DNA of 64,000 nt from Desulfobacterales bacterium (GTDB taxonomy: Bacteria; Desulfobacterota; Desulfobacteria; Desulfobacterales; JAHEIW01), in assembly GCA_030066985.1 (NCBI GenBank), contig JASJAN010000019.1:1-64000 (forward strand), in the 5' to 3' direction. Positions 1 to 64,000 of the stretch are shown here, one piece after another. Positions within the stretch are counted from its first letter, which is position 1. Every line of letters begins with the position of its first letter. The notes beneath the pieces are model-generated. The model did no database searches. It had not been told where the DNA came from and saw nothing but the letters and a program-made list of their open reading frames with translations. The position numbers and the translations under genes are program-made.

Positions 1-607
1 CCCGGATGCGGTCGGACTGGCCGTCGCGGTAACGCAGATGGACAACCACCGCACCGTTTGATAATTCCAAGTCAATCACCTCCGTTTCAGGCAAAAACTG
101 GACGCCTCTATTGCTGGCAGAAGCATATACCTGATGTAGCAGAGCGGTGGGGTCGATGATGCCAGATGTGGGAACCAGCAACGCGGAATGGGCCTTAACA
201 TTGGGCTCCAGTTGTTTGATTTCAGCCGACTCGATTTTGCGTACATCTGGAACACCGTTGATCTGGGCTTGCCGCAGATATTGATCAAGAAGCTGGCTAT
301 CAGCCCGATCGTTGGCCACAATTAATTTCCCGGTTAGTTGACACGGCAAATGATATTTTTGAGCAAATTCATACCAGAGACGGTTTCCCTCGATACACAA
401 TTTGGCTTTAAGCGGACGTAAATCCTGTTCGTAATAAATACCCGCATGCAGCACGCCCGAGTTGCGTGAAGATTGATTTTCGCCTTTTGTAATACCCGTA
501 TTTTTTTCAAATACATAGATATCGGTCTGCTCTTTGGCCAGTTCAAGGGCCACGCTGCAGCCAATGATGCCGCCGCCTATTATTGCTATGTTTATTTTCT
601 CGCTCAT
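1..607 (-). CDS. L-2-hydroxyglutarate oxidase-like FAD-dependent oxidoreductase (partial)
   Basis: The gene enters from beyond the left edge, so only the N-terminal ~200 residues are visible. Reading from ATG at 607 gives a Rossmann FAD-binding start (IAIIGGGIIGCSVALELA) followed by SSRNSGVLHAGIYY and LKAKLCIEGNRLWYEF, which are hallmarks of the LhgO/YgaF family of DAO-fold oxidases. Family members oxidise L-2-hydroxyglutarate to 2-oxoglutarate and pass electrons to the quinone pool at the membrane. It is divergent from the DNA methyltransferase, with about 115 bases between the likely starts. Family assignment is good; substrate is inferred from the family, since other DAO oxidases share this N-terminus. 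Confidence 0.82.
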   Translation of the reverse strand, partial: MSEKINIAIIGGGIIGCSVALELAKEQTDIYVFEKNTGITKGENQSSRNSGVLHAGIYYEQDLRPLKAKLCIEGNRLWYEFAQKYHLPCQLTGKLIVANDRADSQLLDQYLRQAQINGVPDVRKIESAEIKQLEPNVKAHSALLVPTSGIIDPTALLHQVYASASNRGVQFLPETEVIDLELSNGAVVVHLRYRDGQSDRIR

Positions 608-721
608 TTTTGCTCTAAACTGATTGGCGTTGGACCTGCCCAATGAATCTTTGATCAAAATATTTCATAGATTATCTTGATCTCAAGCACAAGAACCTTC
701 TATATTCAAATTGGGCAGCAA

Positions 722-1840
722 ATGAACCTGCTTGAAGTAGAAAGAGCAATGCACGATCCGTTTTCGGAAAATATCGGTTTTATGATTACACAACATCAAA
801 TTTATTTTCAAAATTCAAAAAAAATGCAAGCCATTCCAACTGGTACGGTGGACCTGGTGGTCACATCACCCCCCTACCCCATGATCGAAATGTGGGATTT
901 CATGTTCGCCGCGCAAAATGTAGAAATTGATCACGCCCTCCAAGATGAAGACGGCCTTAAGGCATTTGAATTGATGCACCAAGAGCTGGATGTCGTCTGG
1001 CAAGAGGTTTGGCGCATATTAAAGCCCGGTGGTACGCTATGCGTCAATGTCGGAGATGCCGCCCGCACGATCAACCAGTGTTTCATGTTATATCCGAACC
1101 ACGCCCGCATGTTCAGCCAGCTGTTGAAATTGGGCTTTCAGTCTCTGCCGGTGATTCTGTGGCGAAAGCAAACCAATGCACCCAATAAATTTATGGGTTC
1201 GGGTATGCTGCCGCCCGGAGCGTATGTCACCCTTGAGCATGAGTATATTTTAATTTTGCGCAAGGGTTCTAAGCGTGAATTTAAAACGGAAACCGAAAGA
1301 CAAAACAGGCGCTCGAGCGCCTTTTTTTGGGAAGAACGCAATCAGTGGTTTTCAGACGTGTGGATGGATATCAAGGGTACTGCCCAGCATCTGGGTAACC
1401 GCGCAGCGCGTCGTCGTAGCGCTGCCTTTCCGTTTGAGGTTCCCTATCGTTTGATCAACATGTTTTCAGTTATAGGGGATCTGGTTGTCGATCCGTTTCT
1501 GGGAATTGGCACCACCATGTGGGCCGCAGCCACAGCCGCCCGCAACTGTGTTGGCTATGAAATTGAAAGCGCACTGTGGTCTGAGATCCTGCCAGTCATC
1601 GATCGTCTCGTGCCTTATGCCAATGCGCGCATCAACCAACGCATCAAAACGCATATGGTATATGCGGATCAAGCCCAGCGTTCAAAGAATCAGTTAAAAT
1701 ACACCAATCAGCCGTATCAATTCCCAGTCAAAACACGCCAGGAAACCGATATCTTCATTAATCCGCTGCTTTCCATCCAGATGAACGGCGACATGGGTTT
1801 TGATGTCACATACTCAAGTGATACTGCCCAATTGACGTAA
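722..1840 (+). CDS. Solitary SPPY-type DNA methyltransferase (beta class)
   Basis: Predicted site-specific DNA methyltransferase that modifies an exocyclic amino group. Catalytic motif IV (TSPPYP) lies near the N-terminus and the SAM-binding motif I (DPFLGIGTT) near the C-terminus, the order of the beta class. SPPY is most common in N4-cytosine enzymes but also occurs in N6-adenine ones, so the base is not decided. A TTG at 677 is also in frame; ATG at 722 is preferred, and ATGs at 749 and 782 are possible because recognisable homology starts just before residue 782. No strong ribosome site marks any of them. No endonuclease gene is adjacent, so it looks like an orphan methylase. Its 3' end overlaps the convergent M55 gene by 27 bases. 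Confidence 0.85.
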   Translation: MNLLEVERAMHDPFSENIGFMITQHQIYFQNSKKMQAIPTGTVDLVVTSPPYPMIEMWDFMFAAQNVEIDHALQDEDGLKAFELMHQELDVVWQEVWRILKPGGTLCVNVGDAARTINQCFMLYPNHARMFSQLLKLGFQSLPVILWRKQTNAPNKFMGSGMLPPGAYVTLEHEYILILRKGSKREFKTETERQNRRSSAFFWEERNQWFSDVWMDIKGTAQHLGNRAARRRSAAFPFEVPYRLINMFSVIGDLVVDPFLGIGTTMWAAATAARNCVGYEIESALWSEILPVIDRLVPYANARINQRIKTHMVYADQAQRSKNQLKYTNQPYQFPVKTRQETDIFINPLLSIQMNGDMGFDVTYSSDTAQLT

Positions 1841-2728
1841 CCGCCGTCGGGCCCACATCATACCCAGACGCCCCCGCATATTAGAGACCATCAGCGCCAA
1901 AGGTAAAATCTTTTCCGTTAGCGGGCTTAGATAGCACAGCTTGATCAGCGCCAGATAGAGTTGATCCATCCGCTTTGTATGGATCTCAAGCTGTGCCCCG
2001 CTTTGCTTGAAATTCCAGCGACGGGCCAATCGGGAGGCCTCAGCTGCTCCGTTTCGCAGCGTCACAAGGGCACGAAATGGTCCAACCGGTCTATAGGGTT
2101 CGGTTTGAGAATTGGATAGGGTGCCCACTGCCGCTTGCGCCAATTCTGATCGCCAGGTCCGAGAATCAAATTTCTGCTGGCCGCTGGATTTGTCAATGGC
2201 AAAGCACGGCAGGTTATCAATAACTGCGGCAGCTTGTTCACAAGCAACCGGACAACCGGAGAAAAATACCGGACGAATACCCCAGGGTGCCAGCGAGGCG
2301 GCAAATAACTCAACTTCAGCCAGTAAGCGGCCGTTGACCTCCAGTCGCGCAATCCGCGAGGTCAATGTATGGGCCAAAAATCCATGCGACCCTGATGCGG
2401 CGTGCATTCCCAAAAGCATGACCGCCTGGGACTCGCCTGGATGGCCAATGCCCGGGACGGGTCCCCGACGGAAACCTGAAACGATCTTGGCTCTTGAATC
2501 AATGCGCTCAGTCAATAAATTATAGCCGGTGCGATGAAAGTCCTTTATGGTGACGCTTTCAACGCCGGCATCAAACAACGCGCTGACGACACTGCTAACA
2601 TCCCGGCTTAAGCCCAGACAGGCCCGCGCCCAATCATCGGTCAAAAAAGAAGCGGCCCTGTAATTCCAGCAGGCGGAGCTTCCCTCCAGATCAGCTAAAA
2701 TCAGGATGTGCGTTAAGTGCCGGTTCAC
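1814..2728 (-). CDS. M55 family D-aminopeptidase-like protein (DppA-like)
   Basis: Zinc peptidase of the M55 (DppA) family, which removes N-terminal D-amino acids from short peptides in the cytoplasm. The expected metal ligands are all recognisable in order: D and E in ADLEGS, H in DFHRTGYN, H in GMHAASG and E in VNGRLLAEVEL. At about 304 residues it is slightly longer than the usual ~275. A GTG at 2737 is in frame, but GTG at 2728 has a GAGGT ribosome site 7 bases upstream and is preferred. It stands alone on this strand and overlaps the methyltransferase end. The fold call is firm; the natural substrate is unknown. Confidence 0.82.
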   Translation of the reverse strand: MNRHLTHILILADLEGSSACWNYRAASFLTDDWARACLGLSRDVSSVVSALFDAGVESVTIKDFHRTGYNLLTERIDSRAKIVSGFRRGPVPGIGHPGESQAVMLLGMHAASGSHGFLAHTLTSRIARLEVNGRLLAEVELFAASLAPWGIRPVFFSGCPVACEQAAAVIDNLPCFAIDKSSGQQKFDSRTWRSELAQAAVGTLSNSQTEPYRPVGPFRALVTLRNGAAEASRLARRWNFKQSGAQLEIHTKRMDQLYLALIKLCYLSPLTEKILPLALMVSNMRGRLGMMWARRRLRQLGSIT

Positions 2729-2788
2729 TTTGAACACCTCATTGTCATCACGTTTTTGCTCTGAAAATCTGAAAGCGCAATTGCCATT

Positions 2789-4048
2789 TTAAAGGTTGTG
2801 TCCTTCAGGCGCCAGCGGCGCACTTGACAGGATTTGGATCCGTTGTAAAACGGGCGGGTGAGAATAGTTCAAAAACACATAAAACGGATGGGGTGTTAAA
2901 TTCGACAGGTTGTGAACCGACAATTTCTTCAACGCGCTGATCATCGAAGCGGGATCCTGGGTGGTCGCAGCTGCAAATTGATCGGCAGCCACTTCGTTCT
3001 TGCGGGAGCGCACCTGCATCAGGAGCCCACCAAAGAGTTCAATTGGCGCATACAGCATGGCAAAAAAAAGCATCCCGGCGTAGACCGACTGTTGGGGCAT
3101 GAAAAAGGCGTCGAAAAGGCCATGATAGGTAATAAATTGTGCCAACAAAAACAGCATGAATCCGGTTTGCAAGACGGCCAGGACAAAAGCCTGGCGAACA
3201 TGTTTCTTTTTGTAGTGCCCCATTTCATGGGCCAAGATGGCAACCAGTTCCGCAACCGTGTGCTGTTGGATGAGGGTATCAAACAACACGATGCGCTTGT
3301 GCTTGCCAAAGCCGGTGAAAAAGGCATTTGACTTGGTGGATCTGCGGGAGCCGTCCATCTGATAGACATTTTCCAGCGGAAACTCGATGGCTTGGGCATA
3401 ATCTAAGATTGCCGATTTCAGCTGCCCCTCCTCTAAGGGTGTAAACTTATTAAACAACGGCATAATCCAGACCGGGGCAATAAACTGGACCAGCAACATG
3501 TAGAGGGTAATCCCGACCCAGCAGATCCACCAGGCATGGGGACCGGCGTATTCAAAAAATGCCAAAATGGCTGCTAATAGCGGCGCTCCCAATAAAATGG
3601 TCAGCAACAAACCTTTGAGCAAATCCAGGATATAGGTGGTCGCTGTGGATTTATTAAAACCAAAGCGGGCTTCGATGCCAAAGGTTTTATAGATGCTAAA
3701 CGGTAATGTTAGCGCGGCTTTAAACAACAACAAGACGCCAATAAACAGCAGACCGCTAAGGATAGGCCCCAGTTCCAACGCCCGTACCCAGCGGTCCAAC
3801 CAGGGAAAGCCATGGGCAAACCAAAACACCAGCAAAGCAATCAGCTGTAAAGCCGATGCAATCCAGCCAAATTGTGTATGGGTTTTTAAATAGCGCTGGG
3901 ATTGGCGATAACGCTGCGCATCATAGATGCCCTCAAAGCCCTTTGGCAGCTGATGACTTAGATGTCTGAGATTAAGACCATCGGCCAGCAGATGTAGAAA
4001 AAAATCAGCAGCCAAAGCAATGAGAATGACAAAGGCAATCCCGTTCAT
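2789..4048 (-). CDS. M48 family CAAX-prenyl-protease-like metallopeptidase (Ste24 type)
   Basis: Integral-membrane zinc peptidase of the Ste24/CAAX protease 1 type. It shows about seven hydrophobic helices, the HExxH zinc site (HEMGHYKKKH) in the second half and the downstream glutamate ligand in NEVAADQFA. The 419-residue length is normal for Ste24 homologues. Bacterial members probably cleave membrane or envelope proteins, since bacteria lack the prenylated CAAX substrates of yeast Ste24; that role is inferred. The upstream DsbA-like gene ends 64 bases before this start on the same strand, so the two could be co-transcribed. Confidence 0.9.
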   Translation of the reverse strand: MNGIAFVILIALAADFFLHLLADGLNLRHLSHQLPKGFEGIYDAQRYRQSQRYLKTHTQFGWIASALQLIALLVFWFAHGFPWLDRWVRALELGPILSGLLFIGVLLLFKAALTLPFSIYKTFGIEARFGFNKSTATTYILDLLKGLLLTILLGAPLLAAILAFFEYAGPHAWWICWVGITLYMLLVQFIAPVWIMPLFNKFTPLEEGQLKSAILDYAQAIEFPLENVYQMDGSRRSTKSNAFFTGFGKHKRIVLFDTLIQQHTVAELVAILAHEMGHYKKKHVRQAFVLAVLQTGFMLFLLAQFITYHGLFDAFFMPQQSVYAGMLFFAMLYAPIELFGGLLMQVRSRKNEVAADQFAAATTQDPASMISALKKLSVHNLSNLTPHPFYVFLNYSHPPVLQRIQILSSAPLAPEGHNL

Positions 4049-4112
4049 ACAACATCTCTCAGCTTAATATGTTTTACGTTGTGCACCCTAAACGGGCAGC
4101 ATGGGTTGCGGG

Positions 4113-4727
4113 CTATAAGATGGTCAGTTGCTGCTGCATGAATGATTTCAGAACATGATACGGTTGCGCCCCGACCAGCATTTGCCCTTTTAGCAAAAAG
4201 GAGGGCACGGCCTTTACACCCGATCGGAACGCCCGTGCCCAATCACGGTCGACTGCCGCTTTAAAATCATTGGCTTCGAGCACCTGTCGCGCAACTGTGT
4301 CATCAAGTCCAACTGACTTTGCGATGTTGGCCAATATATTCATATCATACACATTGTGTCCCTCTGCAAAATAAGCACGGAAAACAGCATCATGAAAAGT
4401 GTCGCCCTTTCCTTGCTGCTCTGCCCATTTGCCCAGCTCCTGGGCCCGTCGACTGTTATAAGTCATCTGCCGCTCCCCAAAGGGTAGACGCAAGTCCTGC
4501 GCCACTTGTTTAAGATGGGAAAGCAATTGGGGGATGTCGATATTGCGCCCGGCAAATAAATCCTTGAGTGATCTTCCCTGCGGAGGGGTTTCTGGATGAA
4601 GAGGGAAAGCCAGCCATTTTACGGTTATTTGAAGCTCTTGCTTTAATTGTGCAACACGCCCGGTGATGAAATAACACCAGGGTCAGATATAGTCTGAAAA
4701 TATTTCCAGCACGGGCATAGATGGCAT
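4113..4727 (-). CDS. DsbA/FrnE-like thiol oxidoreductase, apparent selenoprotein (UPWC active site)
   Basis: Reading from ATG at 4727 gives SDYI, then an in-frame TGA (4683-4685), then PWCYFITGRV and an uninterrupted DsbA/FrnE-type thioredoxin-fold protein through KAVPSFLLKG to the stop at 4113: 204 residues with the TGA as residue 15. In relatives the sequence here is CPWC, so the TGA replaces exactly the nucleophilic cysteine of the CxxC site, giving UPWC. A strong AGGAGG ribosome site sits 4 bases before the ATG. A hairpin (7 bp, 9-base loop) begins 1 base after the TGA and is a candidate SECIS, though closer to the TGA than the E. coli example. The window carries tRNA-Sec. A conventional gene caller would annotate only the part after the TGA. 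Confidence 0.8.
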
Positions 4728-4770
4728 TCGGCCTCCTAATGGGCCAACAATTGCACCAGATGGCTATCAA

Positions 4771-4800
4771 ATAAAATGGGTGGTCCCAAGGAACCACCCA
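4771..4800 (-). terminator. Hairpin followed by T-rich stretch
   Basis: Perfect 7-bp inverted repeat GGGTGGT/ACCACCC (4778-4784 and 4793-4799) followed on the minus strand by ATTTTATTT. It lies about 45 bases upstream of the DsbA-like start, so it could end transcription arriving from the PilZ gene or act as a leader hairpin. Confidence 0.5.
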
Positions 4801-4901
4801 GCAGAACGAGGAGATTGAAGGAGGTTCACAAACAACCACCTCAATAATAACATAAGTTACGCTTTGAATCTGTCAAGATTCAGATAGCAATTGGGTGGGT
4901 T

Positions 4902-4932
4902 TCAAAAAGAAGCGGCCCATGGGGAATGGGCC
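4902..4932 (-). terminator. Rho-independent terminator-like hairpin downstream of the PilZ gene
   Basis: Perfect 7-bp stem GGCCCAT/ATGGGCC with a 5-base loop (4914-4932), followed on the minus strand by CTTCTTTTTG. It is about 120 bases downstream of the PilZ protein stop. Confidence 0.6.
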
Positions 4933-5048
4933 ACTTGGGATAGAGGAAAGTGTTAAGGGTTAAGTTTATAGGTTAACCGATTAACGACTTTGCAGCCTGA
5001 GCTGCTATATATTATGCTAATACCACATTGTCATATGTCAAGCGGATT

Positions 5049-5675
5049 TCAAGCCTCTTTTTGACCCTGCCATATCTTTTTGACCAGTCGTTGAAATACC
5101 ACCCCAAAACCACTGCGATTGGACCATATGACTCTGGCATAACGTTGAATAACATTGCCTTTTTTGTGATTGGGAATTGCCAGCTGAAGGGTTGTGCCGA
5201 CATCTAATCCGTCTTTTTCATTGGTTTTTATAAATAAGCCCCCCAGACTGATATTTTTAACTTCACCGGGATAAATTTTGCGACCAACCGCATACTTGAC
5301 GTATAAAGAACATGGTTTTCGGGGGTGTTTACGGGATTCAATTCCTCTTTCAATGGGTCGGTCCAGTGGATCGGTATCCAAAAACCGCACACCATAACCA
5401 TAATAGAAAGAAGATTTTTTTAGCGGTCGGCGCCATTTTATAACAACTTGATATCGTTCATAAACGTCAGGATCAGGGGTGTAGGGAGAATTGGGAATGC
5501 CAATGTAGATATCAGACCCGGGTGCTAAGAAGTGATCGGTTTCAAAATAAAGCCCGAAATCGCTATAGTTGAACATTCGGGCCCCCTGTAGAACACCAAA
5601 TTTGGCGTCTTCGAGAACAATCGGTGCCTGGTAATCAAAACGGGTGTGGTCTCTATTTTCAGGATTTGAATTCAT
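5049..5675 (-). CDS. PilZ domain protein (two PilZ-like halves)
   Basis: Predicted cytoplasmic c-di-GMP effector of about 208 residues. The C-terminal half has the PilZ signature: RKHPRK (the RxxxR motif) followed by VKNISLGGLFIK (the D/NxSxxG motif). The N-terminal half repeats the layout in degenerate form (HTRFDYQ, then MFNYSDFGLYF), so the protein looks like a tandem PilZ in which the second domain is the better binding candidate. ATG at 5675 has a GAGGTGG ribosome site and is preferred to an in-frame TTG one codon earlier. The small ribbon-helix-helix gene lies 61 bases upstream on the same strand. Confidence 0.85.
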   Translation of the reverse strand: MNSNPENRDHTRFDYQAPIVLEDAKFGVLQGARMFNYSDFGLYFETDHFLAPGSDIYIGIPNSPYTPDPDVYERYQVVIKWRRPLKKSSFYYGYGVRFLDTDPLDRPIERGIESRKHPRKPCSLYVKYAVGRKIYPGEVKNISLGGLFIKTNEKDGLDVGTTLQLAIPNHKKGNVIQRYARVIWSNRSGFGVVFQRLVKKIWQGQKEA

Positions 5676-5736
5676 CAAACCACCTCAGGGTGTCTCATAA
5701 CACCATGAGATGATAAAAATCAAGTATTTATAACGC

Positions 5737-5895
5737 TTAATTTGCCGGTTGTTTGAATTTGTATTTTTCAAGAAGGTCCTGGATGGCCTCTTCGAGCAGA
5801 TCGTTTTGGCGTTTTTCGAGTTGTGCGGCCAGGATCCTGATTTCTTTAATTAAATCAGCATCCAGGGTGGTATTATACATCTTTCGTTTTGCCAT
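5737..5895 (-). CDS. Small ribbon-helix-helix (Arc/CopG-like) DNA-binding protein
   Basis: A 52-residue protein read from ATG at 5895. It begins MAKRKMYNTTLDADLIKEI, a basic N-terminus plus a short strand, then two helices (ILAAQLEKRQNDLLEEAI and the following segment), which is the plan of an RHH DNA-binding monomer. Such proteins bind DNA as dimers and serve as antitoxins or local repressors. No toxin-like partner is visible: the next gene on this strand is the PilZ protein. Its target is unknown; autoregulation or control of the PilZ gene is a guess. Confidence 0.7.
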   Translation of the reverse strand: MAKRKMYNTTLDADLIKEIRILAAQLEKRQNDLLEEAIQDLLEKYKFKQPAN

Positions 5896-5977
5896 ATGGA
5901 TTATTTTCAATTCGATATTAGGGGTTAAAATTGGCCTTTAAGCAAATTTCCTGTTTAGGGACTCAGCTGCACGCCAA

Positions 5978-6259
5978 TCACTGATTGCAGCGATAGGCTT
6001 TGGCAGCCGAACCCACCCGATAATCATACAGCCAGACAACATGCGTAGCGCCCAAGTTGGCGGCCCGTTGCAAAATTTCATCCTGATGCTCCGGAGGTCG
6101 GTAGTTATCCATAATTCTTCCAGGATCGGTGTTTTCCGAAAGGGTTGCAACGTATGTACACTCCTGCACCATGGGTTCTTCTGCTACTTTAACTGCTGGA
6201 ATCGTTTTCATGCAGGCAACCATGAACACCATGCCAATGACCCAAAGTCCATTTCTCAT
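5978..6259 (-). CDS. Small predicted lipoprotein, RcsF/DUF4156-like
   Basis: About 93 residues from ATG at 6259. A short hydrophobic signal ends in the lipobox-like VAC, predicting lipid attachment and export. The mature part has two further cysteines (QECTYV and AYRCN) and the pattern GATHVVWL...AYRC, reminiscent of the DUF4156/RcsF fold in which a disulfide links such positions. In-frame ATGs upstream (to 6316) would add a second hydrophobic stretch and are less likely. Function is not known; relation to RcsF is by pattern only. Confidence 0.6.
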   Translation of the reverse strand: MRNGLWVIGMVFMVACMKTIPAVKVAEEPMVQECTYVATLSENTDPGRIMDNYRPPEHQDEILQRAANLGATHVVWLYDYRVGSAAKAYRCNQ

Positions 6260-6316
6260 AGATATGACGAATCCTTGTAAAAGGATAATGAAGGTTTGAA
6301 TTGCGTTCATTATCAA

Positions 6317-6651
6317 ACGCTCAATATGTTAATTATTGTAATATAAATAACAGTTTATGTCAAAATTTCCATGTATTTTAACCATAAAAAATAACGATAT
6401 TCTATGTAATAATAAATGGTTAAATAGATTTTAAGAAATAATATCCTCAACGCGCCCATCAATCAAAATCGGTCATTTAATCCGTGGGCGGCGTGTCAAC
6501 GACTGCTTTGCCGAACTGCGATCAGCAAGTCCTTGCAAAAATAGCTGAGGGATTTGACAGCATTTGTGCGAGGGGGGTGACAAAGGTGATTTAAATTGGG
6601 AAACAGCGGTGATCAAACTATAGTGTTATACTTTATTATTTTTATTATATT
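6317..6651. other. AT-rich intergenic region with no recognised gene
   Basis: About 335 bases between the small lipoprotein and the acyltransferase-hydrolase. No convincing small gene, RNA or terminator was recognised on either strand. Confidence 0.5.
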
Positions 6652-8808
6652 TTATTTAAATCGTTTAATAAAATTACCTATAGATTCATGAACTTTTTGG
6701 GCACCGTCACCCATTAGAATACCATGCCGATCAAAATTAAACAGAAGATATTCTTTGTCTTTTGACCCAATCAAATTAAAAATCTCACGGGATCCTTTGG
6801 GCTCCACAACGGGGTCACCGCTGGATTGAACCACCAGGGTCGGCACTTTAATAGTGGCTAATCTGGGCTCCAAATCATCCATGAGCCGATCGATTTCCAC
6901 CACACCTGAAATCGGATTGCGCACATAGTTAATGTGAATATTTTCCGGCTTATTTTCTACAAATTCCTTTTTTGCACCTGTTTGACGAGCTCTGTGCATG
7001 AGACGATTCCACATATCAACTGCCGGGGCAAACCGGGCCGAAAAATCTTTAAGACGCAGGGGCGCAGCCACCGCAAAAACACCGGCCACGCCATCGACCC
7101 GATCGGCAAGATCCAAGGCCAGACCGGCGCCGGTTGAAAACCCGCCGGCTACCACACGTTCACAAATATTACTGATAATCGCATAGCCACGGTCAACAGA
7201 ATCTCGCCAATCTTTATAGGAGCGCATCGCCAGGTCTTCCGGGGATGTCCCATGTCCTTTTAGACGCGGTGCATATACCCAAAAACCCAGCCGACCTAAA
7301 TATTCAGCCAGTTCTCTGACCTCTAATGGCGCTGCCATATAGCCGTGGGAGAGAATGATGCCCAGCTTCTTGGAGCGGCCCTTAATCAAATAGGGCATGC
7401 CCACTGAAGCGGGCTTAGACTCACCTTCGATCTTAAAGGTGGCATAATCCTTTTCATATTCCACAATAGATGCATCCATCAGGTAGTTGGCCACTTTGCG
7501 GCGAATCCAAAACCGAGGCTGAACCGCCAAACGGTTGACGACGCGCTGCAGCTCGGTGATGGGTTCCACCGCATTGGCCATCACATCAATCGGATTATCA
7601 ATCCGGGCCCGATGAAAATCATAAGCAGAAGAAAATTTTGAGGAGTCTTTGACAAGCCCTTTGCCTTGCCGCAACAGGATGCCGGTATCCAGCGCCACCG
7701 TCAAAAAATCCTGGAACTTGTGATAATGGTCGTCGGTTAGCAAATGCACCTGATCATCATCTAAGCTGCGATGCAGAGAAATATTGTTGTTTTGCGGAAT
7801 TTGGGTGCTGGCCAAAAAAACACGTCTACGCAGGTCTTTTTCATCAATCGATTTGGTGCGCATCGCCCGCAGCATAGATGCAAACAGATGGTCATGATTG
7901 ACGGTCGTCAAATTATAAATGGCGGCCATATACCGTTCCATCAATCTGAGGGCTTCGATTCGCAGCCGGGTTCGTGAAGGGATGGCATCATCAAAATTAA
8001 ACCGTCTTTTGGTAGAAATATCCATGTCAATCGGGGAACATTGAAGACACTCGAATATCTCGATGGGTTCGCCGAAACGGATATCTATATCCACTCCTGA
8101 AAGCAGCATGGATCCCTCGGTCATCAGCTCTTCGATCAGACGCTCCGGCAAATCGTCGACCAGACGCATGGCCAGATTGCTCAGAATGTTTTCGCGCGCC
8201 CGGATCGGATAATAGGTCAGATTAACCGGAATAATATGGGTATCCCCAAAAATAACCGGATCCATGTCTTTGATTTGAAATTGATCTGCCAGACGCTGAA
8301 CTTCTTCGGCGTCTTCGCCCTGCAATCTTCTCAGACGCTGACGGTAAAACTCGGTTCTCAACGCTACGGTGGCGGCGCCCGTATGCGGCTGACGCTTGCC
8401 CCCTGCCGCAGATATCATGAAACGCCCTTTTTCGATGAGTTTTTTATTTTTAACCATGCGGCCTTCAGGAAAAATTATCCAATTCGCCTCACCGGTCAAC
8501 AGGGTTTTAACGATCAGGCGATCCCGATCCGGATTTTTGGTGGAAACAGCGCCGACTTTTTCCAAATAGGCCCCAAAGGCGCCTTTAAACAGCTCATACG
8601 ATGCCAGAGACCAGACCGGAACATGGGTCAGACGAAAAATCACATAGGGCATCAAAAAGGTCTCGAGTCGCGTAAAATGATTGATGACGAATATATTGGA
8701 TCCGGCGGGAATATTATCTTCGCCATGATAGGAAATTTGAGCCTTTGACAGGTTGGTAATCGTTCTGATAGCCAATCCTGTGGTTCGATATGCAAATCGA
8801 TTCAGCAT
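6652..8808 (-). CDS. Fusion of PlsC-like acyltransferase and alpha/beta hydrolase
   Basis: A 718-residue two-enzyme protein. The N-terminal ~300 residues are a PlsC/LPLAT-type acyltransferase with NHFTRLE in place of the usual NHxxxxD and FPEGRM as motif III. The C-terminal ~270 residues form a serine alpha/beta hydrolase: ILSHGYMA oxyanion region, nucleophile elbow GFSTG, acid near SSGDPVV and a histidine in FDRHG. A middle segment of about 170 residues links them. The combination suggests acylation and deacylation of a lipid on the cytoplasmic face of the membrane. The acid in the catalytic HX4D is glutamate here. Domain calls are firm; substrates are unknown. Confidence 0.85.
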   Translation of the reverse strand: MLNRFAYRTTGLAIRTITNLSKAQISYHGEDNIPAGSNIFVINHFTRLETFLMPYVIFRLTHVPVWSLASYELFKGAFGAYLEKVGAVSTKNPDRDRLIVKTLLTGEANWIIFPEGRMVKNKKLIEKGRFMISAAGGKRQPHTGAATVALRTEFYRQRLRRLQGEDAEEVQRLADQFQIKDMDPVIFGDTHIIPVNLTYYPIRARENILSNLAMRLVDDLPERLIEELMTEGSMLLSGVDIDIRFGEPIEIFECLQCSPIDMDISTKRRFNFDDAIPSRTRLRIEALRLMERYMAAIYNLTTVNHDHLFASMLRAMRTKSIDEKDLRRRVFLASTQIPQNNNISLHRSLDDDQVHLLTDDHYHKFQDFLTVALDTGILLRQGKGLVKDSSKFSSAYDFHRARIDNPIDVMANAVEPITELQRVVNRLAVQPRFWIRRKVANYLMDASIVEYEKDYATFKIEGESKPASVGMPYLIKGRSKKLGIILSHGYMAAPLEVRELAEYLGRLGFWVYAPRLKGHGTSPEDLAMRSYKDWRDSVDRGYAIISNICERVVAGGFSTGAGLALDLADRVDGVAGVFAVAAPLRLKDFSARFAPAVDMWNRLMHRARQTGAKKEFVENKPENIHINYVRNPISGVVEIDRLMDDLEPRLATIKVPTLVVQSSGDPVVEPKGSREIFNLIGSKDKEYLLFNFDRHGILMGDGAQKVHESIGNFIKRFK

Positions 8809-8818
8809 TGCCTAACCT

Positions 8819-8941
8819 TTATCGAAACTGAGCCTCAATGCGCTGTGCGCGCGTAAGAATCTTGCTGGTTTCGGGTGATGTTTTAAGATGCTCTTTAAAA
8901 CGGTCGGCTGTTGTCCTCATCGTGTCCCTGAGGTGGGTCAT
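8819..8941 (-). CDS. Possible 40-residue protein upstream of the acyltransferase-hydrolase
   Basis: A short open frame from ATG at 8941 (or 8920, preceded by AGGGA) that ends 10 bases before the acyltransferase-hydrolase start. The product would be charged and mainly helical (contains TADRFKEHLKTS and ILTRAQRIEAQF). The close spacing suggests translational coupling. No family is recognised and the frame may be chance. Confidence 0.3.
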   Translation of the reverse strand: MTHLRDTMRTTADRFKEHLKTSPETSKILTRAQRIEAQFR

Positions 8942-9082
8942 TTGGGAATATCTCTTTATTCTGATAATATGAGATAATCAATCGAAAATCAATAAATTGA
9001 AAGCAAAACCCCTGTACGGATGTGGTTTTTGCAAAATAACCTGGCCGCCAAGGCACACCAGCAACATCTGCACAAGCATAAG

Positions 9083-9110
9083 TTGACAGTTGCGCGAAAT
9101 AGCAATAATT
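9083..9110 (+). promoter_or_regulatory. Possible sigma-70 promoter for mtaB
   Basis: A perfect TTGACA (9083-9088) followed after 15-17 bases by the AT-rich AATAATTT. The -10 match is weak, so the call rests on the -35 and on the position about 65 bases before the mtaB start. Confidence 0.35.
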
Positions 9111-9174
9111 TAAAAAGCCGCATTGAGGGCTGAGTTTGGCTACCGATGCGAAATCAACGACCAAGCAGACAATA

Positions 9175-10485
9175 ATGCCAAAATTTAAAGTCAACACCCT
9201 GGGTTGCAGAGTGAATCAGTCCGAATCCGATGTGATTGCAGCCCAACTGCAAGCCAAAGACTGGATAGCGGTTAATGACTGTGAAGCTTCGGAGATGGTG
9301 GTCATCAACACCTGTACCGTAACCCAGAAAGCCGCCATGCAATCCCGCCAGGCAGTGCGTCATGCTATCCGCAGTAATCCAAATGCCTGCATCGTGGTTA
9401 CCGGTTGCTACGCACAGACCGAACCAAAAGCCCTCGAAAAAATCAGTGGTGTTGACTACATTGTCGGCAACACCGACAAACACCGCCTTGGCGAACTGAT
9501 CGACGTTAAACAGGCGCAGACAAAGGAAAACCCCCTTACCATCTGCAATGAAAAGTGCCAATCGCAGGCGCTCACACTGCCTTCTGCTGCCATCAGCGGT
9601 GGCCGTACACGACCGGTTTTTAAGGTACAGGATGGGTGCAATGCCGCTTGCACTTACTGTATCGTGCCGCAAGCCAGAGGTCCAAGCCGCAGCCTGCCAC
9701 CAGATGATGTCCTGGAAGGGATTCGGGGCTTGTGCGAGACAGGTGTTGTTGAAATTGTTCTCAGCGGCGTTCATTTGGGTCAATACGGCCGAGATTTAAA
9801 ACCCAAAACCCGTCTGAGCGAATTGCTGGCGCGTATCGAACGCCGTACCATCATCCCGCGCATAAGACTTAGTTCCATAGAGCCGCTTGAATTGAGCGAT
9901 GAGCTGATTCAGCAAATAGCCGAATCAGAGCGGTTTTGCCGCCACTTTCACATCCCGCTGCAAAGCGGTGATGACCAAATTCTCAGAAAAATGAAACGAC
10001 CTTATTCACCCGATGATTTCAAGCAAATCGTTGACAATATTCGCCGACGCATTCCGGAAGCCGCCATTGGTGTTGACATTCTGGTCGGTTTTCCCGGTGA
10101 ATCCGACACCGCCTTCAACCATACCTACGCGTTCATTCAGGCGCTGCCGGTCTCCTATCTGCATGTCTTTCCGTTTTCGGCCCGACCGGGCACACCGGCG
10201 GCAAACTACACCGGCAAAGTGGCGCCCCAAATCATTAAACAAAGATCTGAACACATGCGTCGTCTTGGAAATGCCAAGCGCCTGCAGTTTAATCAACAGT
10301 TTATTGGACAGCAAAAACGAGTGCTGATCGAATCATCTCGCCACTCATCAACCGGTCTGTTAAGAGGCCTCACATCCAACTATATCACCGTACTAATTGA
10401 TGCCGATGATTCTTTGATGAATCGACTAATGACGATCCGCATGACTGAACAGCTTGACGATGCCCTAATAGGTATTAGTGATTAA
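9175..10485 (+). CDS. mtaB: tRNA t6A37 methylthiotransferase MtaB
   Basis: Radical SAM methylthiotransferase that converts t6A to ms2t6A at position 37 of ANN-decoding tRNAs. From ATG at 9175 it begins MPKFKVNTLGCRVNQSESD, the N-terminal UPF0004 domain typical of MtaB rather than MiaB (TLGCRVNQ). The UPF0004 cysteines recur in NTCTV and TGCYAQ, and the radical SAM site is CNAACTYC. A C-terminal TRAM-like segment follows. In-frame TTG at 9136 is possible but ATG at 9175 matches the family start. About 436 residues, a normal length. Confidence 0.92.
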   Translation: MPKFKVNTLGCRVNQSESDVIAAQLQAKDWIAVNDCEASEMVVINTCTVTQKAAMQSRQAVRHAIRSNPNACIVVTGCYAQTEPKALEKISGVDYIVGNTDKHRLGELIDVKQAQTKENPLTICNEKCQSQALTLPSAAISGGRTRPVFKVQDGCNAACTYCIVPQARGPSRSLPPDDVLEGIRGLCETGVVEIVLSGVHLGQYGRDLKPKTRLSELLARIERRTIIPRIRLSSIEPLELSDELIQQIAESERFCRHFHIPLQSGDDQILRKMKRPYSPDDFKQIVDNIRRRIPEAAIGVDILVGFPGESDTAFNHTYAFIQALPVSYLHVFPFSARPGTPAANYTGKVAPQIIKQRSEHMRRLGNAKRLQFNQQFIGQQKRVLIESSRHSSTGLLRGLTSNYITVLIDADDSLMNRLMTIRMTEQLDDALIGISD

Positions 10486-10592
10486 GGGCATAGGATCTTT
10501 GACTATCTCGAAATGAATGCTTCTAGTTCTTACGCAGCAGTCTTTAACTCGAAGCTTGTCAGAAACATCTTACACTAGAAAAGGAACCTATC

Positions 10593-11114
10593 ATGAGCAC
10601 AAAAATTGACTACCAAGAAGACATTGATCGACCGGTTGCCTTGTTTGAAACCAGTTTAGGCGACTTTGAGGCAGAACTTTACGCCAAGGAGTGCCCGCAA
10701 ACCGTCTGGAATTTTATTAACCTGGCTGAAGGCCGCCAGGAGACCAGCCGTGGCGGAAATTTTTATGATGGCCTGACATTTCACCGCGTGATTGACGGAT
10801 TCGTCATTCAAGGCGGGTGCCCGCAGGGAAACGGAACGGGCGGTCCAGGGTATCAATTTTCAGATGAATTTGATGCCGGATTACGGCATGCCGATGCAGG
10901 CATCCTTTCGATGGCCAACGCCGGGCCCAACACCAACGGCAGCCAATTTTTCATTACCCTGGCCCCCACACCGCACCTGGACGATCGACATGCGGTTTTC
11001 GGAAAAGTCGTCAAAGGGTTGGAGGTCGTTCAAAAAATTGGTGCCGTTAAAACCGGGCCGGGTGATACCCCTTTGGAGCCGGTGATCATCAACAGCATCA
11101 AAATTCGAAGATAA
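10593..11114 (+). CDS. Cyclophilin-type peptidyl-prolyl cis-trans isomerase
   Basis: A 173-residue cyclophilin. Typical blocks are [13 protein letters not shown] with the catalytic arginine, [15 protein letters not shown] and HAVFGKVV. It lacks a signal peptide, so it should be cytoplasmic and act on prolyl bonds during folding. A short N-terminal extension ([14 protein letters not shown]) precedes the first strand. It stands alone between mtaB and a terminator shared with the convergent tRNA-Leu. Confidence 0.92.
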
Positions 11115-11144
11115 TATTAAAAGGTCAAAACTTAGAGCAAAAAA

Positions 11145-11172
11145 AGCGCAATATTGAAATTGCGCTTTCTGT
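11145..11172. terminator. Bidirectional terminator between cyclophilin gene and tRNA-Leu
   Basis: Perfect 8-bp stem AGCGCAAT/ATTGCGCT (11145-11152, 11159-11166) with A-run on the left and TTTCT on the right. It can serve the cyclophilin gene on the plus strand and tRNA-Leu on the minus strand. Confidence 0.8.
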
Positions 11173-11183
11173 GTTTATCATTG

Positions 11184-11270
11184 TGGTGCCGAAGGGGAGA
11201 CTCGAACTCCCACCCGGATACCCGGACTAGACCCTGAACCTAGCGCGTCTACCAATTCCGCCACTTCGGC
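11184..11270 (-). tRNA. tRNA-Leu (anticodon CAG)
   Basis: Reading the minus strand from 11270: acceptor GCCGAAG, D region TGGCGGAATTGGTAGACGCG, anticodon arm CTAGG-TTCAGGG-TCTAG with anticodon CAG, a long variable arm, T loop GTTCGAGTC, and encoded CCA at the 3' end. The long variable arm and D-loop pattern identify leucine. Confidence 0.95.
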
Positions 11271-11314
11271 AAGCACGGCATTCCCTGATGCCAAAAGGTG
11301 CTCAAGGGTTGCTT

Positions 11315-11343
11315 TAAATATCTTTTTTTACTATGCATGTCAA
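11315..11343 (-). promoter_or_regulatory. Sigma-70 promoter of tRNA-Leu
   Basis: On the minus strand TTGACA (11343-11338), a 17-base spacer, then TATTTA (11320-11315), placed about 38 bases before the tRNA 5' end. Confidence 0.65.
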
Positions 11344-11397
11344 GGCGTTATTTCAGGCAACCGGTTAAAGACCAAGGGGGATAAGCTTAGACTTAAA

Positions 11398-12342
11398 ATG
11401 AAGATTATCGATCGTCTTGAACGTATTCAACAACCATTTGTCAATGCGGTTATTACCATTGGAAACTTTGATGGTGTTCACATTGGCCACCAGGCACTTT
11501 TTCATGAGGTCATCGAAAAGGCAGATGCGCTAAAGGGTACTGCGATTGCCATGACCTTTGAACCGCATCCCATGCGGGTGTTAAAGAAAAACAACCACCC
11601 TCCCCTGATTACCCTCTATGAGCAAAAACAAGAACTCATCGAACGCTCCGGCATCGATGTGCTCATCTGTGTGCCCTTCACAAAAGAATTTGCTGAACTG
11701 TCAGCCGAAAAATTCATTAAAGAATTGCTCATCAAAAAAATCGGCATGAAGGCCATCATCGTGGGTGAAGATTACACGTTTGGCAAAAAACGTGAAGGCA
11801 ACCTGGCCGTTCTAAAATCTTATGCCTCCCAACTGGACTATGAAGTAATTGTGGCCGAATGGATCAAGGCCACTAGAGATGTGCCGGACCGTATCAGTAG
11901 CACTCGTGTCAGAAAACTGGTGATGGCGGGTCAAATCAAATCGGCTCGCAAAATGCTGGGTCGTCATTATCAAATCAGGGGCATGGTGGTTAAAGGGCGT
12001 GATCGCGGCGGCAAACTGCTGGGCATCCCGACGGCCAATATCAACCTGCAAGACGAGCTGTGTCCCAAAACCGGTATATACGCCGTGACAGTTGAATACC
12101 AGAGCCAGATTTACAAAGGTGTGGCCAATATTGGCTACAGCCCCACTTTCAATGACAATGAATTTACTGTTGAGGTTCACATTCTGGATTTCAGCGATAA
12201 TATTTATGGCCAGAAGATACGCGTCAATTTCATTGAGCGCATACGAGATGAAAAGAAATTTGGACATATTGACGAGCTCAAAAGCCAGATCCATCAAGAT
12301 ATTGAAGCCGCCCAGAAAATATTGGTCGTATATGACGAGTAA
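11398..12342 (+). CDS. ribF: Bifunctional riboflavin kinase/FAD synthetase
   Basis: Makes FMN from riboflavin and then FAD. The N-terminal FAD-synthetase domain has the nucleotidyltransferase start ITIGNFDGVHIGHQAL and the later SSTRVRKL. The C-terminal riboflavin kinase domain shows GRGG-like KGRDRGGKLLGIPTANI and TFNDNEFTVEVHILDF. Length (314) is normal. Cytoplasmic. It starts a short plus-strand group with the next membrane protein gene 49 bases downstream. Confidence 0.95.
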   Translation: MKIIDRLERIQQPFVNAVITIGNFDGVHIGHQALFHEVIEKADALKGTAIAMTFEPHPMRVLKKNNHPPLITLYEQKQELIERSGIDVLICVPFTKEFAELSAEKFIKELLIKKIGMKAIIVGEDYTFGKKREGNLAVLKSYASQLDYEVIVAEWIKATRDVPDRISSTRVRKLVMAGQIKSARKMLGRHYQIRGMVVKGRDRGGKLLGIPTANINLQDELCPKTGIYAVTVEYQSQIYKGVANIGYSPTFNDNEFTVEVHILDFSDNIYGQKIRVNFIERIRDEKKFGHIDELKSQIHQDIEAAQKILVVYDE

Positions 12343-12391
12343 ATGCTAACAGATTGAATACCGTGCGTCTCAGCAAAACCCTGTCTGCTTT

Positions 12392-13471
12392 ATGAAAAAT
12401 CATCTGCTTATCTCTCTGACAATCGGCATTGCGCTCTCAGTGGCGGCTCTTTACTTTACCTTTCGCAACGTCCCGCTGGGGGATCTCGTTGTTTATCTGG
12501 GATCGATAAATTATGTCTGGGTGATACCGGCCACATTTTTGGTACTCCTAAGCTTTTTTGTCCGCGCGCTGCGCTGGCAATTTATACTGGCATCGACTCA
12601 TAAAATCGGCATATGGCCAGCATTTCATCCTATGATGATCGGTTTTATGATTAACTGCATCTTTCCGGGAAGACTCGGAGAGTTTGCACGTCCCGCTATT
12701 TTGCAAAAAAAAGAACAGGTGCCCTTCGGCACCGGGATTGCAACGGTTGCCGCCGAGCGCGTGTTTGACGTTGCCGCGCTGGTGACCTTTGCGGTCATCA
12801 CCCTCACGGCTATTGATATCAATCCAGAAGTGCAAATTGTATTCGGGAATTTTCAGCTCAATCGCGCCACGCTGGAGATCCTTTTTAACCGTATCATTCT
12901 CATGGGCATCTTATTGATGATCGGCATGATCGCCGTGAGTATCCCGTCGATTCGTCGTGCCATCCATCAGTTGATCTTGGCCCTTCCGCTTCTGTTCATT
13001 TTTGCTTCTGAGACCACGAAAACAAAAATCCGCGTCAAAGCATGCGAACCGCTCACTCGCTTTGTTGACAATATTGCCAAAGGATTTACGTTAGTAAAAC
13101 ATCCCCAAAAAATCATCATTTGTTCAATCTATTCGCTTTTGGTGTGGATTATTGCGGCGTTTTCTTACTATGCCTTCAGCTTTGGTAGTCCGGGGGTTCA
13201 ATTGACCTTTACAGAAATGTTTGCGGTCATGGTGATTATTTGCCTGTTTATCGCCCTTCCCTCGGTCCCTGGTTTTTGGGGGCTCTGGGAAGCCGGTGGC
13301 GTTTTCGCCATGTCCTTGTTCGGGACTTCGTCAGATGTTGCTGCCGGTTTTACTTTGGCCAATCACGCCGTACAGATGTTTCCGGTCATTGTTGTCGGTT
13401 TTGTTTCAGCCATCATTACCAGCGTCAATATCTGGCAGTTATCTTATGAAAAAAAATCCGCCAAAGCGTAA
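12392..13471 (+). CDS. Lysylphosphatidylglycerol synthase TM-region/UPF0104 flippase-like membrane protein
   Basis: A 359-residue membrane protein with about eight hydrophobic helices. The segments FFVRALRWQFIL, FPGRLGEFARP, AAERVFDV and the late LPSVPGFWGLWEAGG are characteristic of the LPG_synthase_TM (UPF0104, AglD-like) family. It lacks the soluble acyl-transfer domain of MprF, so by family it resembles lipid-linked substrate flippases rather than a lysyl-transferase. Its substrate is unknown and ribF next door gives no clue. Confidence 0.8.
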   Translation: MKNHLLISLTIGIALSVAALYFTFRNVPLGDLVVYLGSINYVWVIPATFLVLLSFFVRALRWQFILASTHKIGIWPAFHPMMIGFMINCIFPGRLGEFARPAILQKKEQVPFGTGIATVAAERVFDVAALVTFAVITLTAIDINPEVQIVFGNFQLNRATLEILFNRIILMGILLMIGMIAVSIPSIRRAIHQLILALPLLFIFASETTKTKIRVKACEPLTRFVDNIAKGFTLVKHPQKIIICSIYSLLVWIIAAFSYYAFSFGSPGVQLTFTEMFAVMVIICLFIALPSVPGFWGLWEAGGVFAMSLFGTSSDVAAGFTLANHAVQMFPVIVVGFVSAIITSVNIWQLSYEKKSAKA

Positions 13472-13602
13472 ACGGGTTGAAAAATCGCTGATCTTTGTGA
13501 GATAATAAAAGCAATTCTCAGGCGCACTGCACGGTCGGCAATCCAAGCACCAAATTTTGCCGCCGGCTGAGGTTTGCCGAAAAATTCAGGTAACAATGTA
13601 TC

Positions 13603-14112
13603 ATGTCGACACTCAAAATTTTGACATATCCGGATAATACCCTTCGAAATCCAACCCGTGAATTGGACAACATTGACGGTGATGTTCAAAACATGATTGA
13701 TCAAATGTCTGCCGCAATGTATGCAGCACCAGGCGTTGGGCTAGCGGCTATCCAGGTGGGTTGGGGCCGCAGCGTGCTCATTTATGACATCTCTCCGTCC
13801 GATGACGGAAGTGATTTACAGGTTCTCATCAACCCGCGCATCATCGATCAAGAGGGCGAAATTTTATCCGAAAATGAAGGCTGCCTGAGTGTCCCGGAAT
13901 TTCGCGCAGACGTGAAACGGTATTCGTCCATCTTAGTTGAAGCCGTTGACCGCGAGGGCCGACCGCTGAAATTGGAAGCTGATGGAATGCTGGCCATTGT
14001 CTTGCAGCATGAAATCGACCATTTAAAAGGCAAGCTATTTATCGACCACATCAGCGCTTTGAAAAGACAAATATATACGCGCCGGATAAAAAAGAAACTG
14101 CGGTCGAAGTGA
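13603..14112 (+). CDS. def: Peptide deformylase
   Basis: Removes the formyl group from nascent N-terminal methionine. All three motifs are present: GVGLAAIQ, EGCLSVPE and QHEIDHLKG, providing the Cys and two His metal ligands and the catalytic Glu. 169 residues, standard length. Its stop overlaps the fmt start by four bases, so def and fmt are translationally coupled, as their opposing reactions on formyl-methionine would suggest. Confidence 0.97.
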   Translation: MSTLKILTYPDNTLRNPTRELDNIDGDVQNMIDQMSAAMYAAPGVGLAAIQVGWGRSVLIYDISPSDDGSDLQVLINPRIIDQEGEILSENEGCLSVPEFRADVKRYSSILVEAVDREGRPLKLEADGMLAIVLQHEIDHLKGKLFIDHISALKRQIYTRRIKKKLRSK

Positions 14113-15050
14113 AAGACAAGTTCACTATCATCTTTATGGGCACTCCGGCCTTTGCCGTGCCTTCTCTTCAAATGCTCCACCAGGAAGGCTATCGTTTGGC
14201 GATGGTTGTCACCCAGCCTGATCGCCCCAAGGGTCGCGGCCGCAAACCGGCGGCGCCGCCGGTTAAGCAAACAGCATTGGCGCTAAACCTCAATTTGCTC
14301 CAACCGACCAAACCCCATACAGCTGAATTGATCGATCAGGTCCAGGGCATTCGGCCTGATCTGCTGATTGTGATCGCATACGGCCATATTCTTTCCGAAC
14401 AAATCTTACAGCTACCCAAATTGGGTGCCATCAATGTGCATGCATCTTTGCTCCCAAAATTAAGAGGCCCAGCACCGATTCAATGGGCCATTATCAATGG
14501 CGAAACCCAGACCGGCATCACAACCATGTATATGGATGCGGGCATGGATACGGGCGACATCCTATTGTCGCGTTCAGAACCCATTTTGCCTGCAGATACT
14601 GCAGCCACCCTGCATGACCGTCTGGCGGTTATCGGCGCCGATTTGCTTTTGCAAACGTTAAAGGATCTGGCCGCTCAAAAAATCACGCCCAAGGGCCAGG
14701 ATCACACCGGCGCTACCTATGCACCACTGTTAAAAAGACAAGATGGCCGTATCGACTGGAACAAATCGGCCAAAGCACTAGACGCATTTATCAGGGGCAT
14801 GACGCCCTGGCCCGGGGCATTTACCTTTCACCATCAACAGCGCTTGAAGATCCTAAAAGCCGCACCGATTTTAGAGCCGGTTTCGGAATCCGCCGGCACT
14901 GTTCTTGAGTTCTTTCCCGGTGAATTGATGGTCGCCACCGGCAAAGGGGCACTATCGATATTAGAGATTCAAGGCCCCTCTGGCAAACGGTTGGCCATTG
15001 CCGATTTTTTAAGAGGTTATGCGTTGCCGCCGGGAACGGTTTTACAATAA
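14109..15050 (+). CDS. fmt: Methionyl-tRNA formyltransferase
   Basis: Formylates initiator Met-tRNA using 10-formyl-tetrahydrofolate. It starts at GTG 14109, within the def stop. The hydrolase/formyltransferase core has FMGTPAFAVPSL at the N-terminus, the folate-site NVHASLLPKLRGPAPIQWAI (with catalytic N and H) and GITTMYMDAGMDTGD, followed by the C-terminal tRNA-binding domain (YAPLLKRQDGRIDW). 313 residues, standard. Confidence 0.97.
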   Translation: MKDKFTIIFMGTPAFAVPSLQMLHQEGYRLAMVVTQPDRPKGRGRKPAAPPVKQTALALNLNLLQPTKPHTAELIDQVQGIRPDLLIVIAYGHILSEQILQLPKLGAINVHASLLPKLRGPAPIQWAIINGETQTGITTMYMDAGMDTGDILLSRSEPILPADTAATLHDRLAVIGADLLLQTLKDLAAQKITPKGQDHTGATYAPLLKRQDGRIDWNKSAKALDAFIRGMTPWPGAFTFHHQQRLKILKAAPILEPVSESAGTVLEFFPGELMVATGKGALSILEIQGPSGKRLAIADFLRGYALPPGTVLQ

Positions 15051-15206
15051 ACACTATGAACGATTAATCCTCTTAAAGATGTTTTCAGACTTGCCAAAAA
15101 TACTTATGTCTTTTGAATATGGAATATTGGTGGGATGTCAAAAGGTTGTCATATCGTTACCTTTACGCCAGTACGCAAATACCCCATCACGCCATCAATA
15201 GAGAAA

Positions 15207-16562
15207 ATGGTTGATGCTCGATATAGTGCCTTGAAGGTTCTCAATACTTTAGAGCGGGGAAAAAAAACGCTGGACCGCATTTTACATGAGCTGCCCCAGG
15301 ATGAAGCCTATCTTTCCCGACGGGATCGGGCGCTGCTAAATGCCATGGTCTACGGTGTATTAAGATGGCGCGGCCGTCTGGATCATATCATCGCGTATTT
15401 TTCCAAAATGCCCATGCGTAAAATCCAGCCGGTGGTTTTGAATATCTTGCGACTGGGTCTTTTTCAGATACTCTTTCTGGATCGCGTGCCGGATTCAGCC
15501 GCAGTCCATACTGCTGTGGAACTAACCAAACAGACCCATAATTACAAAGCAGCCGGCTTCGTCAACGCACTGCTGCGCAAAGCCGCCGCTGAACACAATC
15601 GTGTGATGTTTGATTCTTTCGAACAAGACCCGCTGGCGTTTTTAACAACTCGACAATCCGTTCCACAATGGCTTGCCAAACGCTGGCTAAAGCGCTTATC
15701 AGCAAAAACCATTATGGCCCTCTCGGAATCTATAAACACCATTCCGCCCATTACCATCCGATCTAATACGCTCAAGATGTGTCGCCAGGATCTGATGCCG
15801 CATCTAGCTGGCGAGGTTGAGCACCTCGCAGCAACATCATACGCACCTGACGGAATTAACATACGAAATCCCAATCAAAGAATTCAACATCTGGCAGCCT
15901 TCAAAGAAGGCTGGTTTCAGGTACAGGATGAAGCCGCCCAGTTGGTGGCCCTACTGTTAAACCCCCAGCCGGGTGAATCTGTGTTGGACGCATGTGCCGG
16001 TTTGGGCGGCAAGACATCACATATAGCGCAATTGATGTTAAACCAGGGCACTATTTGTGCTATGGATAGCAATGCCGCAAAGCTCAAACAGCTTAATGAT
16101 GAAATGCAGCGTCTGGGGATAATCATCGTGACGACCACCTGCCAAGATTTGTTGAATCCAGTTGAACCATTTCATCATAACCGCTACGACCGGGTTCTAC
16201 TAGATGCGCCCTGTTCCGGCTTGGGTGTGGTGCGGCGTAATCCAGACATTAAATGGCATGCGTCATTGGCCCGTGTGGAGCGCCAGGCCAGCATTCAAAA
16301 ACAAATTCTTAAAAATATGGCTATGCTGGTTAAACCCAAAGGCATCCTGGTATATGCGGTCTGCAGCACGGAATTTGAAGAGAACGAAGCGGTCATCGAG
16401 GATTTTTTGAAAAACCAACCGGATTTTGTTATAGATAAACGCTGGGGCGCACTGCCTGAAGACATACGCCCTGCCATCAAATCCAATACCGGGTTTACAA
16501 CGCTTGCATTTATCGAGCAAATGGACGGATTTTATCTAGCCCGTCTCAAAAGAAAAAAGTGA
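15207..16562 (+). CDS. rsmB: 16S rRNA m5C967 methyltransferase RsmB
   Basis: Methylates C967 of 16S rRNA. The N-terminal NusB-like domain (ARYSALKVLNTLE, MRKIQPVVLNILRLGL) is followed by a Rossmann methyltransferase with SAM motif DACAGLGGKTSHIAQ, DAPCSGLGVVRRNPD (catalytic Cys) and AVCSTEFEENEAV (second Cys). In-frame starts extend to 15135, but ATG at 15207 begins at the conserved domain. About 451 residues. The next gene starts inside its stop codon. Confidence 0.94.
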   Translation: MVDARYSALKVLNTLERGKKTLDRILHELPQDEAYLSRRDRALLNAMVYGVLRWRGRLDHIIAYFSKMPMRKIQPVVLNILRLGLFQILFLDRVPDSAAVHTAVELTKQTHNYKAAGFVNALLRKAAAEHNRVMFDSFEQDPLAFLTTRQSVPQWLAKRWLKRLSAKTIMALSESINTIPPITIRSNTLKMCRQDLMPHLAGEVEHLAATSYAPDGINIRNPNQRIQHLAAFKEGWFQVQDEAAQLVALLLNPQPGESVLDACAGLGGKTSHIAQLMLNQGTICAMDSNAAKLKQLNDEMQRLGIIIVTTTCQDLLNPVEPFHHNRYDRVLLDAPCSGLGVVRRNPDIKWHASLARVERQASIQKQILKNMAMLVKPKGILVYAVCSTEFEENEAVIEDFLKNQPDFVIDKRWGALPEDIRPAIKSNTGFTTLAFIEQMDGFYLARLKRKK

Positions 16563-17530
16563 TTTCAAAGATAGCCAAAATCGTCGGTCTGGGCCTGGCG
16601 TTTATCTTTGTTGCCGGCATCAGCGCCTATTTAACCCTTACGCTAATTATCAAAAGCGAAGATACCGTTATTGTTCCAGATCTTGAAGGCAAAGATGTCG
16701 TTTACGCCCTGGAAATTCTGACCGAGCTTGAACTCAATACCAAAGTCAAAGGTTCAGAATATACCGGTGATATTCCGAAAAATCATGTGGTTTTCCAGGA
16801 ACCAACACCAGGCGCCGAAATCAAAAAGGGCCGGGATGTCCGAATCATTCTGTCCAAAGGTTCCAAAACATTTGCCATGCCGTATTTACTGGGCCTTTCC
16901 ATCCAACAGACCGATATTATTTTAGAGGAAAACGATATGTGTCGCGGGGAGCTTTCGCGCACCCATCACGTTAATATAGAAAAAGATGCCGTCATCGCGC
17001 AAGTCCCCGCATCCGGCATTGTGGTGTCCCGCAAAGCGTGTGCTGATCTTTTAGTGAGTCTGGGGCCACGACCCAAGGCCTTTAAAATGCCAAATCTGGC
17101 TGGTTTGACGCTTGAAGATGCGCTGCAGTCAATTGAAGACCTAAATCTAAAGGTCGGAGAGCTAAAGTCAGCCTACCAAGATCATAAACCGCGCAATACC
17201 ATTGTCGAGCAGGAACCGGTATCCGGCCAACGGGTTGTCATCGGCAGCACGGTGCGCTTGCTGATCAACCGTGAGGCGCATAAAGAAAAATCCAGCCCTT
17301 CCTTAGGCCAGGCAAGCGGAAATCTTTTTAGCTACCGACTGGACAGCGGTTTTTTAAATCGACACATTCGTGTGAGTCTCAATACGGCAGGGTTTACCAA
17401 CGACCTGTTTGATGATTTTGTCAAAGCAGGGGAAGAAATCTGGCTGTTGATTCCAACCGATCGTGAGGCCACCATATTTGTATATGAAAATGATCGCCTT
17501 ATAAAGACCCAGGTTTTTAAAGCAAATTAG
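16559..17530 (+). CDS. Membrane-anchored three-PASTA-domain protein
   Basis: Starts at GTG 16559, overlapping the rsmB stop. One N-terminal transmembrane helix (residues ~8-30) is followed by three PASTA domains (about residues 38-102, 108-171 and 177-238; each begins VPDLEG, MPYLLG or MPNLAG) and a C-terminal ~75-residue domain of unknown type. No kinase or penicillin-binding domain is attached, unlike the classic PASTA proteins. PASTA domains bind peptidoglycan fragments in some proteins, so a periplasmic wall-sensing role is possible but inferred. Position between rsmB and rpe in a coupled operon suggests housekeeping status. Confidence 0.82.
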   Translation: MISKIAKIVGLGLAFIFVAGISAYLTLTLIIKSEDTVIVPDLEGKDVVYALEILTELELNTKVKGSEYTGDIPKNHVVFQEPTPGAEIKKGRDVRIILSKGSKTFAMPYLLGLSIQQTDIILEENDMCRGELSRTHHVNIEKDAVIAQVPASGIVVSRKACADLLVSLGPRPKAFKMPNLAGLTLEDALQSIEDLNLKVGELKSAYQDHKPRNTIVEQEPVSGQRVVIGSTVRLLINREAHKEKSSPSLGQASGNLFSYRLDSGFLNRHIRVSLNTAGFTNDLFDDFVKAGEEIWLLIPTDREATIFVYENDRLIKTQVFKAN

Positions 17531-17553
17531 GGTTCAAGGGTTACCGTCTTTTC

Positions 17554-17629
17554 GCCTCTGGCTTCTTGCCGCTGGCGGCTGGCAAGTCGATCAAAAAGAG
17601 CCAGATACCAGAAGCAAGCGGCCAGAAGC
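17554..17629. repeat. Imperfect palindrome between PASTA gene and rpe
   Basis: Two 30-base arms (17554-17583 and 17600-17629) are inverted copies matching at 22 of 30 positions, rich in CTGGC/GCCAG. A 16-base A-rich spacer separates them. It may form an RNA hairpin in the rpe leader or be a degenerate interspersed palindromic repeat. Confidence 0.5.
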
Positions 17630-17694
17630 TGCCATTTACGGATAAAGACAGCAACAAACCGTAAGTCAAGATTGAAACCTTGAGGGAGAAAAAA

Positions 17695-18354
17695 ATGAAA
17701 CTGATTGCGCCGTCAATTCTGTCAGCAGATTTTTCGAAACTCGGAGAAGAAATCAAAGCAGTTGAAGCCGCGGGTGCAGACTGGATTCACGCCGACGTCA
17801 TGGACGGTCATTTCGTACCCAACATTACCATTGGTCCGCTGATCGTTGCAGCCGTCAAACGCGTCACCAGCCTTCCGATCGACGTGCATCTGATGATCGA
17901 CAATCCTGACAATTATATCGCGGCATTTGCCGCCGCCGGCGCTGCTTATATATCCGTCCAGGTTGAAACCTGCACCCATCTTAACCGCACGGTTCAACTA
18001 ATTAAAGATTCCGGCGCTCAGGCAGGTGTTGTGTTGAACCCATCCACCCCGGTAGCCAGCCTCGAATCCATACTTGAATACGTGGATTATGTCCTGATTA
18101 TGAGCGTCAATCCCGGTTTTGGCGGCCAAACATTTATCCCCAACAGCATTGATAAAATCAAAGACTTGCACCAACAGATTCAGGAACGGGAACTCAGCAT
18201 TTTAATAGAAGTCGACGGCGGGGTGAACGAAAAAACCATCGCTGCAGTTGCTGCCGCCGGTACCGATGTTTTTGTGGCCGGCTCGGCCATATTCGGTCAA
18301 AAAGATTACCAAAAAACCATCCAGCGCTTGCGCCAGAAGATGGAAGGCATTTAG
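17695..18354 (+). CDS. rpe: Ribulose-phosphate 3-epimerase
   Basis: Interconverts ribulose-5-phosphate and xylulose-5-phosphate in the pentose phosphate pathway. TIM-barrel signatures include [29 protein letters not shown] (metal His and Asp), [18 protein letters not shown] and [12 protein letters not shown] at 17695 follows a GGGAG ribosome site; 219 residues. Cytoplasmic. It closes the plus-strand def-fmt-rsmB-PASTA-rpe group. Confidence 0.96.
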
Positions 18355-18357
18355 CCA

Positions 18358-18390
18358 TAAAAAAAGCAGGGCCACTGAAACTCGCCCTGC
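18358..18390 (-). terminator. Terminator of the small Arg/Asp-rich protein gene
   Basis: Perfect 7-bp stem GCAGGGC/GCCCTGC (18366-18372, 18384-18390) followed on the minus strand by a run of seven T. It lies 43 bases past the stop of the minus-strand small gene and just after rpe on the other strand. Confidence 0.75.
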
Positions 18391-18432
18391 CTGGCCGACC
18401 CCCGGGGTCAGGCACATAACACCTGAATGACG

Positions 18433-18681
18433 TTATGATGCTTTTTTGCCCAAAAACACACTGCACCATTTGTATACCCGCGCCCAGCCGCGGCGGCGTT
18501 CTCCGGATTGGCGCCGCTCTTTACCATCGCGGCGTTCTCGACCGCCATCCGTAAAATAGTCCAGGTTATAACGCAAGCGTTTATCTTCGCCGGAACGGCG
18601 GTCAAATGCGGAACGTTTGACCGTTTCTTTGGCAGATTCCTTCTTAACGTTATATTCTTTTATGTAATCGATATCTACCAT
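18433..18681 (-). CDS. Small highly charged hypothetical protein
   Basis: An 82-residue product rich in Arg, Asp, Glu and Lys, with repeated D/ERR motifs: AFDRRSGEDKR, GGRERRDGKERR and GERRRGWARV. The C-terminus (YKWCSVFLG) is less charged. A matching terminator follows. No family with known function is recognised. The repeated DRRSG-like motifs resemble those of small proteins seen beside PilZ genes in related bacteria, which is recalled rather than tested. The PilZ membrane protein gene lies divergently 194 bases away. Confidence 0.6.
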   Translation of the reverse strand: MVDIDYIKEYNVKKESAKETVKRSAFDRRSGEDKRLRYNLDYFTDGGRERRDGKERRQSGERRRGWARVYKWCSVFLGKKAS

Positions 18682-18874
18682 GGCGCATTCATCAGATTCG
18701 CTATCGGGGGGGAAATTTCAAATCCGCAATGGCCGTTTTGATCCCGTAAGCTACTATAAAATAAACAAATTATCTTGTCAAATCTTATTCGAAAAATAGC
18801 ACTCGGATCATTCTAGTAGACAAATTGCACTGAACATTATACGCTGGTAGTCAGAAGTCAAATAACACCAGTTA

Positions 18875-19378
18875 ATGCCTATGGACGCAAAGAGTTCAAT
18901 CATACAGGGCTTGCCGTTTATATCGATCGTATTAGCCCTGCTGTTTTTCATTTTTTTGCGGGTGGTGTCGCGCTATAAAAAGCAAGTCTTGGGCGACGCC
19001 GACGGCAAAAACGTGCAACATCTACAATTTGAAGTCAAAGAGGTAACCGCACAAGCTGAAAGGGTTCAGCTCAAGCGTCCCGCCCTGATTGAAAAGCCTG
19101 CGGGCGTGATGAAAGTCGGCATAAAAGAGCTCACGACCAGCGGTGCCTTTGTCACCTGCCCCCAGCCATTGCCGGTTGGCGTGTCTTTTACGATCAAAAT
19201 CTTACTGCACCACCGCCAAGCGCATCGCTTTCACGCTGAGGTCATCTGGAACAATCAGAATGTCATTGAGGAAGAAATCGTCGTGCGTGGCATGAAGGTA
19301 AGATTTTTGCAGTTGACGGAAACTGAGCGCAAAATGATTGATGACATCATTGCCCTGCGCCTGCAGGTCCATAGCTAG
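18875..19378 (+). CDS. Membrane-anchored PilZ-like protein
   Basis: A 167-residue protein with one N-terminal transmembrane helix (residues ~10-28: LPFISIVLALLFFIFLRVV) and a cytoplasmic PilZ-like domain (MKVGIKELTTSGAFVTC, then EVIWNN and GMKVRFLQL). The NxSxxG motif is altered to ELTTSGAF, and no clear RxxxR precedes it, so c-di-GMP binding is uncertain. An ATG two codons downstream (18881) is equally possible. It converges on the orphan pilin gene with a 29-base gap, hinting at a motility or pilus role. Confidence 0.65.
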   Translation: MPMDAKSSIIQGLPFISIVLALLFFIFLRVVSRYKKQVLGDADGKNVQHLQFEVKEVTAQAERVQLKRPALIEKPAGVMKVGIKELTTSGAFVTCPQPLPVGVSFTIKILLHHRQAHRFHAEVIWNNQNVIEEEIVVRGMKVRFLQLTETERKMIDDIIALRLQVHS

Positions 19379-19407
19379 ACGCAAGGTTTTATCATCCTCG
19401 TTTAGCG

Positions 19408-19968
19408 CTATGATTCCTCGAATATGTAAGTGTAGCGGCTATTGGGTGTTAGCCGGAATTCACCGGTGGACAGATCACCGTCATCGAGCAATCCGTCCAG
19501 AAATCGCAAATCCTTTTGAGAGGCGGTGGCCCCGTCTATAGAGATGCCGAAATATCCATTTCCATCCGGATAAGTAGGCCAATAGGTATCCGGTCCCTCC
19601 CAGTTATACCTGCCCCCTAAATATGTTGGCGTTGACCATTCATCAACCATAATATAGTCTTCCATATCTGTGATCGGAACCCCATCTAACTGGTCCGGCA
19701 GACCGTATGGGCCGTTGTCGGTGTGGCAATCATCCGGATACCATTCATTTTCGACCGCAAAAGCAATAAATCCTGTCTTAAAGTTTTTAAGATTAGCTGC
19801 AATTTCAGATATTGCGGCTTTTTTACGGTAGCGCATATAATTGGGGACAGCAATGGCCGCAAGAATGCCGATGATGGCAATCACGATCATCAGTTCCACC
19901 AGGGTAAATCCGCCGGAACCGTTTGTAACGGCCCCATCTGTATTGTTCGCAATGCGCTTCATAATCAT
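19408..19968 (-). CDS. Type IV pilin-like prepilin (orphan)
   Basis: 186 residues with a class III signal: a hydrophilic leader ending GSGG, cleavage before [20 protein letters not shown] and the Glu at mature position 5. The rest is an acidic Tyr/Trp-rich globular domain with one cysteine (DDCHTD). The leader is longer than usual (about 20 residues from the first ATG, 18 from the second). It could be a minor or alternative major pilin, or a GspG-like pseudopilin. The upstream region carries a perfect sigma-54 promoter shared in design with pilA, which favours a pilus role. Confidence 0.85.
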
Positions 19969-20035
19969 AAATGTCTAATCGGGTAATGCCCGCAAACAGT
20001 CTTGCATGGCCAGACAAGCTGTCTGAAATTAATTT

Positions 20036-20051
20036 TGCAAATGCTATGCCA
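20036..20051 (-). promoter_or_regulatory. Sigma-54 promoter of the orphan pilin
   Basis: On the minus strand the 16 bases match TGGCAYRNNNNTTGCW at every fixed position (TGGCATAGCATTTGCA). It lies about 68 bases upstream of the pilin ATG. Confidence 0.85.
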
Positions 20052-20120
20052 TTTCTTAAATTATTTTATTATTATAATGAATTTAGTAACTTAGATGCTT
20101 GATAGATCGGTAGGCCAAGC

Positions 20121-20164
20121 TGTCAAAAACAAGATAATGCCCCCAAAATGACCCATTTTTGACA
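20121..20164 (-). promoter_or_regulatory. Candidate PilR upstream activating boxes of the orphan pilin
   Basis: An inverted pair TGTCAAAAA (20121-20129) and TTTTTGACA (20156-20164). The TGTCA and TGACA cores start 39 bases apart, exactly as upstream of pilA. TGTC is the known core of PilR sites in Pseudomonas. The pair begins 70 bases upstream of the sigma-54 element. Confidence 0.6.
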
Positions 20165-20631
20165 ATATTGGGCGCTCCATCGGGGTTTATCGGGCTTATG
20201 ATCTGATGTGTGGGCACGGCTCTCTGATATGATTTGGTGGGCTTGAAAGTTGAGCCTCCCCAAAGCAAGCTGCCGTTCACTTACAACGGTTTTTTGCAAT
20301 CACAGCTCGGGCCGCAGATGATTATCTGCACCAGGGTTTTTTATCAGCAGGTTTTAGGTAATGATAACAATTGCTAACAGCTGAACATAATGAATATCCG
20401 ATATGAAAGGTCTTTAGACGTTACCCGGCTTGCGACTATTTTGAAAGGCCACTTGCTCTGGATTCAATCCAACCAATTCTACGCAGCTTTTAAATCCAAA
20501 AACCGATATAGATTTTGATAAGACATGACCTGGGGCATGGGTATTTCCATTCTTTTGTGACGACACGAAATCATAACTTATTGATACTAAATGTTTTATT
20601 CATTAATTCGGCCACTTTTTATCCGATGAAA
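20165..20631. other. Intergenic region with no recognised gene
   Basis: About 470 bases between the pilin control region and the regulator promoter. A 65-codon open frame on the minus strand (to 20280) has no recognisable family and overlaps the control boxes. No RNA or mobile element was recognised. Confidence 0.45.
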
Positions 20632-20632
20632 T

Positions 20633-20662
20633 TTGACAAATCAATGTTATCTTTGGTATTAT
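20633..20662 (+). promoter_or_regulatory. Sigma-70 promoter of the polysaccharide operon
   Basis: TTGACA (20633-20638), an 18-base spacer and TATTAT (20657-20662), 33 bases before the first gene's TTG start. Confidence 0.7.
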
Positions 20663-20680
20663 GAGTAATAATACTACTCA
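20662..20680 (+). promoter_or_regulatory. Palindromic operator over the operon start site
   Basis: Perfect 6-base inverted repeat TGAGTA-N7-TACTCA beginning at the last base of the -10 box. Its position would block transcription when bound. The winged-helix protein encoded directly downstream is the natural candidate to bind it. Confidence 0.55.
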
Positions 20681-20694
20681 AAAAGAGGCATAAT

Positions 20695-21246
20695 TTGGAA
20701 AATCTTTTGTCAGGACTGATCGCATCTAAAACGCGGGTTAAATTGCTGATGCGTTTCTTTTTTAATCCGCAAGCAAGATCCTATTTAAGGGAACTGGCCA
20801 AAGAATTCAATGTATCGACCAACGCCGTTCGAGAGGAGCTTAATCAACTTAAAAAAACCGACCTGCTCAAATCCGAAAAAAACGGCCGCCAGGTGGTCTA
20901 CAAAGCCAACACCCGCCATGCGCTTTTTCCGGAGCTAAAATCGATGGTCAGCAAGGTGATGGGTATCGACCAGGTCATTGACAGCATTATCGAACGCCTG
21001 GGAAACCTTGAAAGCGCTTACCTGATCGATGACTATGCTGAAGGCAAAGATACCGGCATCATCGATATCATTCTGGTGGGTGATATCGATCATTACCATC
21101 TCAATGATCTCAGCCGAAAAACCGAACGCTATATCAAACGTAAAATTCGTTCATTGGTTTTACGTCCGGATGAATTCAAGGCCTTTCTACCCAGATTAGA
21201 AAACCGACCCAAGGTACTAATTTGGGAATCCTCAAATAGGCGGTAA
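20695..21246 (+). CDS. Winged-helix transcriptional regulator with C-terminal nucleotidyltransferase-like domain
   Basis: A 183-residue ArsR-like protein. Residues ~1-85 form a winged helix (SYLRELAKEFNVSTNAVREEL is the recognition region, KNGRQVVYKAN the wing). The C-terminal half (GIIDIILVGDID, then YIKRKIRSLVL) resembles the MNT-type nucleotidyltransferase fold without an obvious full catalytic set. It starts at TTG 20695 after AAAGAGG. It is the first gene of the polysaccharide operon and is preceded by a promoter with an overlapping palindrome, so it is likely an autoregulator of the operon. Confidence 0.78.
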   Translation: MENLLSGLIASKTRVKLLMRFFFNPQARSYLRELAKEFNVSTNAVREELNQLKKTDLLKSEKNGRQVVYKANTRHALFPELKSMVSKVMGIDQVIDSIIERLGNLESAYLIDDYAEGKDTGIIDIILVGDIDHYHLNDLSRKTERYIKRKIRSLVLRPDEFKAFLPRLENRPKVLIWESSNRR

Positions 21247-21290
21247 GTTCGTTTTTATGTTTTTAGCGTGAGAATTCAAACACCTGTTTT

Positions 21291-22727
21291 ATGGCAAATA
21301 TGGCTATCGTACGAAAAATTGCAGAAAATACGCTTTGGTTATTCCTGGGCAGGGTTGTGATCGGAATTTTACACCTGGCTACAATGGTTCTGCTGGCCAG
21401 ATATTTGGGTGTAGCAGATTACGGTAAATTCGTATTCGCAATGGCATTTCTGGCGTTTTTTAACGTCATAAGCATATTTGGTATCGATACAGTATTAATC
21501 CGAGAAATTTCTAGAAACAAAACAGCGGCCTCACGATTGATAGGTTGCGGTTTTTTTGTCAAAATTTTTTTTTCATTTTTTGCTATCACTTTAACCATTT
21601 TACTCACCTTTTTTTTAGACATACCGTCTGAATCATCAAAAGTTATCTTTATCCTTTCCATAACTATCTGGTTTAACATTTTCAGAACGCCTAAAGTCAT
21701 TTTCGAAGCACACCTCAAATCAATTTATTTGGTGTTAATTGAATTAACGGGTAAGGTCCTGGCCCTGATTTTTATTTATATTGCAAGTGTATTTGGATTC
21801 AACTTATATTTTGTTGCTCTGACCCTGATTATTTCTGAAATTCCTCCTTTAATACTTTTCTTTAAAAAAGCAAAATGCTTCACTGCAATATCATTAATCT
21901 GGGATACACGAACAATTAGATATCTTCTAAAAGAATGCTGGCCACTGGCAATAATGGCATTGTTTGTGACACTTTATTACCGAGTAGATACGATAATGTT
22001 ATCCTTTTTAAAAGGAGATGAAGCCGTCGGTTTCTATAATGGCGCGTATATCATTTTAAGCAGCCTGCTTTTATTACCTGATGCCTATGTCAGGTCCGTT
22101 TTTCCATTGATGAGTGACTTTTATCAAACAGGTATTGCATCACTAGCAAAAACGTTTATCCGTTCTTTCAAATACCTAATAACGGCAGCCATACTGATCG
22201 TTTGTGTGGGCTTTATGTTATCCAAAGAAATTATTCTATTTTTATACGGTGAAGCGTTTCTTCCATCAGCCCGTGCTTTGGAAATTTTAATTTTTGCAGG
22301 TGGAATTATATTCATAAGCACGCTTGTTTCCACCACGTTGACAGCAGTAAACAAACAAAAGATTAACATGTGGCTTTCTTTGGTAAATGTTGTGTGCAAT
22401 ATCATTCTAAACCTACTTCTAATCCCCATGTGGAGCTACATTGGCGCGAGCATCGCCACCGTAATCACTGAAAGTATCGGATGCATCTTTGCGTTCGCAT
22501 TTAATATGAAAAATTTTAATATTTCTTTTCTTAAGTGGTCATATTTTCATCATCTCAAAATTTGCATCCCGATAGCACTATCGTTATTTTTAATAAAAGC
22601 GTTAAGCAGCCTCCACCTTCTATTGATTATTCCCCTTGTCACCCTGATATATTTTCTTGCTTTACTTATTCTTCAGTGGTTTGATGATGAAGACAAATCA
22701 TTGATAAAACAGATGTTGAAAGGTTGA
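21291..22727 (+). CDS. Wzx-like polysaccharide flippase (MOP superfamily)
   Basis: A 478-residue membrane protein with about 12-14 helices. It begins with the family pattern NTLWLFLGRVVIGILHLATM and ARYLGVADYGKFVFA, typical of RfbX/Wzx oligosaccharide translocases of the MOP exporter superfamily, and has the mid-protein YYRVDTIMLSFLKGDEAVGFYNGAY. It should flip an undecaprenol-linked glycan or a related lipid-linked product across the inner membrane. The AT content is higher than in the housekeeping genes to the left, as is common for surface glycan loci. Confidence 0.9.
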   Translation: MANMAIVRKIAENTLWLFLGRVVIGILHLATMVLLARYLGVADYGKFVFAMAFLAFFNVISIFGIDTVLIREISRNKTAASRLIGCGFFVKIFFSFFAITLTILLTFFLDIPSESSKVIFILSITIWFNIFRTPKVIFEAHLKSIYLVLIELTGKVLALIFIYIASVFGFNLYFVALTLIISEIPPLILFFKKAKCFTAISLIWDTRTIRYLLKECWPLAIMALFVTLYYRVDTIMLSFLKGDEAVGFYNGAYIILSSLLLLPDAYVRSVFPLMSDFYQTGIASLAKTFIRSFKYLITAAILIVCVGFMLSKEIILFLYGEAFLPSARALEILIFAGGIIFISTLVSTTLTAVNKQKINMWLSLVNVVCNIILNLLLIPMWSYIGASIATVITESIGCIFAFAFNMKNFNISFLKWSYFHHLKICIPIALSLFLIKALSSLHLLLIIPLVTLIYFLALLILQWFDDEDKSLIKQMLKG

Positions 22728-22729
22728 TT

Positions 22730-24118
22730 ATGAAAGTTTTACTTATAAATCCCCCAACTTTTCAAGAAGAAAAACCTTCAATCCCGCCGCTTGGTTTAGC
22801 ATATATCGCCGGTGTTCTCCGTGAAAGGCATTTTGAGGTTGACATTATTGACTTCGACTTAGAGAGGGACAAGTTTCGAAACCTTGCAAAAATAATAGAT
22901 GATTTCTGCCCGGACATATTGGGAATCGCAGCGCTGACTCTTCAGGTTGACAACGCATACACAATAGCAAAGATTGTAAAGCAAAAATCTCCTGAAATTC
23001 TTGTTGTCGTTGGCGGTCCCCACCCCTCCTCGTTGCCGGAAAGAACTTTGAGAGAAGCAAAAGGCAATATCGATATTGTCGTAATCGGCGAAGGAGAATA
23101 TACTTTTCTTGAAATTGTAAAAGGGAAAAACCTAGAAGATATCGAAGGTATATTTTACCAAAAGAACAACCGCATTTTTAAAAATGCACTTCGCCCACCC
23201 ATTGCCAATTTAGACGAATTGCCGATGCCGGCAAGAGACCTTTTGCCTATACATAAATACAGAGGATGGGGCCCCTTAAAGAAGACACCCACCACGCACT
23301 TGATTGCCTCACGAGGGTGTCCTTTTGACTGTATATTTTGTTCGGAAAAATCTGTTTTCGGCAATCGTCACCGCAAAAGAGGTCCCCAAAAAATAGTCGA
23401 TGAAATTGAATATCTAGTAAACACATATGGTATGCGGGAATTGGCGTTTTATGATGACCTTTTCACTTTAAATAAAACGCAGGTTTTAAATATCTGCAAG
23501 GAAATCCAGAATCGAAAACTCAAGATCGATTGGAAAACCCTCAGTCGGGTCAACACCGTTGATGCTGAGATGCTGACATCCATGAAAGCATCCGGTTGTT
23601 GGCTGATTTCCTACGGCTTTGAGTCCGGATCACAAGAAATTTTGAACAATATTCGGAAGAAGCAAACTATCGAACAATGCCTACAAGCAGCTGAACTGAC
23701 CAGAAAAGCAGGTATTAAATTTTTTGGCTTCTTTATGCTTGGAAATGTCGGGGAAACCGAAAAGACCATCTGCCAGACAATTCAGCTGGCACAAAAATTA
23801 CGACCGGATTACTTTCAGTTTACCATTGTACGACCCGACCCGGGTTCATATCTCTATAATTTATACCGAAATGATATTGAAAATGCGAAAATATCCTGGA
23901 AAGAATATTATGCATTTCCAAAAAAAGAAAACAAAATGCCGGTTGTTGGAACCGAACTTTCAACAGTGAAACTGTTTCAGTATAAAGATGCCGCATATAT
24001 GTATATGAGTAAAAAAGCGCTGTTGAAAAATTTAATTAAAGGCTTCATCGCAACAGATGTATATCGGATTAAAAAAGCATTTGCAATTTTAATGAAGCCC
24101 CAGAGGTGTTCGCTATGA
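22730..24118 (+). CDS. B12-binding-domain radical SAM protein (first copy)
   Basis: 463 residues. The N-terminal ~150 residues form a cobalamin-binding-type Rossmann domain (VLLINPPTFQEE, PPLGLAYIAGVLRE, VVGGPHPSSLPERTL), and the radical SAM site is SRGCPFDCIFCSE with downstream YGFESGSQEIL. Members of this class perform methylations and unusual C-C or ring chemistry on lipids, tetrapyrroles and natural products. The substrate here is unknown. ATG at 22730 is preferred over TTG two codons before. Gene overlaps place it between the flippase and the SDR in one operon, so a role in tailoring the exported glycan or its lipid carrier is inferred. Confidence 0.88.
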   Translation: MKVLLINPPTFQEEKPSIPPLGLAYIAGVLRERHFEVDIIDFDLERDKFRNLAKIIDDFCPDILGIAALTLQVDNAYTIAKIVKQKSPEILVVVGGPHPSSLPERTLREAKGNIDIVVIGEGEYTFLEIVKGKNLEDIEGIFYQKNNRIFKNALRPPIANLDELPMPARDLLPIHKYRGWGPLKKTPTTHLIASRGCPFDCIFCSEKSVFGNRHRKRGPQKIVDEIEYLVNTYGMRELAFYDDLFTLNKTQVLNICKEIQNRKLKIDWKTLSRVNTVDAEMLTSMKASGCWLISYGFESGSQEILNNIRKKQTIEQCLQAAELTRKAGIKFFGFFMLGNVGETEKTICQTIQLAQKLRPDYFQFTIVRPDPGSYLYNLYRNDIENAKISWKEYYAFPKKENKMPVVGTELSTVKLFQYKDAAYMYMSKKALLKNLIKGFIATDVYRIKKAFAILMKPQRCSL

Positions 24119-24897
24119 AGAGCCAATTAAAAGGAAAAACCGTTTTAATTACTGGCATTTCGCGTGGAATCGGTCGTGAGCTGGCGTATAAATTCGCCTC
24201 TAAGGGAGCACACATTATAGGAGCGGCGCGTAATAAAGCTCAGGTTGATCTGCTTATTAAAGAATTAACGGATAAATTTGAAATAAAAGGCCTGTCCATT
24301 GAAGGCAATGTATCAAGACCAAACGAAGTAGACGATATTGTCAAAAAAGCGATCAACACGTTTTCCAGGATTGATATATTGATCAACAATGCCGGTGTTG
24401 GCAGTTTTAATTTTGTTACCAATTTTGAGAATGATTCATGGAATGAAATGATTGCAGTCAATCTGACCGGAACCTATTTATGTGTTAAAGCCGCCCTGCC
24501 GTTTATGTTGAAGCAGAAAAATGGTGCTATTATTAATATTTCATCGATATGCGGTATAGAGGCTTACGCTGAATGTGCCGGTTATTGTGCTTCAAAGTAC
24601 GGCATTGTTGGGTTCAGCGAGGCGCTTGCGAAGGAAGTTACAAGTGAAAATGTTATTATCTATGTTTTATGTCCCGATATAGTTGACACCGGTTTTGCGA
24701 ATAATAGAAACGCCAATCTAACAGATAAGGAAAAGATGCTCTCCACCGGCGAGATTGCAACCGTGGCCACTGATTTACTTGAACAGAAGTCAAAATCACA
24801 AATTTGTTTGATTAAAATACATTTGCTAACAAGGATCTTTCGCAAATTCGGTATTGAAAAAAGAAAAGTAAAAGTAAAAAGGATTCGATATATATGA
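24115..24897 (+). CDS. Short-chain dehydrogenase/reductase
   Basis: 260 residues of the classical SDR fold: cofactor motif TGISRGIG, NNAGVG, catalytic Ser in NISSICG and YxxxK in YCASKYG. It should use NAD(P)H to reduce or oxidise a small alcohol/ketone. It begins inside the preceding radical SAM gene's end, and its own stop overlaps the next radical SAM start (ATGA), so the three are translationally coupled and probably act on the same substrate. Confidence 0.88.
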   Translation: MKSQLKGKTVLITGISRGIGRELAYKFASKGAHIIGAARNKAQVDLLIKELTDKFEIKGLSIEGNVSRPNEVDDIVKKAINTFSRIDILINNAGVGSFNFVTNFENDSWNEMIAVNLTGTYLCVKAALPFMLKQKNGAIINISSICGIEAYAECAGYCASKYGIVGFSEALAKEVTSENVIIYVLCPDIVDTGFANNRNANLTDKEKMLSTGEIATVATDLLEQKSKSQICLIKIHLLTRIFRKFGIEKRKVKVKRIRYI

Positions 24898-26333
24898 TTG
24901 TATTGATTAATCCGCCCAATCCACCTGGTAAGATTTCAAACAAAGACATGATGGGGGGATTGGGCCAGCTCTATGATAAAGGCGGGGCGCTTGTTCCTCC
25001 GATGGACTTGCCTTACACAGCCGCCGGTCTTTTGCAACGAAATATTCCAGTCAATGTCATTGACTGTCTGGGGCTGCGATATGATATCAAAAAGTTGTTA
25101 GAGGAAATAAAAGCCATAAAAAACATCAAGCTGATAGCGATACGCACCTCTTTACCCACTTATGCTTTTGATCTGCAAACTGCTTCTCTCTTAAAAGAAG
25201 TTATTCAGGTTCCACTTGTATTTTTCGGGCCCTATGTATCTCTAATTCCCGCGGAAACTTTAAGACAGCACCCCGTTGATATTGTGATAACTGGAGAGCC
25301 TGAAAACACATTTGTCGAATTATGTCTAAAGGGTATCAAAGAAACAAATGGCATTTGGTATAAAAGTGTTGACGGGGAAATAATAAAAAATAAACCCGCT
25401 GAGAAGCAATACAATCTCGATGACCTTCCTTTTCCGGCATGGAAACTCATGCCATACAGAAATTATCGTCTGCCCGGAAGGCAATTTCAAAAGAACGAAC
25501 CGTTTCTACCTATATTAACTTCACGTGGCTGCCCGTTTGGCTGCGAATATTGCCCATATCCGGTTTTGCAGGGAAAAAAATGGCGCTCCCGCTCTGCAGA
25601 AAATATTTACGGTGAATTAGAATACATTGTTGAAGAACTCGGCATAAAAAACCTGCTTTTTAGAGATCCGGAATTCACTTTAAATCGGTCAAGAATCATA
25701 GAGCTTAGCAGAAAAATTAGAAAAAACAATTTGGTTTTTTCCTGGCGATGTGAAACCAGAATCGACACCTTGGATGAAAATCTCATTGACGAGATGACAA
25801 GTGCTGGTTGCATCGGTATAAACTTTGGTATCGAAACCAGCGATCCTGAAATTGCAATGAGAGTAAACCGTAAAGTTTGTGATGAAGAGCGAATGAAACA
25901 GTTAATTCAATATTGCCAAAGTAAAAATATCAGTGTGTTTTGTTTTTTCATCATAGGATTGCCCGGTCAAACTAAAAAAGAAATTTTCAACCTTATCGAT
26001 CTTGCTAGTAAATTAGATCCGGATGAAATACAAGTCACATATGCAACACCATACCCAGGCACAAAATTATCAGCCTGGGCAGAGACTAATGGCTACATTG
26101 TTGATCGCAATTTTGAAAATTATACCGGCTACCATCCAGTCATGCGAAATGAGTATTTTACAGCCGTTCAATTAAAACGCTTTTTTCGTTTTGCCCAGCA
26201 TTGCTTTCATATGCGCCAACGATTAAAAAGCCATAGAATTAGCAATGGCGGCTTTTTTCAACCCGTGACGGAAGGTGCCAAAGAACACATTCTGAAATTG
26301 GAAAGATTGTTTTTATTGAGTCTAGGAAAATGA
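24894..26333 (+). CDS. B12-binding-domain radical SAM protein (second copy)
   Basis: 479 residues. It starts VLINPPNPPGK and carries the cobalamin-binding-like domain (VFFGPYVSLIPAETL) and the radical SAM motif SRGCPFGCEYCPYP, followed by FGIETSDPEIAMRVNRK. It is homologous in layout to the gene at 22730-24118 but clearly diverged. The canonical cobalamin-ligand DxHxxG motif is not obvious in either, so B12 dependence is not proven. The overlap with the next glycosyltransferase keeps it in the operon. Confidence 0.87.
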   Translation: MIVLINPPNPPGKISNKDMMGGLGQLYDKGGALVPPMDLPYTAAGLLQRNIPVNVIDCLGLRYDIKKLLEEIKAIKNIKLIAIRTSLPTYAFDLQTASLLKEVIQVPLVFFGPYVSLIPAETLRQHPVDIVITGEPENTFVELCLKGIKETNGIWYKSVDGEIIKNKPAEKQYNLDDLPFPAWKLMPYRNYRLPGRQFQKNEPFLPILTSRGCPFGCEYCPYPVLQGKKWRSRSAENIYGELEYIVEELGIKNLLFRDPEFTLNRSRIIELSRKIRKNNLVFSWRCETRIDTLDENLIDEMTSAGCIGINFGIETSDPEIAMRVNRKVCDEERMKQLIQYCQSKNISVFCFFIIGLPGQTKKEIFNLIDLASKLDPDEIQVTYATPYPGTKLSAWAETNGYIVDRNFENYTGYHPVMRNEYFTAVQLKRFFRFAQHCFHMRQRLKSHRISNGGFFQPVTEGAKEHILKLERLFLLSLGK

Positions 26334-27505
26334 GAATTTTACAGATTTGTGACTATTACGAACCTCATGGAGGGACGGAGCATTATGTATTGAATATTTC
26401 CAATGCGCTGGAAAATCTGGGCCATAGGCTTATCATCGCATATGGCATACAAAGCAACAAAACCTTAAAACATGAAAATAGACATGAGTATTTTCTACCG
26501 GCGTTGATGAATCCAGAAGGATTAATTGACGAAAATTCGGATAGGGCATTAAATACGATTATTTCAAAACATCATCCCGACGTCGCTTATTTTCATAATA
26601 TTCCAAATTATGCGTTAATTAAAACATGCTCAGAGCGTCTTGCAACAGCAAGGTATATACACGATCACAGGTTCTTTTGCCCCAAAGGGGACAAAATGTT
26701 TATCATCGGTGGCAATACATGTGATTTTCCAATGAGCATCAGTTGCTATTTTAATACCTTTTGGCGGGGATGTCTTCACCCGTTTCCAAACATATCTTTG
26801 CCTTTGATCAAAAATAAAGTGCGCGCCTTTAAAGCGCTCAAGAATATCCAGTTAGTTGTCGCCAGCCAATATATGAAAAAATGTTTGATTTACAATGATT
26901 TCTCACCCTCCGCCATAGAGGTGATCCCTTATTTTTGCAGCTATGACAGAAAAACAGCTGTTGAATTTAACGATTTTGTATTTTTTGCCGGGAGACTGAT
27001 CAAACAAAAAGGAGTAAGGTATTTAATCAATTCAATTCCACGTTGGCCAGAGCAGCTGAACCTCAAAATAGCCGGTGACGGTCCTCTCGAGAAAAGATTG
27101 AAGTCTTTAGCACAAAAGCTCGGGGTTTCCCATAGGATTGAATTTTTAGGAAGTCTACCCAACAGTGATATAAAAAAGTATTATGAAACGTGCTTATTAA
27201 CCGCTGTACCCTCAATTTGGGATGAACCTTTCGGCATAGTAGGATTGGAGGCAATGTATTGCCAAAAGCCAATTGTGGCTTTCAACGTTGGCGGTATTAC
27301 GGATTGGCTTATAGATGGACTGAATGGGTTTCTGGTGAAAAGAAAAGATGTACGAAAGTTAGCTGACAAGATAAGTTATTTGTTTTACCATAAGGAAATT
27401 GCCGAAAAAATGGGAAAAGCCGGGAGTAAGATTTATCAGGATCAGTATGAAAAAGACCATCATCTTTCTCGATTAATAGAGGTCTTTGAAAAAATCAGCG
27501 CATGA
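26330..27505 (+). CDS. GT4 family glycosyltransferase
   Basis: 391 residues of the GT-B fold, group 1. N-terminal YYEPHGGTEHYVLNIS marks the acceptor domain; the donor domain shows FFAGRLIKQKGVRYLI, IAGDGPLEKRL and PSIWDEPFGIVGLEAM with the E-x7-E type glutamates. It is the last gene of the plus-strand operon and converges on the minus-strand cluster 18 bases away. The sugar transferred is not predictable. Confidence 0.9.
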   Translation: MRILQICDYYEPHGGTEHYVLNISNALENLGHRLIIAYGIQSNKTLKHENRHEYFLPALMNPEGLIDENSDRALNTIISKHHPDVAYFHNIPNYALIKTCSERLATARYIHDHRFFCPKGDKMFIIGGNTCDFPMSISCYFNTFWRGCLHPFPNISLPLIKNKVRAFKALKNIQLVVASQYMKKCLIYNDFSPSAIEVIPYFCSYDRKTAVEFNDFVFFAGRLIKQKGVRYLINSIPRWPEQLNLKIAGDGPLEKRLKSLAQKLGVSHRIEFLGSLPNSDIKKYYETCLLTAVPSIWDEPFGIVGLEAMYCQKPIVAFNVGGITDWLIDGLNGFLVKRKDVRKLADKISYLFYHKEIAEKMGKAGSKIYQDQYEKDHHLSRLIEVFEKISA

Positions 27506-27523
27506 ACAAAACGAAAACATATC

Positions 27524-28630
27524 TTATATCGAATTATAAATATCTATCATCTTTTTAGCCGATTCCCGCCAGCTGAATCTTCTAATATTTTTTGATCCCA
27601 ACTTAATATTATTGGTTCTAGCATTTGTATCTTTTAATATGGCTATGCATTTAGCAGCAATATCTTTGATATCATCAGGATCAAACATCATTTCCGGATA
27701 GCGCATCACTTCGGGTAGAGAGGAAGTCTTGGACGTGAGCACCGGGCAGTCGCATCGCATGGCTTCCAGCGGCGGAATGCCGAATCCTTCCATAAAGCTG
27801 GGATAGACGAACAAACTGGCATTGCAATAAAAACAGCCCAAATCAGAGTCCGGTACAAAGCCCATCATATGAATAGATGACCGGCAATGAGATTTTTCGA
27901 TATACTTTAGAGTGGGCTGATAGTCCCAGCCTTTTTTGCCAACGACGATCAGATCTTCTCTGATATTATGGCGATCTTTTAAATTTTCGAAAGCTTTGAC
28001 CAGATTCAGTAAGTTCTTCCGTGGTTCAATTGTGCTGACGAATAAAACATAATCATTGACAATATTATACTTTTCGCGGAGCAAATCTTTACCGGCCTTT
28101 GATTTGGAATCCGAATGTATGTGCCCGGGACCACAATAAAGCACATTCACCTTGTCTGCATCGATGTTAAAGGTGTTTATAATTTCCTGTTTCGAAAATT
28201 CCGATATCGTAATAATTGCATCGGCCTTTTTAATCGACATTCTATTGAAATAGCGCGCAAGGAAAATTTTTATATTACGGTTGAACGGATAGGCTTTGTA
28301 CATGAATAAATCATAAACCGTAATCACACGTTTGGATTTTAATTTGTAGAAAAAGCCGCCAGGGGCAAACCGATGAATGATATCGAATTTTTGCGGATTT
28401 CTAAACAAATACCAGCTATCTGAGAACATGATCGGAAAAGTGCGGTAGTATTTATACAAAATTTCATTTTTCGAATAGATTGGATCCGGATTTTTTTCAT
28501 AATGCAGCAGAGTGTAGGTATTATTCGTATCGATATTGAGAATGTTTTTAACGAGATTATAGGTGTAAGTACCAACACCGGCAGGGCTTCTTTCTATCGG
28601 ATAGGTGATCAACCCAATGTTCATAAACAT
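27524..28630 (-). CDS. GT4 family glycosyltransferase
   Basis: About 368 residues. GT-B features: IERSPAGVGTYTYNLV near the N-terminus, FVSTIEPRKNLLNLVKAF, VVGKKGWDY and PSFMEGFGIPPLEAM. The pattern resembles mannosyltransferases of the WbaZ/MtfB type, which fits the gmd gene immediately upstream. It starts at one of several clustered ATGs (28630 or 28624). It is the last gene of the minus-strand glycan cluster. Confidence 0.88.
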   Translation of the reverse strand: MFMNIGLITYPIERSPAGVGTYTYNLVKNILNIDTNNTYTLLHYEKNPDPIYSKNEILYKYYRTFPIMFSDSWYLFRNPQKFDIIHRFAPGGFFYKLKSKRVITVYDLFMYKAYPFNRNIKIFLARYFNRMSIKKADAIITISEFSKQEIINTFNIDADKVNVLYCGPGHIHSDSKSKAGKDLLREKYNIVNDYVLFVSTIEPRKNLLNLVKAFENLKDRHNIREDLIVVGKKGWDYQPTLKYIEKSHCRSSIHMMGFVPDSDLGCFYCNASLFVYPSFMEGFGIPPLEAMRCDCPVLTSKTSSLPEVMRYPEMMFDPDDIKDIAAKCIAILKDTNARTNNIKLGSKNIRRFSWRESAKKMIDIYNSI

Positions 28631-28712
28631 CACTCAAGAATCAGTAGTGGCATCAAAAAAGAGGTGTTATCTTCGCTGGAAACATTACGAATGAAAAAGC
28701 CACGGATCAGCT

Positions 28713-29687
28713 TTATACTCTTGTGTACCATTTCAGGTCCTCTTCTACCATTTCCTTGACCAGATCTTCAAAAGATATGTTGGGCTGCCACTTTAAATTC
28801 TGATGCGCTTTGGACGCATCCCCCTGCAGAACATGAACTTCAGAGGGTCGATACAGCTCTTGGTCGATGGTCAGGTATTCACGATAATCCAGGTCGACAT
28901 AACCGAAAGCGGTATCAAGAAATTCCTTGACCGTGCGGGTCTGCCCGGTGGCAATCACATAATCGTTCGGTTGGTCCTGCTGAAGCATCATCCACATGGC
29001 CCTTACATAATCCTGGGCATGGCCCCAATCCCGCTTGGCGTCGATGTTTCCTAAACGTATCTCCTTTTCCAGCCCTAGTTTAATCTTTGCCGCCGAAGAC
29101 GAGATTTTGCGAGTCACAAATTCAGCTCCCCGGCGCGGTGATTCGTGGTTGAACAAAATCCCGGACAAGGCAAACAACTCATATGCCTCGCGGTAATTTC
29201 GGGTGAGCTCAAAGCCTGCCATCTTGGAAATACCGTAGGGCGAACGGGGATGAAACGGGGTTTCCTCGTTTTGCGGGGTCGTTTTAACATGTCCAAACAT
29301 CTCACTGGAAGCCGCAAAGTAGAAACGACATCGGGGCGCTTGTCTTTTAATCGCTGACAGCACATAGTGGGTGCCGTTTAGGTTGGTATCGATGGTCGAA
29401 AATTCATCTTCAAACGAATAGGACACATAACTCTGGGCAGCCAGATGATAGCATTCATGGGGTTTGAGATCGGCAATAATATTAAAAATCGAGGCATAGC
29501 TTTCCATAGAAGCGCTGTGAACGTGAATTTTATCCAAGATATGCCGAATGCGCCACATCCTGGCCCGCGGGTCTTCCAGCGCCACTCTTCTGATAATTCC
29601 ATGAACCTCATAACCTTTTTCAAGTAAAAATTCTGCCAGATAACTGCCATCTTGACCAGTAATGCCGGTAATCAGTGCTTTTTTCAC
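28713..29687 (-). CDS. gmd: GDP-mannose 4,6-dehydratase
   Basis: Converts GDP-mannose to GDP-4-keto-6-deoxy-mannose, precursor of GDP-fucose or GDP-rhamnose. Extended SDR with TGITGQDGSYLAEFLLEKGY, catalytic Ser/Thr region AASSEMFGHV, YGISKMAGFE (YxxxK) and NHESPRRGAEFVTRKI. 324 residues. No reductase (fcl or rmd) is adjacent, so the final sugar is unresolved. Lies among GT4 genes, supplying the cluster with a deoxysugar donor. Confidence 0.95.
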   Translation of the reverse strand: MKKALITGITGQDGSYLAEFLLEKGYEVHGIIRRVALEDPRARMWRIRHILDKIHVHSASMESYASIFNIIADLKPHECYHLAAQSYVSYSFEDEFSTIDTNLNGTHYVLSAIKRQAPRCRFYFAASSEMFGHVKTTPQNEETPFHPRSPYGISKMAGFELTRNYREAYELFALSGILFNHESPRRGAEFVTRKISSSAAKIKLGLEKEIRLGNIDAKRDWGHAQDYVRAMWMMLQQDQPNDYVIATGQTRTVKEFLDTAFGYVDLDYREYLTIDQELYRPSEVHVLQGDASKAHQNLKWQPNISFEDLVKEMVEEDLKWYTRV

Positions 29688-29731
29688 TTCGTCCTCACTT
29701 TTTCTTTGTAAGTATCAGGTTGCGCAGCAAT

Positions 29732-30820
29732 TCACCCACTGGTAGCAAACACTGCCTCGCGCAGTTTTTCAACCTGGGTGTCTAAATTATAATTAATTTT
29801 AACGGCGGCCCTGCCCTTTTGGCTGAATTCACGCTGTTTGTGCTTATCCTGCAACAACGCCACTATCTTTTGCCCCAGGGCAGCTTGGTCGCCGTAATCG
29901 ACCAGATAACCGCAATTACTGGTTTGTACAATGTGCCTCAGTGAATCCACCCGGGTACAGATGACACTGGTTCCGGCTGCCATCGCTTCCACTGCCGTCA
30001 GACCGAATCCTTCAAAAACAGACGGAACCACGATGCATTGTACTTTATTGTACCACATATTGAGTTGATCATCTGGAATAAATCCCAAAAATTGCACATT
30101 TTTAGACAAGCCCTGAGCGTTGACAAACTGCTCGAGCTCGACAAGGTCTTTGCCCCTACCACCGAGGTACAATTTCACCGCCGGTATGTGTTCGACAACA
30201 TGGGGCAACGATCTCAAGAGAAAATCGGCGCCTTTGCGCTTATCGACCCGACCGACAAAAAGAAGACTGTTGGGTATTTTTTCCGTTTCCGCCAGCGGAG
30301 AAAAACGCTGCATGTCCACCCCCGGATGAATCACGACCAGCTTTTCCGCTGTGATGCCATATTTTTCAACCAGCATCTGACGGCTGTCGTCTGAAATGCA
30401 AATAATTTTATCTGCCAGGCGATAGGTGCGTCGCTCAAATGGCAAAAACACTCTCTTCCAGAATTGCGATACGATATAATGCGATTGTTGCCACCAGGTA
30501 TGATAGCAGGTCGCAATGATCGGAACACCGACGTTTTTTAACAAGAACAGTCCGCCGGGTCCACATTGGATATGCATCCGGGAAAGATGGTATTGGCAAA
30601 TCAGCTGGGTGATATTGCGATGCAGCCAAAAAGAAGTGCTTAGATTTCTTAATTTCTGATGCAACGGTGGATGCACCCGAATATGATTGGGGATGTCATT
30701 GATGCAGGGTGAAAAAATAACCAGATCGGATTCCGGGATCCGCTGTGTGAACTCATAGACATAGCGCCCAATACCGCCAATATTCGGATAAAAATCATCA
30801 CTAAACAAGCCCAAAGTCAT
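29732..30820 (-). CDS. GT4 family glycosyltransferase
   Basis: From ATG at 30820, about 362 residues. N-terminal FSDDFYPNIGGIGRYVYEF, donor-domain LLFVGRVDKRKGADFLL, GGRGKDL and PSVFEGFGLTAVEAMAAG identify the family. An in-frame start 16 codons earlier is weaker because the first conserved strand begins at 30820. Part of the minus-strand glycan group. Confidence 0.9.
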   Translation of the reverse strand: MTLGLFSDDFYPNIGGIGRYVYEFTQRIPESDLVIFSPCINDIPNHIRVHPPLHQKLRNLSTSFWLHRNITQLICQYHLSRMHIQCGPGGLFLLKNVGVPIIATCYHTWWQQSHYIVSQFWKRVFLPFERRTYRLADKIICISDDSRQMLVEKYGITAEKLVVIHPGVDMQRFSPLAETEKIPNSLLFVGRVDKRKGADFLLRSLPHVVEHIPAVKLYLGGRGKDLVELEQFVNAQGLSKNVQFLGFIPDDQLNMWYNKVQCIVVPSVFEGFGLTAVEAMAAGTSVICTRVDSLRHIVQTSNCGYLVDYGDQAALGQKIVALLQDKHKQREFSQKGRAAVKINYNLDTQVEKLREAVFATSG

Positions 30821-30918
30821 CGTTATCGCACTCTCATTGTCCCTTGACGGGACTTTAAAGGTCGTCAAGGAGTGGTATAATCCTCAAACATGACATCCGG
30901 ACAATGCGGAGTTGGCCA

Positions 30919-31974
30919 TTAGGTTAAAGCCTCAGCATAGCGTTGATAGATGCGGGACCAACTAAAGGTCACCTTGACAATCGATTGGATTGCTGCGCTG
31001 TTTAGGTTAATATTCTTAATGGCATTCACAAAACCGGCAGTATCTTTTTCTGGAACCAGCAGACCGGTCTTGCCATCCAAGACTGCGTCACGAATCCCCT
31101 GCGTATCGGTGGCAATTACCGGTAAACCACAGCTGCCGGCTTCAAGTGCCACGATCCCGAAACCTTCCATGTCACCGGATAGGCTGATATTGGGCATCAC
31201 AAAAATATCGGATCCATTCAGAATACGATCCCTTTCCCGTCGGGAAAGAGCGCCCAATAAAAAGACACGTTCTTGTAAATGATGCCTGACAATCACGGTT
31301 TTGATGCGATCATACTCTGGCCCCTGACCCACTACCAAAAAATAATAGGTGTTATCCAAATGCGGCATGACGTGTGCAACGAACCAAGCCACGCCTTTGC
31401 GCTTCACCAGACGACCGACGGTCACTAGAATGGTTTTGTCCAAAACCGCTGCCCCAATGCGCTCGGCAATCTCTGCTTTAAGATCATTTTTGGAATGGGA
31501 TAGCTTGATTTCTTCCGGGTGAATGCCATTGGGAATAACAATGCACTTGTCTAAAGGTATTTTCCTTTTGATGCATTCTGCACGGGTGGCACTGCTAACG
31601 CATATTATTCGATCTAATCGGGCCACACACCACGGGATCACCCATTGAAACAATGGATTGCGATAGGTAATGTCGAGTCCATGAATACTGATGGATACTG
31701 GCTTACGGGTTATACACTTCAGCAAAACCCCGATTGGCGCTAAAACTCCGTCACATAGGTGGATATGGTAGATGCTATACCGCCAGACGATATAAAGCGC
31801 CCGCAACAAACTATAGGGCAAGAACCAGACCAGATGGATATTGGATTGGGTCAGAGCGATTTTGTTAACCGAATGATACTTTTTAAATTCATTGATCAGA
31901 TGGTAGCTATAGATTTCCAGACCGCCGATTTTAGGTGGATAATTTCGGGTTATAAACAGAAATCGTTCTTTCAT
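30919..31974 (-). CDS. GT4 family glycosyltransferase
   Basis: 351 residues. Starts KERFLFITRNYPPKIGGLEIYSYHL, then VTVGRLVKRKGVAWFV, VVGQGPEYDRI and MEGFGIVALEAGSCGLPVIA. GT-B fold of group 1; donor unknown. A 118-base gap separates it from the upstream GT2 gene. Confidence 0.9.
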   Translation of the reverse strand: MKERFLFITRNYPPKIGGLEIYSYHLINEFKKYHSVNKIALTQSNIHLVWFLPYSLLRALYIVWRYSIYHIHLCDGVLAPIGVLLKCITRKPVSISIHGLDITYRNPLFQWVIPWCVARLDRIICVSSATRAECIKRKIPLDKCIVIPNGIHPEEIKLSHSKNDLKAEIAERIGAAVLDKTILVTVGRLVKRKGVAWFVAHVMPHLDNTYYFLVVGQGPEYDRIKTVIVRHHLQERVFLLGALSRRERDRILNGSDIFVMPNISLSGDMEGFGIVALEAGSCGLPVIATDTQGIRDAVLDGKTGLLVPEKDTAGFVNAIKNINLNSAAIQSIVKVTFSWSRIYQRYAEALT

Positions 31975-32092
31975 AAGTTTCTAAAACGGTTGTTGCCCTT
32001 ATGGTAGTTTTGATGCCGGATAGTTCAACTGGGTATGCTTGCGTTTGATGCCGACAACATAAGCGCATGTCAACGTAACCGTGATGTTGCCT

Positions 32093-32989
32093 CTATCGAT
32101 CTGATTTTCGCCGCTTCATAGGAATTTTGCGTTCACGTCTTTCAAATCTGAGCTGACAAATTTGCTCGGATATCAAACTCATCATAAAAATGATGATGGC
32201 TGAAACATATAAAAGGGCGCTCATATTAGTAAATCGTCCTTCGGTGATAAATGAATACAGATACCGCAGACTGCCCAGCATAAACATGATAATACTCACA
32301 GGCAGAAACACCCGCATGGGTGAGTAAAGGGTGCAGATCCGAATAATCATCATAAAAAAGCGGATACCGTCCTGAACCAATCGAATATTGCTGTTGCCCT
32401 TGCGCCGGGGCCGGGCAGTGATAGGGATATATTTCACGCTTCTGCCGGTTCTTAATACACCTAAGGTAATGGTGGTTGGGTAAGAGTAGGTATTGGGGAG
32501 CAAATAGACAAAGCTGCGCGCTACATCGGCTTTAACAGCCCGAAATCCGGATGTCAGATCCTGAATCTGGAACTTTGATACATATGAACCGAGCCAGTTG
32601 TAAATTTTATTGCCGATGCTGCGCCCTATGGAAGCTTGACTTCCTTTGGCACGGGCGCCGACCACCATATCGAATTCGGGCATATGCGCCAGCATCCGAC
32701 CCATATCTTCGGGGTCATGCTGTCCATCTGCATCCATAAAAACAAGAATCTCACCGGTGGCGGCGCGGATACCGCTTTTAATGGCAGCGCCGTTGCCGAT
32801 GTTGTAGGGATGACTATATACCCGTGCGCCGGCATCAGCCGCAACTTCAGCGGTGTTATCATCAGACCCGTCATCAATCACCACAACTTCAAACTCAGGA
32901 TATCGCTGCAAAATGCGATGAATCAGGTCTGCAATCGTTTGTGATTCATTAAAGGCCGGAATTACAACTGAAACTTTAGTATCTGTCAT
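32093..32989 (-). CDS. GT2 family polyprenyl-phosphate glycosyltransferase-like
   Basis: 298 residues. GT-A domain with VSVVIPAFNESQTIADLI, VVIDDGSDDNTAEVA and the DxD-like FMDADGQHDPED, typical of dolichyl-phosphate mannose synthase relatives. Two C-terminal membrane helices (about residues 225-280) anchor it. It probably makes polyprenyl-phosphate-linked sugar, the donor type used by GT-C enzymes such as those encoded upstream at 33274-38306. ATG at 32989 is preferred. Confidence 0.88.
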   Translation of the reverse strand: MTDTKVSVVIPAFNESQTIADLIHRILQRYPEFEVVVIDDGSDDNTAEVAADAGARVYSHPYNIGNGAAIKSGIRAATGEILVFMDADGQHDPEDMGRMLAHMPEFDMVVGARAKGSQASIGRSIGNKIYNWLGSYVSKFQIQDLTSGFRAVKADVARSFVYLLPNTYSYPTTITLGVLRTGRSVKYIPITARPRRKGNSNIRLVQDGIRFFMMIIRICTLYSPMRVFLPVSIIMFMLGSLRYLYSFITEGRFTNMSALLYVSAIIIFMMSLISEQICQLRFERRERKIPMKRRKSDR

Positions 32990-33273
32990 TTTATGTTTGA
33001 TGGTTTGAGTTGGTATGGCATTGATCGTCATTCAGAAAAAGGTTGATTCAGCACATGGTAGTTTGCGGATGTCCTTAATTATATTATAAATTCAATGTAT
33101 TTACAAGGGTCTGGCAGAAGATTTACAGCGCCCCCTGATGCCTGGCAGATGGTCTCCGATTGGTATTCCAGATAGCAGCATCACCAAACCCGGAATAAAA
33201 AAACATCTGCTTTAGGCCGCACATTGGGCAAAGGCGGCACTATCCGGCATACGCCCCATTTTGGGGGAGATGT

Positions 33274-35043
33274 TCAGTGCAGATCTGTGATTTCCAAAAC
33301 GTGATAAACATCTGCTGAAAAAAGCTTACGGGTTCTGGTCGCAAGAAAAGTGTTAAACATTTGTCGCTGGTCAGCGGTCAAATAATTAAAAGTGAACATT
33401 TTAAATAAATCTGCGCGGATCAATAGGTGTGAAAAATCGTGCGATTGCAGGGTGTCTGCCAGCGCATTTGCGGAAGTGGCGGTCGCAATGGCTCTTTTAA
33501 AGAAATTGTCGTCACAAACCATCTCTCGGTCGCTGTAATAAATGCGATTTCCCAGATAGAGCGCCAACAGCTTGGTTGTTGGCGGAAGTTGCTGGTTGAT
33601 AAATTGGATGGCCGGGTACTCTTCGCGATACCGGGTAATATAATCGTCTCGTCCAATTTGCCCGGTTAAATAAGGGATCGCTTTGACATACCCAAACTGT
33701 TTGATCAGATATTGCCCATTTAGTGACAACAAACCCACTACGGCTACCGCCAGCAAGACAACTCCCATCCGATACCTGCCAACTGGACATTTTTTTTGGA
33801 TCGTGCAGATGGTCTGATACAGGCCGATCACAGACAATATAACAAGGGGGGGAATAATGGGCGCAATGTAGCGTATTCGCATATCAATTTGCAAAAATGT
33901 GTACAAAAGGAACAAAACGGAAAAACCGATTAAAACAAAATTTTCTCTTTTTTGTCGATATGCAAGCCCTTTAAATCCGACAAAAGCCAAAAAGGGGAAT
34001 AGAAACAAATACGGATTCAAACGGCCGTCGAAAAATTTCGGATTATCATCCTGGCCCTGAAAAAAAATTCTGACCGGGGTTGTTACCATTTCTAAAAATG
34101 TTTCGTTGAGCGCTCTTTTACGCAATGCAAAGTGTCCGAGATCGCCATCACCTGCTATCACATTCGTGTTGACGCTTGGCGCCGCAGCAGGATCCGGCTC
34201 ATGATCGGCCAACTGAATGGCATGAAACACCTTTTGGTACAGCGGGTAGATGGGATTTCCGGTCCAACGCAGATTTCGAATCATCCAGGGCGAAAATACC
34301 AGCAAAGACACCATGATAAAAATCGCTGCGGCCTGGATGCTCCTCAAAGATATAAAGATGGCTGTGTTTTTCTGCCGAAGGCCATTGGCCGCTAAATCCT
34401 CTTTAGGCGCACCGTTATTTAGCTGAGTCCTTATGTACAGAATCGGAATGAAACAGGTTAGCAAAAAAAAAGAGATCAAGCCGTTGTATTTGGTGCCGAG
34501 AGCCAGACCACAAAACAGACCGGCGATACCCAAATAGCGAATTTGAAAACCGTTAGCCGCCCATTTCATGATATAAAATAGGGCCGCAGTTGTAAAAAAG
34601 ACCAGTCCCAAATCAACATAAACGGTGATAGACAGCTTTATAATCACAGGCAATGATAAAAACATCAGGGCCCCTAAGAGGCCATAGGAGACGCGGGTCG
34701 TGCGCTCCTTCAGGAAGATAAATATCAGCCATGCGGTCAACAACGCAAAAGCAAAATGGATGTATTTGGGTATAATATCGTTTTCGAAGTAAAGCGGGAT
34801 AAGGTATAGCAAATCCAGATTCATCGGATAATATGAAAACACCACCGTTGGTATTTCAGTCATACCCCCGGACTTCAGATAGAGTTTCGGCACCGCCAGA
34901 TGATGTGTGAGCGCGTCCCTGCTTACGGGTGGAACTGCAGCCATCAGCAACACGCTAACGATTAAAACCAGCAGCGTCCCAGCAATGAGGTATTCAAACC
35001 GAAAGTTGGTGATCATCTGTTTCTTTATATCTTCGAATGTCAT
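33274..35043 (-). CDS. GT-C type membrane glycosyltransferase (PMT/ArnT-like)
   Basis: 589 residues with about 11-12 membrane helices and a C-terminal soluble part. The first periplasmic loop contains SRDALTHHLAVPKLY, in the place where GT39-type enzymes carry the catalytic acid. It should move a sugar from a polyprenyl-phosphate donor to a periplasmic acceptor. It begins 9 bases after the VKOR-DsbA stop, within a three-gene operon. Confidence 0.78.
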   Translation of the reverse strand: MTFEDIKKQMITNFRFEYLIAGTLLVLIVSVLLMAAVPPVSRDALTHHLAVPKLYLKSGGMTEIPTVVFSYYPMNLDLLYLIPLYFENDIIPKYIHFAFALLTAWLIFIFLKERTTRVSYGLLGALMFLSLPVIIKLSITVYVDLGLVFFTTAALFYIMKWAANGFQIRYLGIAGLFCGLALGTKYNGLISFFLLTCFIPILYIRTQLNNGAPKEDLAANGLRQKNTAIFISLRSIQAAAIFIMVSLLVFSPWMIRNLRWTGNPIYPLYQKVFHAIQLADHEPDPAAAPSVNTNVIAGDGDLGHFALRKRALNETFLEMVTTPVRIFFQGQDDNPKFFDGRLNPYLFLFPFLAFVGFKGLAYRQKRENFVLIGFSVLFLLYTFLQIDMRIRYIAPIIPPLVILSVIGLYQTICTIQKKCPVGRYRMGVVLLAVAVVGLLSLNGQYLIKQFGYVKAIPYLTGQIGRDDYITRYREEYPAIQFINQQLPPTTKLLALYLGNRIYYSDREMVCDDNFFKRAIATATSANALADTLQSHDFSHLLIRADLFKMFTFNYLTADQRQMFNTFLATRTRKLFSADVYHVLEITDLH

Positions 35044-35052
35044 CTTGGGATA

Positions 35053-36216
35053 TTACTCTAAATAGGGTTGAATGATATCGGCCGGTATCTTGCCGGCATA
35101 AACGTTGCCATTGATAACGAAACTAGGGGTTCCCAGAATTCTGAGCTTCATGCCCTGCCAGATATCTTGTGAGAGTTTTTTTTGTAGAACAGGATCGTTA
35201 ATGGCACGCACCAAATCAGCAGTTTCCAGACCAGTTTTTTGGGCAACCCAGCGCAGATCCAATTTTTTTTGGCGCCCCGCTTTTTCAAACAACAGATCAT
35301 TTACTTGCCAGAATTTGCCTTTGGAGGCCGCATAGATGGCAATCAGCGCCATTTTCCCCGAACCGACATGAAACGGCTTTTTAACGATATAGTTAACCTC
35401 ATGATCCATGGGATAATGGCGGTGAATAATTTTTAATTTACCCGCTCCGTTGCTCACTATCTTTCGAAAAAAAGCGTGCATTTTGCGGCATTGAAAACAC
35501 TGATAATCACTGAACATCTCTATTTCGATTTCAGCGTTTTCAGCGCCAAACCATGGATGCCCATCTACTGTAATTCCGTTAGGCAACGCACGCGACAGGG
35601 GTTCGGGATTCAACTGCCAGTAACGCGGCATGCCGATCAGCATAACCAACACAACCACTGAAAATATAGCCACTACCGGCAAAATGGCTCTTTTGTGCTG
35701 CCACAGCAGTTTTAGATCATCTGTGAACTGTTCGATCAAACTGCCGGAAGCAAACCGTCGACGAATCAGCCAGGCATACCATAGCAGAAATAAATTGACG
35801 AAATACGTCACGATGCACAGGATGCAATAGCTGCCAATCAGGTAGCTGGAAACAGCCGCTAGTCCAATGCTCAGCGTGGTGAACACGGCTGAAATCAAAA
35901 ATATCAGAGACCACATGCGAGCATCCCTGCCCTTTTGCTGCCAAGCTAAGGGCAGCAAAAACATCAGCAGGACATATCCAATGATTCCCCAGACAGGGAC
36001 CGGGATAATAAAAATTGAGTATGGAGACTGGGAGACCGTGTCACAGTTGATCGCATTGGAGATGGCACAAAAGCTTTGATACTGCAAATCGGTGTAGTTT
36101 TTGTAATGCGAGTAGGCCAGATAAAACGATACAATAAACCCTGTTACAGCCAGGAGCAGTACCGGGAGAAAATAAGCGCCAAACGAAAGCGGCTTAATGG
36201 GTCTTTTTGATTTCAT
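35053..36216 (-). CDS. VKOR-DsbA fusion disulfide oxidase
   Basis: 387 residues combining a VKOR domain (residues ~10-155, four to five helices) with a DsbA-type thioredoxin domain (~215-387). VKOR has the shuttle cysteines C50 and C58 and the quinone-facing CILC at 131-134; the thioredoxin domain has CFQC at 240-243 and the cis-Pro region LGTPSFVINGNVY. Together they can form disulfides in exported proteins and pass electrons to quinone, replacing DsbA/DsbB. Its start overlaps the upstream TPR glycosyltransferase stop (ATGA). Confidence 0.92.
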   Translation of the reverse strand: MKSKRPIKPLSFGAYFLPVLLLAVTGFIVSFYLAYSHYKNYTDLQYQSFCAISNAINCDTVSQSPYSIFIIPVPVWGIIGYVLLMFLLPLAWQQKGRDARMWSLIFLISAVFTTLSIGLAAVSSYLIGSYCILCIVTYFVNLFLLWYAWLIRRRFASGSLIEQFTDDLKLLWQHKRAILPVVAIFSVVVLVMLIGMPRYWQLNPEPLSRALPNGITVDGHPWFGAENAEIEIEMFSDYQCFQCRKMHAFFRKIVSNGAGKLKIIHRHYPMDHEVNYIVKKPFHVGSGKMALIAIYAASKGKFWQVNDLLFEKAGRQKKLDLRWVAQKTGLETADLVRAINDPVLQKKLSQDIWQGMKLRILGTPSFVINGNVYAGKIPADIIQPYLE

Positions 36217-38306
36217 TCGCCAATGCGGTCCGATTTGCTACGGTATTGCGCTCGAAGGCTTTCAATCAGAAGCGCGTCCTTTTGTGGCACAACGACTTCA
36301 TCCTTGTAGATTTTTTGAGAGAAGATTTTACGCAGCCACGCAATCATTTTATCAATAGGCACCTTTGAAAGCAACTCTTCCATGGTTGCATTGCTAGCCA
36401 CAGCGTCTCCGGTATCCACCTGGCTTTTTACCCACCACAGCAGGGCAATCCGCGACCTTGCTGTTCGTCTGAGTGCTTCGGTGAAAAACAGGTTGGCTTT
36501 GTGATAATTACCCATCGAATAATAACTGGCACCAATATTGATCAGAAATTGCCCGTGCAAGGGTGCCAATTGTAAGCACTGTCTGAAGAGCAAAAGCGCT
36601 TCGCGCGGCCGATTCTGCTTCCAGAAGATAACCCCTTTTAAATTCAAGGCTTGTATATTTTGCGGATACTCAACAAGAATGGAATTCAATAAAGACAAGG
36701 CTTCATCCAGTCGGTCTAACTTTATCAGTGCCAGCGATAGACGATGGCGCGGATTAATACCGCGCGGAGCGCTTTTATATGATTTTTGCCAAAAGTACGC
36801 GGCCTTTTCAAGATCACCCCGAAAATGATGAACAGCTGCGATATTATTCCATATCATGGGTTCCTGTTGTTTATTGGTTTTTTCACGTTCCAGCGCTCGC
36901 TGATACAAGACCAGCGCCGTATCCCAGTCGCCAACATGCTGATAATGTGACCAGGCCAGATTGTGGTATGGACGACTAGAATTAGGTGCCTTACTCATCG
37001 CGTCCTCCCACAGATACTTTGGCGAGCTCCAGTCGATATTACGAACGTAAGTCCCGGTCCCTATCCCCATTATTAGCAGCGGAATAAATGCCATCAAACC
37101 ATAATAGACAACCACATTTTTCTGATGGTAAAGATCAATTAATCGCCTCAATCCAACGGCCATTGGCCAGAAAAGAAACAAGGACGGCAAATAGTTACGA
37201 TGTTCGAAAATGAGTTCAAGGGGTATGATACTGGATTCAATCACATGATTGAGAAAAAAGAACAAAACGGCAAATGACAGAATCGGCCATTTCTTGATCC
37301 GAAAAACGGCCAAAGCAATGATGGCCAAAACCATAATGATGCTTGGCAGCGTCGTCCAGGGATGAAAAAGCGATGTGGAAATGTCAATGTCATGAACAAG
37401 CGATAGGCGATGAGGTGCCGGATAAAAGATGAGCGTCAAATAAAACAGAATAATCCTGGGCTGTGTTAAAAGCCGTTCGAGGGGTGAAAACAATCGTTTT
37501 TCATAGTTAAGCAACGCTATTGGATCACCGCTGTAAAAAAGAACTGTACCACCGATTACGATCGCGATACCCAGTGCAAGCGATATCCCTATAAATGCCA
37601 GGCGCACCTTTCTGCAGTCCAGATCCCGGAAAAAGACAGCCTCAATCAGCAGCAGCGAGAACGGCAGTATGGCCGCATTTTCTTTGGTAAAAAACGCCGC
37701 CAAAAAGCTCAAACTGCAGGTTGTAAATAAAAGCGCCTGCTTCAATGTAAAATTCTGCGATAGTCTGGCTTTGACGTAAAAGAAGATACTCAGGACATAG
37801 AACATACCGCACATGGATGCCATCCGCTGAACGATATATGTAACGGCCTGGGTCTGAATGGGATTGACCGCCCATAGGATTGCGGCCAGCAGACTAATAA
37901 AAAACACCTGACGCCGGTCGTATTTACCATCCAGGCACGGTGTACTACTCAGTGCCCGGAGGGTCATAAAAAGAAAAAATGCGCTCAATATATGGATCAC
38001 CAAATTGATAGCGTGATACCCGAATGTATGATCTTTGCTCAGATACCAGTTTAGCGCAAAAGAGGAAAGCGCGAGTGGGCGGTTTAGATGGCCGTCTTGC
38101 AGATATGAAATAAACGGTTGCGCTACTGTTGATAAACGCGGGTATTGGGCGTGGACTTTAGGGTTGGTGATGATACTGGCATAATCATCAAAATGCCACG
38201 GCACGTCGAAGCTGTTACTATAGGCCAAAAACAATATAAGACCCAGCAACACAAAGGCGCGCCAGCCCGGTATATTGGCGGAAGGTGACTTATCCTTAGG
38301 GTTCAT
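36213..38306 (-). CDS. GT-C membrane protein with C-terminal TPR repeats (TMTC-like)
   Basis: 697 residues. About 430 residues of membrane helices begin with a periplasmic loop bearing WHFDDYASIITNPKV, the acidic pair expected of GT-C transferases, and are followed by about six TPR units to the C-terminus (SRPYHNLAWSHY and later repeats). This plan matches eukaryotic TMTC O-mannosyltransferases and bacterial relatives. It lies 25 bases after the pilA terminator on the same strand and is coupled to the VKOR-DsbA gene. Glycosylation of pilin is an attractive but untested role. Confidence 0.8.
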   Translation of the reverse strand: MNPKDKSPSANIPGWRAFVLLGLILFLAYSNSFDVPWHFDDYASIITNPKVHAQYPRLSTVAQPFISYLQDGHLNRPLALSSFALNWYLSKDHTFGYHAINLVIHILSAFFLFMTLRALSSTPCLDGKYDRRQVFFISLLAAILWAVNPIQTQAVTYIVQRMASMCGMFYVLSIFFYVKARLSQNFTLKQALLFTTCSLSFLAAFFTKENAAILPFSLLLIEAVFFRDLDCRKVRLAFIGISLALGIAIVIGGTVLFYSGDPIALLNYEKRLFSPLERLLTQPRIILFYLTLIFYPAPHRLSLVHDIDISTSLFHPWTTLPSIIMVLAIIALAVFRIKKWPILSFAVLFFFLNHVIESSIIPLELIFEHRNYLPSLFLFWPMAVGLRRLIDLYHQKNVVVYYGLMAFIPLLIMGIGTGTYVRNIDWSSPKYLWEDAMSKAPNSSRPYHNLAWSHYQHVGDWDTALVLYQRALEREKTNKQQEPMIWNNIAAVHHFRGDLEKAAYFWQKSYKSAPRGINPRHRLSLALIKLDRLDEALSLLNSILVEYPQNIQALNLKGVIFWKQNRPREALLLFRQCLQLAPLHGQFLINIGASYYSMGNYHKANLFFTEALRRTARSRIALLWWVKSQVDTGDAVASNATMEELLSKVPIDKMIAWLRKIFSQKIYKDEVVVPQKDALLIESLRAQYRSKSDRIGE

Positions 38307-38336
38307 GAATTGGGTGATTGTCTATTAATAAAGAAT

Positions 38337-38366
38337 AAAGGGGGGAACCAAACGGTTCCCCCCTTT
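38337..38366 (-). terminator. Terminator of pilA
   Basis: Perfect 13-bp stem AAAGGGGGGAACC/GGTTCCCCCCTTT with a 4-base loop, followed on the minus strand by ATTCTTTATT. Separates pilA from the downstream GT-C operon and may allow partial read-through. Confidence 0.85.
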
Positions 38367-38390
38367 GTATTTCAATCGATCGCTAGCAGA

Positions 38391-38804
38391 TTATGATCCC
38401 CAGCCGCCGGAGTTTCCGGTATCTGTACCAAAGTAAACATAATAAACTTCGTTATCTTTGACGACATGCGGACAGCGTCCTGCGTCATCGCCGACCGTAA
38501 CGATGGCGCCGTTACCGGTTGTGGTCAGAGTGGTATTATTCGGATTATTCAAAATAAGCTCTTCTGCCTGCGTTAACTGAGCCAGAGTGGGTATGGCGGT
38601 GTGATCCGGATCCGCAAAATAACTGGATAGTGCGGCTATAACGTTTTGGGCATCTGTTTCTGATTTGGCGCAATAGGCCTTGTCACGGTAGCGAATAAAA
38701 TTTGGAATGGCTATGGCCGCTAAAATTCCGATGATGGCAATAACGATCATCAACTCGATCAGGGTAAAACCTTTTGAATTTTTGTTGCTAAGTCTTTGTA
38801 ACAT
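38391..38804 (-). CDS. pilA: Type IV pilin PilA
   Basis: 137-residue prepilin with the short leader ending KG, cleavage before [20 protein letters not shown] and Glu5. The mature protein has two cysteines (C45 and C111 of the precursor) suited to an intramolecular disulfide, and a Gly/Ser-rich tail. A strong GGGAGG ribosome site precedes ATG 38804. The gene has a perfect sigma-54 promoter and is followed by a strong terminator; the PilR-family gene is directly upstream. Expected to be the major pilin. Confidence 0.93.
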   Translation of the reverse strand: MLQRLSNKNSKGFTLIELMIVIAIIGILAAIAIPNFIRYRDKAYCAKSETDAQNVIAALSSYFADPDHTAIPTLAQLTQAEELILNNPNNTTLTTTGNGAIVTVGDDAGRCPHVVKDNEVYYVYFGTDTGNSGGWGS

Positions 38805-38944
38805 TGTTTAACCTCCCATGGTTTAATGATTTTTGATATTGTATTTTATGCGTTCTTGAATTCCCTATATTGGTTTTAGAATCGCGCTTGCCGTTCCGAA
38901 CCCACCTCCTTTTCAAATGATCAAATATGTTTGCCGTTAAGCAA

Positions 38945-38960
38945 AGCAAAACCTATGCCA
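38945..38960 (-). promoter_or_regulatory. Sigma-54 promoter of pilA
   Basis: On the minus strand TGGCATAGGTTTTGCT matches TGGCAYRNNNNTTGCW at all fixed positions. It implies a leader of about 130 bases before the pilA ATG. Confidence 0.88.
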
Positions 38961-39048
38961 TGAGCAAATAAATTCGAAAAAAATTTATATCTAACTGATA
39001 TTAATTGATATATTTTTTTACCAGGCCAATTTCATAGATGGCTTCACC

Positions 39049-39102
39049 TGTCAAATTTTGCGCATTTACAATAAACCGGCAGCCTGTTGACAAATTTTGT
39101 CA
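39049..39102 (-). promoter_or_regulatory. Candidate PilR upstream activating boxes of pilA
   Basis: TGTCAAATTTTG (39049-39060) and TGACAAATTTTGTCA (39088-39102), the latter a 15-base palindrome. The two TGWCAAATTTTG copies are 39 bases apart and begin 89 bases upstream of the sigma-54 element. Confidence 0.65.
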
Positions 39103-39239
39103 GATGCCAGTGGTTTGATAACCGGCAAGATGTCATCTGCTATGCTGTATATCGACCAATTTTAAAATTTCTAAAGCAAAATGTTGATATGACAGGAAAA
39201 TGGCAGTTGGTTGGGGTGCGAAGAAAGGTAAAATCCGGA

Positions 39240-40634
39240 TCAGGTATCGATACCCAGCTTATCTAGTCGGTAGCGCAGCGACCGAAAACTAATGCCCAGC
39301 AATTCAGAGGCTTTGTTCTTGTTGCCATTGCTGCAATCCAGGGCTTTTTTTAGATATCCGCGCTCAATTTCTTCCAGGATGCCGTCCAGTGAGACACCAC
39401 GAGACACCTCATCCAGGTCAAAGCGGCGATCTTTAAAGCCTTCGATCCAGCGGCGTTTGTGCAGCGATAAGGCCAGGCTGTCGGGCAGGATAATATTGGT
39501 GGTGGATAGCGCCACACTGCGTTCTAAAAGGTTTTCAAGTTCACGTATATTACCCGGAAAATCATATTTTTTAAGCAAATCAAGCGCATAGGAAGAAAAC
39601 TTCGTAATTTCTTTCTCCATTTCGGTGGAATATTTTTCCAAAAAGTGTTGCGCCAAGGCCCGCAGGTCCGCTTTGCGCTCCCTAAGTGGTGGCACTTTGA
39701 TTTCGATCACATTCAGACGATAAAACAGATCTTCGCGGAAATTGCCGGCAATGACCTCCTCCTCCAGCGCTTTGTTTGTGGCGGAAACAATCCGGATATC
39801 AACTGAAATGTCGTCGTTGCCGCCCACCGGTTTAAAGACCTTCTCCTGGACGGCTCTGAGCAGCTTGACCTGAATCGGCAAACTCAATTCGCCGATTTCA
39901 TCCAAAAATACAGTACCTTTATGCGCGGTCTCAAAAAGCCCGATTTTATCGCTGGTGGCACCGGTGAAAGCGCCCTTTTTATGTCCAAACAGCTCGCTTT
40001 CCATGAGGGTCTCCGGTATACCGCCGCAATTAATGACCATAAACGGTTTGCTGCTGCGCTCACTTTCCTGATGTATCGCCTTGGCAATGACCTCCTTGCC
40101 GGTGCCGCTTTCCCCGGTAATCAGAACGTTGGTTTTGGTTTTGGAAACCTGTTGTATCAATTTATAAATATGGCGCATGGCCGGGCTGTTACCAACGATC
40201 ATGCCGAAATGCAGGTTTTTTTTCAGCTCGTCATCGATCTGCTTTTTTTCATGTTCGATAGACCGCAATTCAAGCGCTTTGGCAATGGTTGCCAGTAATT
40301 CATCTTTATCAAAGGGTTTGGGGACATAGTCGTAGGCGCCCTCATTCATTGCCTCCACTGCTGTTTCGGTGGTGGTATAAGCGGAGATCAGAATCACCAC
40401 ATTGTCCGGATTTTGCTTTTTAGAGGCCCGTAGGACATCCAGACCGGTAATATCGCCGAGTCGAATATCACATAGCAACAGGTCAAAATGATTTTTTTCC
40501 AGCACGCTGATCGCCTCTCGACCGGTCTCGGCACAGGTAACGGCATACCCTTCATTGGTCAACATGTATTCCAGCAGCTCACGCATGCTGAGTTCATCAT
40601 CGACGACTAAAATTTTAGGAGCGCTTTGGGTCAT
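39240..40634 (-). CDS. pilR: PilR/NtrC-family sigma-54-dependent response regulator
   Basis: 464 residues: receiver domain (LVVDDELSMRELL, phospho-acceptor D in LLLCDIRLGD, K in KPFDKDE), AAA+ domain with Walker A GESGTGKE, the sigma-54 contact loop GAFTGA, Walker B FLDEIGEL and arginine finger region, then a Fis-type helix-turn-helix (NKNKASELLGISFRSLRYRL). The order and its place directly upstream of pilA point to PilR. No pilS kinase gene is adjacent within the window; the upstream neighbour is pyrC. Confidence 0.92.
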   Translation of the reverse strand: MTQSAPKILVVDDELSMRELLEYMLTNEGYAVTCAETGREAISVLEKNHFDLLLCDIRLGDITGLDVLRASKKQNPDNVVILISAYTTTETAVEAMNEGAYDYVPKPFDKDELLATIAKALELRSIEHEKKQIDDELKKNLHFGMIVGNSPAMRHIYKLIQQVSKTKTNVLITGESGTGKEVIAKAIHQESERSSKPFMVINCGGIPETLMESELFGHKKGAFTGATSDKIGLFETAHKGTVFLDEIGELSLPIQVKLLRAVQEKVFKPVGGNDDISVDIRIVSATNKALEEEVIAGNFREDLFYRLNVIEIKVPPLRERKADLRALAQHFLEKYSTEMEKEITKFSSYALDLLKKYDFPGNIRELENLLERSVALSTTNIILPDSLALSLHKRRWIEGFKDRRFDLDEVSRGVSLDGILEEIERGYLKKALDCSNGNKNKASELLGISFRSLRYRLDKLGIDT

Positions 40635-40683
40635 TGTTTTTTCCCCGGGTTAGAGCATATTTACAGTATATTCGGTCAATTCT

Positions 40684-42003
40684 TCAGGAATCTTTACATT
40701 CTTCTGCTGCGTTAAAGACAATTTTTCCGCTCACCATCGTCAGACACGGCCTGCCTTTCAACCGCCACCCATCAAACGGACAATTGCGGCTCAGTGATTT
40801 AAAATGATTAACATCAACGTCATAAACAACATTCGGGTCAATAATGGTAATATCCGCGCTGGCACCCGGTTTCAGACCGCACTCGATTCCTAATATACGC
40901 GCCGGCTGGGTAGACATTTTGGCAATCAGCTCGCTTAAAGAGATGACGCCTTCATGAACCAGTGATAGGCTCAGAGATACAGCCGATTCAAGACCGATAA
41001 TGCCATTGGCCGCCTGGCTGAAGGCAACCGCTTTTTCGCGATCTGAATGCGGGGCGTGATCAGTGGCAATCACATCAATGGTGCCGTCCGCCAGGCCTTG
41101 CCGGATAGCTGTCCGATCTTTTTCCGAACGCAGGGGCGGATTCATTTTAGCATGGGTGCCGCTGTCTTTGACGGCCGCATCGGTCAGCAGAAAATAATGC
41201 GGGGCGGTTTCAGCCGTAACCGCTAAATTCTTAGATTTTGCCGCCCGCAGTGCCTCAACCGATTCGGCGGTGCTCACATGGGCAATATGCACCGGTGCGC
41301 CGGTGGCTTCACTCACGGCAATGTCGCGGGCGACCATGGCACTTTCGCTGGTGTTGGATATGCCGGCCAGCTGCAACTCTGCCGCCACCGAACCCGCATT
41401 CATGACGCCCCCGGCCACCAGATTCAAATCCTCGCAATGGGAAATCACTGGCAGATGAAGTCTTTTCGCAGCGGCCAGTGCTTTGTACATTAAAGCGTCA
41501 TCCATTACCGGGTTGCCGTCATCGGATACCGCCACCACGCCGCAGGTCTTTAAGTGCTCAAAGTTACACAGTTGCCGGCCTTCAAGTCCAAGGCTGATTG
41601 CCCCCACCGGATAGACCCGCGCGGCGTTTGCCCGTGCGGCTTTTCTCAAAATCAATTCCGTTACCTGGCAATTGTCATTAACCGGCTCGGTATTGGGCAT
41701 GGCACAAACAGCCGTAAAACCGCCCCAGGCAGCCGCCCGTGCACCGCTTTCAATGGTTTCTTTGTGCTCATGACCGGGCTCTCTTAGATGGACGTGCATG
41801 TCAATCAAACCCGGGCAAACAATTTTGCCGGTGGCATCGATCGTTTGCGATACCGGATCTGTCACTTGCGATTCCGGTTTGTCGTCTTTTGCTGTGTCCA
41901 GCGCAATCACATCAACGATTTTATCGTCTTCAACGATGATATCAGCGATCAGATCGATGCGGCCGGGATCGATGATCCTGCCGCCTTGAATCCGGGTTAA
42001 CAT
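40684..42003 (-). CDS. pyrC: Dihydroorotase
   Basis: Catalyses ring closure of carbamoyl-aspartate in pyrimidine synthesis. Class I dihydroorotase motifs: DMHVHLREPGHEHKET (metal HxH and substrate Arg), SHCEDLNL, HIAHVSTAESV and the catalytic DHAPHS. From ATG 42003, 439 residues. Frames extending upstream overlap lepB and are unlikely. Lies in the pgpA-lepB-pyrC-pilR string with about 50-base spacings. Confidence 0.95.
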   Translation of the reverse strand: MLTRIQGGRIIDPGRIDLIADIIVEDDKIVDVIALDTAKDDKPESQVTDPVSQTIDATGKIVCPGLIDMHVHLREPGHEHKETIESGARAAAWGGFTAVCAMPNTEPVNDNCQVTELILRKAARANAARVYPVGAISLGLEGRQLCNFEHLKTCGVVAVSDDGNPVMDDALMYKALAAAKRLHLPVISHCEDLNLVAGGVMNAGSVAAELQLAGISNTSESAMVARDIAVSEATGAPVHIAHVSTAESVEALRAAKSKNLAVTAETAPHYFLLTDAAVKDSGTHAKMNPPLRSEKDRTAIRQGLADGTIDVIATDHAPHSDREKAVAFSQAANGIIGLESAVSLSLSLVHEGVISLSELIAKMSTQPARILGIECGLKPGASADITIIDPNVVYDVDVNHFKSLSRNCPFDGWRLKGRPCLTMVSGKIVFNAAEECKDS

Positions 42004-42052
42004 GGCGGGTTTCTCCGTATGCTCAAATATCTGAAAAGCATTGGGGCGGTGC

Positions 42053-42709
42053 TTATTTAAGCAAATCGCCCAGTCGGCCCCAGCGAACGCCGAAATTTTC
42101 CTTGTCCCATGACCAGTAAATGATAAAGGCTTTGCCGTTGAGCGCTTTATAGTCCACAAATCCCCAAAAACGGCTATCATAGCTTTCATCGCGGTTATCG
42201 CCCATCACAAAAAGAGCGCTTTGCGGCACCGTGACCGGACCAAAATTATCGCGCGGTTTTGGGTGAGCCGGCAATATGCGAGGATCCGTATACACACCGT
42301 ATGCATGATTGACCGGCTCTCCATTGACATACAGCTGCTTATCTCGGATCTCGATCACGTCCCCTGGAATGCCGATCACCCGCTTGATAAAATCCTTGTT
42401 GGGATCCACCGGATACTTAAAGACAACAATGTCGCCCCGCTTGGGGTTTTTGATGGGTATAATGTTTTTGCGTAAATACGGAATTTTTACACCGTAGATA
42501 AATTTATTGACCAGGATATGATCACCGATCTGGAGGGTTTGTTTCATCGAGCCGGAAGGAATTTTAAAAGCCTGCACCATAAACGTGCGAATAAACAATG
42601 CAATGACGATGGCAACCAAAATGGCTTCAATGTTTTCACGCCAAACACTTTTTTTACGCGTTTCGTTTTCAGATTCAGTAAGCTGTTCTGATTTCACTGT
42701 TGATGCCAA
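42053..42709 (-). CDS. lepB: Signal peptidase I
   Basis: Cleaves Sec/Tat signal peptides at the outer face of the inner membrane. One N-terminal helix (AILVAIVIALFIRTFMV), catalytic Ser in IPSGSMKQTL and Lys in FIKRVIGIPGD, and VMGDNRDESYDSR (box D/E). The start is not ATG: either TTG 42709, close behind an AAAGGG, or GTG 42697 with better spacing. 218 residues from the first. Confidence 0.95.
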   Translation of the reverse strand: MASTVKSEQLTESENETRKKSVWRENIEAILVAIVIALFIRTFMVQAFKIPSGSMKQTLQIGDHILVNKFIYGVKIPYLRKNIIPIKNPKRGDIVVFKYPVDPNKDFIKRVIGIPGDVIEIRDKQLYVNGEPVNHAYGVYTDPRILPAHPKPRDNFGPVTVPQSALFVMGDNRDESYDSRFWGFVDYKALNGKAFIIYWSWDKENFGVRWGRLGDLLK

Positions 42710-42761
42710 CCCTTTCTGAGCTTGGATACAGATGTCATCGTGCCGCTACAATGCCGATCAC

Positions 42762-43211
42762 CTAAAACACAAGCCGTAAGATCAGATGCGCATACAGACC
42801 TGCGATAACATCGTCTATAACAATACCGCTTCCGCCGCTCACTTTTCTTTCCAGCAGCCGAATCGGAAACGGTTTAAAAATGTCAAAACCTCTAAAAAGG
42901 ATAAACCCCAGAACGGCGCTATATACATTAAAGGGTAATCCCACAAATACCACCAGAAACCCCGCAATTTCGTCAATAACGATCTGGCCCGGATCTTTTT
43001 GTTGGATGATTTTCTCGGCCGCAGAAGCCAGCCCGATGGCGCACCCGATAAACAGCGCGACACAAACAACTGCCAGCCCGAAAGGCAAACGGGAGATCAG
43101 CAAACACAGGGGCAATCCGATTAATGTTCCGAATGTACCGGGTGCAAATGGCACACGCCCAATATAAAAACCCGTCGCCAGAGACAAAACCGCATGTTCG
43201 CGAAATTTCAT
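42762..43211 (-). CDS. pgpA: Phosphatidylglycerophosphatase A
   Basis: 149-residue membrane phosphatase that forms phosphatidylglycerol from its phosphate. Characteristic PGPA motifs: APGTFGTLIGLPL, DPGQIVIDEIAGF, FRGFDIFKPFPI and GIVIDDVIAG. Standard length, four membrane segments. First gene of the string running through lepB and pyrC. Confidence 0.95.
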   Translation of the reverse strand: MKFREHAVLSLATGFYIGRVPFAPGTFGTLIGLPLCLLISRLPFGLAVVCVALFIGCAIGLASAAEKIIQQKDPGQIVIDEIAGFLVVFVGLPFNVYSAVLGFILFRGFDIFKPFPIRLLERKVSGGSGIVIDDVIAGLYAHLILRLVF

Positions 43212-43395
43212 GGCCCGTGTCTATAATTCGATCGGCTGTTTGTCAACCGGCAATACGCCAAATAGGCAGCAAATAATGGCGGTTGTCGATTGATATCGAT
43301 CAACCACCACCGCACGATGTTGACACTCTGGCTGTTTATTGAGCTGACATTTGAATCGGCAACAACAGAGTCCTGTATCGATCGCCAGCTCTGCC

Positions 43396-44586
43396 TTATA
43401 TATCGCTGGTTTGAATTGAACTCGCTTCCTGGGTGAGGGCCTCATAAACCGCCCGCAGGGGCAGACTGCGTTCGAGTGCGATCTGACGGCAAATTTCATA
43501 TTCGGGTACCAGGCGCTCAACGCCGTCGGCGCCTTTAATTTGTTTCATCTGGATTTCACCAAATGAGGTGCGCACAGTCACCTGCTTTCTGGCAAGTCGT
43601 TTGCGCGCCACTTTATGATAGCGCACGCCCAGCGATGTGGTCTCGGTCAGCAAGCGCTGCATGAGCCGATCTTTGACCGCTTCTTCACACAGCACCTGTA
43701 TCAAAGTGCCGGGGCGATCTTTTTTCATATGTATCGGTAACCAATAAACGTCAAGGGCACCGTCAGCAAAAAAACGCTCCATGATAAACCCAAACAGCTC
43801 CGGATTCATATCATCAATACTGGCTTCCAAAACGAAGATGTGATCGGTTTGTAACGCGTCGATCGCATCGGCCGGCGACCCGGTGAGAATACGCAATACA
43901 TTGGGCCGGTCAGGCAATTGCCTTTGACCGGCACCGTACCCAATATTTTTCACACGTAAGGGCGGTAGCGGACCAAAAGCTTGGGCTAAACTCGTGATAA
44001 GCGCAGCGCCGGTTGGCGTGACCAGTTCAACAGCCACGTCTGTGCCGTAGACCGGGACATCTTTCAATATCTCTATGGTTGCCGGCGCTGGAACCGGGAG
44101 TCGGCCATGCTGGCAATCGACAAATCCGGTACCCATTGGGATCATCGAAGAATTTACCTGGCTGATGTTCAGTTTTTCGAGACAAAGCGCTGTACCGACG
44201 ATATCGACAATCGCATCAACGGCGCCGACTTCATGAAAATGAACTTCTTGCACAGAGCAGTCATGAATATGGGCTTCAGCTTGCGCCAGACGCTTAAATA
44301 TTGCCAGGCTCTTGGCTTTAACGCCATCTGACAAGGGGCCGTTTTCAATTAAGGTCTTTATGGCCTTATAATCCCTTGATGGACCCGATTTTTGGCGATC
44401 TACGCTAACCCTTGTGGCGCGAATTCCATTGCGCATCACCGACGTTATTCTTAAATCAAATCCGGACAGCGGCAGACGCGACAACTCATGTTGCAGCCAA
44501 TCCACTGGCGCGCCCAGGTCAAGTAAAGCGCCCAGCGTCATGTCACCGCTAATGCCAGAGAAACAGTCAAAATAAGCGTGCATCAT
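43396..44586 (-). CDS. larC: Nickel-pincer cofactor biosynthesis protein LarC
   Basis: LarC (DUF111) inserts nickel into the pyridinium pincer cofactor of lactate racemase-type enzymes. N-terminal HAYFDCFSGISGDMTLGALL, the His-rich EAHIHDCSVQEVHFHEVGAVD and the C-terminal TLIQVLCEEAV identify the family. ATG 44586 (or the next codon) begins at the conserved start; longer frames run into the repeat upstream. 397 residues, single-frame LarC. No larB, larE or larA gene is adjacent, so the dependent enzyme must lie elsewhere. Confidence 0.93.
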   Translation of the reverse strand: MMHAYFDCFSGISGDMTLGALLDLGAPVDWLQHELSRLPLSGFDLRITSVMRNGIRATRVSVDRQKSGPSRDYKAIKTLIENGPLSDGVKAKSLAIFKRLAQAEAHIHDCSVQEVHFHEVGAVDAIVDIVGTALCLEKLNISQVNSSMIPMGTGFVDCQHGRLPVPAPATIEILKDVPVYGTDVAVELVTPTGAALITSLAQAFGPLPPLRVKNIGYGAGQRQLPDRPNVLRILTGSPADAIDALQTDHIFVLEASIDDMNPELFGFIMERFFADGALDVYWLPIHMKKDRPGTLIQVLCEEAVKDRLMQRLLTETTSLGVRYHKVARKRLARKQVTVRTSFGEIQMKQIKGADGVERLVPEYEICRQIALERSLPLRAVYEALTQEASSIQTSDI

Positions 44587-44641
44587 GTCACAGCTTTCTG
44601 CAGTAAATGATCTCCAAACGGGTTCTGAAAAAATATATTTT

Positions 44642-44721
44642 ACCACGAAGAACACAAAGGACACAAAGTAAAGCTTTCATTAATATTTTTAACCTTCTGC
44701 TATCTTCGTGTTTTTCGTGGT
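44642..44721. repeat. Inverted repeat with ACCACGAAGAACAC arms
   Basis: 18-base arms at 44642-44659 and 44704-44721 pair with 16 of 18 matches around a 44-base AT-rich centre. The left arm is followed by a partial second copy (GGACACAAAG). It looks like a small interspersed repeat, between larC and tRNA-Sec. Confidence 0.6.
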
Positions 44722-44764
44722 GGTTTAACGATGAAACGGATCCATTTATTGCCAGACTAAAATA

Positions 44765-44792
44765 TTGACAAAAACGATGATGAATATAATAT
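44765..44792 (+). promoter_or_regulatory. Sigma-70 promoter of tRNA-Sec
   Basis: TTGACA (44765-44770), 16-base spacer, TAATAT (44787-44792); TATAAT at 44785-44790 overlaps but gives only 14 bases. The tRNA begins 22 bases further on. Confidence 0.55.
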
Positions 44793-44814
44793 ACATACGG
44801 TATCAAGTCGATTC

Positions 44815-44912
44815 GGAAGTGCGCAGCTGTCTGGTGAAGCTCCCGGACTTCAAATCCGGTGTGGGGCGCTAAAACCGTCCCGGGTGGGTTCGATTCCCAT
44901 GCACTTCCGCCA
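44815..44912 (+). tRNA. selC: tRNA-Sec (anticodon TCA)
   Basis: 98 bases including encoded CCA. Acceptor GGAAGTGC pairs with GCACTTCC (8 bp, as in bacterial tRNA-Sec), a long D stem, anticodon arm CCGGA-CTTCAAA-TCCGG with TCA at 44850-44852, long variable arm and T loop GTTCGATTC. The 8-bp acceptor, UCA anticodon and length are diagnostic. It decodes UGA as selenocysteine. selA, selB and selD are not in the window. Confidence 0.97.
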
Positions 44913-45201
44913 TTTTTTCGAATGTTTTCAATTTGTTTCATATCTTCCAGACCGCAATCTGCAAGTCCAAGACTACTCCAAAAGTCCTCATAAATCAAGC
45001 ATAAGAGCTGATATCGGTTAAGTTAGGTGGATGCTGAATAAGCGGAAATATTAGCGCGAAGGCGATCACTAGAATACCACTGGGCTGGGGCCCCACGATT
45101 TGTTGTGAATCAGAATTGCAGGACTAAGATGGGACATCTATCTGTAGCCGGTATCTGAGCATCCAGTTTCTACCAGAGCGTCAGGTCAAATTCGTTTTCG
45201 C

Positions 45202-46557
45202 TCACATGATGAGTGCTTCAGAAACCAGTTCCACAATGCTCTTTACTTCAATACCCAATTTATAAGCTTTGCTCAAATCACGAATCTGAGTCATGCAGTT
45301 GAAGCAATTTGTAGCAACAATTTTTGCGCCGGTTTGACGAATCTGATCGGCTTTCTTCCTGCCCGCCGCGACCCTTAGTTTGCCGAAATCACCGGTGGAT
45401 GCCAACCCCCCCCCGCCGCCACAGCAGAAGTTGCGGGCCCGATTCGGCTGCATCTCTACAAATTCGGAAGTCAGCGTTTTCAGTACATTTCGGGGGGCTT
45501 CGATGACCCCGCCGCGCCGGGCGATGTTGCAAGGGTCGTGATACGTGATCGGGCCCTCATATTTATTTTTTTCAAGTGGTATGCGATCCTGGCGGATGTA
45601 GCCGTCGATAAGTTCAACGATGGATCGGACCGGCGGGAAATCAAATCGTTTTCCCAGATATTTTTCAACTTCCCAGCGCATCACGCGATATCCATGACCG
45701 CAGGGGGCCAGACCAATACTTTTCGCTTGCAATTTTTCCCGGGCATCCAGCATTCTGCGCGCGATGCGCATCATGTTATCTTTGCTGCCCTGATAATAGG
45801 CATAATTGACCGTGTCGAAATCATATGACGAGATCGTGTAATTTTCCCCTGCGGCATGCAGAATTTTGATGGCATACATTAACAAAAACGGCAGATCCCT
45901 GGCCTCAAGTGGGTGTGGGATATAAAGCACGTCTGCATTTTGCTTATCAATGGGAATTGTAAAATCGTCCTCTCCGATGTCGTCAGCCAATTCTTCTGCA
46001 ATCCATTCAATGTTTTCGACAAAATCTTCGGTGGTCAGGCCCAGATAGTTGCCGACCTTGAAAGCAGTTTCAACTGGGTGCACCAGCCCGGAAGGCAGGC
46101 GTCCGATGCTGCACAACATGGCCCGGGCCAGTGACAGAACTTCTCCTGTATTTATTCCCATTGGACAGGTTAAGGCGCATTTGCCGCACAACGTACAATC
46201 TTCAAAGGCAGCCTTGTAAAGCGCCGCCATCATCTGTTCATCGAGTGAATCTTTGGGCCTGAAAAACGGCAGACGGGACTTGAGCGGATGGAAATGTGAT
46301 TGTAGCAGCTGGGATAATTTTTCAATTTTTTTTACAGGGATGACATCGCTGTCACCCATAGAGCAAAAGTAGTGACAGGATTCCGCACACAAACCGCAGT
46401 TGACACAACTGTTAAGCATGGCCTTAATCTTGCGACTGAGATGGTCTTTTACTACCTGTCGCATGTGCGCCATCTGTTGAGCCGGTTCGGCTGCCGGTCT
46501 GCCCGGAGAATCAGCCGTCTGATCACGATCTTCAATTTGGGACCTGTTTTGTTCCAT
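45202..46557 (-). CDS. tmcB: Tmc-like HdrD/DsrK-family iron-sulfur protein
   Basis: 451 residues from ATG 46557. Two [4Fe-4S] ferredoxin motifs (CVNCGLCAESC and CTLCGKCALTCP) are followed by two CCG-type domains. The second is complete (DPCNIARR, FCCGGGGG, NCFNCM) and can hold a noncubane cluster as in HdrD/HdrB; the first is degenerate (APCGHG). By relation to TmcB/DsrK/HmcF it should sit on the cytoplasmic side and exchange electrons with the membrane cytochrome b. Gene order here is C-A-B rather than the A-B-C of Desulfovibrio. The name is an assignment by family and context. Confidence 0.78.
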   Translation of the reverse strand: MEQNRSQIEDRDQTADSPGRPAAEPAQQMAHMRQVVKDHLSRKIKAMLNSCVNCGLCAESCHYFCSMGDSDVIPVKKIEKLSQLLQSHFHPLKSRLPFFRPKDSLDEQMMAALYKAAFEDCTLCGKCALTCPMGINTGEVLSLARAMLCSIGRLPSGLVHPVETAFKVGNYLGLTTEDFVENIEWIAEELADDIGEDDFTIPIDKQNADVLYIPHPLEARDLPFLLMYAIKILHAAGENYTISSYDFDTVNYAYYQGSKDNMMRIARRMLDAREKLQAKSIGLAPCGHGYRVMRWEVEKYLGKRFDFPPVRSIVELIDGYIRQDRIPLEKNKYEGPITYHDPCNIARRGGVIEAPRNVLKTLTSEFVEMQPNRARNFCCGGGGGLASTGDFGKLRVAAGRKKADQIRQTGAKIVATNCFNCMTQIRDLSKAYKLGIEVKSIVELVSEALIM

Positions 46558-46598
46558 TTTTACCTTAGGCTTAATAACCCATGACCAACAAAATCTAA

Positions 46599-47015
46599 TC
46601 AGGTTTTCCGATGGCAGCCGCCACACGTGGTCGGCCCGCTTTTAAGATTGCCGGATTTAATTTGATTGCGATGACAGGGGGTACAGCTTCCGTGAAAGGC
46701 CTCCCTTAGAGCGGGGGTATTATCTTTTTTTTGTAAAACGTGGCATTCTTTGCAACTGCGCTCGTCGCCTTCTATATATTCAAGCTGACCGGTTTTAGCG
46801 CCCGGGGTGTGATGGCAGGCCCCGCAACCGGTTTCGTCCAGGCTGATGGTATGGTTTTCATGCGAAAAACTGACCTGGGGTCGTCTCAGCTTCCCAAATA
46901 CATCTTCGTGTGCCAGAATGTATTCTTCTTCCTGGGCTGTCGACGCCTGCCACCCTACAGCGCCGACCAGAAGCATAGCGATTAAAGGAGCTAAGATCCA
47001 AAGCTTAATTCGCAT
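46599..47015 (-). CDS. tmcA: Tetraheme cytochrome c3-family protein (TmcA-like)
   Basis: 138 residues with a Sec signal peptide (LWILAPLIAMLLVGAVG, cleavage near STAQ) and four CxxCH heme sites: CGACH, CKECH, CTPCH and CGGCH. The distal-ligand histidines are plausible in SHENH. Periplasmic electron carrier. Its place between a b-type cytochrome and an HdrD-like protein suggests the type II c3 of a Tmc complex; other small tetraheme carriers cannot be excluded. Confidence 0.85.
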   Translation of the reverse strand: MRIKLWILAPLIAMLLVGAVGWQASTAQEEEYILAHEDVFGKLRRPQVSFSHENHTISLDETGCGACHHTPGAKTGQLEYIEGDERSCKECHVLQKKDNTPALREAFHGSCTPCHRNQIKSGNLKSGPTTCGGCHRKT

Positions 47016-47043
47016 GATTTCCCCGTTCTAAAAACGTCATGTC

Positions 47044-47697
47044 CTACCACTCTCGGGCCCTGAGAACCTTGCCGAACTCAGCCCCCATATAAGCCCTTGA
47101 AAACATGAAAAATAACATATGCCCCAATTTCGAAAACGGTATGGCGATCAGCAACAGCTCACCGGCCAATACATGCGCGATCAAAAGGGGCCGGTAGGGA
47201 CCCCACTGATGGGTGCATAAAAATCCGGTCAGAAACGTCAGCAGAATCATGATCAGCAGCAGGACATCCGCCAGGCGAGTGCTCTTTTTGACCTCTGGCA
47301 CCACCGAGCGACGAACCAAAAAATAAACACAGGCCAGCATAACCCAGATCGCCATGATATCTGCCAGTAGATCCGGCAGACTCCACCATAGAATCTGCCA
47401 GGATTCATACCACAAGACGCTGTGGGCCAGCAAAAAGAGCGGCAAGATGATGACGCACAAATGAAAACTGATGGTCGCAAAGGCAAAAAACGGTTGGCGG
47501 CGCATATAGGTCGATCCAAACGGAATCAGGCCATGCAGAACTGAGCGCAGGGCGTCCTTAAAACTCGTTACAGGGTAAAGCGCAGGCTCCTTTTTGCCCG
47601 TCAACATGGTAGACATTAAACGGGCCAGACAGCCTGCAATGAATATAACCAAGGCCACCCAGGCAAACGGACCACGCACCAGTTCGTAGACATCCAT
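47044..47697 (-). CDS. tmcC: NarI/DsrM-like cytochrome b subunit (TmcC-like)
   Basis: 217 residues from ATG 47697 with five helices, the pattern of nitrate reductase gamma/DsrM-type diheme cytochrome b. Candidate heme ligands include FHLCVIILPLFLLAHS, AHVLAGELLL and KLGHMLFFMF. It should link the quinone pool or periplasmic c3 to the cytoplasmic iron-sulfur protein. It is the first gene of the three; the final TmcD-type gene is not seen. Confidence 0.8.
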   Translation of the reverse strand: MDVYELVRGPFAWVALVIFIAGCLARLMSTMLTGKKEPALYPVTSFKDALRSVLHGLIPFGSTYMRRQPFFAFATISFHLCVIILPLFLLAHSVLWYESWQILWWSLPDLLADIMAIWVMLACVYFLVRRSVVPEVKKSTRLADVLLLIMILLTFLTGFLCTHQWGPYRPLLIAHVLAGELLLIAIPFSKLGHMLFFMFSRAYMGAEFGKVLRAREW

Positions 47698-47876
47698 TTT
47701 GACCTCTGCATATAGTAGTTCATACCCAAAAGCTATCGCCGCTGTTGGCAACAAATAACTGCCATCCGGAAATAATCTGGGTCGAAGAGATGGTTTGTTG
47801 CAGACTTTTGTTCAATTGTCAATAGCGTGAAATTCTAATCGGATATGGTCGGAAAAGGATTTTGATAAAGACAAAA

Positions 47877-47942
47877 GCGCAAGGAAGTATGGAAAGGCTG
47901 GAACAACCCCCCGGCGCCTCACGGTCGCCGGCTTCCTTGCGC
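47877..47942 (+). other. Candidate structured element (nested inverted repeats)
   Basis: A perfect 11-base outer inverted repeat GCGCAAGGAAG/CTTCCTTGCGC encloses an inner 6-bp hairpin CCGGCG-N9-CGCCGG that abuts the right arm. It sits in the ~390-base gap between the Tmc-like operon start and the end of the TPR glycosyltransferase. No known RNA family is recognised; the rest of the gap shows nothing. Confidence 0.45.
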
Positions 47943-48085
47943 CGCTTGAAGAGAAAGGATGTCACAAAGGGGCAACATCGTTCAATCATACAAGAACTAT
48001 GTTTCCTAATGATTATTGAACCAAATGAAAACGAAAGGTTACATGTATTACGGGGTTCAGGGGTATATGGTTAAACCGCCAACGA

Positions 48086-50386
48086 TTAAGATTTTGGCAA
48101 GACAAGCGCTTTGAAAGCTGCGTTTTCCCTGATATTGTCAAAATTGCTATCCCCCTGCAACCGATCCCAGTCATGGTAACCTCTGGCGATCGCTCTTTTA
48201 AGCCATTCAATGGATTCAGCGGCCTTATTTTGACGGGCATATATACCGGCAATATAGATATAGGGCTCCGTATCATTGGGTTGCTGCCCGATCATTTTCC
48301 GAAACAATTCAACCGCCTGATCATAATTTCCGGTCATGGCCTGGCCGATGGCTAATTTTTTCATGACCGGCCGGGATTTGGGGCGTATTATGAACGCTTT
48401 TTGATAGTTCTCCAAAGCCTGATTTAAGGCGCCCTGGTCCTTGTAAAGATCTCCGAGTTGCAAGTAAAGATCAGCATTATCGGGATTGCGCTTAATTTTA
48501 CCGTTAAGTTGTGCCAGCCTTTGCCGGTAAGCGGTTTGGGCAGTTTGCAGCTTCTTCAGATTTTCGCGTGCAGCGTCGAAATCGGGGTTAATCTCCAGTG
48601 CTTTGTGAAAATAAGCTGCGGCTGCTTTTAATTTGCCTTCGATCATCAGCAAAAGCCCCAAATTATTGTGGGCTTCCGGCAAATATGGATTCAACCGCAA
48701 CGCCTGTAGGTAGTATCGGACGGCCATTTTTATTTTTCCCTGTTGGCGATAAACTGCACCGAGATTGACATAGACGTCGCCATAGTTCGGTTCAAGACGC
48801 ACGGCAGTATGAAGATGGTGAAGGGCTTCTTTGATGTGTCCTTGTTCAAGCAGCGCGACCGCCAGACCATTATGCGTTTCAGCCTCTAAAGGGTTTAGCT
48901 TGAGAGACACACGGTAGCGATCAACAGCCTCGTTGACCCGGCCCAGGTTCACGAGCGTTTGCCCGATGTTATTGTGTACTTTTGTCATAAGGGGATTTAA
49001 CTTCAATGCGGCTTTGAAATGGTGCAGGGCAGCTTTGAAGTCACCTTCCCATAACAAGGCACTACCTAAATTATTGTGGGCAATGTCACTTCCCCCCGTA
49101 ACGTCCAGCGCATGTTTAAAAAGGAGTCGGCTGTTTTGCCAATGCTGCAGCTGCCCGCGCACCAAAAAAACACAACAGACCACAGCCGAAACGCCCAATA
49201 CGGTCACCAGAACCTGCATTTTGGGGCGCCATTTTGTGATCATCTCCGCTGGTGCCCAGACCATGATGATCAAGATACCGATCATCGGTATATACACCCA
49301 TCGATCTGCCATGGCAGGCCACACGCCTGCTTGAACGATCCCAATCACCGGAACCAAAGTGCCCAAATACCATAACCAACCAGTTGCCAGATACGGTTTA
49401 CGATTTGACCTGAGTAAAAAGAGCGTCGTTATAACGAACAGTAGGACACCTGATCCAACCACCAGCCACAGCGGCAAGGTTTTGGGGAAAGGATAAAAAA
49501 TTGCCAGGTTATGGGGCCAAAATATTTTGGACAGATAGCTGAGATATGACACCAGGGCGTTGCCGATACGCAATATCAACGGTACCGTATCCGTTGCCAC
49601 CATCATGTCAATATCTTGTGTTGATAAAATCGACACCCAGATCGATGCGCCGGAAAGCATCAGCAAAGGCAGTTTCTCCACGATCAATCTTAAACCACCG
49701 CTCTGTCGTGCCGGAATAAATACCGTATCTTGCCAGATGGCTGAATGTTGCCACCCATGTTTATCGTCTAAACGCTTCAACGGCCAATAGTCCAGCAGTA
49801 AAAGCACAAACGGCAAAGTGACCAACATGGGTTTGGTCATCAAGCCGCAGGCAAAAGCAAGCAGCATCAATCCATATCGCTTAACCGTGGGGCGTTCGGC
49901 ATAGCACATATACAACAACATCGTTAACACCCAAAAAAAGGTGCTCAACAAATTCTTGCGCTCCGCCATCCAGGCAACCGAGTCAACGTTGAGCGGATGC
50001 ACGGCAAACAGGGCTGCGATAAACGCACATCGATATAGACGCCCGGTGGCACGATAAAGGACCCCAAAAAGCAACAACGCATTAACCAGGTGAATCCATA
50101 GGTTGGTCAGATGGTGGGCGGCGGCGTTAAGCCCGAATAGCTCAACGTCCAGCATATGCGAAAGCCAGGTGAGTGGATGCCAGTAGCTTTTACCATTGAA
50201 ATCAAATGCCCAGATTAATCCGTCTGCTGTCAAACCGGCTTTGACCTTTTGGTTGCCCGTAATATACAGATCATCATCGAAATTGATAAACTCATGATGG
50301 TGCACCGGCCAGTAGGCGAGCAGTGTAATGGCCACCAGTATGAGACAGACGGTTACCTTTTTATTCTGTAAAATTTTAAGATTCAT
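48086..50386 (-). CDS. GT-C membrane protein with long TPR domain (TMTC-like)
   Basis: 766 residues. The membrane half (~430 residues) starts FINFDDDLYITGNQKVKAGL, the TMTC-like acidic loop, and continues through AWMAERKNLLST. The C-terminal half is about eight to nine TPRs (SDIAHNNLGSALLWEGD and repeats), predicted in the periplasm. It is a paralogue in design of the protein at 36213-38306 but not closely similar. The next gene upstream is an FkbM methyltransferase. Confidence 0.8.
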   Translation of the reverse strand: MNLKILQNKKVTVCLILVAITLLAYWPVHHHEFINFDDDLYITGNQKVKAGLTADGLIWAFDFNGKSYWHPLTWLSHMLDVELFGLNAAAHHLTNLWIHLVNALLLFGVLYRATGRLYRCAFIAALFAVHPLNVDSVAWMAERKNLLSTFFWVLTMLLYMCYAERPTVKRYGLMLLAFACGLMTKPMLVTLPFVLLLLDYWPLKRLDDKHGWQHSAIWQDTVFIPARQSGGLRLIVEKLPLLMLSGASIWVSILSTQDIDMMVATDTVPLILRIGNALVSYLSYLSKIFWPHNLAIFYPFPKTLPLWLVVGSGVLLFVITTLFLLRSNRKPYLATGWLWYLGTLVPVIGIVQAGVWPAMADRWVYIPMIGILIIMVWAPAEMITKWRPKMQVLVTVLGVSAVVCCVFLVRGQLQHWQNSRLLFKHALDVTGGSDIAHNNLGSALLWEGDFKAALHHFKAALKLNPLMTKVHNNIGQTLVNLGRVNEAVDRYRVSLKLNPLEAETHNGLAVALLEQGHIKEALHHLHTAVRLEPNYGDVYVNLGAVYRQQGKIKMAVRYYLQALRLNPYLPEAHNNLGLLLMIEGKLKAAAAYFHKALEINPDFDAARENLKKLQTAQTAYRQRLAQLNGKIKRNPDNADLYLQLGDLYKDQGALNQALENYQKAFIIRPKSRPVMKKLAIGQAMTGNYDQAVELFRKMIGQQPNDTEPYIYIAGIYARQNKAAESIEWLKRAIARGYHDWDRLQGDSNFDNIRENAAFKALVLPKS

Positions 50387-50449
50387 GTGGTTGGGAAAAG
50401 CTGTTGTGACAGGTTTGAAGGATCCTACAATTATACCACCAATGACAAA

Positions 50450-51334
50450 CTACCTCAAATTTTTAAAGGATTCAGGTGGGATGGCCATTATATCGGTGGT
50501 CGCTCTCAGCGGAATTTGACGGGTGAAATTTTTCAGGGTTATCCGGGTACCATTTTTGGCATTTAACAAGCTGTATTCGAAATTTTGGAAGAAATGGTAA
50601 AATTGCTCAAATTCAAGCTGCTGTTCCTCTAATACGTATCGACCGATTTCAAAAACAACATGGGGACGGTATTGTTCGATGGTATCAAACGCGCCTTTGA
50701 GCACTTTGTACTCATGACCGTCTGTGTCGATTTTAATCAAATCGACTCTTTGGATGCCGTTTTCTCGGCAAAAATGATCTAACGTAATCGCCGGAACCGA
50801 ATCGGCCGGTTTGATAGTGCCGCCATGTAAAGGATGCGCATGAGCGGCGCTTCCATCGACCTTCCAGCTTGCGTAGGCAGTCAAATCATGCTTGTGTCTG
50901 CTATGATCGGCTAAGAAGCGCTTGATCGGTGTTATTCGAAAAGCCAATTGGGGATTTAACGACATATTTTTCAAAAACTTGGCATAGCCATATTCCGTGG
51001 GTTCAAAGGCATACACATGACCTTTCGGTGCCAAGGCGGCATAGGCGAATGCCATACTGCCGATATTGGCACCGACATCCACAATGACCGCGTCTGCCGG
51101 TAGTGAAAAATATTGGTTACCGGTAACATAATTTTGGAAATTGCCAAATATGAACAGAGAAAGATCGATCCCTTCGCTTAGATCAACTTCATAAAACACA
51201 CCCTTTCTTTTTACGATACGCTTATTCTGCCCCAAAAGTGACTGACAAGCAAAATGCAATATCCGGGCAAGACCCAATTTGATTCGGGTCATTGGTATTT
51301 TCATCATGAGCGGTGTTTTAAGTTCAGCCATCAT
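50450..51334 (-). CDS. FkbM family SAM-dependent methyltransferase
   Basis: 294 residues. SAM-binding motif VIVDVGANIGSMAFAYA, then GHVYAFEPTEYGYAKFL and LIKIDTDGHEYKVLKGAFD, the FkbM pattern. Such enzymes O-methylate sugars in surface glycans or natural products. Location between two glycan genes supports a sugar-methylating role. Several clustered ATGs make the start uncertain by up to 15 residues. Confidence 0.88.
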   Translation of the reverse strand: MMAELKTPLMMKIPMTRIKLGLARILHFACQSLLGQNKRIVKRKGVFYEVDLSEGIDLSLFIFGNFQNYVTGNQYFSLPADAVIVDVGANIGSMAFAYAALAPKGHVYAFEPTEYGYAKFLKNMSLNPQLAFRITPIKRFLADHSRHKHDLTAYASWKVDGSAAHAHPLHGGTIKPADSVPAITLDHFCRENGIQRVDLIKIDTDGHEYKVLKGAFDTIEQYRPHVVFEIGRYVLEEQQLEFEQFYHFFQNFEYSLLNAKNGTRITLKNFTRQIPLRATTDIMAIPPESFKNLR

Positions 51335-51412
51335 TTTACCATTTAACGTGTGCTCATTTTATGATCAAAGAATTGATTCCCCCGGTGGCAGCCAAAATGC
51401 CGACAGCCGCCG

Positions 51413-52864
51413 CTAGATAAATTTGATCCGCCTGGCGGCAAATAACACCATTTTTATGAGCATCCAACCGTGCCGCCAGCGATCAATGTTTGTCGTACCG
51501 TAAGTTCGGGAGCGATAACGGATCGGAATTTCCGCAATCTTGAAGTTCAGCTTGGCCGCTCCAAACAGCAGATCAAAATCGCCAAAGGGGTCAAAGGTGC
51601 CAAAATAATCACGATTGGCAGCTATGGTTTCATAATCCCGTTTCCACAAAACTTTGGTGCCGCAAAGCGTGTCTTTAATCGGCTGTCCCAGCAGCCAGGA
51701 AAAGGCCAGACTGAAAAACTTGTTGCCGAGGATATTAAAAAACCGCATGGATTGATCCTCGAGCGGGTAAACCAGGCGCACACCATTGATGAACTCACCT
51801 CTGCCGCCGACAATGGCATTATAAAAACGCGACAGGTCTTCGGGCGGCACCGTTAAATCAGCATCTAAAATCATGAGAATGTCGCCTTTGGCGGCTTCAA
51901 ATCCCAGCCGGACCGCATCCCCTTTGCCCTTACCGGTCTGCTGAAAAAATTGGCACTTTCTGTCCGGAAAATGCGTCATCATTTCTTCGATGGTTTCAGT
52001 GGTATTGTCAGTGGAATGGCCTTCGACAAAAACGACTTCTGTGCCCCCGCCCAGTTCAGGTACCCGCTGCATGATCTGTTCGATATTACCGGCCTCATTG
52101 CGGGCCGGTACAATCACCGATACCGAAGGTGTTTTGTTTTGCGGGTATTTGTCCCTGGCAGGATCTGGTCGTGCGATAACGATATTGGTTAAAACAAGCC
52201 AGTGAAATGGCACAATATGCGCCAGATAGCGGTTGAAAAATGACGATATAAACGGAATTTGCAGCGGCAACAAGATCATCGGGCGGTTTTGCAGCACCTC
52301 AAAACCGGATAATTTCATAAGATTGTGTATGTCCTGGGGGGCAAACCAATTTTGTTCCAGAACCTCAAACCCGAGTCCCAGCCATTTTACCGCCGACAGC
52401 GGCAGGCGCCACAAATTGTTATAGAAATTTAGGAATACCCGGGTTCCGGCATGCGTCAAATTGCGCAAGCCTTCCAACACCCGCTGCACATCCCAAAGAT
52501 CATTGACCAGATCAGAGAGGATTATAACATCGAATTTATCTGTAAAGGCGATGTCATGGGCATCCGCCTGCACAAAGACAAGCTCCGGATGCTTTTTAGC
52601 GGCAACCCCCAACATCTCTTGTGAAAAATCAACGCCCACGCCAAGACTCGGCTTGAGGCATGCCAGCAGATCCCCGTGACCGCAGCCCAATTCCAGTACA
52701 TTCAAGTCCGGCGGAACGAAAAATCGATAATAATGCTGCATGAGTTGATGATAGAATGCACCCGCCCGTTTGGGTCGCAGCTTTCTGGGTGATACCCTAT
52801 CCCAGTGGATCATTCGCGCTTTCTGATAACGTATTTTTAGGTCAACCGTATCCTGCCGATTCAT
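51413..52864 (-). CDS. Fusion of SAM methyltransferase and GT2 glycosyltransferase
   Basis: 483 residues. Residues ~30-200 are a class I methyltransferase (LNVLELGCGHGDLLACL, then FVQADAHDIAF and DVIILSDLVNDLWD). Residues ~245-483 are a GT2 transferase (VSVIVPARNEAGNIEQIM, ILDADLTVPPED, and LCGTKVLWKRDY). GT2 domains with that ending resemble polyprenyl-phosphate mannose synthases. One continuous frame encodes both, so methylation and sugar transfer may be coupled on one lipid-linked product. Confidence 0.88.
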   Translation of the reverse strand: MNRQDTVDLKIRYQKARMIHWDRVSPRKLRPKRAGAFYHQLMQHYYRFFVPPDLNVLELGCGHGDLLACLKPSLGVGVDFSQEMLGVAAKKHPELVFVQADAHDIAFTDKFDVIILSDLVNDLWDVQRVLEGLRNLTHAGTRVFLNFYNNLWRLPLSAVKWLGLGFEVLEQNWFAPQDIHNLMKLSGFEVLQNRPMILLPLQIPFISSFFNRYLAHIVPFHWLVLTNIVIARPDPARDKYPQNKTPSVSVIVPARNEAGNIEQIMQRVPELGGGTEVVFVEGHSTDNTTETIEEMMTHFPDRKCQFFQQTGKGKGDAVRLGFEAAKGDILMILDADLTVPPEDLSRFYNAIVGGRGEFINGVRLVYPLEDQSMRFFNILGNKFFSLAFSWLLGQPIKDTLCGTKVLWKRDYETIAANRDYFGTFDPFGDFDLLFGAAKLNFKIAEIPIRYRSRTYGTTNIDRWRHGWMLIKMVLFAARRIKFI

Positions 52865-52984
52865 CTGTTAAGTGAGTCCAATCAACCAAATAAGTTTAAT
52901 TTTTATAGAAGATGCCGGTATGTGAATTGTAGCACGCCGGAATGAAGAGTCAAATAAGATCCTGTTTAACCAGGAGACAATTCT

Positions 52985-54379
52985 TCAGGGTGTTGCCTTT
53001 TCGAGCCTTGCAACAGACTCGATGTGGTAGGTGTGCGGAAACAAATCCACCGGCTGAACTTCCTTGACCCGATAGGTTTCCTGCAGCAGATTCAGATCAC
53101 GGGCGAGCGTTGACGGATTGCAGGACACGTACACAATACGCTCGGGCAATAGCGCCAGCACCTGTTTGACAACATCTTTGTGCATCCCGGCCCGGGGCGG
53201 ATCAATGATCAAAACCTGCGGTCGTTGTTCCAGGGCCGGCAAAGTGTTGCGGATGTCACCGGCAACAAAACGGCAGTTATCGATTTGATTGATACGACAG
53301 TTTCTATGCGCATCGGCAATGGCACTGGGGCCAATCTCCAAACCAATCACCTCCCGGGCCGCCTCGGATAGCAAAATTGGTATGGTACCGGTGCCGCTGT
53401 AGAGATCGACAACCGTCTCTGACCCTGTTAGCTGGGCATAGCGTTTGACCGTATCATACAGCTTTGCAGCACCGCGTGTGTTGGTTTGAAAAAATGAATT
53501 GGCGGATATCTCAAATGCAAAGGAACCGATCGTATCGCTGAGGGTTGAACCACCGGCCAGGGTGCGCTCAAATTCCCCGGTGGTCACACCCGCTTTGCGG
53601 GAGGTCACATTTTGGATCACCGTGCTGACCTGGGGATATTCATGCATGAGCGCATCTGCGAGCGGTTGCACTGCCGGCAAATTATCCGAGGCAGTAACGA
53701 TATTGACCATCCAGCGATCCAGGGCCACCGAATGGCGCAGCATCAAAAAGCGCCAGAAGCCTTCATGGCTGCGCAGGCCATAGGCCGGCAGACCGGAATC
53801 CAGCATGTATTGTCGCACATCAGCGAGCAGGTGATTGCCCAAGTCGGGCTGCAACAGGCATTTTTTGGTATCAAATACTTTAAAAAACGTTCCGGGCACA
53901 TGCAGGCCGATGCCAAAATCTTTTTCAATGCCCTCCTGCTGCATCTCAATGGGTGTCAACCAGCGACGATCTGTACAGGTAAACTCCATCTTGTTGCGAT
54001 ACCCAAATTTTAGGGGTGATGACATCGTGGCATGAACGGGCACATCTTTAATTTGCCCGATATGTTCAAGAGACTCGCAAACGTGCTGTCGCTTGTATTC
54101 CAATTGAATGTTGTAATCTAAAAATTGCCACTTGCACCCGCCGCAAAAACCGCTGTATACACAAGGCGGTGGGATGCGATTGGCAGAGGCCGTCAACAGT
54201 TCAAGCACACGCGCTTCAGCATGGTTTTTTCTCTTGCGCACAATGCGAATGGAAACCCGATCGCCGGGAACGGCCTGGTCCACAAAGACAGTCAGTCCAT
54301 CAATGCGCACCAGTCCTTTGCCGCCATAGGCAATGCCGCTGATGTCAACTTCAAGTGTTTGTCCTTTTTTTATTTTCAT
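52985..54379 (-). CDS. 23S rRNA m5U methyltransferase (RlmD/RumA-type)
   Basis: 464 residues. N-terminal TRAM domain (~1-60), [4Fe-4S] cysteines in CVYSGFCGGCKW with a further Cys in KKCLL, and a Rossmann domain with DLYSGTGTIPILLSE, IDPPRAGMH and the catalytic Cys in VSCNPSTLARDL. Methylates uridine at C5 in 23S rRNA; U1939 versus U747 or tRNA U54 specificity is not decided by the sequence. Divergent from the alpha/beta hydrolase gene. Confidence 0.92.
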   Translation of the reverse strand: MKIKKGQTLEVDISGIAYGGKGLVRIDGLTVFVDQAVPGDRVSIRIVRKRKNHAEARVLELLTASANRIPPPCVYSGFCGGCKWQFLDYNIQLEYKRQHVCESLEHIGQIKDVPVHATMSSPLKFGYRNKMEFTCTDRRWLTPIEMQQEGIEKDFGIGLHVPGTFFKVFDTKKCLLQPDLGNHLLADVRQYMLDSGLPAYGLRSHEGFWRFLMLRHSVALDRWMVNIVTASDNLPAVQPLADALMHEYPQVSTVIQNVTSRKAGVTTGEFERTLAGGSTLSDTIGSFAFEISANSFFQTNTRGAAKLYDTVKRYAQLTGSETVVDLYSGTGTIPILLSEAAREVIGLEIGPSAIADAHRNCRINQIDNCRFVAGDIRNTLPALEQRPQVLIIDPPRAGMHKDVVKQVLALLPERIVYVSCNPSTLARDLNLLQETYRVKEVQPVDLFPHTYHIESVARLEKATP

Positions 54380-54520
54380 TTGAATTATGAACTGGTGATG
54401 ATTGCAAACCCAGAGATTAAATATTTAACTTTCTTATTTATGGATTTATATTTATTTTACTGTAATAATTTTTAATTCTGATTTTTACTAATCATGTAGT
54501 GCCACATTATACGATTACTC

Positions 54521-55255
54521 ATGAGCCCTTCAGAGCATACGGCATCTATTAAAGAAATTCAATTTTCATCGCAAGAATTTCAACTAAACGGTTATTTGCA
54601 TCTGCCGTCGGCCCCCTCCCCTCCGGTCATTCTTGGCTCCCACGGGCTTTTTAGCGATAAAGATTCACCCAAGCAAATTGCCCTGGCGCAGCGCTGCAAT
54701 CAACTGCATATGGCCTATTTTCGCTTTGATCACCGGGGTTGCGGTGACAGCAAAGCCCCCTTTGAAAAGGTCACATCGCTGCAAGCGCGCTGTGCCGATC
54801 TGAAGGCCGCAGCTAAAATGCTAACATCCAGAAGTGATCTGGGGAATCAGATCGGACTTTTCGGCAGCAGCATGGGCGGCAGTGTTTGCCTGGCAGTTGC
54901 CCGTAAACTGTCTCCGCTTGCGGTGGTCACCTGGGCAGCTCCGCTGCGCAGCACCGATCTGGTCTCGCAGACAACACCTCCCGACAGCGGTTCGCCCGCC
55001 CCGTTTGAAAAGCAGCCGTTTGACCTCTCAGATCAAATTGTCGGTCTGCAAAATATACTTATTTTACATGGCGATGCAGACGATATTGTTCCGTTGTCCC
55101 ATGCTCGCCAGATTTACGACCGCGTCAGCGAGCCTAAAAAGCTGCACGTGTTTGCCCGTAGCGATCATCGCATGAGCCACCCGCCTGATCAGCAACGGTT
55201 TATAAATGCAGCAACCATTTGGTTTCAATCCTACCTAAAGCCGCAAAGCTTATAA
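54521..55255 (+). CDS. Alpha/beta hydrolase
   Basis: 244 residues with oxyanion-side LGSHGLFSDKDS, FDHRGCGDSKA, nucleophile elbow GSSMGG, acid in HGDADDIVP and catalytic His in SDHRMS. No signal peptide. The pattern resembles small serine esterases or peptidases of the dienelactone hydrolase/S9-like type; substrate unknown. Converges on the amidohydrolase gene 31 bases away. Confidence 0.85.
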   Translation: MSPSEHTASIKEIQFSSQEFQLNGYLHLPSAPSPPVILGSHGLFSDKDSPKQIALAQRCNQLHMAYFRFDHRGCGDSKAPFEKVTSLQARCADLKAAAKMLTSRSDLGNQIGLFGSSMGGSVCLAVARKLSPLAVVTWAAPLRSTDLVSQTTPPDSGSPAPFEKQPFDLSDQIVGLQNILILHGDADDIVPLSHARQIYDRVSEPKKLHVFARSDHRMSHPPDQQRFINAATIWFQSYLKPQSL

Positions 55256-55286
55256 AGCTTTATATAAGACATCCAACCTAAGCACT

Positions 55287-56462
55287 TCAAATTATTTGAT
55301 TTGCGTCAAAATAATACAACATTATTTTTTCCAGGCTATGCGGCAATTGCAATGGGTCGCCTTTGACCGCAACAAAATTCGCTGGCAGGTCTCTTTTGAT
55401 CTGACCTGCCCCGGGCAAACCCATTAGGCGCGCGCCATTTCGGGTGGCACATGCAACCACCTTTTCGATGGGAAGCCCGGCATCCTTAAATAACCGCATC
55501 TCATTGATAAGCGCCTGTGCATGTGGTACCCCAGCGCTGCCGGCATCGGTTCCCAGGGCGATACGAACGCCCCGTTCATGAGCAAATTGAATCTGGCGAA
55601 TTTGGTGATCTAAATTTTGCTGGACCACATCCACCGCCTGTCCGTGTAGGACCATCTGATCTTTAAGGGCTTGCATGGTGTAAGCCGTCGGCACCCATGT
55701 CGTGCGGCTATCGGCCATTTGCCGCAGATTCTCCGTGCCCATGAAATACCCATGTTCAATGGAGTCGCAACCCGCATTCAGCGCTACTTTAACCGCCCTT
55801 TTCCCGTTGGCGTGCACCATAGTTTTAAAACCGCGCTGCCGCGCTGCCTTCACGGCAGCCGTCATTTCAGCCAGATTAAACTGTGGTGTGGTTTCTTTAT
55901 GATAGACGGTTAAGCTGTTTAAGCCGGAATTTACGATTTTAATGTGATCGCCTTCGCCAGGTGCCGCAAGGATGATGTCGGCCAGATTCTGCTGCGGCGC
56001 TAATGCCCGACCAATAAGCTGACCGTAGCGGCCGGGCTTGTTCCAGGCCATGCCAGCCAACTTTAATTGAATCGGAAGCCCTTTGATATCTTGATGATTC
56101 CTGCAGCGCAGCACGCTCTTTTGCGCATCCCCGCCATCGCGCACAGCCATAATCCCTCTGGCAACATACTGATTTAACTCGTATTTAACTTGCCTGAAAA
56201 TTCGATGGGATTCGCCGGAGGTATCGATATCTGTTGGGTCTTGTCGGGCAATTTCCGGCAGCGCCAGATGCACATGAGAATCAATAAGAGCGGGCATGAG
56301 CGTACAAGCGTCAGGATCCAGCAGTGATTGACCGGGTTTTACCGAATCCGGCCCGGCCTCAGTCGATTTGCGGATTGATCGGAGTATACCATTTTGCAAA
56401 CGAATCCGCATAGCTGGTTGAGCCGGTGTGCCGCTGCCGTCTATCAACCAACCCACATGCAA
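55287..56462 (-). CDS. Amidohydrolase family metal-dependent hydrolase
   Basis: 391 residues. TIM-barrel amidohydrolase with metal site HVHLALP, HANGKRAVKVALNAG and DSIEHGYFMG histidines, and the catalytic Asp in LGTDAGSAG. It resembles the imidazolonepropionase/prolidase-like members (GWLIDGSG start, RVARGIMAVRDGG-type segment). Cytoplasmic. Exact substrate cannot be told from sequence or neighbours. Confidence 0.87.
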   Translation of the reverse strand: MHVGWLIDGSGTPAQPAMRIRLQNGILRSIRKSTEAGPDSVKPGQSLLDPDACTLMPALIDSHVHLALPEIARQDPTDIDTSGESHRIFRQVKYELNQYVARGIMAVRDGGDAQKSVLRCRNHQDIKGLPIQLKLAGMAWNKPGRYGQLIGRALAPQQNLADIILAAPGEGDHIKIVNSGLNSLTVYHKETTPQFNLAEMTAAVKAARQRGFKTMVHANGKRAVKVALNAGCDSIEHGYFMGTENLRQMADSRTTWVPTAYTMQALKDQMVLHGQAVDVVQQNLDHQIRQIQFAHERGVRIALGTDAGSAGVPHAQALINEMRLFKDAGLPIEKVVACATRNGARLMGLPGAGQIKRDLPANFVAVKGDPLQLPHSLEKIMLYYFDANQII

Positions 56463-56749
56463 GATGACCGTTTAATCAGACACGCTGCTTGCCCCCTTGA
56501 CAGGCGCTAATACAATGTAGTATCTATTTCATACTAAATTGGTCGGATATAGGCCCTGAAAAATACAGACGAGAATCGATACGCATCCAATGTTGAAATG
56601 AACTTTGCAATTCGGGAGCTGTAAATTATATCGTCAAACAACATCTTCTTGATGACCGCTAAGCGCTCGCCAATTGATGTCTAACGCCCCAATTCAACCA
56701 TTGAACATGTATCCCATCGATCCACCCGTCAAGATACCAAAGGAGATGT

Positions 56750-57328
56750 ATGAAGCCCAAACCCAAGGCCCATGCTGCATCAGTTGTCAAATTAAATCAA
56801 ACAGAACCCACCTTTGTGCGCGAAGTCATTAGCCGATCGGGTGTGGATATAAACCAGTGCTGGCACTGTCAAACCTGTGCCGGCGGATGCCCTTTTGTGC
56901 GGGCTATGGATTATCCGCCCAACCGTGTCATTCGACTGGTCCAGCTGGGTCTGCGAATGGAAGCACTGCAAAGTTCAGGTATCTGGATCTGTGTGGGATG
57001 CAATACGTGCTCGATTCAATGCCCTAACTGCATTGATATCCCGGCTGTCAATGATGCCCTGCGTCAGATGGCGATGGCAGAGGAGGTGGTCGTTGCCGAA
57101 CCCAATATCCTGCATTTCCATCAGGCCGTCCTGCAATCCATCCAGCGCCACGGCCGCACCCATAAGCTGGAAGTGATGATGCGCTATAAGTTAAAAAAAC
57201 ACGACTGGTTCAGCGACATGTCTGTGGGCATCAAGATGTTTGCCAAGCGCAAACTTGAGCTGCTGCCGTCCAAAAGCAAAAATATGGCGGACATCAGAAG
57301 GCTTTTTGAACAAAAATCAACGACCTAA
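56750..57328 (+). CDS. hdrC: Heterodisulfide reductase subunit C-like iron-sulfur protein
   Basis: 192 residues with two [4Fe-4S] motifs, CWHCQTCAGGCP and CVGCNTCSIQCP, the HdrC layout. A strong AAGGAGA ribosome site precedes ATG 56750. HdrC passes electrons between a flavin subunit (HdrA) and HdrB. The hdrB-like gene follows 17 bases downstream, but hdrA is not in the window, so the electron donor partner is open. Confidence 0.88.
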   Translation: MKPKPKAHAASVVKLNQTEPTFVREVISRSGVDINQCWHCQTCAGGCPFVRAMDYPPNRVIRLVQLGLRMEALQSSGIWICVGCNTCSIQCPNCIDIPAVNDALRQMAMAEEVVVAEPNILHFHQAVLQSIQRHGRTHKLEVMMRYKLKKHDWFSDMSVGIKMFAKRKLELLPSKSKNMADIRRLFEQKSTT

Positions 57329-57345
57329 GGCAAAGCCAAAACCCT

Positions 57346-58206
57346 ATGGAAAAAAAGAACCTTATTGATTTGACGTTCTATCCGGGCTGTTCTTTAAAAA
57401 CAACATCCCAGGAAAACAATGCCTCTTTGATCTATCTTTTTGAGCATCTGGGGTATAACCTCATCGAGCTTGAAGACTGGAATTGCTGTGGCAGCTCTTC
57501 GGCCCACAGCATCGACAGCGAACTGGCCTTTGATCTGGCCAGCCGTAATTTTTCATTGGCACCTGTGGACCGCCCTCTCTTGGTGGCCTGCCCCAGCTGC
57601 CTTTTGCGCCTGCGCAGCGCTTACTTGCATCTTACGCAAGAAGCACCCGCTCGACACCATTATCAGAAAATGTGGGGCAAGCCCTTTGAAGCCAAGCTGC
57701 AAATCATGCACTTTTTTGAATTTCTGGATCAAATTGATTTGCAAAAATACTCCCGAGAAGGGATTCGCAGGCTTGAGGGGATTAAATTTGTGTCCTACTA
57801 CGGTTGCATGCTGGCGCGGCCGCCGATCATGCGCCACGAGAAAAACTATTATGGCTTGATGGAAAAAATCCTATCCAATCTGGGCGCTCAGGCTGAAAAA
57901 TGGTCATTTTCCTCCCGCTGCTGCGGCACCTTCTTGACCGTTGCCCGCCCGGAAGTGGTCGAGCCCATGGTCAATGAAATCATCCAGGGGGCCATCGATG
58001 CCAAAGCTGATTGTATTGTGACTGCCTGTGCCATGTGCCATATGAATCTGGAAGTGCGCTGTTCTCTCAAACGAAAGCTGCCGGTGCTTCACTTTTCAGA
58101 GATTATTTCCTTGGCCCTGGGCATTGGCAGAAGCGAATACAAAAGCTGGTTTTCGCGGCACCTGGTGGATCCTAAGCCGTTGCTCAGGGCACTCAACCTG
58201 TTCTAA
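57346..58206 (+). CDS. hdrB: Heterodisulfide reductase subunit B-like protein
   Basis: 286 residues with two complete CCG domains: YPGCSL, NCCGSSS and CPSC; then YYGCML, RCCGTF and CAMC. These hold the two noncubane [4Fe-4S] clusters that cleave a disulfide in HdrB. In sulfate reducers lacking methanogenesis the HdrBC target is usually not CoM-S-S-CoB, so the substrate is unknown. Co-transcribed with hdrC; converges on cinA. Confidence 0.9.
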   Translation: MEKKNLIDLTFYPGCSLKTTSQENNASLIYLFEHLGYNLIELEDWNCCGSSSAHSIDSELAFDLASRNFSLAPVDRPLLVACPSCLLRLRSAYLHLTQEAPARHHYQKMWGKPFEAKLQIMHFFEFLDQIDLQKYSREGIRRLEGIKFVSYYGCMLARPPIMRHEKNYYGLMEKILSNLGAQAEKWSFSSRCCGTFLTVARPEVVEPMVNEIIQGAIDAKADCIVTACAMCHMNLEVRCSLKRKLPVLHFSEIISLALGIGRSEYKSWFSRHLVDPKPLLRALNLF

Positions 58207-58261
58207 ATTGAGCGTTTCAAATTAAAAATAGCGGCATCCCGCCTTCATCCAGGACTCCCGA

Positions 58262-59524
58262 TTAAAAATTTGGCGGATTCAGGCCCATCAACTCCCGACG
58301 CAGCACCTCCAAAGCAGCTGTCGAAAAAATCTGTTTATGCAGGGTGCGCCTGCCAAACCAAAAATGAAATTGATGCCCGACCGTGCCTTCCGGTGAAGCC
58401 AGCCCGATGCACACCGTGCCGACAGGCTTTTCTTTGGTGCCGCCTGTGGGGCCGGCAATGCCGCTGGTGGACAAACCGTAAGTAGCCCCGCTTATATCAC
58501 GCGCGCCACGGGCCATTTCAATAGCGGTTTCAACATGCACAGCGCCGTGTCGCTTTAACGTATCAGCGGATACACTTAAAACATTGATTTTGGCCGCATT
58601 CGAATAAGTGACGCCTGAAAAAACAAAATAGTCAGAGCTGCCGGATACGTTCGTTATCCAATCGGCGATCAAACCGCCGCTGCAACTTTCGGCCAGAGCC
58701 AGTGTTGCCTGCTTTTCTTTCAGCAGATCTCCGACCATCATTTCGATGGTCTTCCCCTGTTGCGAAATTACTTTAGGTCCCATTTGATCAACCACCCAGT
58801 CAGCCGCAGCCGTCAATTCTTGAGTCAATTGGTCTTCGGTGGTGCCTTTGGCATACAGCTTCACGAGAATGCAGGGAAATTGCACCTGCAGCCCAAGCGA
58901 AATTCGTGGAAAGGCCTTTGCAAACCCGCTGAGTCGTTCAAAAGTCCGGGATTCAGTCAACCCAAAGGTGGACAGCGTTTGGGTCCGGTAGTAAATGCGG
59001 TTATTGCCCAAGTGCTTTTTAACTTGTGCCAGAACTGTATCGGCAAGCATGCGTTGCATCTCAGCCGGCACACCGGGCAAAAAAAAGAATTGGCATCGGC
59101 CGATTTTCAAAGCAAATCCGGGTGCGGTGCCCACTGGGTTCTGGATACATTCTGCGCCCGTCGGCAAAAAAGCCTGTTTACGACTGGCGGGATTCACTTC
59201 CCGCTGACGCGCTTTAAAAAAATTGTCAACAGATTGCAGTGCAGATGGATTTAAATCAAGCTTTACCCCGGCTGCTTTAGCAGCAGCCTCGGCTGTCAAA
59301 TCATCTGCCGTTGGGCCTAACCCGCCGGTCACAATGGCCAGCTCCGCACGACTGCCGATCTCGCTCAATACAGCAATTAACGTATCAAGGTTATCGCCCA
59401 CACAGGTGTGCCGGGTAACCGCAACACCATTTTCTTCCAGTCGGGCCGCAATATGGGCTGAATTGCTGTCAATGAGGGCGCCTGTACGAATCTCTTCACC
59501 GGTGGCCACTATTTCAGCATTCAT
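58262..59524 (-). CDS. cinA: CinA-family nicotinamide-nucleotide amidohydrolase
   Basis: 420 residues. N-terminal MoCF-like domain (ATGEEIRTGALIDSNSAHIA, VTGGLGPTADDLTAEA) joined to the C-terminal PncC amidohydrolase (ALAESCSGGLIADWITN, GISGATYGLSTSGIAGPTGG-like region split here as STSGIAGPTGG). Acts on NMN in pyridine-nucleotide recycling; the MoCF-like part in CinA can hydrolyse ADP-ribose. Standard full-length architecture. The lipoprotein genes upstream are separated by about 150 bases. Confidence 0.94.
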   Translation of the reverse strand: MNAEIVATGEEIRTGALIDSNSAHIAARLEENGVAVTRHTCVGDNLDTLIAVLSEIGSRAELAIVTGGLGPTADDLTAEAAAKAAGVKLDLNPSALQSVDNFFKARQREVNPASRKQAFLPTGAECIQNPVGTAPGFALKIGRCQFFFLPGVPAEMQRMLADTVLAQVKKHLGNNRIYYRTQTLSTFGLTESRTFERLSGFAKAFPRISLGLQVQFPCILVKLYAKGTTEDQLTQELTAAADWVVDQMGPKVISQQGKTIEMMVGDLLKEKQATLALAESCSGGLIADWITNVSGSSDYFVFSGVTYSNAAKINVLSVSADTLKRHGAVHVETAIEMARGARDISGATYGLSTSGIAGPTGGTKEKPVGTVCIGLASPEGTVGHQFHFWFGRRTLHKQIFSTAALEVLRRELMGLNPPNF

Positions 59525-59569
59525 TTCTTTTTTCCTTCGTCAGGTTTGCCGGTTGCCGGTTTAGCCGGT

Positions 59570-59624
59570 TTGGCCCGTTAAAAAAGACGAACGGCTGAAG
59601 TCTTCGAACCGGTATACGGGCCAA
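59570..59624. repeat. Inverted repeat TTGGCCCGT/ACGGGCCAA with GCCGGTT-type repeats
   Basis: 9-base perfect arms at 59570-59578 and 59616-59624 flank a region with GAAGTCTTC. Short GCCGGTT and CAACGGG repeats surround it (59545-59636). The minus strand has CTTTTTTA inside, so it might contribute to termination after the lipoprotein gene. Confidence 0.4.
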
Positions 59625-59673
59625 CGGGCAACGGGCATAACCAACAGCAGTAGATGCATTTTTGAGATAACTT

Positions 59674-60456
59674 TTAATCGGGGGGCGTCAAAACAAACAC
59701 CGACGGCGCAACGTCGACATTGACCCAATAGCGATGGATATCGAGTTGAAAATCGATTCCGTCATTGTTGGACAGCCTTAAACGGCGCGGCACCGTGAAG
59801 CCGTCAATCTGTTGGGTGCCATCGATTTCGGCGCGATATTTCAAGCTGCCGGATCGGTGGAAGACATCCACCTGCTGCACCAGTGACAGGCTTGCATCAT
59901 AGGCAATTTTTTGCCGAACCCCCCACCAATTGTCGGTCAAAATTAGGATCGGTCCCTGCTGGGATGGGTCCTGCACAAAGGTAACGGCATCAAATTCTGC
60001 CAGCGGAATCCGTCCGCTTAAAAGCGAGATGATATCACTAACGGATATGGGGATGGAAATGAGTCTTTTGAGGTCAGGGTCATTGGCCGCCAGTTTCCTA
60101 AACAGGGTATCCTGCCCCTGAACTTCCAGATAATAGAGCCACTGGCCGTCTGCAGCCAATTTGACAGCCGGGTAACCGGAAATCAGTACCGCAATGCTGA
60201 ACTTGACCGGTTTTTCGCCGATCCATGCGACCCGCTGGTCAAACTGAAGGCGCCCATTTTGACTGATGGTAATGTTGCCAACACCCTTGAAATTGACCAG
60301 GGTCTCATTTTGGGCTCTGAGCGCGTCAAGCAGATCGCGGACTTGGCCGCTGCGTTCGGCGGGTGTGACCGTCACGTCTTTGGCGGGTCTGATGGCGGCA
60401 CAGCTGACCATAGCACAGGTGAGGATTAAAGCGGAAATGATGCGATAACACGTCAT
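59674..60456 (-). CDS. LolB/DUF4292-like outer-membrane lipoprotein
   Basis: 260 residues with a lipoprotein signal (ALILTCAMVSC, lipobox VSCAA). The mature protein has the LolB/LppX-like half-barrel pattern of DUF4292 (VNFKGVGNITI, RVAWIGEKPVKFSI, YRAEIDGTQQIDGF). It would sit in the outer membrane and may bind lipoproteins or lipids. It starts 5 bases after the TPR lipoprotein stop, so the two are one operon. Confidence 0.8.
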   Translation of the reverse strand: MTCYRIISALILTCAMVSCAAIRPAKDVTVTPAERSGQVRDLLDALRAQNETLVNFKGVGNITISQNGRLQFDQRVAWIGEKPVKFSIAVLISGYPAVKLAADGQWLYYLEVQGQDTLFRKLAANDPDLKRLISIPISVSDIISLLSGRIPLAEFDAVTFVQDPSQQGPILILTDNWWGVRQKIAYDASLSLVQQVDVFHRSGSLKYRAEIDGTQQIDGFTVPRRLRLSNNDGIDFQLDIHRYWVNVDVAPSVFVLTPPD

Positions 60457-60461
60457 ACCGG

Positions 60462-62174
60462 CTATGGCCCGTTGCTGGAAATGTCACGAATTTTTTGCTC
60501 GAGCATTTCTTTATCTTCTTCTTTGTGCTCCAGCGATTTTTTATAGTACTTTAGCGCGTTGGTCTTGTCATTGAGTTTTAGATAGGCATCACCGAGATGC
60601 TCCAGCATTATCGGGTCATCCGGTACGATTTCCACCGCCTTTTGAAGATATTGCAATGCTTTCTCATATTCGCCTTTTTTATAGTATACCCACCCCAGGC
60701 TGTCGGTAATATATCCGTCATTGGGTTTGTATTTAAGCGCCTCTTTGATCAAGCGCTCGGCTTCATCCAGATTTTTTCCCAGATCAGCATAGGTATAGCC
60801 AAGATAGTTGAGCGCATTGGCATGCTTGGGGTCCAGCTCGATCACTTTACGCATGGCTGCCATCGAGGCTTCCTTTTTGCCCCACTTATCGTAAACCACC
60901 CCCAGGCGAAAATAATAGCGGGGATTATCCGGATCAGATTCGATGGCCTGCTTTATAAATTCCTCTGCTTGAACATATTTTTCTGCATCTTCATAAAAGG
61001 TGCCCAGATAATATTTGAATTCGGCATTCTCGGGTTCATGCTCAACCGCTTTGGATAACAGCGCAATGGCCTCTTCATTTTGATTGTTTTCAGACAGGAT
61101 ATAGGATGCATGTATGACGGCATCTTCGTAGAATCGAGAATCTGGTTTTACACGTTTAAAATGTATCAAAGCGCCGGGATTATCTTTTTTCCCGTAATAG
61201 GCGATACCGGCAATATGATTTATTTCCGAGCTGTCCGGAACGGCTTTGAGCATTCCATTGATGATGACAAGCCCTTCATCATATTTTTTAGGATCAATAT
61301 AAAGCTGAATCAATTTAATGATGACTTCAAATTCAGTCGTGCTGCGCTGCCCCAGTTTTTTAAAAATTTTTTCGGCCTGCGCCGTCTTGCCTTTCTTATG
61401 GTAGTAATACCCTAGCTCCATAGCGGCCCGTATGTTATTCGGATTGTTTTGTAAAATATCCTGATACAGGCTGAGTATTTTTTGTTCGTTCTTTTCTTCT
61501 TTGTAAAGCGCCAGCAGCTCGTAACGCGGCTCCATAAGATCAGGTTCGATTTCCAGCGTTCGCTTGAATTGTTTCTCGGCTTCAGCGCGTTTGCCCTGCT
61601 GGGCATAGATTTTTCCTAAATACAAATAACCGGTATAATTACCAGGAAAGTGTTCTATCATTTGAGTGAAAACACGTGTGGCCTGATCATAGTTCTTGGC
61701 TTCCAGGTACAACCCCCCCAGCAGTTGATAGACTTTTTCCTGCTTCGGATCTGCCGCGATCACGCGCTCATAGGCATCGATGGCCGCCTGATTGTTTTTG
61801 CGCACCTGATTGATGCCACCGTAAAGAATCAAAGAGCGGATGTCATCAGGGTGATCCTTGAGAATATCTTCCAGAATAAGAAGGGCATTGGCATCGTCTT
61901 TATTCTGCAAATAAACCGTTGCCAACTCACGTTTGAGGTATAGAGAGTCCGGGTCCAGTTCAATGGCCTGTTTAAGCAGCTCGATGGCATTTGCTAAATT
62001 GCCTTTTTTTCGCTGGATCTGGGCTTCGGTAAAGTAATAATACTGATTCCCAGTTTGATCCTCTGTTGTAAAACGAAACAATGATGATGTTTGGGAGCTG
62101 GATGTCGATGTGCAGCCCCAAATAAAAAAAACGACCACCAACTGTATGGTCACTGCTATTCGTAACAACTTCAT
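60462..62174 (-). CDS. TPR-repeat lipoprotein
   Basis: 570 residues: lipoprotein signal ending FFIWGCTS, a short Ser/Thr linker and about 14-15 TPRs to the C-terminus, with canonical units such as PDSLYLKRELATVYLQN and NALNYLGYTYADLGKN. It is probably a periplasm-facing scaffold at the outer membrane. Pairing with the LolB-like lipoprotein suggests an envelope assembly role. The sigma factor gene starts upstream on the same strand. Confidence 0.85.
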   Translation of the reverse strand: MKLLRIAVTIQLVVVFFIWGCTSTSSSQTSSLFRFTTEDQTGNQYYYFTEAQIQRKKGNLANAIELLKQAIELDPDSLYLKRELATVYLQNKDDANALLILEDILKDHPDDIRSLILYGGINQVRKNNQAAIDAYERVIAADPKQEKVYQLLGGLYLEAKNYDQATRVFTQMIEHFPGNYTGYLYLGKIYAQQGKRAEAEKQFKRTLEIEPDLMEPRYELLALYKEEKNEQKILSLYQDILQNNPNNIRAAMELGYYYHKKGKTAQAEKIFKKLGQRSTTEFEVIIKLIQLYIDPKKYDEGLVIINGMLKAVPDSSEINHIAGIAYYGKKDNPGALIHFKRVKPDSRFYEDAVIHASYILSENNQNEEAIALLSKAVEHEPENAEFKYYLGTFYEDAEKYVQAEEFIKQAIESDPDNPRYYFRLGVVYDKWGKKEASMAAMRKVIELDPKHANALNYLGYTYADLGKNLDEAERLIKEALKYKPNDGYITDSLGWVYYKKGEYEKALQYLQKAVEIVPDDPIMLEHLGDAYLKLNDKTNALKYYKKSLEHKEEDKEMLEQKIRDISSNGP

Positions 62175-62232
62175 GTGACGTTTATCCTATCTGCAATGTA
62201 TATAAACGTGATGGAAATTTAATCGGGCCCTG

Positions 62233-63852
62233 TTAATCGGATCTGCTGCCCTCGGTGTAAGATGCAAAGTCAGGAATTTCGCGCTTGAAAAATTCCCTCA
62301 TTTTTTTGATGATGTTTTTCTCGACCTGGCGAACCCGCTCACGTGAGATCCCATAGCGATCTCCGATCTCTTGTAATGTCACCGGATTGTCTGAAAAGAT
62401 CCGCAGATCAAAGATCTCAAGCTCCCGCGGTGTCATTTTTTTCCGGAACTCCGCAATTTTGTTGTGCAGCAGAACTTCAATCTCCTTTTTTGATACTTGA
62501 TCCTCAATCGATTCGGCATTCGTGCTCACAAATTCAATTCTTTCAGTGTCAGAGTCTTCTTTGAGCGGCGCATCCAGCGAAACATCCCAGCCATCCAAAC
62601 GCTGATCCATGTCGATAATCTCGCGTTCTGAGACACCCAGCCTTTCTGAAAGGAGTTTGGGTTTGGGCTCAAAACCCTCGTCAATTAGCTTTTGCTTTTC
62701 TTTTTTTAGCTTAAAAAAGAGTTTGCGCTGCCCTTGAGTGGTACCAATTTTAACCAGTCGCCAGTTATCCATGATAAACTTGAGAATATATGCCTTTATC
62801 CAAAAAGAGGCATAATAGGAAAACTTGACATTTTTGTAGGGATCAAACTTTTTGACGGCCTGCATGAGCCCAATATTGCCTTCCTGAATCAAGTCCAGCA
62901 AGTTCTGCATCCACACCCGCTGGAATTCCAGCGCAATTTTTACGACCAGCCTCAAATTAGAAGTCACCAGTCGATAAGCGGCATCTTTATCGCCCTTTTC
63001 CCGCACGCGAATGCCCAACTCACGTTCTTCTTCTCGCGTCAGTAATTTATAGGTGCTGATTTCGGTCAAATACCGTTGCAACGGATCAAATTTAACCAGC
63101 GCTTTTTCCGAGGTCTTGGCAGCCGGCTTTCTTTTGGCAGCAGCGGATTTTAGCGCTTTTGCGCTTTTGGGCGGCTTTTTAGCTGCGACCGCCTTGCCTT
63201 TACGGGATTTTGCCTTGGCAGATTTGGCCGTTTTAGTTGTTGCGCGCGCAGCGCGTTTTACGGTAGGTGCTTTTTTCTTGGCGGCCACTGGCGACCGCCG
63301 GGTTGCCTTTTTGACAGGCTGTTTTGTGCCTTTGGAGCGCTTCTTTATGGCTGGTTTGGCGGATTGGGTTGTTTTTTTTGCCGACCGCCTAGCAACTGCT
63401 GTCTTTTTAGCGGCAAGCGGGGTGCTGCGGGCGATTTTTTTAACAGACCGCTTGGCTTTTTTGGCAGCGGTCTTAGCGGCTGGTTTGGAAGTTTTGACCG
63501 CCCTTTTTGGGGCGCTTTTGGCTTTCCTTGATGTCTTGGCAGATACAGCTTTAGGGCGCCGCTTCGCTTTGGGGGCGACGCGCTTCGCAGTTTTTGTGGT
63601 TGCCGAAACACGGGATTTGGTAGTGCGAGCTGTCTTTTTGGGTCGACCCTTGGTGGTTTTGGCCGATTTCTTCGCTGTACCCTGTGTGCGAGGCGTTTTC
63701 TTTGTGCCGGCGATTCTTTTTGCACTTTGGCCAGTCTTTTTGACCGCTGAACGGGATGTGGTGGTCGATTTTTTGACCGCAGCCTTGGTAGGGCGGCTCG
63801 ATCTTCGGGCAGCAGTTTTTTTTGAAACGGACTTTTTTCTTTTAGCCGGCAT
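62233..63852 (-). CDS. RpoH-like sigma factor with histone-H1-like N-terminal tail
   Basis: 539 residues. Residues 1-248 are a Lys/Ala/Arg/Thr/Ser/Pro tail without a single Asp or Glu, like bacterial AlgP or histone H1 proteins. Residues ~249-539 are a complete sigma-70-family factor: region 1.2 (FDPLQRYLTEI), region 2 (LRLVVKIALEF, DLIQEGNIGLMQAVKKFDP, SYYASFWIKAYILKF), the RpoH-type block NWRLVKIGTTQGQRKLFFKL, region 3 and region 4 with ISRERVRQVEKNIIKKM. A continuous frame links both, and no Met occurs after residue 1 until inside the sigma part, so the tail is not a start-site error. Sigma-32 class is inferred from the QRKLFF block. Confidence 0.9.
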   Translation of the reverse strand: MPAKRKKSVSKKTAARRSSRPTKAAVKKSTTTSRSAVKKTGQSAKRIAGTKKTPRTQGTAKKSAKTTKGRPKKTARTTKSRVSATTKTAKRVAPKAKRRPKAVSAKTSRKAKSAPKRAVKTSKPAAKTAAKKAKRSVKKIARSTPLAAKKTAVARRSAKKTTQSAKPAIKKRSKGTKQPVKKATRRSPVAAKKKAPTVKRAARATTKTAKSAKAKSRKGKAVAAKKPPKSAKALKSAAAKRKPAAKTSEKALVKFDPLQRYLTEISTYKLLTREEERELGIRVREKGDKDAAYRLVTSNLRLVVKIALEFQRVWMQNLLDLIQEGNIGLMQAVKKFDPYKNVKFSYYASFWIKAYILKFIMDNWRLVKIGTTQGQRKLFFKLKKEKQKLIDEGFEPKPKLLSERLGVSEREIIDMDQRLDGWDVSLDAPLKEDSDTERIEFVSTNAESIEDQVSKKEIEVLLHNKIAEFRKKMTPRELEIFDLRIFSDNPVTLQEIGDRYGISRERVRQVEKNIIKKMREFFKREIPDFASYTEGSRSD

Positions 63853-63982
63853 TTGTTTGACCCGTTATTTTCGAAATTTGTCTGTGCTGCAGGTATTCAT
63901 TCGCAGCCAGTCAAACATAAAATTCACCTGCATTTTAAATGGACAGAAAAGCGAACATATGATATCGAAAAGGTTTACATGA

Positions 63983-64000
63983 GCGCCTGTAGCTCAGTTG
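63983..64000 (+). tRNA. 5' end of a tRNA, probably tRNA-Arg (cut by window edge)
   Basis: The last 18 bases are an acceptor strand GCGCCTG, then TA and GCTCAGTTG, the classic start of a tRNA. GCGCCTGTAGCTCAG is common in bacterial tRNA-Arg. The anticodon is outside the window. Confidence 0.7.

Follow-up and report, generated by a model that had tools for sequence, protein, structure and literature searches.

An apparent stop codon close to the 5' end of a gene in the 64,000-nt stretch of Desulfobacterales DNA analysed here (the window) very probably encodes selenocysteine (Sec) in the active site of an enzyme that acts on disulfides. From sequence comparison and structure prediction we have little doubt that the locus would encode a cytoplasmic thiol-disulfide oxidoreductase of the FrnE type, with Sec as its nucleophile and a bacterial SECIS (bSECIS) element 13–33 nt behind the Sec codon (Table 1). 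The 204-residue reading frame is broken only once, by a TGA at codon 15, with 14 open codons 5' and 189 open codons 3' of it, with MPSMPVLEIFSDYI-U-PWCYF as the sequence at the active site (DYI-U-PWCYF immediately around Sec). A preliminary description of this DNA had placed a TGA at the first cysteine of a CPWC motif, with clean reading on both sides and an AGGAGG ahead of the ATG, all of which was found at the coordinates given; the strand had been left unstated, and the gene lies on the minus strand. As the in-frame TGA encodes Sec in this reading, standard annotation would truncate the gene, to about 137 residues according to the same description, and standard ORF calling indeed returned just a 137-aa ORF with a TTG start (4113–4526). 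Scanned loosely for TGA in redox-like contexts, the window gave 12 candidates, of which only the present one was compared with families and relatives.

Table 1. Features of the selenoprotein locus and of the tRNA-Sec gene in the window.
Feature	Position	Strand	Remarks	Basis
CDS, FrnE-type (DsbA superfamily) selenoprotein	4113–4727	minus	ATG at 4727, TAG at 4113–4115; 204 residues with TGA as Sec, plus TAG	
Shine-Dalgarno AGGAGG	4732–4737	minus	4 nt 5' of ATG	sequence
Sec codon TGA	4683–4685	minus	residue 15, first position of UPWC active site	
Resolving Cys18 codon of UPWC	4674–4676	minus	sole cysteine codon in protein	
Pro175 codon (Val-Pro)	4203–4205	minus	invariant	conservation
bSECIS	4650–4670	minus	arms +13 to +20 (4670–4663) and +26 to +33 (4657–4650); loop CGGGC +21 to +25 (4662–4658)	
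Proximal hairpin of the preliminary description	4656–4683	minus	minimum-energy fold; overlaps bSECIS	
tRNA-Sec, anticodon TCA	44815–44912	plus	sole above-threshold copy in genome	

Conservation of the TGA was followed at several taxonomic levels. A search of 58 related genomes at order level recovered full-length relatives with identities as low as about 30%; of the order-level relatives that align at ≥32% identity, all 26 have TGA in the same column, and Cys was found there in three relatives at about 19–29% identity. A scan of GTDB species genomes led to 80 loci, 79 of them readable at the site and all 79 with TGA, the readable relatives with TGA representing Desulfobacterota-type lineages; as this set overlaps partly with the 58 genomes, the counts are not all independent (79 distinct 39-mers of 104). 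Site-covering matches above 40% identity in a phylum sample of 297 genomes have one TGA, the nearest stop-free full-length matches in this sample lie at 35–37% identity, and no Cys form was detected in it above 37%. Of 175 aligned loci, 15 have TGC or TGT at the Sec column, and all of these are distant. The alignment proposed in the preliminary description thus gave U in this column in relatives and C in distant homologues. Within the genus, substitutions after the TGA are concentrated at third codon positions (34/26/81 by codon position against the closest relative, at 75% amino acid identity), indicating that the part downstream of the TGA is translated. A genuine stop codon or a sequencing or assembly error, leaving a pseudogene or a 137-aa product started at the downstream TTG, would agree with the output of standard ORF calling, but is highly improbable, as coding constraint flanks the TGA on both sides, a covarying hairpin follows it, and the TTG start would remove the first strand together with the active site. 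Recurrence of the identical TGA column in dozens of independent genomes excludes chance, and on this conservation stop codon, pseudogene and sequencing error were ruled out.

The source genome is equipped for Sec incorporation. Absence of selA, selB or selD had been named beforehand as an argument against a selenoprotein; all three are present, above curated cut-offs, and the tRNA-Sec claimed for the window was found (Table 1). As selA occurs in 57 of the 58 genomes searched, its presence does not separate carriers of the gene from non-carriers. The selD gene, outside the window (G000:C48:37903-38817, L044), itself contains one in-frame TGA; SelD is commonly a Sec-containing protein. A second in-frame TGA at a UxxC site, likewise outside the window, lies in a gene for a thioredoxin_4/DsbA-type protein (G000:C2:179965-180360, L002; AVFDDFQ-U-KYCAGL), which is likely a further selenoprotein of the same genome. 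Reassignment of UGA is known from some bacteria, and the codon might in principle stand for a different residue, for instance Trp or Cys inserted by suppression. We regard this as very unlikely here and rejected it, since many of the orthologues use TGA as their ordinary stop codon; in addition, the genome holds the full Sec machinery, including the selD with its own TGA, a SECIS is present, and the Cys of distant homologues at the TGA column is the usual counterpart of Sec.

The preliminary description had noted a 7-bp hairpin beginning one base after the TGA and had named a conserved hairpin in homologues as support for its reading. A conserved hairpin does follow, but at +13 to +33 instead of from +1 (counting the first base 3' of the TGA as +1), and judged from its sequence conservation it is the bacterial SECIS, an assignment based on covariation, frozen synonymous sites, a geometry kept in a second subclade and its absence from Cys homologues. 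The stem usually includes an internal U.U at +17/+29 across relatives; for the seven other pairs, 96% of cells are paired in 50 distinct sequences and 22 cells are changed on both sides, with 0 of 500 shuffles reaching this or the pairing value and far fewer pairs in slid versions of the stem. At +18/+28 all 79 sequences have U-A, C-G or A-U, although +18 is a synonymous third position, and RNAalifold recovered six of the seven pairs unprompted. Synonymous sites are frozen within the hairpin when compared to the rest of the same genes, with Gly encoded by GGG in 68/73 cases versus 251/1017 elsewhere (p 7e-33) and similar results for Phe TTC (p 2e-29) and Arg CGT (p 3e-56), p-values which assume related sequences to be independent and therefore overstate the significance. 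In Cys homologues only 2–5 of 8 hairpin positions are paired. A second Sec subclade with the motif UPFCY[IV]GKG (L165-L167, L173, L174, L189-L193, L027 and L033) shows the same +13 to +20/+26 to +33 geometry with a different sequence and mostly 7–8 of 8 pairs. The published bSECIS model describes a loop of 3–9 nt with G in the first two positions, located 16–37 nt from the UGA, and a stem of 4–16 bp (PMC13188914); the CGGGC loop starts 20 nt after the UGA, inside this range, and the stem of relatives has 7–8 bp with one internal mismatch. With a median minimum free energy (MFE) of -3.3 kcal/mol over 79 sequences, the covarying stem is weaker than the -7.5 kcal/mol or lower asked for by the model (PMC13188914), a value that acts as a search filter and is no biochemical requirement. 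An Rfam search returned no matching family. The window sequence, alone among the 79, has a U.C mismatch at +14/+32 (a GCA instead of a GAA codon), which costs it one more pair, and the free part of its distal stem has an MFE of only -1.5 kcal/mol; as the stem is mismatched and weak, Sec insertion in the source organism could be of low efficiency.

The hairpin directly at the TGA exists as the minimum-energy fold of the window sequence (-12 kcal/mol, z -1.5; equally good folds in 14 of 200 shuffles), but it is not the structure preserved in evolution. Covariation of its pairs did not exceed that of shuffles, and the stem is disrupted in many relatives, with the +3/+23 pair broken in 13 of 50 sequences, which disfavours it as SECIS. 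That Sec is inserted but signalled by this proximal hairpin, or by both hairpins, would be in line with its stability, as the 45-nt region attains -12 kcal/mol only through it, the covarying distal stem, with which it would compete, surpasses it in stability in just 11 of 79 sequences, and the distal stem of the window is weak. A ribosome waiting at the UGA is, however, expected to cover the 5' arm of the proximal hairpin and to leave the distal stem free. Moreover, the bSECIS model, with its range of 16–37 nt from the UGA, does not accommodate the proximal loop, which starts at about 9 nt, but does accommodate the distal loop, which starts at 20 (PMC13188914). A role of the proximal hairpin therefore seems unlikely; probably it is not the SECIS, which we place at +13 to +33.

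Sequence and predicted fold both point to a member of the FrnE family. Pfam assigned the protein to DSBA (PF01323, 2e-33), and the closest solved sequence in phmmer was FrnE from Deinococcus radiodurans (E 2e-25). An AlphaFold2 model, calculated from 25 sequences with Cys replacing Sec, had a pLDDT of 94.8, and its top five PDB matches were all D. radiodurans FrnE with a TM of 0.89. PF01323 and the model agree in a DSBA-like thioredoxin domain with helical insertion, in which residue 15 immediately precedes a helix (16–32), as expected of a thioredoxin-fold nucleophile; UPWC is the Sec variant of the CP(W/F)C active site, and Pro175 is presumably the cis-Pro of the fold. Like the D. radiodurans protein (DR_0659; PDB 5cnw, 5co3, 5xwh), the window protein would have a cytoplasmic DsbA superfamily fold; no signal peptide is visible in its 204 residues, as had been noted before. 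Both share PWC in the active site and about 34% identity over the structural alignment, D. radiodurans FrnE having Cys where the window protein has Sec. The D. radiodurans enzyme also carries a C-terminal CXXXXC at 239–244 that aids regeneration (PMC8945050), which is absent from the window protein, where no Cys follows Cys18. This absence does not disqualify it as FrnE, since the motif occurs in many but not all members and is also missing in FrnE of D. maricopensis and S. roseofulvus (PMC8945050). NCBIfam gave no match above cut-off, the best being NF041057 with 37 bits (cut-off 190).

For actual Sec insertion, the redox direction, the partner and the physiological role we infer the following from these data. 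SelB and Sec-tRNA would recognise the bacterial SECIS hairpin 13–33 nt 3' of the UGA, and Sec would be placed at residue 15 in lieu of termination. The selenolate would then attack substrate disulfides (or selenyl or sulfenyl groups), and Cys18 would resolve the mixed selenosulfide. As Cys18 is the only Cys and CXXXXC is absent, recycling would have to rely on an external reductant, for example thioredoxin, thioredoxin reductase or a thiol of low molecular weight.

In a tree of 78 rows, calculated by a quick search with the active-site residue blanked and having many weak inner branches, the window gene falls into a clade with strong support that comprises 42 rows with Sec and a single Cys row on a long branch. 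Sec and Cys replace each other across the tree as a whole, and well supported branches require five or more such changes. L155 (G093:C95:235-825), the one Cys form within the UPWCYF clade, whose other members all have Sec, sits on a long branch and may reflect a conversion of Sec to Cys. Tentatively, Sec may be near-obligatory in a FrnE lineage within Desulfobacterota, and this lineage may do a selenium-dependent cytoplasmic job impossible for the Cys form, an idea suggested by the composition of the clade, by its having just one Cys in the active site and by the missing C-terminal recycling motif of the window protein. The upstream neighbour of the gene codes for a PilZ protein and the downstream one for an M48 CAAX-type peptidase, common to 5 and 11 of the 80 loci, respectively; being shared by a minority of relatives only, these neighbours reveal no pathway, and no broadly conserved neighbour pointing to one was found among the 80 loci. 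A function deduced from an operon or from neighbours was accordingly dropped.

DsbA-like/FrnE selenoproteins with UxxC have been on record since 2005, in the Sargasso Sea set (COG2761; PMC1088965), in bacterial genomes, among them Deltaproteobacteria (PMC1794560), the 'DsbA 1' selenoproteins of the GOS data (PMC2398784), and form 1 of the DsbA-like selenoprotein family (PF01323, UxxC) in a family table from 2026 (PMC13188914). A Sec-containing FrnE is also described from Mamiellophyceae algae (PMC6627142), likewise an FrnE oxidoreductase by its description, but encoded by a eukaryotic gene. The published form 1 family and the window gene have PF01323, UxxC, Sec substituting for the first Cys of the active site and a bacterial SECIS after the UGA in common, and judged by description no qualitative difference was found. 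The selenoprotein reading of the preliminary description is therefore supported, with the correction that the family was already known as a predicted selenoprotein family, of which the window gene is a new, probably unannotated member. The refinement over prior knowledge is that its Desulfobacterota clade is almost exclusively Sec. Standard annotation strips the gene and its numerous relatives of the active site, and for this reason a redox enzyme widespread in sulfate-reducing and syntrophic bacteria has probably been under-counted. The near absence of Cys forms and the existence of two SECIS sequences that share one geometry provide a compact test set for the retention of Sec in a thiol oxidoreductase.
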